NCBI RefSeq assembly: GCF_965363235.1
Contig: NC_134848.1
Coordinates: 64,670,681 to 64,734,680 of the forward strand
Length of the DNA: 64,000 nt
Source of the DNA: Mytilus galloprovincialis
Lineage: Eukaryota > Mollusca > Bivalvia > Mytilida > Mytilidae
Direction of reading: 5' to 3'
Below the pieces are notes generated by a model. The model did no database searches. It had not been told where the DNA came from and saw nothing but the letters and a program-made list of their open reading frames with translations. Positions 1 to 64,000 of the stretch are shown here, in pieces. The translations under genes were made by a program, and so were the position numbers. Position 1 is the first letter of the stretch. Each line of letters starts with the position of its first letter.

Positions 1-1169
1 TTTGGAATAGAATTACAATGTCACTTCACTAAATAACACATATAGAAATACAGAGACCTTATGATAATCATTCATCTTGGAGTCACGTGACTTGTATGAA
101 TATAAATCTAAGTTATGTACTTTCAATTAGCAGTCTTCTAACTGCATGTGTTATAATGTTTGGGTAAACAAAGTCAGCTTGCAAAGGAAATTCCGAAGGG
201 ATAGACTGAATGGGTGGACGCAACATTAACCTCAATTTATGCACGTATATTGTTATCGTTAGTAAACTGCCAGCACTAAGTCTGACTCAAGGATTGTGAC
301 CAGCAATCGCACAGTTGTCCGAACTATGATCAGTTGAATGGCTTTAAGAAGAATTAAACCAATGGCATACTATGGGGAAAGACGGTGTGTTAGAGAAAGT
401 CATTTATCTCTGCGATATAAATGTGCTTGTTCAAAGTCAGAAGCGTCGTCAATGATTTTCCTTAGATATATATGAATGTTAGTTTTAAATTTATTAGGGA
501 ATCTATTGTTGCATTCCTCTGTTTGCAATTATTTATTCACATAAATGAAATGTTCATACTCTTGGATATGTAGGGTTGTTATCCTATATAGATGTATGTT
601 GAAGACTGCATGTTGATTTCAGTTTTATGTGTAATATGGTTGCTGCCTTAGTTCAGTTTAGATTAAACATGTTTTATTTGCAAAAGTAGCAAAAAGGATT
701 GCACATAAATAATAGCAAAATAAGTGACGTACTCCTCCTTTACAAATATAAACACAATAATAAGGATAATGTTGAAAATAAAAATGATTGTTAGTAAAAC
801 AAAGAAATAAAAAAAAAACATATTACAATGAAATATCAAAAGAGACTGGTCTGGATTGAAGTGTATATGCTCTGAATCTTTGTGTAATTATGAAATAGGA
901 TATTATTTTCTTAGAATATCTATATTTTGCTGAAATGTAAAATAATCAGCATAAGCTAAAAAAAAAACGTGTATTGATATAGCATATATCTCTCTTTTTG
1001 AAGGATAATTTTGAATTAGATAGCATTTCAATATTAGCAATGACCGTGATATTATGTTTCGTTTACAAAAAGTTATTAGTATTTTAACAAAACTTTTTTC
1101 ACCAGGTGATACAAGTTTCTCTTCAATAATTATCTAGTTTGATGTTTTACTCAGGAAGTCATTATGTAA

Positions 1170-1500
1170 GGGAAATAACATAGAAATAGAAATGAATATA
1201 ATTATGATTGCCAACAAAGATACCAATGACAGAATTTAACAAATACAGATCATCGTACGGTATTCATAAATGAGCAAAACTCATACGGCATAGTGAGCAA
1301 TAGAAGGCCCCGTAATGACAAATGTAAAAACAAATCAAACGAGAAATTAACGACCTGATGTTAAAACAAAACAATAAAAACAATGAAATACAGCAACTGA
1401 AGGCAAACAATGAGTTACATGCTCCTGATTTGGGACAGACATATACATAATGTGTCAGGACTAAACTTTTATGAATGCACCAACCCTATAGCTAACTTGG
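1170..1500. repeat. Dispersed mussel-type repeat
   Basis: This holds the words GAGCAAAACTCATACGGCATA, AGGCCCCG..ATGACAAATGTAAAA and CTCCTGATTTGGGACAGACA in an order that recurs, in pieces, near 3460-3660, 35100-35300, 46650-46800, 49310-49380 and 52500-52560. No coding frame of note. Confidence 0.6.
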
Positions 1501-2177
1501 GACAGTATACGTTTTGCGTGTCATTTGCAACAAAAAATCATCATCAGGATTCGCAATTGGAAGGTCTAATGTAATAATATCATCAGAAATACTAATTTTG
1601 TTGTAACTTAAATTGTAAAGTTAATTTTGATGAAGCCAAAAAATAAGTGCATCGATTTCATAATTGTTATTGAACGTCATTAATTGTGCCCACAAACGCG
1701 AACGTCATTACATTTAAATTATGTAAATTTAAAATGAGTATACGTTTTTATTTTAATTCAATTCGGAATGTATTTGACAAATTGAAAGCGTTATGTTTTT
1801 ATTTGAAAGACGTAAAAAGACGCAAAAATAAAAATCCGTATAATGGCACCAATCATACGTCAGTATTGCATTTGATCGCAAGTCAACAACAACAATAATG
1901 TTATTTACAAAATATACATGTACGTGTTGATATATTGACATTTAAGAACATGTACATACGTTGAAAAAATGTAAATAAATCTTCCGTTAAAGTTCGAAAA
2001 TCGTACTGGGACTCTATATGTCTATATGACTTTTAGGATTGCTGTAACACAAGACTGTACTTGGGTAGCCCCACAAAGTACCATTCAACAATTGCCTCAG
2101 ATAACCAGACCTCTTTTGAGTATCGGAAAAGCTAAACATGTCAAATTGATCGAAAGACATAAAGGTCACAGAACCTT

Positions 2178-2749
2178 TTAAGGTGGCTCCTGGGTACAAA
2201 AATTTCAGCGAAAAATTAAACCTTTATGTTTTTTATTACAAGTTTTATTTATTACACTATTAGTTATTACATTATGCTATGGTACAAAAATCAACCCCAA
2301 AAAATGATTCAGTTTGGCCCCAGATGACTTTTAAAATGTTTATATCATTGAAAAAGCTCCAAATTATCTACCTTTGGTGCAAAAATGCCATTTTTTGGCA
2401 TTAAATTTGAAATATCTTTTTTAACTCATCGGTGACCTATATTTTTTATTATTGTTTTCAAATAAACTGTACATAAACTAAATAATTGTAAAATTTAAGC
2501 AATTTCTGTAATTAGGTTATTTTTTTATTTCGATATTACATCTATTTCTCCTATTAGTTCAACAGAAAAAATAGGACATTAACAAAAATGGATGCTTCTT
2601 CCAGAGGCAGATTGTGAGCTTAAATGAACGGTGACCCCATCTTTTTATTTCATTTTTCTTTTAAGTATATGATAAAGTTCATTTATAAAAAAATATAGCG
2701 AAATCCTATATTAGAAAAAAAAATGATTTATACCCAGGACCCCCCTTAA
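2178..2749. mobile_element. MITE with TTAA ends
   Basis: The ends are inverted repeats: TTAAGGTGGCTCCTGGGTA on the left, and the reverse complement of the right end is TTAAGGGGGGTCCTGGGTA (17 of 19 matching). TTAA at each border fits the target duplication used by piggyBac-type transposases. It is about 572 bp with no coding frame. The matching position in the downstream duplicate lacks it, which shows an insertion. Confidence 0.8.
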
Positions 2750-3214
2750 ATGAGTAGTCAGTTCGCAAAATCACCCTAAAAATCCCATAAAGATAGCATG
2801 TAGGATTTGATGACGCTGGAGCGACACATTAAAATTTACCTCTTGCTTTATTAGAACTACATTGCATTTTTCATGTTTTCAATATTTAGGGAGCTACCAT
2901 TTCATTTATGGGGCTATGATGAAAAATGTCGTCCTGCTTTTTTTTTTTTTGTTATTTTCTTGTAATCTCTGTCCTGCCTTTTAATTTTCCACTCTTTTCG
3001 GTACTGTTTTTTATTAGTTTTTTCTGACTTTTTTACATATATTGTGATCCTGTCTTTTTTTTTTCACCTTGGGAAGACATATTAATATCGAATTATAAAC
3101 GTTAACTCCTCCATCTAAACTAAAGCCTGATATTTTTATAACTATTTGATCAATGACATTTTTTCCTTAAACATTCTTACTTTAAAAATCCTGATCACGT
3201 TAGTTTGACATCTA

Positions 3215-5372
3215 ATGACTGTGAATTCGTCTAGATGAGGATCATTTAAAGGCTTTCAGAAGAAACCGATATCATATTAAGAAAAATCAGACTCCTATGG
3301 AAACCTATATAAACCCTGCAATATAAGTGTGCCTGCCCGAAGTCAGAAACATTATCAGTGATTGTCTTTAGTAATTTATAAATGTTATTTTTCATTTTAT
3401 TTGGGGAATTGGTGTCGAATGTAGCTCATAGAAAGGCTCTGTTTGTCATTATCTAAACAAATCATAAATTTTGCAAGACTCGAGGAAAACTAACGGCCAG
3501 ATATATGAACAAAATAAGGGAAAAAAATGCAGCAACTTAAAGCAACTACTGAATTACAGACTACTTACTTTGGACAGGCACATACAGCATGTGGCGGGGG
3601 GGGGGGGGGGTAACTTGTTTGGAGAATTTAACCATCACACGTACCTGGGACAGTGGTATAACCTTACATAAGAGCGAGCCATACAAATCAGTTTAAAAGG
3701 CTTAACTCATAAGATTGATACTAAGCAGAAAGACATTTAACAAGGTGTTTCCGTTTAATAGTAGAAACCTCTGAAAGAGGGACAAAAGATACCAAAGGGA
3801 CAGTCAAACTCATAAATCTAAAATAAACTGACAACGCCATGTCTAAAAATGAAAAAGACAAACAAACAACAGTACACACGACACAACATAGAAAACTAAA
3901 GAATAAACAACACGAACCCCACCAAAAAACTAGGGGTGATCTCAGGTGCTCCGGAAGGGTAAGCAGATCCTGCTCCACATGCGCCATCCGTCGTGTTGCT
4001 TATGTGATAACAAATCCGGTAAATAGTCTAATTCGGTAGGTCACATTCATGAAAGGGAAGGGAATTGTTGTTACGACGTAAGGAACATATACGATATCGC
4101 TTGTGAAACGGTTATTCCATAACGGTCAACCAACTCGTGATGGCGTCCGTAAAATTTACGAAGGGATGATTTCAACTTCACCATTTGGAACTCTTGGTTT
4201 AATAGCTTCCTTGTGAGCAGCAACCCTCTATCAAGAAAATCATGATAGGAAATGCAAGCACGGGAATATCGTATCAATTGGGAGATATATACCCCGTATG
4301 CAGGTGCTGCTGGAATGTTGCTACTTAGAAATGGAAAGTTCACAATTTAAAGTTACCTTACTGTTAACAAGATATACGTTTCGCATGACATCTGCAAAAA
4401 TAAAACATCAACAAGATTTTCACTGCATTTGGACTGTCGAAATGTAATTATATAATCATAGATATTTATTTTGTTGTAACTTCGTTCTTAAAGTTCAGTT
4501 TTGATTTGATAAAGCCACAAACAGTGCATCGATTTTATAATTAATGTTAAACGTCATAAATTGTGCACACAAACACACGTCATAAAATGGTTTGAATTAT
4601 ACAATTTACATATGATTATACGGTTATATTTCAATTCAAGTAAGATTGTTTTTGACGAATTCCAAGCGCTATATTTGCATTTGAAAAGACGTATTATAGC
4701 ATCCGTAAAATGGCACCAATCATAATTTAGTATTAAACTTAATTTGCAACTATTTATAACGTATTTAAGTCCTCAAAAATTTTTATTTACAAAATGATAT
4801 ATTGATATTTAAATTAAAAAAACTTTGAGAAGCTTTAAACAATTTTTCCGATAATGGTTGAAAATCGCAGTTACTCCAGTATGTCTACATAATTTTTAAG
4901 ATTGCTGAAACATTCGGGGCTATAGGGGCTGCAGTGGGGAGTCACCTTACATCAGAAAGGTCTCATTTAACAAGTGCCTCAGATCACTAGGCCTCTTTTG
5001 AGCAAATCAAACATTAATAAACTAAAGTGAAATAAAAATATCACAGGTTCTTTTGAAAAAACGCCAGTTCGAAAAGGTCAACATCGGAGCCCAATCACCA
5101 TACAGGTCGCATGTAAGATTTGACTACGTTGGAGCGACACATTAACTCAATAGTAACTTGTGTTTTATAAGTCTTACTTCATTTGAACTATATTGCATTT
5201 TTAATGTTGCATTTATGTATTAAAAAGGCATTTCAATATGCATACCGAATCATAAACGTCAACTCCTCCATCTAAATCTAAGACTGATATTTTTATAATT
5301 ATTAAATCATTAACATTTTTCTTTGAACATTTTGACTTTTAAAACTCTGATCACGTTGGTTTGACATCTTGT
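3215..5372. repeat. Old segmental duplication, copy 2
   Basis: This is the counterpart of the upstream 300-3215 block. It lacks the TTAA-flanked MITE at 2178-2749 and instead carries a retroelement fossil at about 3765-4350, so each copy gained its own insertion after the duplication. It contains a 15-base G run at 3596-3610. No gene is seen. Confidence 0.72.
3765..4350 (-). mobile_element. Retroelement fossil: C-terminal reverse-transcriptase-associated ORF end plus 3' UTR
   Basis: On the minus strand a 90-residue open stretch (4343-4071) contains YGVYISQLIRYSRACISY and LTRKLLNQ...KLKSSLRKFYGRHHELV. I associate these words with the C-terminal part of bivalve reverse-transcriptase proteins. 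A 3' tail ending in GACTGTCCCTTTGGTATCTT follows. The same tail is found alone at several other places in the window. It is a short, broken relic; I cannot settle whether the class is LINE-like or Penelope-like. Confidence 0.55.
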
Positions 5373-5647
5373 TAAACGCAGGGCACCACGCCTTATAGTG
5401 TAGATTTCATACAAAATACATTATTAATCATAACAAATAAAGGTTAAGATAAATCTATTGATTATGATTCATAAAACTAATTGATATATATTGTGTTGTC
5501 AAAAATAACACGCCCGTGTAAAAATAGAAATACAGATATCTTAATTTACGTTAATATAATAGTTTGTAGGAAATCACTTATTATATTTGTATAAGCGCAC
5601 CACGTTTTTCCGTGTATCTTTTGAACTCTTGCTTTTTTTTTGCATAT

Positions 5648-5650
<3 letters not shown>

Positions 5651-5687
<37 letters not shown>
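5651..5687. repeat. (CT)n microsatellite
   Basis: An uninterrupted TC/CT dinucleotide run of about 37 bases. Confidence 0.98.
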
Positions 5688-5689
<2 letters not shown>

Positions 5690-5699
5690 ATGCATAACG

Positions 5700-6840
5700 A
5701 TTCTTACGTTTGGTGTTGCATTTATTTAAAGATTGTTTACTGCTTTTATGCACAAAACTAAATAAAACAGGTCGAGTCTCTTCAGGTCGAAATGTGATCC
5801 GGGGAATTGACCGTCATCATAAAAATCAGGATGTAACGTAGAAAACGTTTAGAGAAGTCAAAACACAGTAAGTGCATGACAGAAAAATCAAGACAGCAAT
5901 CACTTTTTCAAGCTGCAGCCAATTTTTATAATACGTATACTACTGAACAATTCAAGAATCTCAATATCTTAGATAATTGCTATACTATTTTTTTTTTCAT
6001 ACTGAAGGAAAGATTTTTCGTAGTGAAATCTATATTTGAATTTTCTACAGATAACAAATTAATCCTTCCTGTTGATATTACTAGAAATTGGTGTCTCTAT
6101 CGAATAATTTTGAAAGAAAACTACCATATTAAACTTGTCAGCCAAATGATCAATATATTGTAAGATTAATAAAATAGATAGAAACTATTTGTGTACAGAT
6201 TTTCATCTGTGTTTGACTTTTATTGTACTTTTCAGAAAGTTTATATTAAACAAAATTACTATCTTATCTTATTTGTGCTAAGTCAAATATTAAATGAAAC
6301 AAGATATCTAAAAAATTTTAATCTGCAGTTAAGCATATGGTAAAAACATGTCCATATATTTGTTTGTTCCTATTTGTATTGTATTGCGTTTGATTTTCGC
6401 TATTTATTTGTTTCCAAAAAAAATATAAATGATTATTTGATTTTTTTGATCATACTTAAAAGTGTGGTTAATTTAGCAATGAGTGGGCCACCTTAAAACA
6501 AGTAAAGGAAATAATTGAAAAAATTTTAAGTATGTTTTACTAGTAATTAAAAGTTTTCTTAAAAACAAATCAAGCTTTTATTGAAGTGACAGGTTTTACG
6601 TCTTTCAAGGGATAGTAGTTTCTTTTATAAAGTTTTAAGATTATTTGTTTTATACCAAAGAAAAAAATATTCACCTTTTTGAAATCTATAAAGGCAACAA
6701 TAGTATACCGCTGTTCAAAAGTCATAAATCGATAGAGAGGAAACAAATCCTGGTTACAAACTGAAAACGAGGGAAACACATCAACTGTAAGAAGAAAACA
6801 ACGACACAACAGAAACACTCAAGGGAGCTCGCGGGTTTAA
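5700..6840. other. Non-coding stretch
   Basis: AT-rich. An isolated 95-codon open frame (5876-6163) has no recognisable domain or splice context and I do not call it. Near 6690-6760 lies a reversed piece of a dispersed repeat that also occurs at 33110-33175. Confidence 0.4.
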
Positions 6841-6851
6841 ATCGTTATTTT

Positions 6852-7697
6852 TATACGCCCGTCAAAATTTTGACGGGACGTATTATGGTATACAAATGTC
6901 CGGTGTCCGTCCGTCTGTCCGTCTGTCTGTCCGGCGTAAACATGTCGCACCGTAACTTGAGAACCTCTTATCCGAATTTCATGAAACTTAATATAGTTGT
7001 TTCTTATAATAGTCAAATGATCTGTATACTTTTTGGTGAAAATAAGATTTAAACTTTTTGAGTTACGGCACTTTGTAACTAAAACAGGGGTGTGTTTTTT
7101 TTCACATGTCGCACCGTATCTCCAAAACTGTTCTTGACTATTGCTTAAAACTTTACACACTTCTTAGTTATATTAATCTTAATATCTGTATACTTTTTGG
7201 TGATGATTCAAAATTCAATTTTTGAGTTATTGAGTATTTTGTAAAAAAAGGGGGGTGGGTTTTTTTACATGTCGCGCTGTATCTCAAAAACAATTTATGA
7301 TTATTGCTTTAAACTTTACACACTTCTTTGTTATATTAATCTAAAGATCTGTATACTTTTTGGTGATGACTCAAAATTTTATTTTTGAGTTACTGATTAT
7401 TTTGTAAAAAAGGGGATTTTTTTTTACATGTTGCGCCGTATCTCAAAAACAATTTATGATTATTGCTTGAAACTATACACACTTCTTTGTTATATTAATC
7501 TAAAGATCTGTATACTTTTTGGTTTGATTCAAAATTTTATTTTAGTGATATTTAGTTTTTTTTTTAAACAGGTTGGGGGGGGGGGTCACATGTCCCGCCG
7601 TGTCTCAAAAACAATAAATGGTTATAGCTTAACACTTTCTAAGAAACTATTGATGATTGTTGTATAAAACTTCCGCACAAGACGTCGGGCGTATCAT
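6852..7697. mobile_element. Non-autonomous element made of five ~162-bp repeats
   Basis: The left end is ATACGCCCGTC and the reverse complement of the right end is ATACGCCCGAC, giving short terminal inverted repeats. The interior has a (GTCC/GTCT)n stretch and then five diverged direct repeats beginning ACATGTCGCRCYGTATCTC, at about 6940, 7104, 7267, 7426 and 7588 (spacings 164, 163, 159, 162). Each unit ends in a G-rich and T-rich run. The small frames in it are repeat shadows. Confidence 0.72.
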
Positions 7698-7732
7698 GCG
7701 CTCATGGCGCAGCTGTTTATTTTTAATTAATA

Positions 7733-7900
7733 TAGGATTTCTTTATATTTTTCTATAAATGAACTTCATCTTATACTTAATAGAAAAATGAAATGAAAAA
7801 TGGCATTTATGCACCAAAGGGAGATAATTTGAAGCTTTTTTAATGATATCTACATTTGTCATATAACACATCTGTTTTTCGTTTATTTTTGTGTGCATCA
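7733..7900 (-). mobile_element. Internal fragment of the same MITE, reversed
   Basis: The reverse complement matches the interior of the 2178-2749 element: GGTGCATAAATGCCATTT near AAGCTTCAAATTATCTCCC, and AAAGTTCATTTATA...AAATCCTA. Clear ends were not found. Confidence 0.6.
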
Positions 7901-8059
7901 ACTTAAGCTTTTTTGGTTGAATTGTTCTATATTTGTTATGTCTGGGCGTTTTGTAGCTTGCTACGAGTTTTTTCTTGCGACAAAATGAGTAATACACTTA
8001 CTTGATACAGTGGTACTGAGTGAAGTAATGTGATCCAACGGACTGATCTATGGTTACAG

Positions 8060-8206
8060 TGACATATTTAGAGGTGCGCAGAGGGGCCGGCCTCTCCATT
8101 TTCTGGGGGAAAATGGTTGATAACATAGGGAATCACTAAAGCATGACCGGAACGGACCTACTATTTGGCAGTCTGTGTGCCTCTAAATTTCTGGATCCGC
8201 CACTGG
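8060..8206. mobile_element. Small MITE, CAGTGGCGGATCCAG family
   Basis: It ends in TGGATCCGCCACTG and contains TAGGGAATCACTAAAGC, as does the better-preserved copy at 59695-59849. The left end is degraded. Confidence 0.55.
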
Positions 8207-9340
8207 GTTGAAAACTTACAAAACAGGGTGGAATAAATTATTATTGTTTAGAGAAGAATATCTTTAAAATGTATATTCAGACAATTCACATATGACCATC
8301 AGTATCTGACAATTGTCATAGTCAGAGATGGTCACGCTTTACTAGTTCATTCCCAGAGAAAACTAACAGGAACTTTTCAGCTCAATTTTTACCATTTTGT
8401 ATGATTAGCAAATCTACAAAATATTGAATTTGTGTACAAATATACACTTGTCAGGTCTATATATTTTTTATATTTAAAAAAAAAATCCGTTTTCTTTTTA
8501 ATGTTGTCAAATATTAAATAAAACTAAATAGTTATGTATTTTTGGAATCTGCAGTTAAGCCTCATAATTACGTTTCCAAGTAAATGTGTGTACAATCCGG
8601 TTCATGTTTTCAGAAAAAAAGTTTAACTTACAATTAACATGTTTGATGTGTACTATTAATTTGTTTTCAACGCAAATATATAGATATTTACTTGCTTTTA
8701 ATGACACTTCAACTGTGGTTAGCTTATAATTCATTCGGTCACCTAAAAACAATAAACGGACATTCTCAAATACTTTTGGTATGTTTTTCTCATAATTAAC
8801 AAAAAATACTCTGAAACGTACCAGCCTTCCGTAAAGTTATAAGTTATCTGTCGTTAAAACGATTTTCTGTCATACATGATGACAAACCATTTCATACTTC
8901 GTAACATATCGGTCATATATATAAAACCTTGAATAATATATTTTCCAAAAACCCACACGTATATTTCCACCAAAAAAAAAAACAACATCTAAAACGTGAA
9001 AAAAGTCGTAAGTCATGAACCATTGAGTATAACTTACGATTAATTTGAACCCATCAAAATTTTAAATGAAGTTTCATCGACACACTGAGCTACATTTTAA
9101 TCGTGCTAGTTAAGACAAACTCATGATTATTCGCATTCTAGGTAAGTAACGACAGCTTTTACTACTATAAATACTGTATGATTGGCCGCGAATCAGAATA
9201 TACAAAATTTTCGTGTTTTTGGCTAAATTTGACTGAAAATCAATTCCACAACATCACGAAATCGAAACGAGCACATCGAGGTAGGTTAAATTGAATTCTA
9301 TTTGGTTAAAATTGTTGCATGTTTAAGAATTTAAATTAAA
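8206..9340. other. Non-coding stretch
   Basis: AT-rich sequence without a convincing exon or a clearly bounded repeat. Confidence 0.4.
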
Positions 9341-9344
9341 GGCT

Positions 9345-10090
9345 ATCAAGAGCCTGTGTCGCTCACCTGACTTTGGTTTTCGAAATCATATAAAAATAGA
9401 TAAAAAACATAATAGTTATCCAAAAATTGATTTAGGCTAGCTTTGGTTAAATATTCGCCCTGTAACTTAATAAAAATCATTGATGCCATGTTTGGATTCA
9501 TTACATTCAGTAGTTTTCAAAAAGAAGACATTTGTATGTCTTTCCCCTATGGTCCTATCTTAAACCAAGTCTCCTTCTAGCTGCCATCTTGGATGATGGT
9601 TCCGCTTTAAAGTAACAACACTTGGTTAGTATCTCATGAGAAACATTCATGCTATGTATGTTTGGTTTCATTCCCTCTAGTTGTTCTCTAGGAGAAAACA
9701 TTTGTTTGTATTTCCCATAGGTTCCACTGTTAAGCTTATTCCCCCGCTGGCGGTCATTTTGGATCATGAATCGGCTTCAAAGTAACATCAATTGGTCAAC
9801 ACTTCATAAAGATCATTTATGCCGTGTTTAGTTTCATTTCATCAAATGGTTCTCTAAGAGAAGACTTTTGTATGTAGTATCCTTAGGATCCTATGTTAAA
9901 CTAAGTTCCTCAATAGCGGCTATCTTGAAGGATGGGCTGGCTTCAAAGAGGTAACAACACTTGGTCAGTATCCCATAAGAAACATTTGGTTCCATTCCAT
10001 TCAGTTGTTCTCTAGAAGAAAGAAGTTCAAATTGTGAGACGACGACGATGACGGACGACCGACGCCAAGTGATAAGAAGAGCGCTAAAAC
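9345..10090. repeat. Bivalve dispersed repeat with internal ~180-bp repeats
   Basis: It begins near GGCTATCAAGAGCCTGTGTC and ends with GACGACGACGATGACGGACG and GACGCCAAGTGATAAGAAGA. Between these are about three and a half diverged units (CATTCAGTTGTTCTCTA..AGA, CCATCTTGGATGATGG, AAGTAACAACACTTGGT). It is a known style of bivalve non-coding repeat. It does not code. Confidence 0.65.
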
Positions 10091-10499
10091 ACTAAAAATT
10101 CAAAGGTTTGCATCGGTACTAACTGGCTTTAGTATTCATAACTATTATCGTAGAGTTTGACGAGGTTGGAGTTTTATAAACACCTGCCGCTATAACGCTA
10201 TTTTGCTGGGCTTGCAAATTTTAATCCTGCTATTATTTTTTCATGTCGTTTTATTCAGACATTTTGGGATGCAGATACAAGTTCCATAATTGTTGTTAGA
10301 AAATTGTTGTCTATATTTTAAAACGACTTACTAAATAGTAATATGGTTTATCGATGCATTTGGATTGTGTATCTTTGATTACTTCTTAAAATTGTAGTTG
10401 ATGGACATCGAGTAAATTCCGAAAGAGAATGGGGAGATGCAAAATCGGTATGGCTGTGTTCTTTGCTATGTTTGGATCGATTACCGTTTTTAATACAAT

Positions 10500-10700
10500 A
10501 AACTCATCATAGATATCAGGACTAAATTTAGTATATACGCCAGTCGCGCGTTTCGTCTACAAAAGACTCATCAGTGACGCTCGAATCCAAAAAAGTTAAA
10601 AAGGCCAAATAAAGTACAAAGTTGAAGAGCATTGAGGACCAAATTTCCTAAACGTTTTGCCAAATACAGCTAAGGTAATCTATGCCTGAGGTGCATTTTT
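10500..10700 (-). repeat. Dispersed repeat, GACGAAACGCGCG family
   Basis: On the minus strand it reads CTCAATGCTCTTCAACTTTG, then CGTCACTGATGAGTCTT and GACGAAACGCGCG, a set found six times in this window. Confidence 0.7.
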
Positions 10701-10809
10701 ATGACATACTCTTTAATGACAGAAATGTTATATATTTTATATTGCACTGGGATATAGACCTTTTTTGATGAAAAAAAAAGGTCAGGTTATTTCCTTACAA
10801 ATACAAGTC

Positions 10810-10890
10810 ATACAACTTTAGCCATGTCGTTGTCAGTTTATTTTCGATTTATTTGTTTGACTGTCCCTCTGGTATCTTTCGTCCTTCATT
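10810..10890 (+). mobile_element. Short fragment of the retroelement tail
   Basis: Only the last ~80 bases of the tail are present, including GCCATGTCGTTGTCAGTTTA and GACTGTCCCTCTGGTATC. Confidence 0.5.
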
Positions 10891-10899
10891 AAGCAACTT

Positions 10900-12860
10900 G
10901 TTGAACGTGTGCATTTATCAGATGGCATTTGTCAAAAATGTCAACTTTTTATATTCTAAACCTACATATTTTTTATTTCATTTCTCATGAATGATAAATT
11001 TACGTTCGAATGAGGATTATTTCCTCTTAAACTGTATTATTTATATTTTCTTTTATTGTTATATATAAACCATAACCGCATGCGAATGATTAATTTACAT
11101 GTTTAATGGTTATCATTATTGATGTAAAGGTATTTTAATTTCTAATGTGCATTTTCTGCGATATTCCTGGTTTACCATTACCATTTGTATTCATATTGAG
11201 GTTTATAAATGGTTCAAAATTAGACTGACACGATGTTTTAAGTCATTGATCAATATTATGTAATCAATCCAGTTATGATTGACATGAATATCTGGATGGG
11301 AGTTCCTTCATTTTTGTATTCTTCTTTTTTTAAAGGCTTTTTCCTCTTTTATTTCTCTTTTTATGCCTATAAATCTCCTTATTGACCTTTGTGCATTCTT
11401 AATTATTCAACCCTATTTTTCTCTCTCCTTTATAATTTTGACCATCTTTCTGCACATTTTGTCAATCATTATGTTTTTAATAAACCCCATCAGGACCCTC
11501 TGACATGTCAGAATAAGATTTGGTTCTATGGCAGAACACATGTACGCTTAAAGAATATTTTAAAAAGTAAAAATGTGCATATTTATATACATAAACTAGT
11601 GCACACAAGATAGTCGATAAATTAGCAGAAAGATTTTGACGCTAAGTAACAAATCGACAGTACGCTCAGTAACAATTGCCTCCGTGAGAGAGAGACACAC
11701 AGAGAGAGGGAGTGAGAGAAAGAGACAGATTGAAAAAAAACCTGTTACTGCAAGTATCAACTGCCATTTTGAGAGAGACAGAGAGAGAGAGAGAGAGAGA
11801 TTGGAAACACAACTGCCATATTCCTGGCAGGTACTTGGTACGGGCATCTTTCGATGAACAATAACGTCAAATGCAGCAGTTGTCCTTCTTATCGGACATT
11901 GTTACAATGGTGTCGATGAAAGTGAATAGTTTGCCTGGTTTTACGTTAATTTGGCGCAATTTCAACGAACAAACCAGACTTGACAATATGTAATATTTTT
12001 AGACTTTCGTCATTTCGTGTCTATCTGACGAACGCTCACATAGTTTTACACTAAATGTCAACAATGATTTTAATGGGTCTTGCAATTGTCATTAATCACG
12101 GAACACAAACTAGTTGTATACACATATGCATTGAATCTATTAGATCAGCTAACAGTAATAGCAATCTCGTACTGAAAATACCTAAGTTTGTTTCTTTTAT
12201 AGATGTCGAAAGAAATAAATTTGCATCAATAAATAAATAACCATATCATCCAAGGAAATCTTGCAATATCGAATTATGGATACTGTGGTCATCTATAGAC
12301 TGACAAAATATTTTTCACTACACCTGAAAGAATTTCCAGGACAAATAATAAATTCAGAAACAAAGAATCTTGTATTATCAATATTTTGTTGACGCTTTTA
12401 TTAATTTTTTTTATATGTTTGATTTTTTTTATAGTTAGTTGTGGTGTATGTTTTATAGTAAAAAAGATGATATTGGGTATCCATGACACAATGTCCGTAC
12501 ATGCACACCAAAACAAAAACACCACAAACATAAGAAGCCAGGGAACTTATTTTATTGCCGATATGTATCTCAAAGTCACAGTGAGGCTTTCAACACGATA
12601 AAAAAAAATACACAATTTTGGCTGCTGGATCCCACGTATTGTCCAATAAACCTATTACGCCTGTTCAGATTGCAAACCTTTGCCAATAAAACAAAATTAT
12701 TCAACTGGGAGGTTTAGCAAGCTGTTGAACCAAGTTTAACCCACCAGTTTCTTCGAAAAATGTCTGTACTAATACAGGAATAATCAAATTGACTTTTACT
12801 CATTATGTTGATTGATAACTTTAAATCGTTTAATCATTTAACGGAACTCCCTTTCTTTAA
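10900..12860. other. Non-coding stretch with purine microsatellites
   Basis: It holds GA-rich runs at 11690-11730 and an uninterrupted (GA)n at about 11780-11800. No exon with agreeing splice sites was seen. Confidence 0.5.
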
Positions 12861-12861
12861 A

Positions 12862-12957
12862 TTACTTTCGCTTTGTATTTTTGTAATACTTTAACTTACT
12901 TTCGCTTTGTATTTTTGTAATACTTTAACTTACTTTCGCTTTGTATTTTTGTAAAAC
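12862..12957. repeat. 34-bp tandem repeat, about 2.8 copies
   Basis: TTACTTTCGCTTTGTATTTT begins at 12862, 12896 and 12930, an exact 34-base period. Confidence 0.95.
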
Positions 12958-12969
12958 TGTTGTTTTTTT

Positions 12970-13258
12970 TCAGGCACTATTAACTCGGTTCACTATGAAC
13001 TTTTCAGAATTTAAATTACCATTTACAGCAACACGACGGGTACCACATGTGGAGCAGGATCTGCTTACCCTTCCAGAGATCACCCCTAGTTTTTGGTGGG
13101 GTACGTGTTGTTTATTCTTTAGTTTTCTATGTTGTGTCATGTGTACTATTGTTTGTCTGTTTGTCTTTTTCATTTTTAGCCATGGCGCTGTCAGTTTATT
13201 TTAGATTTCTGAGTTTGACTGTCCCTTTGGTATCTTTCGTCACTCTTTTACACTGATT
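12970..13258 (+). mobile_element. 5'-truncated copy of the same retroelement tail
   Basis: It shares CATGTGGAGCAGGATCTGCT, TGGTGGGG...GTGTTGTTTATTC and GACTGTCCCTTTGGTATCTT with the 3765-4350 fossil. Only the tail is present. Small open frames across it are shadows of this repeat. Confidence 0.6.
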
Positions 13259-13259
13259 A

Positions 13260-14068
13260 ACGGTATTCATTTTTACTTCACTAAATGCGCAATTCGAAAT
13301 AACTGTTTCTTCCGTGATGCTCGAGGCCGAAATTTAAACACATCAAAAACGTTTCCAAAGAACGTATCAACCAAAAAGGACAACTAGTGCAAAAGAATAA
13401 ATATAAAATTACCGGAACAATATCTTAACATAATTAGATTGATATGTCATGTCTCTTAGTATTCGATAAGCCAATTCGAAAATAAAGCTAAACCACAATT
13501 AACTTGAATGTCAACTCCGACATTTATTCTGACATTTCAAACATTTTAGGGATAGAAACAACCAATTGCAGACACAATCCTTTGGCTATTGAAAAATCCT
13601 GAATTTGATGAAGTTGGTAAATAACAATCAATTTGAGTGCACCTTACGCACATTTTTTTTTACAATACATGGACGTTAAGTGAAGCTTGTGATCAACCTA
13701 TTTGACGGAGACAAAAAACAATACCTAGACAAATGTTTAAACAAGTGTTTTAAATCGAAAAGGACCTAAATTACAGCTTAATTCGACTGGTGTTATTATT
13801 AAGATTAGTCTGTCTTTAATAAAGTAATATGCTGTTTTAGTACTAGTATTAAAATCCGAGTCGCGCATCAATTTCAAATAACAAATTCATTTCATGTTGA
13901 GACACATTTCTAAATCATATTTTTACGATTACATTTGGAATTCGTTTGACTATTCTTCCTCCTATTTGGTTTCTTTATTGCATATAAATATCTTCTCCGG
14001 ATAAGTGTTGATACGTTGCTTATCGATAAATTTCAATTGGTCTTATAAATAAATTATTTATAAAGTAT
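13260..14068. other. Non-coding stretch downstream of gene A
   Basis: It includes the 3' flank of gene A. AATAAT/ATAAATAA sequences just past the stop (14040-14066 on the minus strand) are candidate poly(A) signals. Nothing else is seen. Confidence 0.45.
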
Positions 14069-16788
14069 TTACAACTTAGGACGAAGTCCCTTGTGTCTTT
14101 GTCTGATAGTAGAGGAATAAGGCATGGAAGACGACATTAAGGAAATAAATTCTGAAACATGAGAACTTCTGTTTGGCACTTGTTTGTGTGATATTTGATG
14201 TAAAAGACTCTCATCTGTTACGTTTGTTTGTTCAGCGTTGTTGCTACCTTCTTCAAAATACCCCTCAAGGACAGCATAATCATTATCATCAGTGATGAGT
14301 TTTGAAAAGTTTATATTATAATCTGTCAGTGGAATGTTTTTCTGTCGGCAGTATGAATTAAACCAATATTGATTAAACTTAGTCGTATCTGTTGACCCAT
14401 GTGGCGGACTTTGATGTATTTTCATCCATATTCTGTTCAAGTCCTTTTCTGAGAACTTAGTTGTTTTGTGTGTCTGACCGCTAGATGCAGATATATTGTG
14501 TCCCATTTTTAATGATGAATGCGGTCCATTTATGATTGTCGATTTTTCAATTTGAGACAATGACATCTTTGTATTTGCAAATTGTCCGACATATTTGCTG
14601 AACCTGTTTGATTTATGTTTATCAATAGAGGACGACAAAGTTGCGTTCGTCTCAACATATTGCATTTGATCTTCCTGCACGCTAGTGTGTACCAGAAGAG
14701 GTTGCTGTGTTGTGATATGCTGTTCTATAGTTTCATTTACTCCGTTCTCGTCATTTTTAACATTTATTTCCGCTTTTTGATTTTGTTTCACGATAGGTAT
14801 CGAATAAATGTATGGGTTATAACAATATGAGTATTCTGCGCCTTGTGGGAAAATGTATGGCTTTATATTTACCTGATATCGTGCCATATATGGATCTTCT
14901 GTTTTAAACCGGGAATAGTAATCCATCCGTTCATATTCCCTTTTTTGTTTGTAATATCTCGAGCTAAACTCTGATGAACCTGAATAGGGTGATTGCATGT
15001 TAATTTCTGTTACTGTTAGTTCAGGCTTCTTTTCAGATTGTGTTTCTTCCAGCATTGCTTGGGTACTAGTATACTGTATATCTATGGTAGCAGTTTGTGT
15101 AGATTGACATACAAATGGAAAATTACGCGTATACTGAGTCTCGTTTTGAAAAGTAGAGTTTGTATTCTTTTCAATGTTGTCTGTAATTGTTATTGAATAT
15201 TCATTAGAAGAAATTTCATGGGTCTGTGTGAATTTATCTACGAGATGATATACATAAGTGGAGTGTTCCATCTCACGTGTTGGGAACTCAAGAATATGCT
15301 CTACATTGATACGCTGATCACTTATTTTCACACTTCTGACTGTCGACTGATTGCGACACTGTTCGATACATAATGGATTCAGCGCTAATTTTTGACAATT
15401 GACAGAATCATCGGTTTTAATTCTCCGTCGCCATAATGAACAGTCTGTCATAATTTTTATAACTACCAAAGCAAGTATAAAAACAGCAAGAAGGCATCCG
15501 ACAATGATTTTCATGTTGCTAAAATCTGTAAAACAAGAATTCAATGCAGGAAATTTGTGTAATATAAAAGTATTGTTATGATTTTGTCCTTAACCACTAT
15601 TTTTAACACAAAAAATACGAAGATGTCGTATGATCGCCAATGAGCTTCAAATTAAAATTCAGACAATTTTGCGAGAATTAATTTTACTCATGATTCAACA
15701 ATGAAAAACATAGCAATAATGATTTCAGAAAACAGAGCAATTATGATTTCAGAAAACAATTTTTGCTGTAAAAGTTAAGATCTGCGAATTTATTTATGCA
15801 AAACATATTCCGCCACAACAAGCTCACTAATTAAAGCATTGTACAAATATTTGAATTACAATTAAAGTCAACAAATTTGTATGGAAAGTTTTGTGGAATT
15901 TACATATCTAATGATCAGTAAATGACTGAAATTGATTCCGTTCTACATTATCTTTATTGATAAGCGAAATAGTTTTTCTATTGTTTCTTCCAATCTCGAT
16001 GATAGTATACATCCTATTTATTTTCTTTTGATCTCCAGTATTTGAGGATATAGTACAGTTGCTATTTTACGGATTTTTTCCTTAATCTTACTGACTGATA
16101 ATTTCCATTCTTAGCACAGTAGAGTGATATCAAAAATTATCCCTAGAAACTAAGGGAGCAAGTGTCCGTTGCCAATGAAATTAACAACGTCGTGATAGGT
16201 GAAATAGCGCTAAATGGATTACCATTGGCCATCTCAACTCGTTTTCTTTTCTCTCTCTCGCCGGCCGTACCAACTTAAGCGATAAAATCAATATCGTTGA
16301 GATGATCAACGATTATCTATATATATCGGGTTTTAAATATATGTAATAATATATAATATGCAAACAAAAAAAGCTCACACACACACTTAAATTTTCAGAA
16401 TTTATTCTTTTAAAAAGGTACTGTAAAACTAGAAATTATCGCGAGGTATTTATTATTGCGAAAAATGCGAAAGAGTTAAAAACGAAATAATTTAAACTTG
16501 CATTTTGAAATATTTTATATAACTTAATTGTTGTCCATTCGTTCGATGTGTCAATCGATTTTGCCATTTGACTAGGGACTCTCCGTTATGAATTTCCCTC
16601 GGAGTTTAGTATTTTTTGTGATTTTTACATTTTTTTTAAATTGAATTTTTCTCAAAATCGTAAAAATTAAAAGCTCATTGAAGTCTATAATAACAAAAAC
16701 GCAATAGTAAATGCACGCAATAATTTCTGAATTTACAGTAGAAAAAAATGCGTAACACTTAAATCATTTGTCGTTTTCACTCACCCAT
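14069..16788 (-). CDS. Gene A: single-pass membrane protein with long cytoplasmic tail (paralogue of gene B)
   Basis: Two exons, read on the minus strand: 16788-16785 (ATG plus G) and 15525-14069. The acceptor is a TTTTACAG tract and the donor is GTGAGT. The joined product is 486 residues. It begins MDFSNMKIIVGCLLAVFILA, with a membrane helix at about residues 8-27 followed by RRR, so the N-terminus should face outward with almost no ectodomain. The tail aligns with gene B in several blocks (LNPL, SNEYSIT, MDYY, EKDL.RIW, KSN, GQF). It keeps two TQT tripeptides (about 101-103 and 144-146) and degenerate ones in the same ten-residue register. Compared with B it lacks about 75 residues after the helix together with the intron there, and about 24 residues at the C-terminus. 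I do not recognise a named family. A signalling or trafficking adaptor role is inference. Confidence 0.88.
16060..16325. mobile_element. Foldback (hairpin) element, diverged copy
   Basis: It matches the element at 33653-33920 in order: GCTATTTTAC, TAGAAACTAAG, TTAACAACGTCGT, CATCTCAACTCG, then the inverted arm ATCGTTGAGATGATCA. It lies in intron 1 of gene A. Confidence 0.65.
16545..16640 (+). repeat. Dispersed repeat, CTCGGAGTTCAGTA family (partial)
   Basis: Shares GTCCATTCGTTCGATGTGTC, TTTTGCCATTTGACTAGGGA and CCTCGGAGTTTAGTATTTT with the other copies. Confidence 0.6.
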
Positions 16789-17000
16789 CGTCTTTAGAAA
16801 AATATCACTTCGAAATTTTCATCGTTTAAAAATAGCTATTTATTTCCGTTTGAAAGATAAACGCGTGTTATTTAAAATTTGAAATACAAACTTCTTAATT
16901 ACATGATAAGTGAATTTAAATGTTAATATAACTTCCTATTATTAAAAAAATACAAACAAACCAGAAACATGTAATATACAGTTGTAATCAAATATAGCCT
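16789..17000 (-). promoter_or_regulatory. Upstream region of gene A, conserved with gene B, containing a tiny uORF
   Basis: About 200 bases upstream of the ATG exon of gene A align with the same region of gene B. Shared words include AGTGAATTTAAAT, an A-rich run and AACATGTWA-like sequence. Inside it, 16822-16805 (minus) reads ATG AAA ATT TCG AAG TGA, and its stop lies 16 bases before the main ATG. The block probably holds the 5' UTR and core promoter. I cannot place the transcription start. Confidence 0.5.
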
Positions 17001-17547
17001 TTCTTAACACATGTGACGATCGAACTGTTTTGAAACAGTATCTAGAATGGCCCTGTGACCTTCAGAACAGTCTCTAACACAATGTGTTCCATCCTATACA
17101 TGTGTTAACGATTCTTCCCTTGAACCGTCTTAACTTGAACATTTCTCTGGAAGACCTTAGCTTTAACAAACTTTCTGACAGATGTGGAGAGAGATTAGAA
17201 CTGATCAGGACTGTATTTACAACCATACATGTAGATAATATTCATATATTTTCAAGAGTGTTAAAAGGTTAATTCACAAAAATTTATGTAATAAAAGCAT
17301 ACATCTTTTTTTCAAATTATGATTCATTTATTTGATAAACAAAGTTGTTGCGCATAAATGTTTCTAATATGATTACCTGCATAATAGACTAATGATTATA
17401 TTATTGTTTCAAGGATAATATTTGCACTATTTTGATATAAAAGTTTCAGAACATGATACCGACATGTATTATTGACTTTAGTTGCTAACATCTATTTCAT
17501 TTGAATTCTGATAATAGATGATAATTATTTTGATTGGTTCTCAATGC

Positions 17548-17660
17548 TCTTCAACTTCGTACTTTATTTGGCCTTCTTAACTTGTTTTTTATTCAAACGT
17601 CACTGATGAGTCTTTTGTATACGAAACGCGCAGCAGGCGCAATTAAAAAAAAATTACTGG
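17548..17660 (+). repeat. Dispersed repeat, GACGAAACGCGCG family
   Basis: Contains CTCAATGCTCTTCAACTTCG, CGTCACTGATGAGTCTTTTG and ACGAAACGCGCAG. Confidence 0.7.
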
Positions 17661-17669
17661 TATGCATGA

Positions 17670-19400
17670 TCAGTCTCTAATCATACCACATCTAAATTTT
17701 ATATGCATCGTCATTATGCAATTTAATTTCGCGGAAGTGTTCGAAACCACATTGTGGAAATCTACATGCGTTAAAAAGTGAAATAACAACAAGCCAAACA
17801 TACCATAAAAGGTAGCCCTTGATATATACGCGTATTATTATTGTAGCCCTAGCACTTTACACAATTTAGTGCTTGATTTACAATGATCCAGGCATCAGGA
17901 CAAAATCCATCAGTAACATCATGACAGTACGAAAATAACCACCTGCTGTCAAGCTTCTAATGAGTTAGGGGAGATGCATTATATCCAGTAAAACTTTTGA
18001 ACATAAAACTACACTAAATGGTGAAGTTTAATGCAATATGAAAAATGTAAAACATAAATCGTCAATTGACTTTTCATTGGGTTAAGTGCAAGTTAAAAGT
18101 TAAATGGTTTCTTGTTGTTGACGGCCGTATGATGACCTATAGTTGCTTAGATCTACATGTACGTTATTTGATGTCTTTTGGTGGTTGTTTCATTGGGAAT
18201 CAAACCTCATGTTCTATGTAAGTGTATAATAAGTATATATTTTGACAAACATTCATGTCTTGTACATATAAATTTAAAGAAATGTAATTTAACATACGGA
18301 TTTAAATCATGTATTTTGATATACGGAATCATAGAAATACGAATGTAAAGTGCTGTGTATATGAATAAATCAGCAAATGTTTTACTCTATTTCAACCACG
18401 GCGATATAACCGTGTTATAAGTTTTTACATAACCAAAACATAATTATAACAATTAGGTACAAAACTTAATACGGATTTCATTGTGAAATGTAAGGCTATA
18501 TTTTCATTTCCCCCATGCAAAAAGGTTCCCTTTTTACATTTGATTTTGTTATAATGGATATATTGTGGTTGGTTTTCATTAGTGAAAACTGTATTGATGC
18601 TTCATTATTTGACCACCTAGGCTATATACGTTATATATTGACATGTTATATTCTATCAAACCTCAGACTTTGTCCTCGTTTAATATGAACAGGTTCATAT
18701 TTAACATATTGACGAAGCCCATAACTGATAAATATCAAAGTTAATTTCGTTTATATATCCATTGAACTAATATTTCTACCATTTAAGACTGTAAACATCT
18801 AAACTCGTTAAAAGATTTTACCCTGAAATTTGATTTTAAAACTCAGTGAAAAATAGGAAATAAGGAATTGTCTTAGGACGTGAAATTTATCAAAGTATCG
18901 ATTTACCATCACAAAAACACAAATACTAAATATTGAACCTTTAAAACAATTTTCAGATCAATTGCATATTAAAATAAAGATATACTCATCTAAGATACTA
19001 GCTTATGATTTAATATGGTAGGCTTTTAATTTGTCTTTAATATTCAGAGACGCTTAAAACAAAACTGGTGCAAACCCATACTATTTGCAAAAGTGAACAA
19101 CGACTTTTCCACCTAACAGTTACATGTATGCTTGATCCATGTAGGGCCAATATTGTCTCGATGAAGACACATTATTATCATATCATTAAAACATATGTTA
19201 TTCTACAAGTAGTAATTCATCAGGAGTTTTCTTTCTTTAACTGGATAATGATTTGTTTGATTAGCTTAAAAATTCAAATTACTATTTGGCATCCGATTTT
19301 TTGTAAACTACTGTTCCGGGAATTTACTATGGCATAAAATGTTATAAGTAATAACGTAAAAAAAAACCCGGCTGGTCGATAATGTCCTATACGCCAATTG
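17670..19400. other. Non-coding stretch between genes A and B
   Basis: It includes a dispersed repeat piece at about 18100-18220 (GACGGCCGTATGATGACCTA, TTGGTGGTTGTTTCATTGGG). No exon is seen; an 89-codon frame at 19068-19337 is unsupported. Confidence 0.45.
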
Positions 19401-19418
19401 ACACGGCGTATGAATGGG

Positions 19419-19470
19419 TATGAATGGGTTACAAATGTTGACCCGGGTCAACATTTGTAACCCATTCATA
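19419..19470. repeat. Perfect 52-bp palindrome without spacer
   Basis: Each arm is 26 bases and the centre is CCC|GGG at 19444/19445. Every base pairs by my check (left arm TATGAATGGG...GTTGACCC). A partial direct repeat of the arm tip (TATGAATGGG) precedes it at 19410-19419. It lies about 150 bases beyond the stop of gene B. Confidence 0.95.
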
Positions 19471-19616
19471 AAACAACTCTAAATTGGTGAATTTTTATGT
19501 TTGGAAACTTTATGTATATGAATTTTACTGCCATATCATATTAAAACAAACATTATTATATTTATATCGGACGTATATGACTTTAATGTAAAAATTTAAA
19601 TACATGTACATGAAAA

Positions 19617-22600
19617 CTAGCTAGGATACATTGTAGAACGATGAAGTTCGTCTGGTCTCATAGGTACATCATCAGGTAAAATATCTACAACTTGTGGTTG
19701 GAGTCTCTGATTTCTGTGCATCATAGTATCAGCATCAGGTCTGTAAGAGCCCATATGAGAAATAATCCCAGAAAACCGGGTGCTTCCGTTGTTCGGCTGG
19801 CTATGCGATGACTGATTTAATAGTCCTCCATTCTTAACGTTTGTTTGTTCAGAGTGGTCACTTACATCTTTAAGATATCTCTGAAGAACACCAGTTTCGT
19901 TTTCACCAGAGTAGATATTTGATTCATTTGTATCGTAATCGGCTGGTGGAATTTCTTGCACATTAGTGTCATATCGAACTTGCTTTAAGTAGTCAGGTGG
20001 TACTTCTAACTTAATGGACCCATTAGATCCATGTTGACGAGTTTGGTGTCTTGTATTCCATATCCTATGCAAGTCCTTTTCTGAAATAAGAGCTTTCCCA
20101 TATTTCATACCGCTAGATTTTGATTTATTTTGTCCTTGATTTGCTGATGATCGAGGTCCGCCATTGGCTTTTGATTGATTCTTTGCATTCATTCGTGAAA
20201 GAGAAATTTCATTATTTGAAAACTGTCCGAAATAATCTTTGTACTTGTTAGATTTATATACATCAACAGCGGATGATTTTGTCACATTCGTTTCAACCTT
20301 TTGAGTATTATCTTCTCGCACGATAGTTTGTACGGGAGGAGGTTGCTGTATAACGATATACTTTTCAATAATTTTAGTTTTTTCTACTTTTTCTCTTCGT
20401 TTCTTCACAGGTTTTTCCGATTCCGAAGATGCTACTGAATACACATCCTGATCGTAATAATATGGATATGCTTCGTCTGTTGGGTACATAAAAGGCATCA
20501 TATCAGCCGGATAAGGTTCCATGTAAGGATATTCCTGATGTGGGCCGTAATAGTAATCCATCCATTGTTCATATTGTTTTTCGTGATGATAATTATCTGA
20601 TGATTTTATACGGTCTGAATCTGATGGATATGAAACTGAATAGGGTGTATGAGTGTTTGTTGTTGTCACTGTTGGTTCTGGTTTCCTTTCAGGTTGTGGT
20701 TCTTCCTGTATTGTTTGTATTGTTTGAGTAGACTGAACTTCTATAGGAACAGTTTGTGTAAATTGAGATTCAGATTGAAAAGTCTGAGTAGCCTGATTTT
20801 CCGCTTGGAAAGTTTGTGTACATGAACTTGAATTGATTACTTTATTTTGAACATGTTCAATAATCGTTACAGGATTATTCTCAACTAACGCTGTTATTGA
20901 ATATTCATTAGAAACATTAGAAGGAATATCTAGTGTTTGTGTAGTCATATCCACTTGATTAGACGAATCGTCAGAACTAGCATCTATTTCACTTGTTGGG
21001 TACGCTATAGTCTGTTCTATGTTATCTCGCTCATCACTCGGTTGTACAAGTCGGCCTTCCGGTTGATAGAGAAGTTTTTCAGCATTCAATGGATTGACAG
21101 TATAGTATTCAACAGCCAATGGTTTACCATCTCCGACTTCATAGTACCGTACGGAGGATATACCATTCTGTTTAGTGTGAACTGGTTTTGTGGCAAGATA
21201 ATCCAGACTATTTTGGCTGAGTTGTCTACTTTGTAATGTTGTAGAAACTGTTTGCTCTTCAACAAAACGAGTACTAGAAATAAAAACAAAAAATTTGCAA
21301 GACCATCAATAATAAATTCACATACAGTATTAAATATGCAATGTGTATGAACTTAATCCATTGTTTATGTAACATACATTATTTACACATCATTATCATG
21401 TTTAGAATGAAAAGAAGCATTCGATTAAATTATTTTCCTAAATACAGTGTAGGAAGTTGCAATGACAATCGATTAAATACTCATTAGTATCTCTAGAATA
21501 TCTCTAGAAATGAAACCTCCACCTGCAGTAACATCCACTTATTGGTCGTAAATAAACTCAGCATGGATACAAAGTTTAAGAATTTGTGACCTAGACTATA
21601 ACTGATATACTGTCAGGTTACTTCTTCGTGCGTACTTTCAAAGGTACGCATTACTGTAAGTGCAATATTTTTTTCTTTCGTGGACATAACGTTGCATTAT
21701 ATAACTATAAACGAAACAATGAATGTTTACAGTCATATTGTGGTAATAGTGCCGTTTACGACTGTCATACAATTGAGCGTTTTAGCTAGCTATAAAACCA
21801 GTTTTAATCCACCATTTTCTACATGGGAAAATGCCTCCACAAAGTTAGGAATATGACAGTTTTTATCAATTCGTTTGATGTGATCTTGCCAATTGATTAC
21901 GTACTTTACGTCGGAGTTCGGTATTTATTTTAATTTTTCTTTTGATTACGAAATTTGATCAAGGATTGAAAGTTTGAAAATTATTTCCATTACCTATCAT
22001 CAGGTTCAGTTTTTAAATGATGAAGCCATATTTTGTATCTATTTCTAAATTTATACTAAAAATGTTCTGTTATAGAGAATCTTTTTCAAATGTTATTAGA
22101 AATTGTTATACAACATACATCTCCACCGACCGATTTTGTCTTGACACGGAAGATAAGATATCCTATGTGAGGAATTGTATTCAATCATTTAAATCAGAAC
22201 CAGAGCAGAAAAAATAATGGAAAAAAAAGAATATATCAAGCTTTTCTAAAAGGATGTGTTGCAAATAATCAAAATCTAGATATTATTTTTTTAGACCGTA
22301 CGGTGACTTATAAATGGTAATTTCTGTGTCATTTGGTCTCTTTCATAACATTGTCTTATTTACAATCATTTCACATCTTCTTTTGAATATCTACTTTATA
22401 TATAGTACTATCTTATTCACATCGACACTTGTACACATCCCTTAAAAATCATTTAATCATAAGGTATTCATACCGCTTTCCTGGATTCGCTTTCAGGGAA
22501 TTCAGGTAACGAAACAGTCTGTATTTTCTTTGTCTAAAAAGAATAAGATACCGACGATTATAATTCAATTGATATAGAATGTGCAAGCTGTCGCTAATTT

Positions 22601-25600
22601 AAATTGATATGTAAATGCATAACTACAATATTAACGTCCGAATTTTGGTTGCATTAATCCGTAGGGATCGGTTGCAATCACATTCCAAATTATCTTTTAT
22701 ATAGATCATAGACTTATTGTTATATCTAAAGAACATCAGTGTGTAGACGTTGATAGGCGATGGAGCGCCTTAAGTCAATGTTCAATTCTTTATAATTAAT
22801 TGAAAACAACAGTGCGATTACAACTATTCATTGATGAGTGAAGGTTAGGCTGTAGTCAATTAACAATTCTGTTATATTGAATTAAAACAACAGTGTGTAT
22901 TTCTTGATAAGCAATGGAGGCCTTAAGTCAATTTAGATTTTTTTAATAATTAATTAAATTGGTTATTTGCCTAAAGGTTTTATGTGGTAAAAACCTTATT
23001 TTATGTCGGTTTTTCTTGAAAAATTATTTTGTTTATGTTTGTTCTAAAGTTCTGTTAATTTCGGGGTCTTCAACGATAACACATCGGTTTTTTTTTAGTT
23101 TATTTAAAGACTTTCATTATTACAAGTAGAATATTATCATATGTAATTTGAATTTTGAAAGACAGAGTTACATTTAAAGTTAGTTTTATAACGAGGTAGA
23201 TAGGTCAAGACTAAACCAAATTAAGGATGTTTGCTGCTCAGTTTAAAAAAAAATAACTTTTCATAAAACTAGTATGTATTGATAGGGAATTAATTGAGGA
23301 ATCAAAACAACAAAAAAATATAGGGGTCAATGTGCTTGTTTTCGAGATATTAACCATTGGAATTTTGGCGGGAAAATGTTCTCTCTTGATTTTTCATAGC
23401 TTCATCATTGACCAGTTAAAAATCTCAAGTACTATTAAAAAATAAATAAAATTTTATAAGACTTTTACAAATGACTTTTAATCATACATGTAAAAGATTT
23501 ATAAAAAGAAAAATGGGGGTTCATGGGGAACAATTTTTAAGGCATTCAAATGGATAAAACCAGAGGATTCCGAAAATCTGACAAAAATTCAAAAACATGA
23601 CAAGCAGACATCCTTAAGCATCGAGCATAGTTTGCATCCTATTCTGCATACCTTTCTATGATATATATTCAGATCATGTCAACCCCTAGCTTCCCTTCCG
23701 AAAATTACTTACTTTTTAGCAGGAATAAATTTCTGTGCTTTAAGATATCCTTTTATATTTGTACTGAAAGAAATGCATATTTTCATTACAAAAAAGTGTC
23801 ATATTCATAAATGAATGGAGCAAAATGTGTGCGTACAATGAACAATTTTTTTTTCTTATACAATATTTTGAAAATAATCATCAATATGTATTATTCTTTT
23901 GAGTGTTGGTTTAACTTGACAAAGCTTTAGGGTGAAAATGAACACATTCGAAGTTTAAATTCATATATATATTTTACTAAATAGTGTCTATATAGTAGAA
24001 AGTGACAATAAAATATTGTTACAAAATAAAAATAAACTTTGTTGAATCAAAACAAAAAAAGATGTGTATGTTGAACAAAAACAGGTTAATTCCAATATCT
24101 TCTACATAATGATATGGATATACCAAGTGTGAAATATGACAGTTGTTTTCCATTTGTTTGTTGCGTTTGAGGTTTTGATTTTGTCATATGAGAAAGGAGT
24201 ATCTGTCTTAAATTTTCCTTGTAATATTTTGTCTATTTTCCTTTATACCTGCCATTAACATCCATTCTGTTGTTTGCTCTCGCTTTTCGTATTTTCCGTC
24301 GTCGTAGACAAAATTCTGCCACAATTATTATAATTATCAATGCGATTACGAAAACACCAACAAGGCAGCCAATCAAGATGTTTATACCGTGGGAATCTGA
24401 AAAGAAAAGAGATTTTGTTTTAAAATATGCGTTTGATAAAATTCTTGTACTTTAATTTTCCTATGTTTTTTGTAAATATCCAGTGATTTGATTTCAAATT
24501 GCTCAATATAACAAACTATGGTGAAATTTCTATATTTTAGTTGGTTTTCGTAATCACTTTGCTTTTTCATCACGTTCATATTCTCTCCTTTTTGATTGCT
24601 TTAATATGAATTTTAAAGTATGATTTCTGACACGGTTTGTCGGAAGTCGTTTATCTACTACTATGGCAACTCAATCAGTGATACAGGCCACACAAACATT
24701 TGTAAAGACAAGATTTCTATTTCGGTGTTGCATATGATACAGGGTGTGTTAACTCGTTTTTGAACTTGAGAACAACCCTGGATTTTAATGGGGTTTCCGT
24801 TTGTCTCTCTTTTGTTTTAAATGTTGGTTGCTCTTTAAACGTTTGTTACATTTTTCCATGTATTGTCAGTGTATTTCAGTCATAGAGATGACAGCATTAG
24901 TGATATTTCAATCAACCTCTCTAGTGTCGAACCGTGCTATAAATAAAAAATGTAAATTAATATACTTGCTAAATGAAGTTTTTTCTACGCGTGTCACATA
25001 ACTAGCTATAAAACCAACTTAAACACCCCGTTTTCTACACTAGAAAATGCCTGTAAAAGGTCAAGACTTATTCAGTGGTTATCGATTCGGTTGATGTGTC
25101 CACTATTGGATTTTCGCTTCAGACTTTTTCTATTTTTCTACTTACAAGTCTGAATTACAATATAGCGGATATAATATTAACTATATCCAATATTTAATAT
25201 AGAATTATAATTGTTTCAAATGGTTAAAAAAGCCATAGTACATATGTTGATTCAAAAAGCATGCGGTCGTTTACTGGTTATCTATTCCCAATCTAATTAT
25301 TTTACAAAATAAACCCGGACTTTCCAGGTTAGGAATCTTATAAATAACTAGAAAAATCCCTCGAGAGTGAGAAAATTATTTATGTTAAAATGATTCACTG
25401 AGTTGCAGTCTTTCGTAGAGATCTATTAGAGTGAAACATGATAATTTGGAAAACAACACAAAAAATGCTATCGTTAGTTTTGTTTAAAAAGATAATAAAG
25501 ATGAATAATAGTTCAACCATTTGTTGTTAATGACTTTTGAACATATTTCACATAGCCTTTTCAATAATATGTAATGAATATAATACATATACACTAGAAA

Positions 25601-25623
25601 AGGTAAAAATGTAACTCACCCAT
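19617..25623 (-). CDS. Gene B: single-pass membrane protein with TQT-repeat cytoplasmic tail
   Basis: Three exons on the minus strand: 25623-25620 (ATG plus G), 24396-24249 (membrane exon) and 21273-19617. Phases agree at both joins (G|AT and AG|T), giving 602 residues. The start is MDSHGINILIGCLVGVFVIA, with a helix at about 8-28 and then RRRK, so the predicted topology is a tiny outside N-terminus and a long inside tail. Five TQT tripeptides lie at about 162, 203, 213, 223 and 233; the last four are exactly ten residues apart, separated by Gln/Glu-rich linkers. Next come a Tyr/Pro-rich segment (about 285-331), a basic stretch, and blocks shared with gene A. TQT is the anchor of many dynein light chain LC8 ligands, so a multivalent LC8 partner is a reasonable hypothesis. 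The long open frame begins upstream of its first in-frame ATG, which is explained by the upstream exons. The family is not recognised. Confidence 0.9.
21785..21950 (+). repeat. Dispersed repeat, CTCGGAGTTCAGTA family
   Basis: Contains CTAGCTATAAAACCAGTTTT, CACCATTTTCTACATGGGAA, GGAATATGACAGTTTTTAT and GTCGGAGTTCGGTATTTAT. It lies in intron 2 of gene B. Confidence 0.65.
22474..22518 (-). other. Possible 45-bp cassette exon in gene B intron 2
   Basis: On the minus strand an acceptor ending AAAATACAG and a donor GTATGA bound 45 bases, a multiple of three. Spliced between the membrane exon and the tail exon in their existing phase (two bases in, one base out) it stays open and adds 15 residues: the junction codon AGT (S) becomes AGA (R), followed by LFRYLNSLKANPGKR. 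The insertion would lie just inside the membrane. Another frame of the same 45 bases also reads openly (TVSLPEFPESESRKA) but does not fit the flanking phases. Use in transcripts is unknown. Confidence 0.4.
23221..23617. mobile_element. MITE with TTAA ends (TTAAGGATGT family)
   Basis: The left end is TTAAGGATGTTTGCTG and the reverse complement of the right end is TTAAGGATGTCTGCTT. It is 397 bp, has no coding frame, and lies inside intron 2 of gene B. Confidence 0.8.
25003..25145 (+). repeat. Dispersed repeat, CTCGGAGTTCAGTA family
   Basis: Contains CTAGCTATAAAACCAACTTA, CGTTTTCTACACTAGAAAAT and TCGGTTGATGTGTCCAC. It lies in intron 1 of gene B. Confidence 0.6.
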
Positions 25624-25850
25624 CTTCTATCGAAAAGTATCACTGCGAAATTTTCATCATCTTAAAGAAAATTATATATTTCCGATTGGAAACAAGGCGT
25701 AAAATGTATATGTAATAGAAAATATATCTTGCGTATCTGGGCGGAAACGTCGTCAGAAAAAGTGAATTTAAATTATTATATTGCATCCATTTAATAAAAA
25801 AAAAAATATAAACTCCCCAGCAACATGTTACATATTTACAAACATATCAA
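25624..25850 (-). promoter_or_regulatory. Upstream region of gene B, conserved with gene A, containing the same uORF
   Basis: This is the counterpart of the gene A upstream block. The uORF at 25657-25640 (minus) reads ATG AAA ATT TCG CAG TGA, with one further in-frame ATG directly before it. Its stop is again 16 bases from the main ATG. The matching spacing and frame in two diverged paralogues suggest a retained 5' UTR element, although shared ancestry alone could also explain it. Confidence 0.5.
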
Positions 25851-26589
25851 TGATAATGTTTATATTGTGAAAACACAAAGGTTAATTCATGTTAATGTTT
25901 TATAAATAACATACACCTTTTACATATATAATTCATCCTTTTGATGGAAATGGTTGCTGCACATAATTACTTTCCGTATGAGTAAATATTCTAATATGAT
26001 CTTCCTGCTCATTAGATTATTGATTATTGGCTGGTTGAATACATGTATTGTATTAGTTTCAATTCAAATACAAAGAACTACAATAAAAGACACATTAATA
26101 TATGAACCATTATGCATTTGAAGAAGATTTTTCTTTGATGATAGAAACAAAAATCTGAAATACGAAAATAAATTAAACAAGTAAATAATCAATGTTTAGC
26201 AATACAATACATTCAAAATAGCATTAAAGGATAAAGACAACAAAGACACCCTGATAACGGGCGTGTAAACATATGGATGATTTGCATTCTAGCATCGCTG
26301 GCATTTATTACGTGACAGTTGAGCAATAACTTATCTTTACTTTGCTTTGATAAATCTGTGTGTTAAAATTTCTAATGCCATAATTCTGCCATAATTCTAC
26401 AGTGATATGGTCTTTCTCGGTCACGTAGGTTGCCTAGAAAATTTCCGATTAATAGATTATCACATTGTTGTCGCTTTTCAATAAGCTGGTAGCTGAGCAG
26501 CATACTCTTGTTTGAAATCATCTACTTACAATAGTTGTACGATACTATGCTTTTAATGGTTTTATATTTGTCTTGTTGGGGCCTTGTTG

Positions 26590-27150
26590 TAAACAGATTG
26601 TTCATTGTTGAAGGCCACACGTTAACCAAGAGTATTTAATTTCTATGACACAAGTCTCTTGCTGAGTGTTGTCTTATATCTTCTCATGTTTATATTCAAA
26701 AAGAATGTATAGTCCTTTTGTATTGAAATGTTATGATTATAACTTTGTTTACAAAAGAGAAAAAAAAACATGATCAAAACCTGGTTTTATTTTCGGAATT
26801 CAAATATTCAGTGTCGAACACTGCGGATATGAAATAATCTGTTCGAATGCATATATCACTTTATCTATGCATGTCAATATGCAAAGAACAAAAGTATATG
26901 CGGTATGCAGATTGTTCATTGCTGAAGGCCACACGGTGTTCAAGAATATGTAATGTATGTGACACAAGTCTCTTGCTGAGTGCTGTCTTATATCTTCTTC
27001 TCATGCTTATATTCGAAAAGAATGTATAGTGCCTATATATTGAAATGTTATGAATATAACTTTGTTCACAAAGTTGCAAAAAATAGAGAAATAAAGATAT
27101 ATGATGAAAACCTGGTTTTATTTTCGGAATTCAAATATTCAGTTACGATG
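26590..27150. repeat. Tandem duplication, period about 320 bp
   Basis: The blocks at 26590-26816 and 26908-27144 share CAGATTGTTCATTGYTGAAG, GACACAAGTCTCTTGCTGAG and TTTATTTTCGGAATTCAAAT. Moderately diverged, non-coding. Confidence 0.85.
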
Positions 27151-27464
27151 TGCCTCATCAATTTTTTAAATCACGCAAAAAACAAACATAAAACTAGACA
27201 AATTGATGACAATGGATGAATTTCATTTTTGCTGGTAATTTATAGATCTTCAGAGAACCTTTGTTCCAACCTTTATCTTATATAAATTTTAAACGTATGT
27301 GCATATGTCCTTTAATCGAGTTGGTTTTGTGTCAGTAATTTCGTTATTCATGTGCGTGGGTGTGGGTGTGGTTATGGGTGTTTTTTTTTTATTATTATTT
27401 TCTATTTTAAAATGTAAGTATAACTAGTACTTTATATGTTTTTCTCACACTGATCTCTAAGTTT

Positions 27465-28932
27465 GAATCTATTTTTTTCCCTCATTTGTAAGGATGTGAT
27501 CGCATTCAGCCTAACTGCAGTCGAGCGATTCAATTCAAGTAAGATAAATGTATATCTATAAATCAAACTCGTTTTATATTTTTTCGAAAATTAAAACACT
27601 TTAGATTTCTTCGGTTTATTAAATGACCCAAGTGCAAATACATACAAATGAATATTATTTACATAGATACTTGTTTTATAATTTAAATGATTTCGTTAAA
27701 AATAATGTGAAAAGCCATGAAAAACATTTTTGGCAAAAGTAGCGTTTTCATCTTTAATGTTTATGTCTGATTTCTTTTGAAGTAAAGCAATGATATACAA
27801 AGTTTTAAACAAATTGCAACTCCGGCTTTGTAAAGTGTGATGACCTTGAATTTTTATTTTGAAGGTCGTTATTTCTTAAGACATTGACATTCATTTGTAT
27901 TTAAGGTATTATACGTATATTTTCATTTAATTTGTTCAACTTTTATACCACAAGATGTTTAGCTAACAAACACTGAAAACTTCATTTGTGTTAGCCTCTA
28001 TAATTATAATATCGATTAACATATTTTCTTGCTTTTCATCTGTTTCATAAAGCATCGACGATAATTAACTTTTCCAATTTAAATCAAATTGTAAACCTGA
28101 TTTCCACTATAAAATGGTCGAGTTAATATCTGAGGTAATTAAAGTGGTTTCAGTTGTATCCTAGGTTATTACCTTACCGTATTTTTCACAACTTTTATTG
28201 CTTTTAAATTTTTTTTTAGAAATAATAATAGCCCCTATGAATTATTTCTATTGTATTATGACAAATACTGCAATTCTTTTGGATCAAAGCGCTCCAGTTG
28301 AAGTCAATTATTTGCCGTTCTCGTAAATAAATGCACTTTTATATTCACGTGAAAGAACGGAGCAAACTCAGCTAGTGACATGCTTAAACTATTTACAATA
28401 AAGAATTTAGATGAATTAAAAAAAATATTTAATTATATTTAAAAAGAAATTACTTATGATACATTTTCTCATCGTTTGTTTACGTTTTCTTGTTTTGAAG
28501 ACTTTCGGTTTAACATTCCTGCATTACATTCTTATTTTCTTACGTCATCGTTCAATGACTTCGTGAAACTCATTCATAAAAACGTGGGTGTAATATCGCA
28601 TAAGCCGAAACAATACATTCATATTTTACCACGGGTATGTACTCAACGCGTTTGAAGAACGTCATATTAGAATCGAAATTATATAGCCAATAACTGTTTA
28701 GTGTCTTTAAATATCAGCTGTATTTGTACAAGGCTAAGAAGAGGTGTAGTGCGAGCTTTAGCGAGCTATTACTCATGTTTCGAGCCGAATACAAATACAG
28801 CTGATACCTAAAGACACTAAACAGTTATTGTCTTTATCCTGCAATTAATTCTGTATATTGTTTGTGCTTTGAAAGTCACAAAAACTGACATTAGTTGCAA
28901 TTTTTTTTCCGATTTAGAATCCCTTGAGGCCC
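27465..28932. repeat. Near-identical tandem duplication, unit 1
   Basis: A 1468-base unit from GAATCTATTTTTTTCCCTC to CCCTTGAGGCCC, followed directly by a second copy. The copies differ by scattered single bases and small indels only. No gene is seen in it. Confidence 0.95.
28689..28829. repeat. Inverted repeat inside unit 1
   Basis: The left arm starts AATAACTGTTTAGTGTCTTT; the right arm ends AAAGACACTAAACAGTTATT. The arms are about 40 bases, imperfect, with a loop of about 60 bases. A hairpin or small foldback element. Confidence 0.85.
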
Positions 28933-30385
28933 GAATCTATTTTTTCCCTCATTTGTAAGGATGTGATCGCATTCAGACTAACTGCAGTCGAGCGATTCAA
29001 TTCAAGTAAGATAAATGTATATCTATAAATCAAACTCGTTTTATATTTTTTCGAAAATTAAAACACTTTAGATTTCTTCGGTTTATTAAATGACCCAAGT
29101 GCAAATACATACAAATGAATATTATTTACATAGATACTTGTTTTATAATTTAAATGATTTCGTTAAAAATAATGTGAGAAGCCATGAAAAACATTTTTGG
29201 CAAAAGTAGCGTTTTCATCTTTAATGTTTATGTCTGATTTCTTTTGAAGTAAAGCAATGATATACAAAGTTTTAAACAAATTGCAACTCCGGCTTTGTAA
29301 AGTGTGATGACCTTGAATTTTTATTTTGAAGGTCGTTATTTCTTAAGACATTGACATTCATTTGTATTTAAGGTATTATACGTATATTTTCATTTTATTT
29401 GTTCAACTTTTATACCACAAGATGTTTAGCTAACAAACACTGAAAACTTCATCTGTGTTAGCCTCTATAATTATAATATCGATTAACATATTTTCTTGCT
29501 TTTCATCTGTTTCATAAAGCATCGACGATAATTAACTTTTCCAATTTAAATCAAATTGTAAACCTGATTTCCACTTTAAAATGGTCGAGTTAATATCTGA
29601 GGTAATTAAAGTGGTTTCAGTTGTATCCTAGGTTATTACCTTACCGTATTTTTCACAACTTTTATTGCTTTTAAATTTTTTTTTGAAATAATAATAGCCC
29701 CTATGAATTATTTCTATTGTATTATGACAAATACTGCAATTCTTTTGGATCAAAGCGCTCCAGTTGAAGTCAATTATTTGCCGTTCCCGTAAATAAATGC
29801 ACTTTTATATTCACGTGAAAGAACGGAGCAAACTCAGCTAGTGACATGCTTCAACTATTTACAATAAAGAATTTAGATGAATTAAAAAAAATATTTAATT
29901 ATATTTAAAAACAAATTACTTATGATACATTTTCTCATCGTTTGTTTACGTTTTCTTGTTTTGAAGACTTTCGGTTTAACATTCCTGCATTACATTCTTA
30001 TTTTCTTACGTCATCGTGAAACTCATTCATAAAAACGTGGGTGTAATATCGCATAAGCCGAAACAATACATTCATATTTTACCACGGGTCTGTACTCAAC
30101 GCATTTGAAGAACGTCATATTAGAATCGAAATTATATAGCCAATAACTGTTTAGTGTCTTTAAATATCAGCTGTATTTGTACAAGGCTAAGAAGAGGTGT
30201 AGTGCGAGCTTTAGCGAGCTATTACTCATGTTTCGAGCCGAATACAAATACAGCTGATACCTAAAGACACTAAACAGTTATTGTCTTTATCCTGCACTTA
30301 ATTCTGTATATTGTTTGTGCTTTGAAAGTCACAAAAACTGACATTTGTTGCAATTTTTTTTCCGATTTAGAATCCCTTGAGGCCC
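28933..30385. repeat. Near-identical tandem duplication, unit 2
   Basis: About 1453 bases. It lacks 13 bases present in unit 1 near 28550 (between CATCG and CGTGAAACTC-type flanks). The small open frame at its end has no support as a gene. Confidence 0.95.
30142..30282. repeat. Inverted repeat inside unit 2
   Basis: The duplicate of the unit 1 hairpin with the same arms. Related words (CAGCATAGAGATATATGTAG, GCAGGATAAA) recur at 30930-31010. Confidence 0.85.
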
Positions 30386-32160
30386 GCGTAGTAATATTAA
30401 AATCACATTTAACGGAAGACGGGTTCGCAAAAACAGAATCTCGAATGGTCAACAATAATACATCGCTCAAGGTGAATAATAATCTATTTTAACAAAATAA
30501 CTTATTTCAACAGTAAAAACAAATAACAAAACATTGTCTAATTTGATACAGAAGTGTATGAGTTGTCCTACGCTTCAGAATTTTGAACTGAACTTGACAT
30601 TCACTTAACATATATGCTGCAATTGACATGATTGATTTTATTACACATGTACACATTCAAGTTTTGAAATCGATGATTGTCGTAGTAGGAAAAACTGCTG
30701 TTCATGTTTGTCTGTAATCAGAAATTTGTTTTAATACTTATTGCTCTAAAGAAATTAATGTTTGAAACCAAAAAAAAACGTATAACTAATCGTTAGTGCA
30801 CATCAAGTCAAACAATACGTCATTGAAATGTGACTGCAATACACATTCTGAGGTAACGCAAGTTCATACAACACTCGTCAAAAGCAAAACACAAGCTTGG
30901 TCCGGAAGTGAGCGGAGCTGTAAAGCGATATCTGGATAGTATTCAGATACAGCATAGAGATATATGTAGGGCTGTATCTGTATAGTAAGACACCTAATTG
31001 CAGGATAAAACTTTAGATATGAAACGGAATTGCTGTATATGTATTATCCCTTATTTCAAGTTTAGCTTTTAATGTGATTTAGTCTTCCAACTGTTTTGAT
31101 TCGAGCGGTACGTCCCTTATACATGTTATAAGTCTTGCGTCAAAGAAGAGAGCGTCTGGCGTACCAAATTATGAAGTGTTATCTTTCATTTTTTTGTAAT
31201 TGGCGCTACCTTTAAAATCAATTGCAAATTTGAATGCCATTTCCTTTAATCTATAGATTCGTCCCAACCTGCTTCAGTTACTTTATTTAGTCAAATAACA
31301 TCGGACATCAAGTTGCAATAGAAACGTATGAAAATAATGTGTCTACTTCCCAGGTTTTATGTGTTTATCTTATGTAGTCTCGTGTATATCTTTAAAAGCA
31401 TAGTTTTGATTGCTCCGTTCTGTAAATTTTACGATACATTGTCTAGACAAGGGTCTGTTCATAGCTCTTATAGATATGTATATTGTTCAACATGATGACT
31501 TTTGTTTTTTTTCATAAACATATACACAACATACTTTTTGTATTTAGTTTGAACCCCATAAAAAATGTTTCTTTATTTTTATGTAATGGAATATCTGTTA
31601 TAGGACAATACATATACTAAATATATATGGTTAATTTCATGTTTTACATTGACTACTTCGTGGACTATTTTAAATTCTAAATCCGTTTTAATAGTTAAAA
31701 AATTGATTTTGTGAAATTTGATTCAATTTATTTATAATTCTCTATGTATGATAGAATACATGGTATGGTAGGAATTTACTGTCATAACGGTACAAGTAAA
31801 TACGGAACATCAATATGGGTACTTCATGCATGTATCCAATATCACATGATATTGAGACTTCTATCCATTCATTTGACTTGACAACTATGAAATAAAGTGC
31901 AATATTATCTATAATTACATCCCGTATCACGTACTATATATTTGTAATTAAACAATACTTTCCATAGTTTTACTCTCCAGTCAATCTTTGAGGCATTGGG
32001 TTTTGGACACAGGCTTCCGACACTTCTCACTATACTTAAAATGTAGTTTGACTGAGTTAACTAGTTTTGGTTGATTTTAAAATACCTACAAAAATAAGGA
32101 TGACTTATATTCAGGTCTATGCTTTTTCAACAACCAAATATGTGTACGTATTTTGTAAAA
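30386..32160. other. Non-coding stretch
   Basis: AT-rich, with no convincing exon. A hairpin-related remnant lies near 30930-31010. Confidence 0.4.
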
Positions 32161-32164
32161 GACT

Positions 32165-32265
32165 TATCTAGTTATAAAGCCAGGGCTAATTCACCATTTT
32201 CTACATAAGGAAATGTCTGTTCCAAGATAGAAGTATGACAGTTGTTTTTCATTCATTTAGAATAA
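32165..32265 (+). repeat. Dispersed repeat, CTCGGAGTTCAGTA family (5' part)
   Basis: Contains CTAGTTATAAAGCCAGGGCT, CACCATTTTCTACATAAGGA and TATGACAGTTGTTTTTCATT. Confidence 0.6.
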
Positions 32266-32669
32266 TACTAGAATAAAGCTAGATAAAAAAATTAATTATC
32301 TAATTACTACTACAATTAAATATTAATTAGTATTATAATTTTCACTGTTATTTATTGTAAGTAAGACAAGTCATACAAATCTGATCTTGAATTTCATCCA
32401 AATTCTTTCTTCATTTTCGGAACACGTTTTAGAAATTTAAATGTGACGTCACTTTGGGCGTTGCATTAACTATGGCTAACAGGGCTGTGATTTTGTAATG
32501 TATTCGTTTTTATTCTATAGCTAGTCACCACTTCAGTTTAATCATGTATATCTATTATATATATAGTTATTTTATCAAATTTACTGTTTGCAAAACTATG
32601 TATTATTCTTGATAATTATGATATTTTTGTCCCAGGCGGATTACCCTGGCCTCGCACATTTTTGAAACT

Positions 32670-32780
32670 TTGGGTCCTCGACGATCTTCAACTTTGTAGT
32701 TGTTATGGCTTTCAAGCTTTTTACATCTGACCATAGTTTTGTGTGGACGAAGCGCGCGTCTGGCGTATAAAAATATTTTT
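32670..32780 (+). repeat. Dispersed repeat, GACGAAACGCGCG family (diverged)
   Basis: Contains TCGACGATCTTCAACTTTG and GACGAAGCGCGCGTCTGGCG. Confidence 0.6.
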
Positions 32781-32914
32781 TTAACTTGTTACCTTTTAAT
32801 GGCTATTATTCGTTTGTTTCTCTGTCTTATATTTTGTCCCATTTATCTGTTTATTTATTGTAACCCTGTCGTGTAATGTTGTCATTTTAATGTTATAATT
32901 AACACTGTCATTAA

Positions 32915-33240
32915 AGCGGGAGGTTTGGCATGCCACAAAACAGGTTCAACCCACCATTTTTTCATAAAATGCCCAGTTCCAAGTCAGGAAAATGGCCATT
33001 GTTACATTATAGTTCGTTTCTGTGTGTGTTACATTTCGGTGTTGTGTCTCTGTTATGTCGAAGTTCTCTTATATTTGATACATTTTCCTCAGTTTTAGTT
33101 CTAACCCGGATTTGTTTTTTCTCTATCAATATACGAGTTTTGAACAGCGGTATACTACTGTTGCCTTTATTTAATGTGTTTGAGCCTCCGATTTGCCATA
33201 TGATAAGGAATTCTTCGTTTTGAAACCCTGGAATTTCGTT
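32915..33240 (+). repeat. Dispersed repeat, GGGAGGTTTGGCATGCCA family
   Basis: Contains GGAGGTTTGGCATGCCACAA, GTTCAACCCACCATTTTTTC and AACCCGGATTTGTTTTTTCT. Parts recur at 12705-12770, 36297-36370 and, reversed, 6690-6760. The 97-codon frame on it is a repeat shadow. Confidence 0.65.
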
Positions 33241-33267
33241 TCGTTTCGTTTGTTCTCTTTTTATTTT

Positions 33268-33965
33268 TTGAGATCAAAAATTTAAAAAACAATTGTGCTC
33301 ATTTTTTTCAAAACAAACATGATATTTTTTTCATTTTTTATAGAACTTAGTCCGAACAATGACATCATATCACAATCAATGCAAAATAACCACTCATGAC
33401 AGTAACTTTTTATATCAGTATTTTGGTTAAAAGGTGTTATCCCTTGTTTTTGACATTGAAATTAACTTTTACAGATTTTTTTAGTTCAAATAATTGAAAA
33501 ACTAATGTGCTCAATTTTTACAAAACAAACATGACATTTTTTTCATTTTTTATAGAACTTAGTCCGAACAATGACATCATATCACAATCAATGCAAAATA
33601 ACCCCTCATGACAGTAACTTCTTATATCAGTATTTTGGTTAAAAGTTGTTATCGCTATTTTGTGCATTTTTCCTGTGATCTTTTTTTGTGATAATTTTCA
33701 TATCATGCTTCTCGCTTGAGATGGAAAATTATCGATAGAAACTAAGCATGCACGTGGCGTTGCTAACGAAATTGACATGAAATTGACAACGTCGTCTAAG
33801 GTAAAATAGCGATAAAAAGATTATCATTGTTCATCTCAACTCGATTGCCTTTCTCGCTTTCGCCGTCCCGGCTCAAGCGAGAAAATCAATCTCGTTGAGA
33901 TGATCACTGATAATCTATAATTATCCCTTGTTTTTGACATTGAAATTAACTTTTACAGATTTGTT
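33268..33965. repeat. 212-bp tandem duplication, second unit interrupted
   Basis: Units start near 33268 and 33480. They share GAACTTAGTCCGAACAATGA, CATCATATCACAATCAATGC and TTTTTGACATTGAAATTAAC. The end of unit 2 is displaced to 33921-33965 by the foldback element. Confidence 0.85.
33653..33920. mobile_element. Foldback (hairpin) element with TTAT target duplication
   Basis: The element is 268 bp. Its second half is an imperfect inverted repeat: GATTATCA..TCATCTCAAC on one side, GTTGAGATGATCACTGATAA on the other. It sits inside the second unit of a 212-bp tandem repeat, and the first unit preserves the uninterrupted site (GTTATCCCTTG). TTAT occurs at both borders. Confidence 0.8.
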
Positions 33966-34005
33966 TTTGTAAATTATCCTTTCAGTAGTTGTGTTATAGA
34001 GCGTT

Positions 34006-34835
34006 ACAATCAGTTAAACGCCATATAGAATAGGACCTTCATGCTAGTAATAGATAAGATTTTTTTTTCATTTAGTAGTTACAATGTTGTTTGCAAAGTA
34101 TAATATACAATGTCTGATCAGCTTAAAACCTACCTAAGGATTATTATTTATATTATACAATTCAAATTGTTTTGGTTTCTTGCAACATAGGTCAATTGGT
34201 ATTATTTTTTTAATATGACAAATTAATCATCTACTGAATTAAAATTGCGTGTGTTATCGTTCAATCGGATATGGGAACTTATGATTTAATTAAAGGTGAT
34301 AAAATAATTCAGTTGTAACGTCTTATTCGTAATATGAGGCAGGCATTACCTGTAAATGGGGACGAAGTATGTATGAATTATTTTTTTGTAACTTGAATAT
34401 TTGTTAAAAAAAAAGAAACGGAAATACCGTAACGTTTCCGATTTTGGTTCTGTTTTTAGTGATTTTAGTTGTGACGTTATTTAAGGTTATGACGTCATAT
34501 GCAATGTAAACAAAGAAACGCTATCATCAGGTAACATTTTTTCATATTAAAAATGAAATTGGTATTGCGTTCCTTCCTATTTTATACTAGACTGATAAAT
34601 ATATATTTTACTCAAAGTTTCATACAAAGGAGACCGGAAAAAGGAAGTACATTGTAGATTTCTGTGCAGATGCGAGAATTCAAAACATGACATAATAAAA
34701 ATTGAACGATTTTGAGTTCATTAGTACAATGAAATATTCCCAATTTTTTTATTATTTTTTTATTCACTTTTCTACTGTTATTGGGGACTTCGTCCCCAAA
34801 TTAAATCGGTTCGTATTTATCAGAAAAAAGTAAAA
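34006..34835. other. Non-coding stretch
   Basis: No exon or bounded repeat is recognised. Confidence 0.35.
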
Positions 34836-35005
34836 TAACAAAAATACCGAACTCCGAGTTATATACCAAACGGGAAGTCCTTAAGCAAATTACAAAATGA
34901 TAATAGCAAATAAATCACACGGATGGACAACAATTGTCATATTCCTGACGTGGTACAGGCATTGTTTAATGTAGAAAATGGTGGACCAGACATGGTTTTA
35001 TAGCT
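34836..35005 (-). repeat. Dispersed repeat, CTCGGAGTTCAGTA family
   Basis: On the minus strand it holds CTAGCTATAAAACCATGTCT, CACCATTTTCTACATTAAAC, GGAATATGACAATTGTTGTC and AACTCGGAGTTCGGTATTTT. Confidence 0.7.
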
Positions 35006-35689
35006 AGATAAACATCTCTGTTGTATGTTAGTCTCTGATTACAAAACTTTCAACCATAGATCAATTGACATGCATTTTACCAACCAAATGTCATGGTACG
35101 ACCTTAAACACTGAGCAAAACATAGGACGCATGGCAAGCTATAAAAGATCGCTCATGGCAATTGTAAAACGAATTAAAAAAGAACATGATGTATGTACAA
35201 CCAAATTACTGATAAACAAATAGAATATTAAGCAAAACACTACAACCACTATATTGCAGGCCCTAGACTATTAAAAAGCACATGCACATGCGGCGGTATT
35301 CAACATGTTTACGAAATCCAAACCTCCCCTTACATAAGACAGCTTGGTAACATCACCAAACACAAGAACAATTATCACAAATCATCTTTGACTCATCACT
35401 TTGAGAAAATGCAAATAAAACGCAACTAGTAATAATAAACAATGTTTTTGTTCATAAGCATAACGCTGTTATGGTAATACATTCATTAGTTTTGTTTAAA
35501 TGTTTTACTTGCACAATAAAGAAGTTGCAATGGGTAAGAAGTTTATTGAATAATAATCTGTAAGTCAGAAACTGTATTTCTTTTATAGATTTCTTTTTCT
35601 TTATCTGCTCGATTTTACTTGCAATAGGTTCAGAAGAAAACCTAAATGATGATTAGGTGGTTTGACTTGTAAATGGCAGAAGTCCTTTC

Positions 35690-35820
35690 TTCTCTAAACG
35701 ACTCATCAGTGACGCTCTTATGAAAAAGGTTAAAAGGCAAAAATACGATACTGAAGAGCACTGAGGAGAAACAATTTCAAAAGGTTATTCCAAATACAGC
35801 TAAGGTAATATTTTCCTGGA
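35690..35820 (-). repeat. Dispersed repeat, GACGAAACGCGCG family (partial)
   Basis: The minus strand carries CTCAGTGCTCTTCAGTATCG and AGCGTCACTGATGAGTCG. The GACGAAACGCGCG end is missing. Confidence 0.6.
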
Positions 35821-35829
35821 GGTAAAAAA

Positions 35830-38800
35830 CCCGAGTATTTTCAATAGATTTATTAAAAACGTAAATTTATAAATATGACTATGGCAATTATAAATTGTGT
35901 CAATATAGAGGTTCTGACTACTGAAATAAAACTATGTTTAATTTCAATGTGCCTAATCAAGTTTAATTATAAATTTGTTTTGTATATCTGCATGAAAAAG
36001 CACTTTACAATTAATATAGTTTAATTCCACTGTGTAAAGTTCCAAAACATCATTAAACTTCAAACAATTCATTTCAATTGGCTGATTGCTAATAACTTTA
36101 ATTGATTTTAAATTGAATGTTATAAATTATTCAAAATATTGCTTCAAACAATTTAAATTAACGAAATTGGAATTTTATCTTTGGTTAAATGGTTCATGCA
36201 AAAACAATACGTTACAAATATCACAATGAAAATCTTAAATTTAGTTTGACACGCAGGTTCTTCATAATTGTTGTTTAAATGTTAACAAGGTTAATGAAAC
36301 CCGGATTTGTTTTTGCTTAATAAAATTATGACTACTGAGCAGAGGTGTACTGATATTGCCGTAATTTTTGTAATTGAAGCCAGCAGTTTTATAAATAAAA
36401 GTACAAGTTCCCATATAATCTCCAAATGTTCATATTTATCTATGTCTACATATATTTATGTTTACAAAGCGTAGCAGACATGTGTGAATTCTAGTTTCAG
36501 GTCAAAGTTGTGGAAATATTGTATGGTTATTTCTATATTTAATATAGATATGTTTACACTCGGATCTTTAATTCAAGCGAAGTGTTATTCAATTAGTAAA
36601 TAATAAGGGTAATTCATGCACAAACCTTTTCATACATTGAAAGCATATCCTTGAACTATGTATTCAATGTTATGAGAAAAATAGTTCAACTGTGGATTGA
36701 TATATGCACTATTCTGAAAGTTATACTCAAAATATTCTTTGGCTCACAGGATAATTGTGAAAAGAATTTAACTTATATATACCGAAACTATCTATATTTT
36801 AATACCTTATTTATTTTTACAGTTTCTGTTTACATTTATCTATGAGATTCAAAAACACGAACAATCAATTTCAGAATTTTGCCTAAATTATTTAAGAAAT
36901 GTCCATTTCAATGAATCAATAACGAGATAAAAAGGAAATGAAGTAATGAAGTAAACGATTGAACGTTGCAGCAACTGGTTACATCTTTTATTCATTATTT
37001 TAATTAAAATACGTCCTAAAATAAAAATGAATATCTTATTATTTAGCATCAATTTTGTCCTGTTGGTGAGAAGAGAAAATACTTCGAGCAAGAATCTTCT
37101 TTTTACTAACTATATTTGTATTCACCTTCTTATGAGTCAGATAATCAATTTATTTCCTTTAAAAATTACCTCCTTTTTTTAATGTGCTTTTTAATGTGCA
37201 TGGGCATTTTAGCTTGAGAACATTAATGCACATTTCATACATTTAGATGTAGAAAGTGATTTTAGTGAAAATATTTTCACCTTTACAAAATTATTTTAAT
37301 ATAATTTATAAATGAACCAATTTTTAAAGATATTTTGCTAATGGTTATAAATTGTTACAGTTGTGTACATTTCAAGTATTTAAAGCAACTCGGAGAAATG
37401 GTCATCTTGCTACTTTCCATTTATTCTCATCTATTAAAGTTAGCATGCTCACGCATGCAACGATTTGAATTAATACATTATATAAAACTTTGACCTAAAT
37501 CTTAGTTTTTGGAATTTTGGGTCCTCAATGCTCTTCAACTTTGTGCTTGTTTGGCTTTATAATATTTTGATCTGACCGTCACTGATGAGTCTTATGTAGA
37601 CGAAACGCGCGTATGGCGTATTAGATTATAATCCTGGTACCTTTGATAACTATAAGCAAGTGAGGACATAATTACTCAAATCAGAAAACCATGGATCCTC
37701 ACGTCTTACTGTCTATGAGTTGCATCAACATTTCGTTTTGAAAAATAGTCATATGAATATACATTTTTTTTTAAAGAATATGATAGTAATTTCTTCAAGA
37801 CAAGAAAACGTGATGCAAAAAGTGCATTCATTACTTTTGGCTCTTTTGAAAACGTATTTAAACATAATATAAAATTTTCAGCTTAAACTATGTGATATTT
37901 TAGAGTCACCTTTTTCTATATACCTCTTAGGTTTAGATATTGAAAAATGTAAAGAAAATTATGCAGTTATCTTGCAATATTATAAAAAGATCCCATGTGT
38001 TTATACACAAACACACAACTATATGGGAAATGAAGGAGATATTTGCTGCAAGTTTTTAGCGATACTTTGAATGTTGAACTGGAACAAATAAATACAAAAC
38101 CAACGTAAGTAATCAGGACTATTGCATAAATTATTGTATTCATTACATATGATATATGTTCATAATTAGTTTTGTTACATCTATTTGTATATGATATTTG
38201 CATTTTCATTTGCATACATACTACTGTAAACATATTTTATTAAAGAAATAGTTATACATGTTAGGTATATATATACATATATAGCTACAAGGGTAAAGAC
38301 ATAAATACGAAATATACAAAATATTCAATAATACGGATTAGGGAACAAGAGCCGTATTCTTATATAATTCCGTCTCCATAAATTCGAAAATAAAATTACA
38401 AGCTATGAATACATGCTGAATATATATATTGAATTTCAATTTATGTGTCTGAGAATTTATCTTATTGATTTGATCTTGAACTTGAACCTTAAGCACTTTT
38501 GTATCAGTTTTAATTCATTCATCTGTCTTTTCCGTCAACATAATTTCATTTATCTATGGCAGCTAATCCTTGTACCATACAGTGTAACATAAATATATAC
38601 AATAAACCTTGATCAATTTAAATCACCAACCCAGGTAGTACAAATAACTGAATTATAACCCAATATGATCACTGAAGCATTTTGATTAGCAAAATTGTGT
38701 TGACAAACTGTCTAGGAACTCTCTCAGGAAAATTTAACATAAGGTATATTTGGATTATGGTCAAAAACTGTTTCATTTTTTTTAACATCATCTTTTTCAA

Positions 38801-39900
38801 CTATTTTGATGAAGTTGAATCCAGAAAAGCGCTTCAGATGCATATATTTTATGCACTTAATTTCATTTTGTTAATGCTACACTATAAGTTGAAAATGAAA
38901 ATTAAGCAGATATATATTCCAGTTATAGTTCATTTGAGTCCTATAATTCACAATAATCAAGGTATTTGCATTGAATATCTATACAAACTCTCGTAATTTT
39001 TTTCCTAAATCAATTACAAAGTTGTTTGATCTGTCTTAAGTTAAAACTTTCTTAGCATGATAAAGAATGGTTAAGGAGCCAATGGATACACCGTCACAAC
39101 AACTGGTCATGTGTTATATTGCTAATATAATTTTAGAACAATTATTCAACTATGAATAAGTAGAATATTATTATCAGTATATTTAGTAGACTATATTAAT
39201 ATGTACAAATATCATTATGGTTCTTGTTATTTTCTTTTGTCGTTAAATGCTATATAGATTCCATTCTCTAATTAAACAGATAGCAGTAGAGGTTTGACTA
39301 CAAGCTAATTTCATTATGTCCATATATCTTTGATGTCCGAAAATTTGTTACACACGAGGAGAGTTTTGTTTATAAAAAAAAAAATCAGTGACGCCCGAAT
39401 AAAAGAATTAATAAAGACAACCCCGACCCCACCCATTTATTGCCATGATTATAATTTTAATGCTCTATGATCTCTGAGTTGCAAATACTTTATGATAGTA
39501 TCCAACAGCACTCTGATTATTTCACACACCCTCGCCTCTCTATTAACATTTTTGATTCTTGCTGAGTAATGAGTGAAAGTTATCGAGTGTGTGTTCTCTT
39601 TGTATAAACGTTTTAAAATCTAAAGCATCAATAACCAAACATTTTGACATTTGAACCTGAACATTTTTCATTCATGTCTAAACTGTTTTCATGTATTCAA
39701 TTTGTTAATTTATTCATCTTTATCTAGTGTATTGCTATTGGTAGAGATTTAATATATCTTTGATTGTCGTATAATTTAAAATAGATTTGTATATTGGTAT
39801 AGTATAAAGACGGGTTAAAACTGTATATGGGTACCAAAGTATTTTGCATTCACATAGTATATATTACATAATAAGGTAGAAAGATTTCACAACTAATGAT
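35830..39900. other. Long gene-free AT-rich stretch
   Basis: Apart from the dispersed repeat copy at 37510-37650 and a partial repeat near 36297-36370, I see no exon with splice support on either strand. Short frames here are AT-rich and lack domains. Confidence 0.45.
37510..37650 (+). repeat. Dispersed repeat, GACGAAACGCGCG family
   Basis: The best-kept copy here: CTCAATGCTCTTCAACTTTG, CGTCACTGATGAGTCTTATG, GACGAAACGCGCGTATGGCG, AATCCTGGTACCTTTGATA. Confidence 0.75.
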
Positions 39901-39930
39901 GTATGAGATATTTAGGTTGTTGCACCTTAA

Positions 39931-40126
39931 CTTGTTGACGCGGAAATGAGTTCACTTCCGTAAAAGCTTAAATCAAATTCGTTTTACGGGATTGTACGGA
40001 AAGTAATATAAAAACATCAGAGCGCTGTTGGATACTCTCACTAACTTGTTGACGCGGAATTGAGTTCACTTCCGTAAAAATTTAAATCAACTTCGTTTTA
40101 CGGGACTTTACGGAAAGGAATATAAC
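39931..40126. repeat. 114-bp tandem duplication
   Basis: CTTGTTGACGCGGAA starts at 39931 and 40045. Each unit also contains CACTTCCGTAAAA and CGTTTTACGGGA, which pair as a short inverted repeat. Confidence 0.9.
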
Positions 40127-40305
40127 AAAATATCGAACTCCAAAAAATAAATCAAAACAGACAGTCGTTTATCAAATGGCGAAATCATAAGTGATATGTC
40201 TACACTAATGCTATTACATTGTTCCTTTATAAGTTAAAAAAATCTTTTTCATGTATAACAGAATTCTAAAAATGTTCCTACTTCAATTGCCATATAATGG
40301 CTCTT

Positions 40306-40640
40306 AAGGATGTACACCTCTGAGGAGGCAAACATTTCTAGAATTAGATTTTTGTTCTTAACCGGATTTTTGAGTTTATAAGACTGTAACAAAAATATTG
40401 GTGAAGAAAAAAACATATGGTGATGCACTTCTTTTTTTTGCTATGGACCTTTGAAAATACCCAATTTTTTATGATTTTTCCATTTTTCATCAATTTTTAC
40501 CTATTTTTGGGTTATTATCATGTAAACAATTACAGTTCCACAAATAAACTTTTTTTTATACTTTATATAAAGATGAAGTGGACCAATATGAATAAATTTA
40601 ACTTAAACAAACCAAAGGTAGGTGTTTATATAAGAAAGTT
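40306..40640. mobile_element. Possible element with a TTAAGGATGT start
   Basis: It begins TTAAGGATGTACACCTC, like the 23221 element. The right end is not clear. The 85-codon frame inside it is low-complexity. Confidence 0.35.
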
Positions 40641-41884
40641 TTATGTCTCAAATTATAATTCACATACCACTTAACTGCTTACATCAACTTCATTTTAACT
40701 TTGGTGTATAGTTGTCTCATTGGCAATCATACCAAATATCCTTATTTTCATACTATAAGAGTTAATAATGTAAAATATGAACAATTGATTATGATGTCAC
40801 AAGTATATTTTTGTCATCACGCAAGAATGGGTCTTACCCCAAAACACATTTAGCATTGCAATGGGTTTTTTTTATAAAAAAAAACAAAACAACTGAATGA
40901 ACTTTTTCGATGATTTTTTTTTAAATCTAAATTTAAAATCATTGTTATACATTGCATGTTGATAGCAAATCTCTGATGAGTTTATTTATATACATTTAAC
41001 CAGTTCCAACCAGAAATCGAGAAAGAATTTTCTCATCACCGTTCCGCACTTATTCAAAACATATCTTTAATATAATATGCATTGTAAATTTTGTTACCTA
41101 CTTATGAAATAGTCATTTATTTGAACCACCCTTTTCTGCATATATTACCGAGCCCAAATCTATATCATTTAAAAGAGTTAATAAAGGTTTTGTAATATCA
41201 AAGTCACGATGATCAAATATTTTATAATCATGTGAAAAACTGCAATTTTCTATCATCAATGAAACGTGAACAGTTTAAAAATGATTGATCGCGTTTAACT
41301 TGTTCAAAATTAAAATTAAAATCAAGTCGGTTAACATTCAACATTATTTGTTATTTATTATAACTAGTTACCTGTAAATATATTGTTATGATAAATGTTT
41401 ATTTGAGCAAATAAATGGACATATTCATTAAAATAATGTAAATTCATTATCAAAAACTAAGGAAAATATTAATTATTATGTAATTATAAAGATGAAGTGA
41501 ATATAAATAATGGTTCTTTATTCAGTTGGAGATCAGGCACCTACCAATTTTCTTGTTGAGGATGCATGTTTTCCCCCAACCTAACCAGGGTTCATCGATT
41601 TGTATTAAAAAAAAACACTTACATGTAGTTAATAATTTACAAGAGTAAGACATTTTTTCTGAAACTTAATCTAGAAAATTGTTTTCCTAAATAGTTAGAA
41701 GCACACATTTTGTTCACTTCTCCATTGAAGAAAAAGTATATTTCAGAAATATAGAATAAAGCTATGTTAATTGATCAATAAAACAATGCAGCCATTAACA
41801 AAATCAAATTAAAGGGTGATGTCTTAAAAGTGGTATTGCTATTAAATCATTTAGTCAGTGTTTGATTGGCACTTTTAAGGTTAA

Positions 41885-42095
41885 ATCTTTAATAAAAGAG
41901 GGACGAAAGATACCAAAGGGACAGTCAAACTCATAAATCGAAAATAAACTGACAACGCCATGGCTAAAAATGAAAATGACAAACAGACAAACAATAGTAC
42001 ACATGACACAACATAGAAAACTAAAGAATAAACAACACGAACCCCACCAAAAACTAGGGTTGATCTCAGGTGCTCCGGAAGGGTAAGAGGTTGAA
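41885..42095 (-). mobile_element. 5'-truncated copy of the retroelement tail
   Basis: On the minus strand it runs from CTTACCCTTCCGGAGCACC to GACTGTCCCTTTGGTATC. It matches the 3765-4350 fossil over about 210 bases. Confidence 0.6.
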
Positions 42096-42787
42096 GAAAT
42101 GTAGAGAAAAAATGTAAACAATGAAGGATAAACTCAAGGTCAAATAACTAATACGGTATCGTTGATATTTGTTTGGTTAAACTTTTTGTAATCTTGTTTT
42201 CCGGTATTTTTAAGTTAAGCATTATTCAGTTCTGATATAGTCTAATGTTGTTTACCATCTTCGCAAGATTTTGTAGTAAGCTGTCATTCGTAACAGACAG
42301 AGAGTTCGTAGCACATGTATGTGTCATATTAAACTCAAATAATTTTCCTCCCGATTACTGCTTCTTTCTACATGGAGTGCACAGTTTGATGGTGTGCATC
42401 TCCTATTTAGACTAAATTCAATATATTTTTCCCGACCTCCTATGTATGGAACGTTGTAATCATTGACATTGAATCTCATGTCCAACTCCACACGTCATTC
42501 TTCATACCGTTTAATATTTGCAATTTGGCAAAAAACGTTGTTTCCATTTTTTTTTAACTCTTTGTTGATATTATTGCCTAGACTGTAAGAAATTAGTGTG
42601 CCTTCTCTTCAAATGAAAATATATGTTGGTCTGTATTTATTCCATCACTTGTTTGCTTAAACAACGGTGACAGTTTACAAATGTTGGTTGTACACAAAAC
42701 TTTAAATTGTTCGAAATACTATAACGGTTTCATTTCCCCGAGAAAAATACCATACCTTAGATAGGTCTAGCAAGACAGTTTGAAATT

Positions 42788-42915
42788 AAGGTCCCAATGC
42801 TCTTCAAATTCGTACCTTACGTATCCTTTTTAACTGTTTTATTCGATCCTTACTGGTGAGTCTTTTGAAGCGAAACGTGCTTCTAGTTTATAAATTCATA
42901 AACCTGGTATTTTTT
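42788..42915 (+). repeat. Dispersed repeat, GACGAAACGCGCG family (diverged)
   Basis: Contains CCAATGCTCTTCAAATTCG, TGGTGAGTCTTTTGAAGCG and AAACGTGCTTCT. Confidence 0.55.
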
Positions 42916-42949
42916 CTTCCACAAATGCGTTAAACGGAAGATAAAACAA

Positions 42950-43405
42950 ACAAGAAGCTGTCACAACGACCGCAAACCGGATTTATTAACATTTATTTGT
43001 GTCCTGGCAATATCACCAGAACCATAACTGATGAACGGTGAAAGTGAAAATCGTCTATATCAAATTTGACCTCCATTTTGTCATCAGTAACAAGTACAAC
43101 ATATTAAAATTTGAAAAGCTTTGGTTGAACAGTTAATGCGTAAATGCACGGACACGACTGGAAATGACATTTTTCAATCTTTCAAGAACCATAACTCCTG
43201 AACGGTAAAAGTCAAAATCGTCATTATTGAACTTGACCTTCATGTTGTTGTCAGTAACAACATATTAAAATTTTAAAAGCTTTGGTTGAACTGTTCATGA
43301 GTAATTGCACGGACAACATTTGGTTGCCGCTCGCCCGACCGCCCGACTGCCCGACCGGCGTACATCCCCAAATCAATAACCGACATTTTTGTCACAAAAA
43401 TCCGG
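42950..43405. repeat. Bivalve dispersed repeat with a duplicated interior
   Basis: Two units share AGAACCATAACTSMTGAACG, GTMAAAATCGTC..ATT and AAAGCTTTGGTTGAAC, spaced about 170 bases. It ends in a C/G-rich CCGACCGCCCGACTGCCCGA run. Confidence 0.6.
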
Positions 43406-43979
43406 CTAATAAAACAACAACCTCAGTTTAACTTTGTCTTGAGTAAAATTTAATTTCAGTTTTTGTAAATACATGATTTATTGGCAGATAATTTATTAAT
43501 ATGATAGTTCAGAATATAAAACAAACGTTAACAAATTATGAACTATTCAGTTGATGAGTAAGTTCCAACCATGAATGATATTGCCCAAATTGTTAAAACA
43601 CACACTACCTAGCCTATTTTCAAAGTAATGAACGTCGGGTATATTTTACTGATAGACAATTGAATAGGTCAAAAGAAAATTAATGCTATAAAGCACAGTT
43701 TTACAACTAAATTTCTTCAAACATATAAATAATTTATTACATGATATAACAAACTTATAAACCAATACATTGTTCTTGTAATATCATTGAATATGAAGTT
43801 ATCCAAACAGTATATTAAGTGTTTAACACTTAAATGTTAATGAACAATGATGAAGCCTGGTATCTTTAATGAATTGGACGGTATAGGTGATGTAAACGAA
43901 AATACTCAGCACATCGTATAAACTGAATGAATTCAGTATATTGATATGCCATTCAACAGTATTTTGAAATTCAAATGCG

Positions 43980-46900
43980 TTAGAATTTGGAATTGAAAAC
44001 AGCATCAAATCCAAAATTGTTATCCCTGAAAAAGAGAGAGAAACATAATAGATTTATATAGTACAGAAACCCGTTTCCCGTTTGTAATTAAAAAAAAGGT
44101 AAGTTTTTCTTAGAAAAATCAACATATTTGATATTTAGATAATACTGACAAAAATTTGAAAAAAAATTAAATGACGTTGAAACTACACACAATACATTTC
44201 GAATTGTAGTTATTGGGTTTTGTAGTTATTGAGTTTTTTGTAGAGTCTCTTGTTTGTCTTTTCGATTTTCACTTTTCTTGCCATGGTATTATGAGGGGTG
44301 GTAGGACCTTTATCGGGACTCCGGGATCGGCTTTTTTTTAAGCTCGGGATTTCGGGATTGACCCTTTCGGGATCCGGGAATTCTGTTTTTACGAATTTCG
44401 GTCCTCGAGATTTTGTGTTTTTAAGCCCGGGATTTCGGGATTTCGTTTTTTCAAGCCCGGGATTTCGGGATCAGGACCCCTCCTATCACCCCTCTATTAT
44501 CCTTTTATTTTCAACATATGAATTTGAATATCCCTTTAGTATATTTGTCCTCTCGATCTTTGAAAGTGTTATCAATGAAAACCTTTCCCAAATCTCTGTA
44601 TGACCCAAATCGAGATAGAGGTAATAAGTGTGTTATTCTTTACCTCTTCCATATAGCAGATTGAATTATTTTGAGAATAAAGTTTTTTTGTGACATTTAT
44701 ATCAAGAACAAGTTTTTGCAAAAGAAATAAATACATTTCCTTTGTTCATTGTAAAATTGGATTTTGAATTTGGACTAGAGAAAAATGTGAATTTGCTTTC
44801 AAATATTCTCAATTGCATACATGTACTTATAATTAACGAATTAGATTTAGAGTCTCGTGACGGAACGGTTTTGTTCTTATGAAGGACACATTTATGCATG
44901 TGAATATCAAATAATCAAGAAAATCAGATATGATTCGGTTTTGCATATCTATATCATCGTTTATCATGTGTTGATCTACTTAACCTTGTCAAATACTGCG
45001 GTAGATAATGTTCTCATGCTAATATTCTATTTTTTTTTAAATATATATATGGAATTGGACATTCGGATGTAGTTAACCATGGTAAGCAAACGATGCTGGA
45101 ATGAAAACGGCATCATCAGTTTAATAGAAAATATAAAAAGAAATTATATTAAAATACTTACACTGGTCTCCAGAGAAACGGGTCTCTATTGTGAAGAAGA
45201 GCTCTTCTGTAAAAACAAAAATGGCATGAGTTATATGTTTTCCAAATTCACCCGTACATTTTTTTTCAGAAATTCCGCTGCTACATGGTAAACACTCAAT
45301 CGATTGTAAACAGGACTTTACATCATGTATATCAAGGATTGTACGTTTAGGAAGTTAATTTTGTAATGAGCTATATTCTAAACAATCAAAAGGAATAAAG
45401 TTACTGAAATCCCAAAATGATTTCATTTTCCGTAGATTGATGCATTAGATTTGTAATAAGTTTCTCTTTTATATCGATGTAGTTGTAAGACTCGTGTTCA
45501 AATCTTTTCTATAAATCTTACCCGATTGATACTGTTTCCTTTAAAAAAAATGAAATTGAATCAGTTTCATCAGCCTTTATGCTCTTTGACCAAATATGAA
45601 TTTTAAAACAGAAGCCTAAAAAACAAAATTCCTAAAAACTGAAAAAGATTCTTTAAAAAATGACTAATAACTTACTTGTTGAATTCTGTTAAACTCTTCA
45701 AATCATCTCGCATGGGCCAGTCACCTTGGTAACTGAAAAGAAACAACTACTATTACAGTTTTTTCTTTATAAAAAGTATTGACAATCTAAAATGGTTCTA
45801 TTCATGTAAAGTGTCATTTAAATTGGTTTATTAATGCACTGCAAGTTCTGATGTAAGATCTGTAAACAGTCTATTCTCTTTGTCTTTAAATACTATACTT
45901 TTTTATGTGCGGTGAGGGAGAGGAATGGACAGATTTCACCTTCGATAACACAAATGAAATACTATACTTTTTTATGTGCGGTGAGGGGAAGAGTGGACAT
46001 ATTTCACTGTCGATACTACAAACGTTACTACTAACGTAACCGTGCGTCCTATTCTCTTGTGTTGTGTATTTCTCTCTATCTTATCAGTGGACAGTGGGGA
46101 TTTGCTGGGATTTAACAGAATATGGAATAATAAAACCAAGAACAGGAAAGACCAGCCAAAAAAATAAAAATGGATAATGATTGAATGATAAATATAGACT
46201 ACAGACTGATGGGGAAATATAACGAATTGAGAAAATGTCATAACATTTAAGAATACAAATGTAGACCTCACCCCTCACCCCCTGTCCCATCTCCTCTCCG
46301 TCCATTATGTATATTTTGAATACGTTTTAGTATTAAAAAAAAAAAGGAGAATATGTAAGCCATAGTTATAGAGTATAAATGTAACAGAAACGAATCTAAC
46401 TCATTGTTACTACTTTCAATATTTGTCTATACTATAATTTATCATTTAGGTTCATGTTTGTTCTTTTAGTCATGGTTTTGTTTGTGTTTCCTCGACTCAT
46501 TGTTTTAATTGCTTTTCCGATTTTTAATGGGGTTTGTGCTGCTCAGTTTTGAGTTGTCTATGTTGTGTTAATGTGTATTGTTGTCTGTCTGTCTTTTATT
46601 TGTTTTTCGTTTTTTGTCATGGCATTGTCAGTTTGTCTCGAATTATGATATAAAAAAGAAGATGTTGTATGATTTCCAATGAGACAACTGTCAACAAGCG
46701 ACTAAAATGACACAGACATTAACAACTATAGGTCACCGTACGGCCTTTAACAATGAGCAAAGCCCATACCGCATAATCAGTTATAAAAGGCTATGAGTTT
46801 GGATATCACTTTAGTATCTTTTATCTCTCCTTTTGGTATTATCTCTTTTGTGTTTATAACATACATAACTTACACGCCTTTCGGTTTCTCGTTTGGATTC

Positions 46901-49824
46901 TTCGAATTATTCGGTTTGTCTGAACCATTTTGTGACGATTTCAGAAGAGTCGATTTATCTGATGATACATCATGAACGAATGGTCTGACATTTCTCCGTG
47001 GAACGGAGTCGTCGCTGAATCTTCGTTTTTCTTCCGTTTGATCGTCATTTGATCTTGATTTCAAATATCTGGACGGGATGCGCACTTCAACAAAAACGTC
47101 ATCATCAATATTATTTCCCCGTCTTACGGCTTGTGTCGAAATGACCTTCCGATCGTCCCATCCATTTTGACTCATGTTTGTGGCTGAAAAAGTACGACGA
47201 TCCTCTGAGTCGGAATTATTTTTCACTCTGTCTGAAATTTCTCTCTGAAATGAGTATCGGTTTGAAATTGGATGAACAAATTGTGAATAGCTATTGTCAA
47301 CATCACTAATCATCGACCCTTGACGATATTCAACCGGATTTTGTCTTCTTTCACCTTTGAAGGGAGCACTATATAGCGGGACAGAAGTTTTACTTGACGA
47401 AAGATTCTCCGTTTTGGATACTGTTTTATTTTCTGAATCTATTTCTGGTTTTCCTATAAAATAGTCATTGCCATCCCAAATCGATTTACCGGTATGGATG
47501 CCCGGTTCAGAATCCGGGTTTCTGAATGGGAACTCTCTTTTTCCAATCATAAAAGAATGAGTCATTGCTGGCCATGCAGCAGCATAGGACGGAGGTTTAT
47601 ATTGTGTTTCACCAATCATTTCTCCTGGGTTTCTGAAGTACAAAAATAATATTATTATACTTCACGTTAAAAAGACAGATTTTAATTGGTTAATACGAGG
47701 GAAAATGTGTAATGTTACCCCCTCGTGTAGACCAATAAAAATTCACGGTTATTACTATTATAATGGCGGTATCGTTGTTATGTACATGAAGTCAAACTTT
47801 ATTAAAATGTTACAGTACTTTTAATTTCAAATTTCAAATGACAGAACATTCAGTCAAATTAATTAATTAACACATAGATGAAAAGGTGATAGAACAGATC
47901 GCTACCCCCGAGTGAACAGAGGTCTTGTCGTTTTCCAAGAAAAAAATAGCATAATGATACCGAACCTACAAATATATACATATTGCCAAGACTGTATCTC
48001 TACAATCCTGTGTTATATCAGGAATAAATAAATAGAAAATGATGTGGTATGTATACCAATTAGACAACTCCCCATCCAAATAACAAATAAGTAAGTTTAA
48101 AATTAGTCTTTGTTTAATGTTATGAAAATAATATTCAATGTACTTAAATGTTATTTTATTCAGTATCTACACACATTCCAAGTGTTTCGATAATATAACA
48201 AATAATTCTTTGTCAAAAATGAAAATAAAAAAATAAAAAAAATTGGTTTTGGCTGATCCTTGAGAGTAATCATATTAATATAAGTGTTTAAAAGTAAAAC
48301 TTACTGTCCTTTCGGCGTGTTTTCATCTTGCAATTGATTGTAAAATTTCTGTCTGAAAATAAATTGTTAGCTTTTAATAAATAATTTGCAAATACAATGT
48401 AATGTGTCCAATTTGAGATACATTTGGACGTCAATTTAACAGCAACCAACAACACTAGAATCACAATACTTCAACCAACGATATTCAAAAAATAGTTGGA
48501 ACATATAATAATCGTTTTATCATTGTTGAAAAACGTATGCAAATTATTTTAACGACAAGCAGGTCCTAAATGCATTGTTGTCCGGTAAAGGAGTGATATT
48601 TGATTATACCTTTTAAAAATTAAGGTAAATATACCCTCAGACACATATGGCCTAAACTGTATTCGACACACACTTCTAATGATCTTCAGCATTGTATTTT
48701 GATTCGATCGAAGTGGCGAATATTCAGCAAACAAAATAAAGCGTCAGGTGTAGCAGATTATAATATGTCTGGAGTCTTTCATGAGTTTTTATATCAAAAT
48801 ACTTACTGATCAGATTTCGCTTTTCTAGATTTTTTTCGCATACAGCATGCTATCAGGATTATGATAAATAGAACCAGAGCCACGCCCCCTGCCACAGCTC
48901 CTATTAAAATCTTCGTTCCTGTAGACAACCCATCGGATGTCGAGTTAGCTTCTGAAATAAAAAAAAATAAAAAGCGTGAATTATTTTAAAGGCCTGGATG
49001 AGGGTTCTTCACTTCTGTTTTCTTCAATTCGTAGTCGTTTTTCTTTATTCTTTGTTTCTTTTCTCCATTATTCTCTAATCTTAATATTTTATATTCTGTA
49101 ACAATATCCTCCTGTTCTCTATTTCATACCCCCCCCTTTTCCAATTACAACACATATCAATAAAACAGAAAACCAACAACTAAATCGATCAAGAAACACA
49201 TATTTCAGAAGTTTTTAGTTTTGCATAATCTATATCTTCCCTTATATCAAAATAAAACTGAAAAAAATTCAGTATGTATGTACAAAATAAACGTAGCGTG
49301 AAACAAATATGATTTTCAGCAACAAACTACAAGCCCTAAGATACAGACTCCTGACTTTGGGACAAGCATTCCTCATCCTTTTGGTTTAACAATTTTATTT
49401 TTCTTTATTTAACCAGCAATCCAGGTCTGGAAATTAACAATTTTATTTTTCTTTATTTAACCAGCAATCCAGGTCTGAAAATTAACATTTTTGCTATTGT
49501 TCTTCATACTACATGTAGTATCTTAAAGATGAAAAAAACTAGTGTACAGGAATTTGAAATTAAATGTTTCACTGGTTATTCTTTCGTCCCATTTATGATA
49601 TATGCAACAGATGTACTCACTACAATATGGTTTGTCTGTAAAATCCCATGATCCTCCAGTCTGACACGTGACGGTACTCTGACCAATAAGGGTATAGTCG
49701 TCCAAACAGAAGAGGTTAACAGATGTTCCTTCTGTTCTGGTGTATGTGGATAGCCGCAGGTCACCTTTGTTCAATGCAGTGGTCACATCACTATTAGAGT
49801 TCAAATTGTTGAGTTTCGGACAAT
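43980..49824 (-). CDS. Gene C: sushi (CCP) domain type I membrane protein, 5' end unsettled
   Basis: Minus-strand exons, all with agreeing phases: 49824-49621, 48951-48807, 48352-48305, 47632-46874, 45732-45676, 45206-45162, 44025-43980 (stop). About 434 residues are visible. The first exon encodes one complete sushi domain, CPKL...NLFC...TVTC...GGSWDF...KPYC, with the four cysteines and the conserved Trp. A short NSTSDG-type stalk and a helix (about residues 83-105, ILIGAVAGGVALVLFIIILI) are followed by CCMRKKSRK and a polar tail of about 330 residues. The tail has a PPSY motif (a WW-domain ligand type) close to the membrane and ends GFDAVFNSKF. Sushi domains usually bind proteins or glycans outside the cell, and the ligand here is unknown. 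No convincing signal peptide exon was found. The open frame over the tail exon ends in a stop only because it reads through the splice donor. Confidence 0.85.
44293..44494. mobile_element. GC-rich MITE with TATTAT target duplication
   Basis: The left end is GAGGGGTGGTAGGACC and the reverse complement of the right end is GAGGGGTGATAGGAGG. TATTAT flanks both sides. The interior is a tandem of CGGGATTTCGGGA-type motifs, far richer in GC than its surroundings. It lies in gene C between the last two exons. The open frame over it is a repeat shadow. Confidence 0.8.
45890..46020. repeat. Short tandem duplication
   Basis: TACTATACTTTTTTATGTGC followed by GGTGAGGG occurs twice, about 70 bases apart, in an intron of gene C. 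Confidence 0.85.
46470..46640 (+). mobile_element. Diverged copy of the retroelement tail
   Basis: It contains GTCTATGTTGTGTTAATGTG, TTGTCTGTCTGTCTT and CATGGCATTGTCAGTTTG in the same order as the other tail copies. Confidence 0.45.
49385..49486. repeat. 51-bp tandem duplication
   Basis: AACAATTTTATTTTTCTTTA then TTTAACCAGCAATCCAGGTC appears twice in direct succession. Confidence 0.9.
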
Positions 49825-50077
49825 CTAAAGGCAGAAGAAGAAACGAATCAAAGAATCATTGAGAGTGTAGACTTTACGCATGTCTATCATATTTGTTTTG
49901 TCGTAACTTGTATGTTATAAATAAGGCCGTATGTTTCAACTTTTTTCACATCGGGACCTTTTATAGCTGACTTGATGGTGTGGGTTATTTTTACTGTTGA
50001 TGGCAGTAAGATGACATAGTATTGGCTTTGTCTATATCTCCGTCTTTTAAACTATTGTGAACAGTTTCTTGTTGGTG

Positions 50078-50232
50078 CAGGGGCGATCCAGCCATTTTAA
50101 AAAGGGGGGGTCCCAACCCAGTGTAAAGGGGGGTTCCAACTATATGCTCCCATTCAAATGCATTGATCTGCAAAAAAGGGGGGGGGGGGGTTCCAACCCC
50201 CGGAACCCCCCCTCTGGATCCGCCACTTTGGT
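50078..50232. mobile_element. G-run-rich MITE, CAGTGGCGGATCCAG family
   Basis: The left end is CAGGGGCGATCCAG and the reverse complement of the right end is AGTGGCGGATCCAG. TTGGTG occurs at both flanks. The interior has several long G and C runs around GGTTCCAACCC. Confidence 0.65.
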
Positions 50233-50819
50233 GGTTATATCACCATCTTTTTACTTTCATACAAATAACACAAAATGAAGATGTTGGCCTTCCTCCAAAT
50301 AGATTTTTTGTTAAAGTAAATTTAAGTTTTTGTGACTCTTACTCACAGAAAAGCAATAGATGATTATGTTTTACTTCCTAGTAGTATTTCTACTAAACAC
50401 ATGCTTGATAGTGGTAAATATTCAATCAGTGACATCTGAATTTCGCAATTTTTAAATGTAAAATTTCGGTACCGACTTTTAAAAAACAAGGTTTCTTTTG
50501 TATCAATTTATGTTATCAGAAAATACTTTGAAATGTTCATATATCAATTAAAATTAATGTAACTTAAAATATGAAAATGGTAGAAAAATGGGTCTTTTAA
50601 CATGTTGGTTTTTGCGTTTAGTATTTTATTGTTCTTGCTGTTTTTGTTTAGTTTTAATTATACAGCAGTTCTTCAATTATTTGATAGTCCTCTTCTTGGT
50701 CTTTCATCATAAGTTATTTGTAAAGAGAACAACCCGACCAAAGAGTAAAAACAAACCCCATTGATTGTCCTTGTCTCCCCTTTTATTTTTGGTCTACTAT
50801 AAGATGCTTATATTGTCTT

Positions 50820-51116
50820 TAAAAATCTTGCCTTCTATCACTATCATTATCCTCTTTTGACTACTATATATATGTATCCCACTTAATGTCTATATTTTCA
50901 TGTACCCCCCTTTTTTCTACTACTACTATATAGATGATGAGATTGTCTTGATACCACTTACCTGCCATATGTATTCTCTTTTTTCTACTATATTGTGTAT
51001 CCCCTGTATTGTATATATTTTTTGCATCCCCCTTATTGTCTATATTTTCTTGCCCCCCCTTTTTTGTCGACTACTATATAGATGGTGAGATTATCTTAAT
51101 AACGCTTACCTGCCAT
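50820..51116. repeat. Degenerate tandem repeat, period about 149 bp, containing a splice-donor-like motif
   Basis: ACTACTATATAGATG(A/G)TGAGATT followed by CTTACCTGCCAT occurs at about 50920-50968 and 51070-51116, separated by TACTATAT/CCCCCTTTTTT-type sequence. On the minus strand each copy gives ATGGCAG|GTAAG. Confidence 0.7.
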
Positions 51117-51184
51117 CTCGATATATTCCAATCCTTTGATAGATGTTTGATATCGATCGTTTAAACGGTTATTACCTCACCTAG
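51110..51184 (-). other. Candidate 5' exon of gene C
   Basis: On the minus strand this stretch is open for about 24 codons and ends GAG ATG GCA G followed by donor GTAAGC, in the phase the sushi exon needs (G|AT). Either the ATG at 51116 is a start, giving MADCPKL with no signal peptide, or this is an internal exon entered from an AG at about 51185. The same CAT-GGCAG-donor arrangement is repeated near 50962. Evidence is limited to phase and splice sites. Confidence 0.3.
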
Positions 51185-51754
51185 GTTTTCATTCAAATTT
51201 CTCAATTTAATTAATTTTACAATAAATCATTTCCGTTAATATAACCAATATAAGCCAACGTCAGAAGAATTAATGACCCGGACACCAATATGTTGCAAAG
51301 TAAAGGTGAATATCGATAAAAGTCTTGGTGCGTCTCAGAACCAACGCCCAGATAAATATTTATTACTTATTTATTTTGAAAGTCACTGTCATAGCAGCTA
51401 CCAAATTAAATTTTAATATTTGTAATATAATAGTATTATAATACTTTTGGGCGTAGTACTAGAATTTGAAATATTTTATATGCATTTTATAATTTAGTCG
51501 TCAAGTTATGTGAAAAACTGCAATTTATGTAAACAATTACATTAACAATTTCTATTTCATTTTCGTAAATTCACTTTAAAACGTGAATGACTTTACATTG
51601 TATTATGTTGACAACAAATAGTTTACAAATCTCATGAAATTATAATTGATCTTTTATGTATTTAATTCAATAAAATTAATCCTCTCTCTCCGGATTCATT
51701 TGCTTTAAAATATTGTTTAGGAGGATGATGATGCAAAAAGCTCTTATGTGTCTA

Positions 51755-52415
51755 GTGTTCCTTTCAGAATGTGTTCATGAACCCTTGACCTATTGGTCTA
51801 ATATGTTTCTGGTGTTCCTTTCAGACTGTGTCCGTGAACGCTTGACCTATTGGTCGAATATGTTTCTGGTGTTCCTTTCTGACTGTTTCCGTGAACTCTT
51901 GACCTATTGGTCTAATATGTTTATGGTGTTCCTTCCTGGACTGTGTCCGTGAACTCTTGACCAATTGTTCTAATATGTTTCTGGTGTTCCTTTCAGACTG
52001 TGTCCGTGAACTCTTGACCTATTGGTCGAATATGTTTTTGGTGTTCCTTTCTGACTGTGTCCGTGAACTCTTGACCTATTGGTCTAATATGTTTATGGTG
52101 TTCCTTTCTGGACTGTGTCCGTGAACTATTGACCAATTGTTCTAATATGTTTATGGTGTTCCTTTCAGACTGTGTCCATGAACCCTTGACCTATTGGTCG
52201 AATATGTTTCTGGTATTCCTTTCAGACTATGTCTGTGAACTCTTGACCTATTGGTCGAATATGTTTCTGGTGTTCCTTTCAGACTGTCCGTGAACTCTTG
52301 ACCTATTGGTCTAATATGTTTCTGGCGTTCCTTTTAGACTGTGTCCGTGAACCCTTGACCTATTGGTCTAATATGTTTCTGGCATTCCTTTTAGACAGTG
52401 TCCGTGAACTCTTGA
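51755..52415. repeat. 57-bp minisatellite, about 11.5 copies
   Basis: GTGTTCCTTTCAGACTGTGT starts every 57 bases (51755, 51812 and on). Since 57 is divisible by three, runs translate as 19-residue repeats (VFLSDCVRELLTYWSNMFL), but several copies carry one-base or few-base indels that break the frame, so I do not call a gene. Confidence 0.95.
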
Positions 52416-52479
52416 GAGAGACACATATCAATCAAAGGATGAGGATGTTATCAACTACAGTTGTACATGTAGCTGTGTA

Positions 52480-53740
52480 GAACATTGTACATGTATAGAC
52501 TTCCACAATGAGCAAAACCTATATCGTATGGTAAGTCATACAACACTGGATTGACAAAATGTCAGCTATTAAAAATAAAAAACCAAAATTAAACGTCTGA
52601 TTAATGCTTATATAATACAAGAATAAAAATAAGACGGACAGAAACCAACAATTACACTTTCCTCTCAAATACAGCCATGGACATTTTACCCTCTCTTACT
52701 CTTGTAAAGTCAATTCGAATATCTTATAAAACTGTAAAAGAGACGAATTAGATGTATATAACTGTTACAAAAGACAGTCAAAATGCAGCTTACATCCACA
52801 CAAAGATATCCAAAGGCGCATGCTCCAATTTCGAGCCCATCATAAGAGTAGATTTATTCAGACACATGATAAAAACTTTTTGAGATTTATTCAAATCATA
52901 AAACCTTTTTGGGTGCGTGATTCTATGTGTTGTAAATGGATATAAATGGGAAAATAGCAACTGAATGTGTTTTCTCTTCGTTAGAATGTCAATTGACAAA
53001 TGAAAGTCTGCAAGGTTGTAAGCACTTTATTTGTGTATCACATTTCAATATTAGATGGGAAATTTCTGGAAAGTATGAAATTAAAAACATATCAAATCTA
53101 ATTCATATACATGTAACACAAAATTACTACTAAGCAACAAATATCTTATTCAACATGTTCTTACGTTTCTGTTGGCTAGTTAGTCGTCACATGTTATGAT
53201 ATATTGCCAGTGTCTTCAGTTTTAAACGGGTAGTAAGTTGTAACATACTACGACTGTGTATGTTGCTTAAGTTTCTACTGGCTAATCAAGCATTGCCCAA
53301 AAGATGTTCTACGTGAGTTTCAGCATAAATTCCCACTGACTAAACACTACTGACAAAATAAGGTATTTCCCACCCTTGGTTTATAGGTCTAAAAAAACGC
53401 ATTTACACATATATTGGATAGTTGTACCTTTTGCTTTTCAAATACTTTTTATCATAAAAATATCTACTTGTTTATTACTAATGTTACACTTTATAGGTGG
53501 AAGTTGGAAAATAACTGTCATAAAACAATAATTGATATACTACAATTATATGGCTACCATTTATCCATTTTATTTTAAAACAATAATAAATTTCGGAACA
53601 TGCATATCTGAATAAAATTAATCAAATGTAACAGTATATTAATTACAATATTTCAAAAACATAAATTGTATAAAACAGATACAGAGTATGAACAACGTCT
53701 TAAATCAAGCAGCAAGCAATAAAGAGTCTTTGGTCAGTCC
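52480..53740. other. Non-coding stretch between genes C and D
   Basis: It holds a dispersed repeat scrap (52500-52560). AATAAA on the minus strand near 53471-53476 is a candidate poly(A) signal for gene D. Confidence 0.4.
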
Positions 53741-53746
53741 CTAATC

Positions 53747-56700
53747 TCAAAATGACGTCTGTTTCGAGTCGTCTCCCTTTATCCTTTGGTAGGTATAGTA
53801 GACTCTTTTGAAATTATCTCGGTCAGCAATGCTGCTATCCCTGTAACATGTTTAAAAAGGACATATTTAAATATATGACACCAATGTTCTTGTATTTTTC
53901 TTTCTAATTGTAAATATTTAGAATTTTATATGGAAACCCATCTTTAACAATGAAGTTGTATGCCAAATGAAACAATAACCCAACGATAACCCATACAAAT
54001 ACGTATATTGAAACGATTGACGTGATTTAGGTAGCATCCTTTGAATATAATCTCCATCTATAAATAATTTGCTTTCACATAAAGTTTTACGTCACTTCTG
54101 TAAAACTAAGCAATGCCATGTTCTATGTATTATTGCCTTTTTTGTATAAATCATTGTGTCACGATTAAGAGCACCACCATGTTTTGACGGTATTCATTGG
54201 CTTTGTGCTCAGTCGTTAAAGTTACAGATCTATATAGTGGATTTTGTTTTGGATTTGTTTGCCTTTTCGTTGTCAAATTTCGTTTTTTGCCAAGACTTTG
54301 TCAGTTGAAATCGAATTCGCCTTTTCACAATCTACAACCTTATTTTTATTTGATTAACTCATTGTTCCTTAACCAAAAATAAAAATAAAGTTGTGTCATT
54401 TGTGAACATTTTGAAAGTTTTATCCATTCTAAATTATATTCTAAAACGGCGAATTATGAGGTATGAATGGTAATTTCTGCCATTTCAAAAAGGCTACAAC
54501 CCTAGTTAGTCATTATAAAACTTCTATTCGGATGATAGCTTAAAAGCTAAATGTTGTCGACATGCAGTTTTGCGTATATAAACATCTGTAAACTATAGAA
54601 TATCAATGCTAAGCCATGATATTTTTTACATAACTTCCATTCGGGTGATTGCTGTAAAGCTGAATATTGTCGACATAATATTTTAAAAATTAAACAAAAC
54701 TGTTGTACAGCAACACCTAAACAGCACGAACATCGATAATAAGACATTTCATACTCACCCTCGAATATCTCTTTCGTAAATATATTCAGTTTCCGGTAGA
54801 GTCATTCTTGTGGTATCCATGGTGATATGTCTGGAGATTTCGTATTCAGCAATCAGTTCTTCGCCTCCTCCTCCGCTTCCCTCCATCCGTTGCACAGACG
54901 CATATCTACCCCCATCGGTTCCCATACCACCGGATCCTGATTCCTCGTACATTTCCCGCCTCATTTCCATTTCCGACATCTGTTTGCCCATGTTGACGTC
55001 ATTACCTCCTTCCCAGCCTCCGTCTCGCGTGAGTTCACGTAACCTTGTTTCTACTTCATCATCCGGAACACTGAAACAAAATAAACAAATCTAACTAGAG
55101 ACAATTTATTTTCTACTTCATCGTTTGAAACACTGAACAAATAATAAAACATTTAAACTGGACAGTCTAGTTTCTATTTCATCGACTGGAACTCTTTCAA
55201 ACAAATAATGTGTAGCAGAGGTAGATTATATGATCTAGATCATGGACAAAAATGATTGTTCTACGACAGTCACTACAATATGTAACATTATCTTACCTCC
55301 TATACATTTCTAGGAATATAATTGGTTATGAGCGTCCGCGTGGAGACCGTGTATATTCCATATTAGGTTAGTAGATAGCGGGGCTACCAATACAGGGTTA
55401 GTAGTAGTGTTACGTCCCTTTATAAAAACAAAACTTCTCTTTTACCCCATATGGAATTTACTGACCCCATGTATACCGTATTGGGTCACTAGCACACTAT
55501 GTAACTAATATTATAAATAAAGATATGAAATATTTAGACAAAGCAACCTAGACTGAGCTAATTTTTCAATAATAAATATTTTATGCTCACAGTTAAAAAG
55601 GTTAGTTCCGTACTATGTGCGTTCATTTCTAAGTTAACTAACAATAATAACTTATAGATATGAGATTTAATAAAGTGTTGATAACAAACTAAAACGAAGT
55701 TTAGTACTATTCTAATGTAAAATAGATTATTGAGAACTCAATATTAACTCTGCAGTAAATAAACTAGAAATAACTTGTATTTACTACCGCTGTGGATAGT
55801 AAACCCGGAAATGATAGGAAATAACAGATGTAAGTTATTTCTAGTACATTCATATTCATATAATAAAAAAAAAACGCGAAAGTAATTGAAATTAATAGAA
55901 TTATAAAAAAAAAATTATAACAGATTATGGAAAAGCATTGGCTGGGTTTCAAAAAATTGTCTTGTCCCTCATAACCTATATATAAGCTGTCAAAACGCTA
56001 TCTATATACTTACCCTCTCAGAGTTTCTAGCCATACTCGAGGAAGTTTCATGTCCCTACAAAATATTGAAAAAACATATTTTGCAAGATGAGTAAGACCT
56101 ATTCAGTATTGATTTTAATCAATTTTCAAAAGTCGCCATTCATTAAAATTACATTCAGTTTAAAGAAATGGTGAAACTCTTTCTTTGTGTTGGTGTTGTT
56201 GTTGTACCCCTATTTGTGACACTTTTTTCACGCACCGAGGTCAATGTAATGGAATTTGATGCGACTGTCGAACAAACGAGAGGTTTAGCGCTTCAAAACC
56301 AGGTTAATCCATCATTTTCTACATTTGAAAATGCCTGTACCAAGTCAGGAATATGACAGTCAGTTGTTGTCCATTCGTTTGATGTGTTTTATCATCTGAT
56401 TTTGCCATTTGTTTAGGAACTTTCCACCACGTTTTGAATTTTCCTCGGAGTTCAGTATTTTTTGTGATTTTACTTTTTATTATGCGAGCTAGAGTGTACA
56501 CAAAGGGAAGTAACTCTAGTTTAAATTAAAGACAAAACCTCGTGATTCTGAAAGACTTGAACATATTTTCTTTTCTCTATCTAACGAAATGTTGACACTA
56601 TGTTATATTTTTATACAGATTACATCCATTTAAAAAAACTAAAGAAATATCCAAATGAAAACAATACATTGCATTTAAGAGATAACTGTATTGTATTTGG

Positions 56701-59700
56701 CCTTTAAGGACGTCCATCGGTAGTTTTACTGTCGCAAATTTAGTTTACCTGGCGACGCGGTTGCAAAATAATTGCATTAGAGTTAATAGTTTATACTCCA
56801 GGGTAAATTATAAAGTATGTTTTTAATATTTAAAAACAGTAGAATGTATTCACATCGTAAAGTCAGAGCCAGTTTCATACAATTAATGGAGCTAGGCTGA
56901 GCTTCTATTAGAAGATTTAAATAATGAATTATTATCTTTATAACACTCACACTTCATACAAATTGTCATGGTCAAATCGGTCCAGTTTGTCCCAATTCTT
57001 ATCCCAAGAACGATAACTCCCAATAGATTCTACATCTGTACTCCTGCCACTGAAATTGAAATATTCACCACTGACAATGAAAAGGCGACTGAAGCTAGCA
57101 AATGTTAACTATTTTCTCTGCATTTCAGACAAATAACAAAACTAAAAACAGGATGAAGCGACATAAAACGATAAAAACTCATATTGGAACATATTAATAT
57201 TTCTCTATTTGGATATTTAATAAACCAGTGGTGCAAATAACCGTGTTTAAATTAGTAATAGGGAAAGTATAATCTCCCCTCTTTCTTTAAAACTTGAAGA
57301 TTTTATTTTATAAAAACTTTTAATGTATGGATAATGAACAATCAGTCGGGTTTGATGGTTTGATATGGTATAATATCAGAATGAATACATATGAATACTA
57401 CGTTTTAAACGACCAAAAACTATTACATTGTAACATAAATTCTCATTCTGAATAATTTTTGATACATTTGTATTCCACAATGAAGACTCGACTGATAGAA
57501 CAATACAAACTATCCTACGAGTCAAAGATCTTAAACTTAACGACAAATTCAAAGTGGAAGATAATCTCTGAGTTATGGTAATAATTTTGGGGTTTTTTTT
57601 TCTTTCTTTTATCGGATTTCTTCGATTTTCCAGTCATTTGTTCAAATGAATTTAACGATTTATGAGTTTGGTTTTGAAACTAGTTAACAGTACTAAAAAC
57701 CAACATAATCCTATACTGCTACTATTGCATAGGTACTATTTCTGAACTTCAAATTTATAGTACTGGAAATTTACTTTAAATATTAAGTACTATTTCTTTA
57801 CTTATTTAGGTACCTGCATTTTACAGTACTGTAGTTGATTTGTACATTTGGTACAGAAAAAAAAACAGTGATCACAATATTCCATGTTTCAAAATCATAA
57901 CTTTAAGAGATTTGAAATTGACAAACTTTCAAAATGCTGAAAATGTACCGGTAGAACCAAAAATATGTAGTATTCAAATTTCAAGTACAAATCAAATACT
58001 TTAAAATACAGGTACCTAAATATTACAGTAATTTTAAAGTAACAAAATAGTACTGAACATTAAAAGTATAGATTTCCAGTACTGCATATTTTTTGTACAG
58101 TGATAGGACCTTAATGCAAAAGTAGGTGTGTATAATAAAAGCGATAAAGCATTTTGTTAGATTTAAACGACAAACCTGTTAACAAACCTTGAAAATTCAT
58201 GGATATTTTTCCTCTTTTGTGCCCCTGCTGCGGCTGCAGCGGCAGCAGCCTTCTTTTTCCCTCCTCCTCCTCCACAACAAGCGAACGGAAGGGGACACAA
58301 ACAACATAGCAATGGAAGTGCCAGGAAAAGAAATGTTGCGAGTCCAGCTAACACGCCAGCTAATACCGCTGTCTCATCGTCAGTCATACCAGTTATAGCA
58401 GATGTTGACGTCTGTCCTTTGACTACTTCAGCATACCCTAAAATGTTATGTTATTCGTTAAAACCTAGCTTGACATTATTATAATTGCCCTTACGTAGGA
58501 ATAAAAGGACAGATTTATTGTAGACTATGAAAAAAAAATCTGGATTCAGAATATTTTTTTTTGTCATCTACTGGAACATAAAAAAAATCAAAATCATTTT
58601 TTTTAAGGAAAAAAACATACCCCTCCCGTCCCCCTTAAAGTTTAACAGTCGTTCCATAATAAATCAAGGGAAAGATCCCACTCATCTGTTTATACTATAC
58701 ACTTACCAAACTCAGAGGAACATTCACACATGGCGTTCTCCGCAATCTTCACTGCTCCTGTTAAATAAATGAACAAATTTAAGGAGAATATAAATGCTTT
58801 TGAAAAGTAAGTTTAAACTAGCAAAATGTGTGTCTGTAGCACATATCGAGCACCTGATTTTAGTAACCCTTGACCAAACTTATAGTTATTTAAAAAATCA
58901 TTTTCATGATTCAGAATAGACTATTATCATGAGTGCATCTAAGTACATCATAAGCCTATTTGGCTGGCTGATTATTTTGTATTTTAAAACATGTATTACT
59001 TGTATATTCAGGTTGCACTATTATTAATTCTTCTTCAGAAGAAGAGTCCTGATGTATGATTATTTCCTATTACATCTCTGGTTATGTTTGGCGATATTTA
59101 AAAGAATTCCTGTCCCCCTCCACCGGGTCTACCCTTTGTAAACAGACCAGGCAGGTCCTTTTTTTTTATAACTGGATGTCATAGCATGTTCACATGGTTG
59201 GTTTTATTTGTCCAGTTATCAGTAGTTTGTGCTAAATTTGAATGTATTCATTTATATTATCAATTCGTTTTCTTTCACTGTTGAAATGGAAACGAATTAT
59301 TTTAAGAATAAAAAAAAATCCAACTTTTTTACCAAGGGGCTTTTTTTTACCCGGGTGGGGGGGAATGGAAACCCATTACATTTAGCATTTACTTTTCTTT
59401 TCGCCTTTTGCAATTTTTTGCTTTTAATTTTCGTTTTTGTTTTTCAATTTTAATGTAGTTTTTAAACGGATCTAGTCGGAACAAATAATATAAGACTCGG
59501 TCTGTGGGTAATTGCTAGTATCAAACTTCGAACGGAATATGCTGATAATAATATGCGTAAAGTGCAAATATTCGCTGATTCAATTTTTATCTGGCGATAT
59601 TTTATAGTATGATCAACAATATGTCCGTATGAGGTGACAGGTGTGTCGGTAGAATATTTTCCGCGCAAACTAGAATTGAAAATGTTTGCAGAGGCGGATT

Positions 59701-62700
59701 AAGTGGGGGCAGTAGGGCCGTCCGCCCTCCCTTTTTGGGAAAAAATTTGGTTGCTTATATAGGGAATCACTGAAGCGTCACTGGAGCGGGCCCCTTCTTA
59801 GGCAGTCAGTGGGCCCACACTTGTGAAAATTTCTGGATCCGCCACTGGTTTGGGTCTTAAAGTAAAGATTGAAAATCCAATTCAAATTGGTCCTGGCTGT
59901 AGACCTTAACTTTGTTTTCTATTCAATAAGTCTCATTCCAGAATAATAAAATGTATTGTTTAATAATATGTTCTTAAAATATAGCGTTTGCGTCTGTTCA
60001 ACACTCTGAAGTTTGTATGTTGATCGTTAGTTTTGCTTTAATTTCTTTTATTGTCGGATTGTCGGATAGTTATTTTCATGTTTTTTTTTGTTTTTTTTTG
60101 TGTATTTCTACTTGTCATACATGTTAATCAATGATTTTTTTTCGCCCTGAAAAATATTTGTTTTATGTATAGTTTTTCAAATATTCTAGGGTGACACTTT
60201 CCTTCCGAAAAAGAGAAAAACATACCTGTTTACTTCGTGTTATATCGACAATAATTTAGTGAAAGTACTTATTTATTTATCTATATTCTAGTTGTTTATC
60301 TATTACCTTAAGTTGTTTTTCAACATTTATACAAATATACAATAATTGTCCTTTTACAAAATTTAATAGGATTTAAATAGTTTTATGATGTCAGTTTCCA
60401 AACAAAAATAAAACTATTTATTTGTATCTGTTGATCTGAATGTCGACATCAATTTACAGATATACATCTCAAAAATTCTTTAGTTCGTTTGACAAGTCAA
60501 CAACCGAAGGGCAATAACATGTGTGTATTCCCTTTGCAACAATGCATGTTTTAGGATGGTGGTTTTGACAATTAAATATCTCCTATCCCCGGGGCACTAC
60601 ATTTTATCTGGCCATCAAACTGGTGTTTATGACTAACACGATGTATAATGAGACGGTGACAATTCTGTGCTCAGACGAAATACACAGAAAACTGTGTAAG
60701 TTAAGATTGAATTGCTGTTGTAGTTGTTGTTAGTAATGTCAGCTAAGGTCATCTGAAGTACAGATTGATCAGTGGAAAGTAGACTACTTTTTTGCGAAAT
60801 ATTATGATTTGTTATAAGGGTTTTGATGGGGTTTACGGAAAATGACGGGACAAAAACACGTATAAAAAGGATAAACAAATTGATTATGGAAAAATAGACC
60901 ACAAAGGAAAAAACAGAGAATTATACATTGTGCTGAAAATAAGGACTAGAGAATCATAGGCAAAATGAATAAAGAATAGAAAAAACAAGGACCAACAATT
61001 TAAACTCTTTCATATTTTATATGTAAAATGATTATCAAAAATTTATTTCCACCTCCGATGCTCATTACAACGAATTTTAAAAGCACAAAGCACACACTGA
61101 TAACTAAATTAAATTAAACTATACTTAAATACGTATCACATTTATGAATTGTATAATACAAATAAAGCATTTAGACTCTTTGATTGAATGTTTATCGTTT
61201 AAGTCCAATATCAACTCAAACAATGTTTGGTTCAGATGTGGACTATCGTAAAAAGTCTATCTGTCAGAAGAAAACCATTTTTTCTTTATTTTTTTATGTT
61301 TCCGATTTTTCTGCACCGTTTTTCGGGAGCATTTTAATTGTTTGGTGTTATTGTACGATTGCGCGATAAAGACATAATACATGCGAAATGTTCTCCAATG
61401 ATAGAAAGGTATGATCGGTTACCTTTGTCACTTCATTTAACAATAAGGGACATTTTCAGTATGTTCCTGAATCTTTAAAATCACTCAAAGGACCAAAATT
61501 TCACGCATGTGCCTTGTGCTTGGTTCTATACGTTTTTCATTTTAAACCCAAAATGTGCGCAAACGCAAATGTGCCCCTCGTGTGGTTTTCTAAATAGTTT
61601 ATCTTACATAAATACTTGTACTCTCTGCACAGTAAACAAAACACTTTGGAAAATACATTGTATCTCAATCATTGATGGATTTTTTTTAAAACATTTATAC
61701 CTTTTCTGAATTCCCAAATTTCATCAAAATTTAATAAAAAAAAATGTCGTCGTCTCATTAGCGAGAATTCATTCATATTTGGTTCCAGAGTAAATCTAAT
61801 GAAACATTTTATAAAATTATATTTCAACATTCAACAGCAACGCAAATAGGACTAAACATTTTCATGAAATAATGTTTGAGAATGCTTAAGGTATATAACT
61901 TTGTTACTACAATTACACCAAGTTGCATCGCCATTCCAAACCTTACGTTTTGAATAGTGAAAGTAAAATTTAAAAACCCTTTGATTTTCATTTACAAGCT
62001 CAATGTAAATGCAATCAAAAGCTTAATTTGATGCATACATGTCAAGAAACTGCAACAATTTATCAGTTTCCAAATATAGATCTTTATTTTTACAGCTTCA
62101 TTTATTTGATATATCATAGATGCTACACATCCCAGTAAGAACTGATTAATCAACCGAAATAACCAATTTAGACCACATTGACTTTTTGTGTTTCCATGTT
62201 CAACATTTCCTATTTTTTTATATGCTATAACTTAACAATTCACTACAGTTTCCTTACGAACAAATCTTAATCATAGTTTTTAACTAGCTTTTATACATTC
62301 TTTTACATATTGTTGTTTGTACAAATTTCATGCATTCATGTTTATTTCGTATTGAAAACTGTTAAAGAGGCTAGAATTTGATGAAAAATATATTATATAC
62401 GAATTGAACAATAGTAATGCTTTCATACAAGTTTTTAAAACATTTTTAACAGTGTCTGTTCAAATTTCAAGGAACCAAGTTCACGTTCGTAAAAAAAGAG
62501 GTTTGAATTTGTGGAAAAAAAAATAAGATGGAGCAAGTTATTTTGGAAATTTAAAACTTAAAATACATACCGAGAGACATAATGAACAAATTCTGTCCGC
62601 CGAAAAAATAATGTTTCCGAAAATATCCACTTGTTTCTTGAATTAAAACAACATCTAACTTTACTTTGTTAGTAAAAAAAGGCCAGAGGCTATTCGAATG

Positions 62701-63084
62701 TTGTCAATTCATTCGTGACTTATAAATGATACTCCTTAGCCAAAGGGATAGATAAAGATGAAGAAGTTACTGCGTTGATAAATGAGACATTCATTTGCAG
62801 TGGCGGATTCAGGATATATATGATTAAAACGTTGTTTCCCCAAGTAAAAAATCGGTAAAAATTAAAAAGTCTTTTTATCATTTAAATATATCATGATGTT
62901 TAAAGTGTTTTTAAATTGATATTTTACTTTGAAATGAAACGGACCGAACAGGGTTTTTACTAAGCTTACTCCTTTGAAAGAACACAAGCTTTTCGTTCAA
63001 GAACCATTCGCTATGATATTGAGACGATATACTTATCATGTTTGCTACAGCGTCCTTTTCCAATCTTAATCGGACATTGTCTGA
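53747..63084 (-). CDS. Gene D: type I membrane protein, partial (5' exons not seen)
   Basis: Minus-strand exons with consistent phases: 63084-62970, 62663-62571, 58757-58707, 58437-58188, 57049-56951, 56055-56014, 55070-54759, 53840-53747 (stop). The visible part is 351 residues. It starts with an ectodomain remnant (SDNVRLRLEKDAV...FFGGQNLFIMSLG) and a short ...MCECSS... segment. A helix at about 109-135 (VLAGVLAGLATFLFLALPLL) leads into a Cys-rich border, then Gly5, Lys3 and Ala8 tracts. The acidic and aromatic tail includes SYRSWDKNWDKLDRFDHD, a glycine-rich stretch, Tyr motifs, and C-terminal KQTSF, which fits a class I PDZ ligand (T at -2, F at 0). I do not recognise the family; a large adhesion-type receptor whose main ectodomain lies upstream is inference. 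Confidence 0.82.
55288..55500 (+). repeat. Dispersed repeat, copy 1 (intron of gene D)
   Basis: Shares TCTAGGAATAYRATTGGTTA, GGAGACCGTGTATATTC, ATATTAGGTTAG and CCATATGGAATTTACTGA with 63496-63941, in the same order and orientation. Confidence 0.75.
56288..56480 (+). repeat. Dispersed repeat, CTCGGAGTTCAGTA family
   Basis: Contains CAGGTTAATCCATCATTTTC, CCTGTACCAAGTCAGGAATA, GTTGTCCATTCGTTTGATGT and TCCTCGGAGTTCAGTATTTT. It lies in an intron of gene D. Confidence 0.75.
58177..58188 (-). other. Tandem splice donors 12 bases apart in gene D
   Basis: The juxtamembrane exon ends at CAAG|GTTTGT (exon end 58188). Twelve bases later in transcript order the same GTTTGT follows AACAG, giving an exon end at 58177-58176. 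Both choices keep the frame; the longer form would add four residues (RFVN). Which one is used cannot be told from sequence. Confidence 0.35.
58800..59690 (-). other. Gene D intron, first part
   Basis: Non-coding. Homopolymer runs of T and G near 59330-59360. No exon with matching phase was found between 58758 and 62570. Confidence 0.45.
59695..59849. mobile_element. Small MITE, CAGTGGCGGATCCAG family, with GTTTG at both flanks
   Basis: The left end is CAGAGGCGGATTAAG and the reverse complement of the right end is CAGTGGCGGATCCAG. GTTTG flanks both sides. The interior TAGGGAATCACTGAAGC is shared with 8060-8206. A start of another copy (CAGTGGCGGATTCAG) lies at 62800-62815. Confidence 0.75.
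59850..62570 (-). other. Gene D intron, second part
   Basis: A long AT-rich intron with no bounded repeat or exon that I can support. Confidence 0.4.
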
Positions 63085-63495
63085 CTGGGTGTAATATTTT
63101 GATCGAAAACAAAACCATAAAAATATGGGGTGTTGGGCCCCACTTTTGAAAGCCATTTCAATTTCTATTTGAATATAAGATAAGATATTGAGTCTAACTT
63201 TCGAATGGACAGGTCCAGATAATTCCCTTGCCTATTTAATACGATATTATCATGATAAAAGTTTTATTTTGACTCGGCTCACATATAACATCACAAACAT
63301 TAGCTCTTCGCACCAATTACCGAATATGAGTAACATATAAATAACAGTTAAGGGCATACGATACAGTTTCGATCTTATGTCGATATTTTGCTGAAAATTT
63401 GCACGTTGGCTATTTCGTGCCAGATTAAATTAAATATGCTATAAAAAATATACTTTCATGTGCTAATTTTGAGTAAAATGAGGTCGAAATTTTAT
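63085..63495. other. Upstream of the last visible gene D exon
   Basis: An open stretch ending at a GTGAGC-type donor near 63250 could be a further exon in the right phase, but its acceptor is poor and I do not call it. Confidence 0.3.
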
Positions 63496-63941
63496 CTATC
63501 TTACCTACTATTAATTTCTAGGAATACGATTGGTTAAAAGCGTCCACTTGGAGACCGTGTATATTCAATATTAGGTTAGAAGGGAGGCGGGGCTTAATTC
63601 AATACATAGTTAATAGTGGATTTACAACTTGGCATTGTTTGATTACTTAAAAGTATTGAAAGTTCTGTTTAATATTGTTATATCAAGGTTGTTGATAGTT
63701 AATAGTTATTGTTTGCATTATTTTTTTTAGTGCAGACAAAGTGAAGACGATTTTTAAAATTGAACACTAGTCTTGAACACTTTAATATAGAAATAAGAAA
63801 ATATGTTTTGATAGCAAATGAGACAACTCTAGTCAAAATTTAACAAATAAAGATAGTCGGTCAGATAAGTTCGCTACATAGCTTGTAACTCCATATGGAA
63901 TTTACTGAACCCGTATCAATGATTAGGTCACTAACACACTA
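63496..63941 (+). repeat. Dispersed repeat, copy 2 (with an internal insertion)
   Basis: Same words as the 55288-55500 copy but about twice as long. The extra middle part includes a scrap resembling the GAGACAACT dispersed repeat. Confidence 0.7.
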
Positions 63942-64000
63942 ATAATATCAACTCGAAATTCGGATTTGTGGGCGTATTTTTCCTCAAGTTTTAACAGAAA

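Follow-up and report, generated by a model that had tools for sequence, protein, structure and literature searches.

Several neighbouring LC8 motifs in one chain are found in Nup159 and Chica, neither of which is membrane-anchored, and among membrane proteins with LC8-binding peptides ROR1 is a single-pass receptor. The gene described here (gene B) lies in a 64,000-nucleotide stretch of Mytilus galloprovincialis DNA, hereafter the window, and resembles Nup159 and Chica in having candidate motifs that neighbour one another. Like the probably disordered tail of gene B, the disordered LC8-binding domain of ASCIZ/ATMIN carries a number of TQT sites that lie close together and are weak one by one (PMC5963919); however, ASCIZ is a nuclear transcription factor, and its linkers vary in length, whereas those of the gene B array are constant at two residues. 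The seven Drosophila ASCIZ sites given in that source have E, P, D, C, H, C and R at position +2, none of them hydrophobic, unlike the array (PMC5963919). Kir4.1 is a membrane protein that co-purifies with LC8, for which its unstructured N terminus has a site; unlike gene B it is a tetrameric multi-pass channel, with one predicted motif (YSQTTQTE) and no array (PMC11999606). ROR1 and SLC9A2 are likewise membrane proteins whose peptides bound LC8, ROR1 weakly, but the published tables hold a single tested peptide for each, with T and S at +2, and no array (PMC6607443). Titles and abstract openings of open-access papers, in part the best matches of longer lists, showed no single-pass membrane protein with more than one LC8 site; the nearest membrane case among them is Kir4.1 (PMC11999606).

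In its layout, gene B recalls the transmembrane adaptors LAT, PAG, NTAL and LAX, described as having a very short outer part, one transmembrane helix and a long tyrosine-bearing tail (PMC4861716). Most of these adaptors, not all, are described with a juxtamembrane palmitoylation motif. The gene B model has the same few outer residues, single helix and long tail, in the predicted topology, and one cysteine stands at the inner helix end both in gene B (EFCLRRR) and in its neighbour gene A (TDCSLWRRR), with no CxxC there. Unlike the adaptors, gene B has no Pfam match and no GRB2-type YxN; for SH2 proteins, its 36 tyrosines offer no YxN and one YxxM motif. Gene B is, as far as its predicted protein goes, built like a transmembrane adaptor, and we do not class it as one because it has no GRB2-type motif.

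The gene B model and its TQT sites comprise the following features.

25620..25623, minus strand: start of gene B, an ATG and one further G ahead of the donor GTGAGT; the start-exon block is identical to gene A in 62 of 75 columns.
24249..24396, minus strand: gene B transmembrane exon (INILIGCLVGVFVIALIIIIIVAEFCLRRRKIRKAR...), with acceptor AG at 24397-24398 and donor GT at 24247-24248; the frame runs into exon 3.
19617..21273, minus strand: gene B exon 3, a cytoplasmic tail of ~552 residues to the stop, in a 562-codon open frame with acceptor TTTCTAG before 21273.
20934..20942, minus strand: site 0, a lone fifth TQT (VDMTTQTL; MTTQTLD), its TQT kept at the aligned place in gene A.
20703..20822, minus strand: four-unit, ten-residue TQT array, sites 1-4, CTQTFQAENQ / ATQTFQSESQ / FTQTVPIEVQ / STQTIQTIQE, in the gene B frame.
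25640..25660, minus strand: short upstream reading frame, MMKISQ and a stop, separated from the start codon of gene B by 16 bases; gene A has MKISK and a stop at the same distance.

The joined exons of gene B form a single 602-residue frame that begins MDSHGINILIGCLVGVF, the start and transmembrane exons reading M-D-S-H-G. In both genes a phase-1 junction, G^AT, restores an Asp codon whose G comes from the start exon, and both predicted proteins begin M-D directly before the transmembrane helix. The first-pass annotation had described gene B as a single-pass protein with no ectodomain, and the gene model drawn from the sequence bears this out through a conserved 5' exon that ends in ATG-G in both paralogues. 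A missed upstream ectodomain was considered, the transmembrane exons of A and B having phase-1 acceptors as in gene C (below), and was rejected because the ATG-G exon supplies the missing base and completes the Asp codon in both genes; an alternative isoform of A or B might still include an upstream ectodomain exon. From the basic residues that follow the helix we infer that the tail is placed inside. AlphaFold returned a mean pLDDT of 29.5 for the gene B tail, with 547 of 551 residues below 50, on an alignment of two sequences in which A was the sole relative.

The upstream frame common to A (upstream of 16788, minus strand) and B reads MKIS[Q/K] and a stop, five to six codons in all, and possibly serves translational control. 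Elsewhere in the window, gene C (46870-49822, minus strand) combines an exon at 49622-49822 that matches Sushi (Pfam PF00084, E 3.9e-7) with a transmembrane exon placed by eye near 48807-48951 and a tail open reading frame at 46870-47643; it looks like an ordinary Sushi-type receptor with a phase-1 junction before the helix, as in A and B.

Site 0 and the array lie in one open frame, with site 0 placed 41 residues before the first array TQT, so that the anchor spacings are 41, 10, 10 and 10. Where at least two TQT-type anchors per chain mark a multivalent LC8 ligand, gene B has five, four of them at spacing 10. In 200,000 shuffles of the whole 602-residue protein (mean 0.24 TQT), neither five or more TQTs nor a period-10 run of at least three ever arose; when the 90 residues around the array were shuffled locally, at least four TQTs appeared in 57 of 200,000 trials and a period-10 run of four in none. 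The array and spacing that the first-pass annotation had reported from the letters are thus far beyond chance in these shuffles, and the array is a real, non-random feature retained in gene B. Its units are old and diverged: any two of them share 15-20 of their 30 bases, with 4-7 matches among the 10 third positions, and the array is absent from Tandem Repeats Finder output at score 50. Between the four units, the TQT codons differ by 10 synonymous and no amino-acid changes in 18 comparisons, against 3 synonymous and 32 amino-acid differences at the remaining seven positions of the unit (42 comparisons), a contrast that is partly circular and biased since the units were spotted through their TQT. 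Because the units have diverged and yet the TQT is invariant, our reading is that selection probably holds the triplet in gene B. This constancy matches the pattern of a fixed anchor with variable flanks described for LC8 ligands (PMC5963919).

The flanks of the array sites fit LC8 poorly. Residues given as unfavourable are a hydrophobic one at +2, an aromatic one at -2, a hydrophobic one at -4 and a small one at -3 (Jespersen et al. 2019, PMC6607443). At +2, sites 1-4 have F, F, V and I, all hydrophobic or aromatic; in addition, Ser occupies -3 in site 1, Phe -2 in site 3 and Val -4 in site 4. Each array site thus breaks at least one of the four rules (large -3, non-aromatic -2, polar -4, non-hydrophobic +2), rules that have exceptions among real LC8 binders. 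In two tables of PMC6607443, 0 of 7 peptides with a hydrophobic +2 bound, compared with 23 of 44 others (Fisher p 0.012), a count that covers 51 peptides out of 66 (those left out, 15 non-binders, have no [TSVIA]Q[TVI] anchor) and that includes two peptides twice (with and without added DD) and an off-register BSN peptide, without which the others stand at 22 of 41. For TQT anchors alone, the corresponding figures are 0 of 4 and 18 of 32 (p 0.10). Moreover, the TQTFQA of array site 1 is also present in a CCL25 peptide listed as a non-binder of LC8 (PMC6607443).

A scorer distinct from LC8Pred, trained on 48 peptides (the two repeat entries and the BSN peptide removed; four weak binders counted as binders) with a leave-one-out AUC of 0.846, points the same way. 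It gives the array sites -4.56 to -6.01, under all nine held-out known binders (-4.34 to 6.44), and gives 0.44 to a tenth, the phage-selected VSRGTQTE; it also rates real binders low (BMF -2.27, Kir4.1 -2.48, QT7 -4.34) and gives -1.44 to the dynein intermediate chain of this genome, which carries an ordinary-looking SKETQTA site. In leave-one-out scoring, 1 of 22 training binders fell as low as site 2. The site-by-site motif scoring that the first-pass annotation had proposed as a check turned out unfavourable to the array, on this substitute for LC8Pred. When +2 is left out of the scorer (AUC 0.76), the array sites rise to between -0.67 and -2.51, with 2 or 3 of the 22 training binders at or below them, and site 0 reaches 2.44. 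Much of the case against the array leans on position +2.

That position is not decisive in all published ligands. The BMF peptide EDKATQTL binds LC8 with a Kd of 0.75 µM and has Leu at +2, in a phage study that describes only a slight preference there (PMC3078936), and the LCA5 peptide TKGVQTME, with Met at +2, has a Kd of 2.6-8.1 µM (PMC9481538). Drosophila ASCIZ peptides bind at 7-20 µM, among them QT4 at 15 µM with Tyr at -2 and QT7 at 10 µM, QT3 being too weak to measure, and the multi-site domain binds at 1.4 µM (PMC5963919). Both QT3 of ASCIZ (PMC5963919) and the CQS site of LCA5 (PMC9481538) are described as too weak as peptides and functional in multivalent chains, and the LC8Pred authors report that three of the true binders with the lowest scores belong to proteins in which several sites lie next to each other (PMC6607443). 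Linkers of described ligands can be short, with 3 residues in Drosophila ASCIZ, 1 in human ASCIZ and 4 in LCA5; those of the array, counting an eight-residue motif, have 2. The flanks argue against strong individual sites in the array. Because of the BMF and LCA5 exceptions, the ASCIZ QT sites and the moderate scores obtained without +2, the array may nonetheless have an avidity-driven LC8 role, at most a weak one.

Site 0, which the first-pass annotation had treated as an extra, is plausibly the best LC8 candidate in gene B. Its sequence, VDMTTQTL, is close to the EDKATQTL of BMF, with Val and Asp at -5 and -4 followed by TQTL, and it breaks only the +2 rule, with Leu as in BMF. BMF shares with site 0 the D at -4 and the TQTL; it differs from gene B in its Lys at -3 and in being, in that study, a single tested peptide with no array (PMC3078936). 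The scorer gives site 0 of gene B -1.06, above BMF and approximately equal to LCA5, and gives its equivalent in gene A -0.55.

Gene A, next to gene B, encodes a predicted protein of 486 residues from its start exon and one further exon.

16785..16788, minus strand: start of gene A, likewise an ATG and one further G ahead of the donor GTGAGT; the start-exon block matches gene B.
14069..15525, minus strand: gene A exon 2, transmembrane helix and tail in one exon; 41% identity to B over A-tail residues 46-483.

The two proteins are identical at 195 of 480 aligned residues. Their dN of 0.44 against a dS of 0.84 supports the view that both are coding genes under mild constraint. The array region gives dN 0.40 and dS 0.46 (dN/dS ~0.87 over 38 codons), and by this comparison the array is under no tighter constraint than the rest of the tail. 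Gene A has two TQTs, both at places where B also has one: the site 0 equivalent, where it reads VDKFTQTH, and array unit 3, the only one of the four units with a TQT. Bivalve orthologues with the frame kept and the TQT spacing lost had been named beforehand as evidence against LC8 binding, and paralogue A shows this pattern: it retains the array register while the central Q (Q0) persists in 1 of 4 units and each of the two Ts in 3 of 4.

Wider searches add little to this pair. In the genome itself (1.385 Gb), the B tail at E 0.001 matched itself and A, with no third copy among the best candidates, the only ones that the search scores, such that small or diverged copies could escape. At E 10 the A tail matched itself, B and three weak sequences (E 0.14 to 10), and the array alone matched itself, gene A with an E of 2.0 and two sequences at chance level. 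Besides itself, the transmembrane exon matched A (E 0.006) and, with E values of 0.06 or worse, seven other sequences; three of the seven (L019, L020 and gene C) were inspected as possible relatives and judged to reflect transmembrane composition. Neither tail has a Pfam match, the PDB at E 10 held no match for the array or the B tail, and of 4 pattern matches in viral contigs none was confirmed.

The genome holds 14 Dynein_light matches, and the one compared, L003, is identical to a solved DYNLL2 at 83 of 84 residues; published LC8 binding rules should for this reason carry over to this species. The eight best Dynein_light matches (L003-L010), with the detailed comparison covering L003, form two clusters on a single contig (C5), and LC8 itself has likely multiplied in this genome.

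Taken as an LC8 ligand, as first proposed, the array keeps part of its case: LC8 is encoded, the TQT appears to be held in gene B and the gene model leaves no real ectodomain. The flanks, the scores and the loss of Q0 in A count against it. Because every array site breaks a flank rule and the array anchors are largely lost in A, we do not class the array as an established LC8 ligand; an LC8 ladder at the surface is possible, though not the safe reading. We tentatively favour LC8 engagement of the B tail with some contribution from the array, while rating its chances at somewhat below one half. In this proposal, whose membrane topology, disorder, binding and any function are features that we infer, gene B would be a membrane-anchored scaffold with ~6 outer residues, one transmembrane helix, a basic juxtamembrane stretch and a probably disordered cytoplasmic tail of roughly 570 residues. 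Site 0 would be a plausible single LC8 site common to B and A, at which an LC8 dimer could hold two tails side by side; the array would provide four anchor-only, individually weak TQT sites, filled at most by avidity once the tails were paired. The outcome would be dynamic, partly occupied complexes as in ASCIZ, with no rigid ladder. The fuller version, an ectodomain-less, surface-tethered multivalent LC8 platform in which pairing starts at site 0 and the four constant-spaced sites, their linkers 2 residues long and their hydrophobic +2 tolerated, are then occupied cooperatively, while the paralogue has only two TQTs, we regard as unlikely.

Almost as likely, to our mind, is that the array is instead an old tandem repeat that does not bind LC8, gene B preserving its xTQT-hydrophobic unit to space the tail or to serve a different ligand, with LC8 at most at site 0. 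Position +2 is hydrophobic throughout gene B, L at site 0 included, and it is the same in A in 2 of 4 array units, the F of units 1 and 2 being kept despite the loss of Q0 there; the tenth residue is identical in 4 of 4 (Q, Q, Q, E), compared with 1 of 4 for Q0. The absence of binders among the seven published hydrophobic +2 peptides fits this reading as well, whereas the binding of BMF and LCA5, with L and M at +2, does not. Nor is any partner besides LC8 known to us to read TQT, which weighs against this alternative. Readings as TRAF, calcineurin or RHIM motifs were considered by eye and dropped.

The tail could alternatively act as a phosphotyrosine scaffold like the leukocyte transmembrane adaptors LAT, PAG and NTAL, the array being incidental. 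Such a role would suit the ~6 outer residues, single helix and long tail, an arrangement like that of PMC4861716, as well as the 36 tyrosines in 602 residues and the juxtamembrane Cys; we nevertheless think it improbable, given that neither A nor B has a GRB2-type YxN motif (one YxxM in each), that neither tail has a Pfam match and that tyrosines are kept between A and B at 15 of 31, only slightly above the overall 195 of 480. That the T/Q/hydrophobic repeat forms β-strands and drives self-association or amyloid-like clustering seems very improbable: the alternation of polar and hydrophobic residues in Q/T-rich units and the tenth residue, Q in three units and identical in A and B, agree with it, but the reading is conjecture, and AlphaFold on the two-sequence alignment gave no confident structure (mean pLDDT 29.5).

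If, as we tentatively favour, the array does contribute to LC8 binding, gene B would encode a membrane-fixed LC8 hub with several sites, and its hydrophobic +2 sites would work through avidity and be missed by single-peptide predictors. If there is no binding, the array would be a caution that even a retained series of perfect TQT triplets does not make LC8 sites unless the flanks are right. Genes A and B, with two TQTs versus five, offer a natural comparison.

The window also contains a tandem duplication of ~1.47 kb at about 27430-30500, in which the open reading frames at 27696-27875 and 29163-29342 (minus strand) are identical, and a 57-base minisatellite at 51745-52415, with 11.8 copies and about 90% matches.
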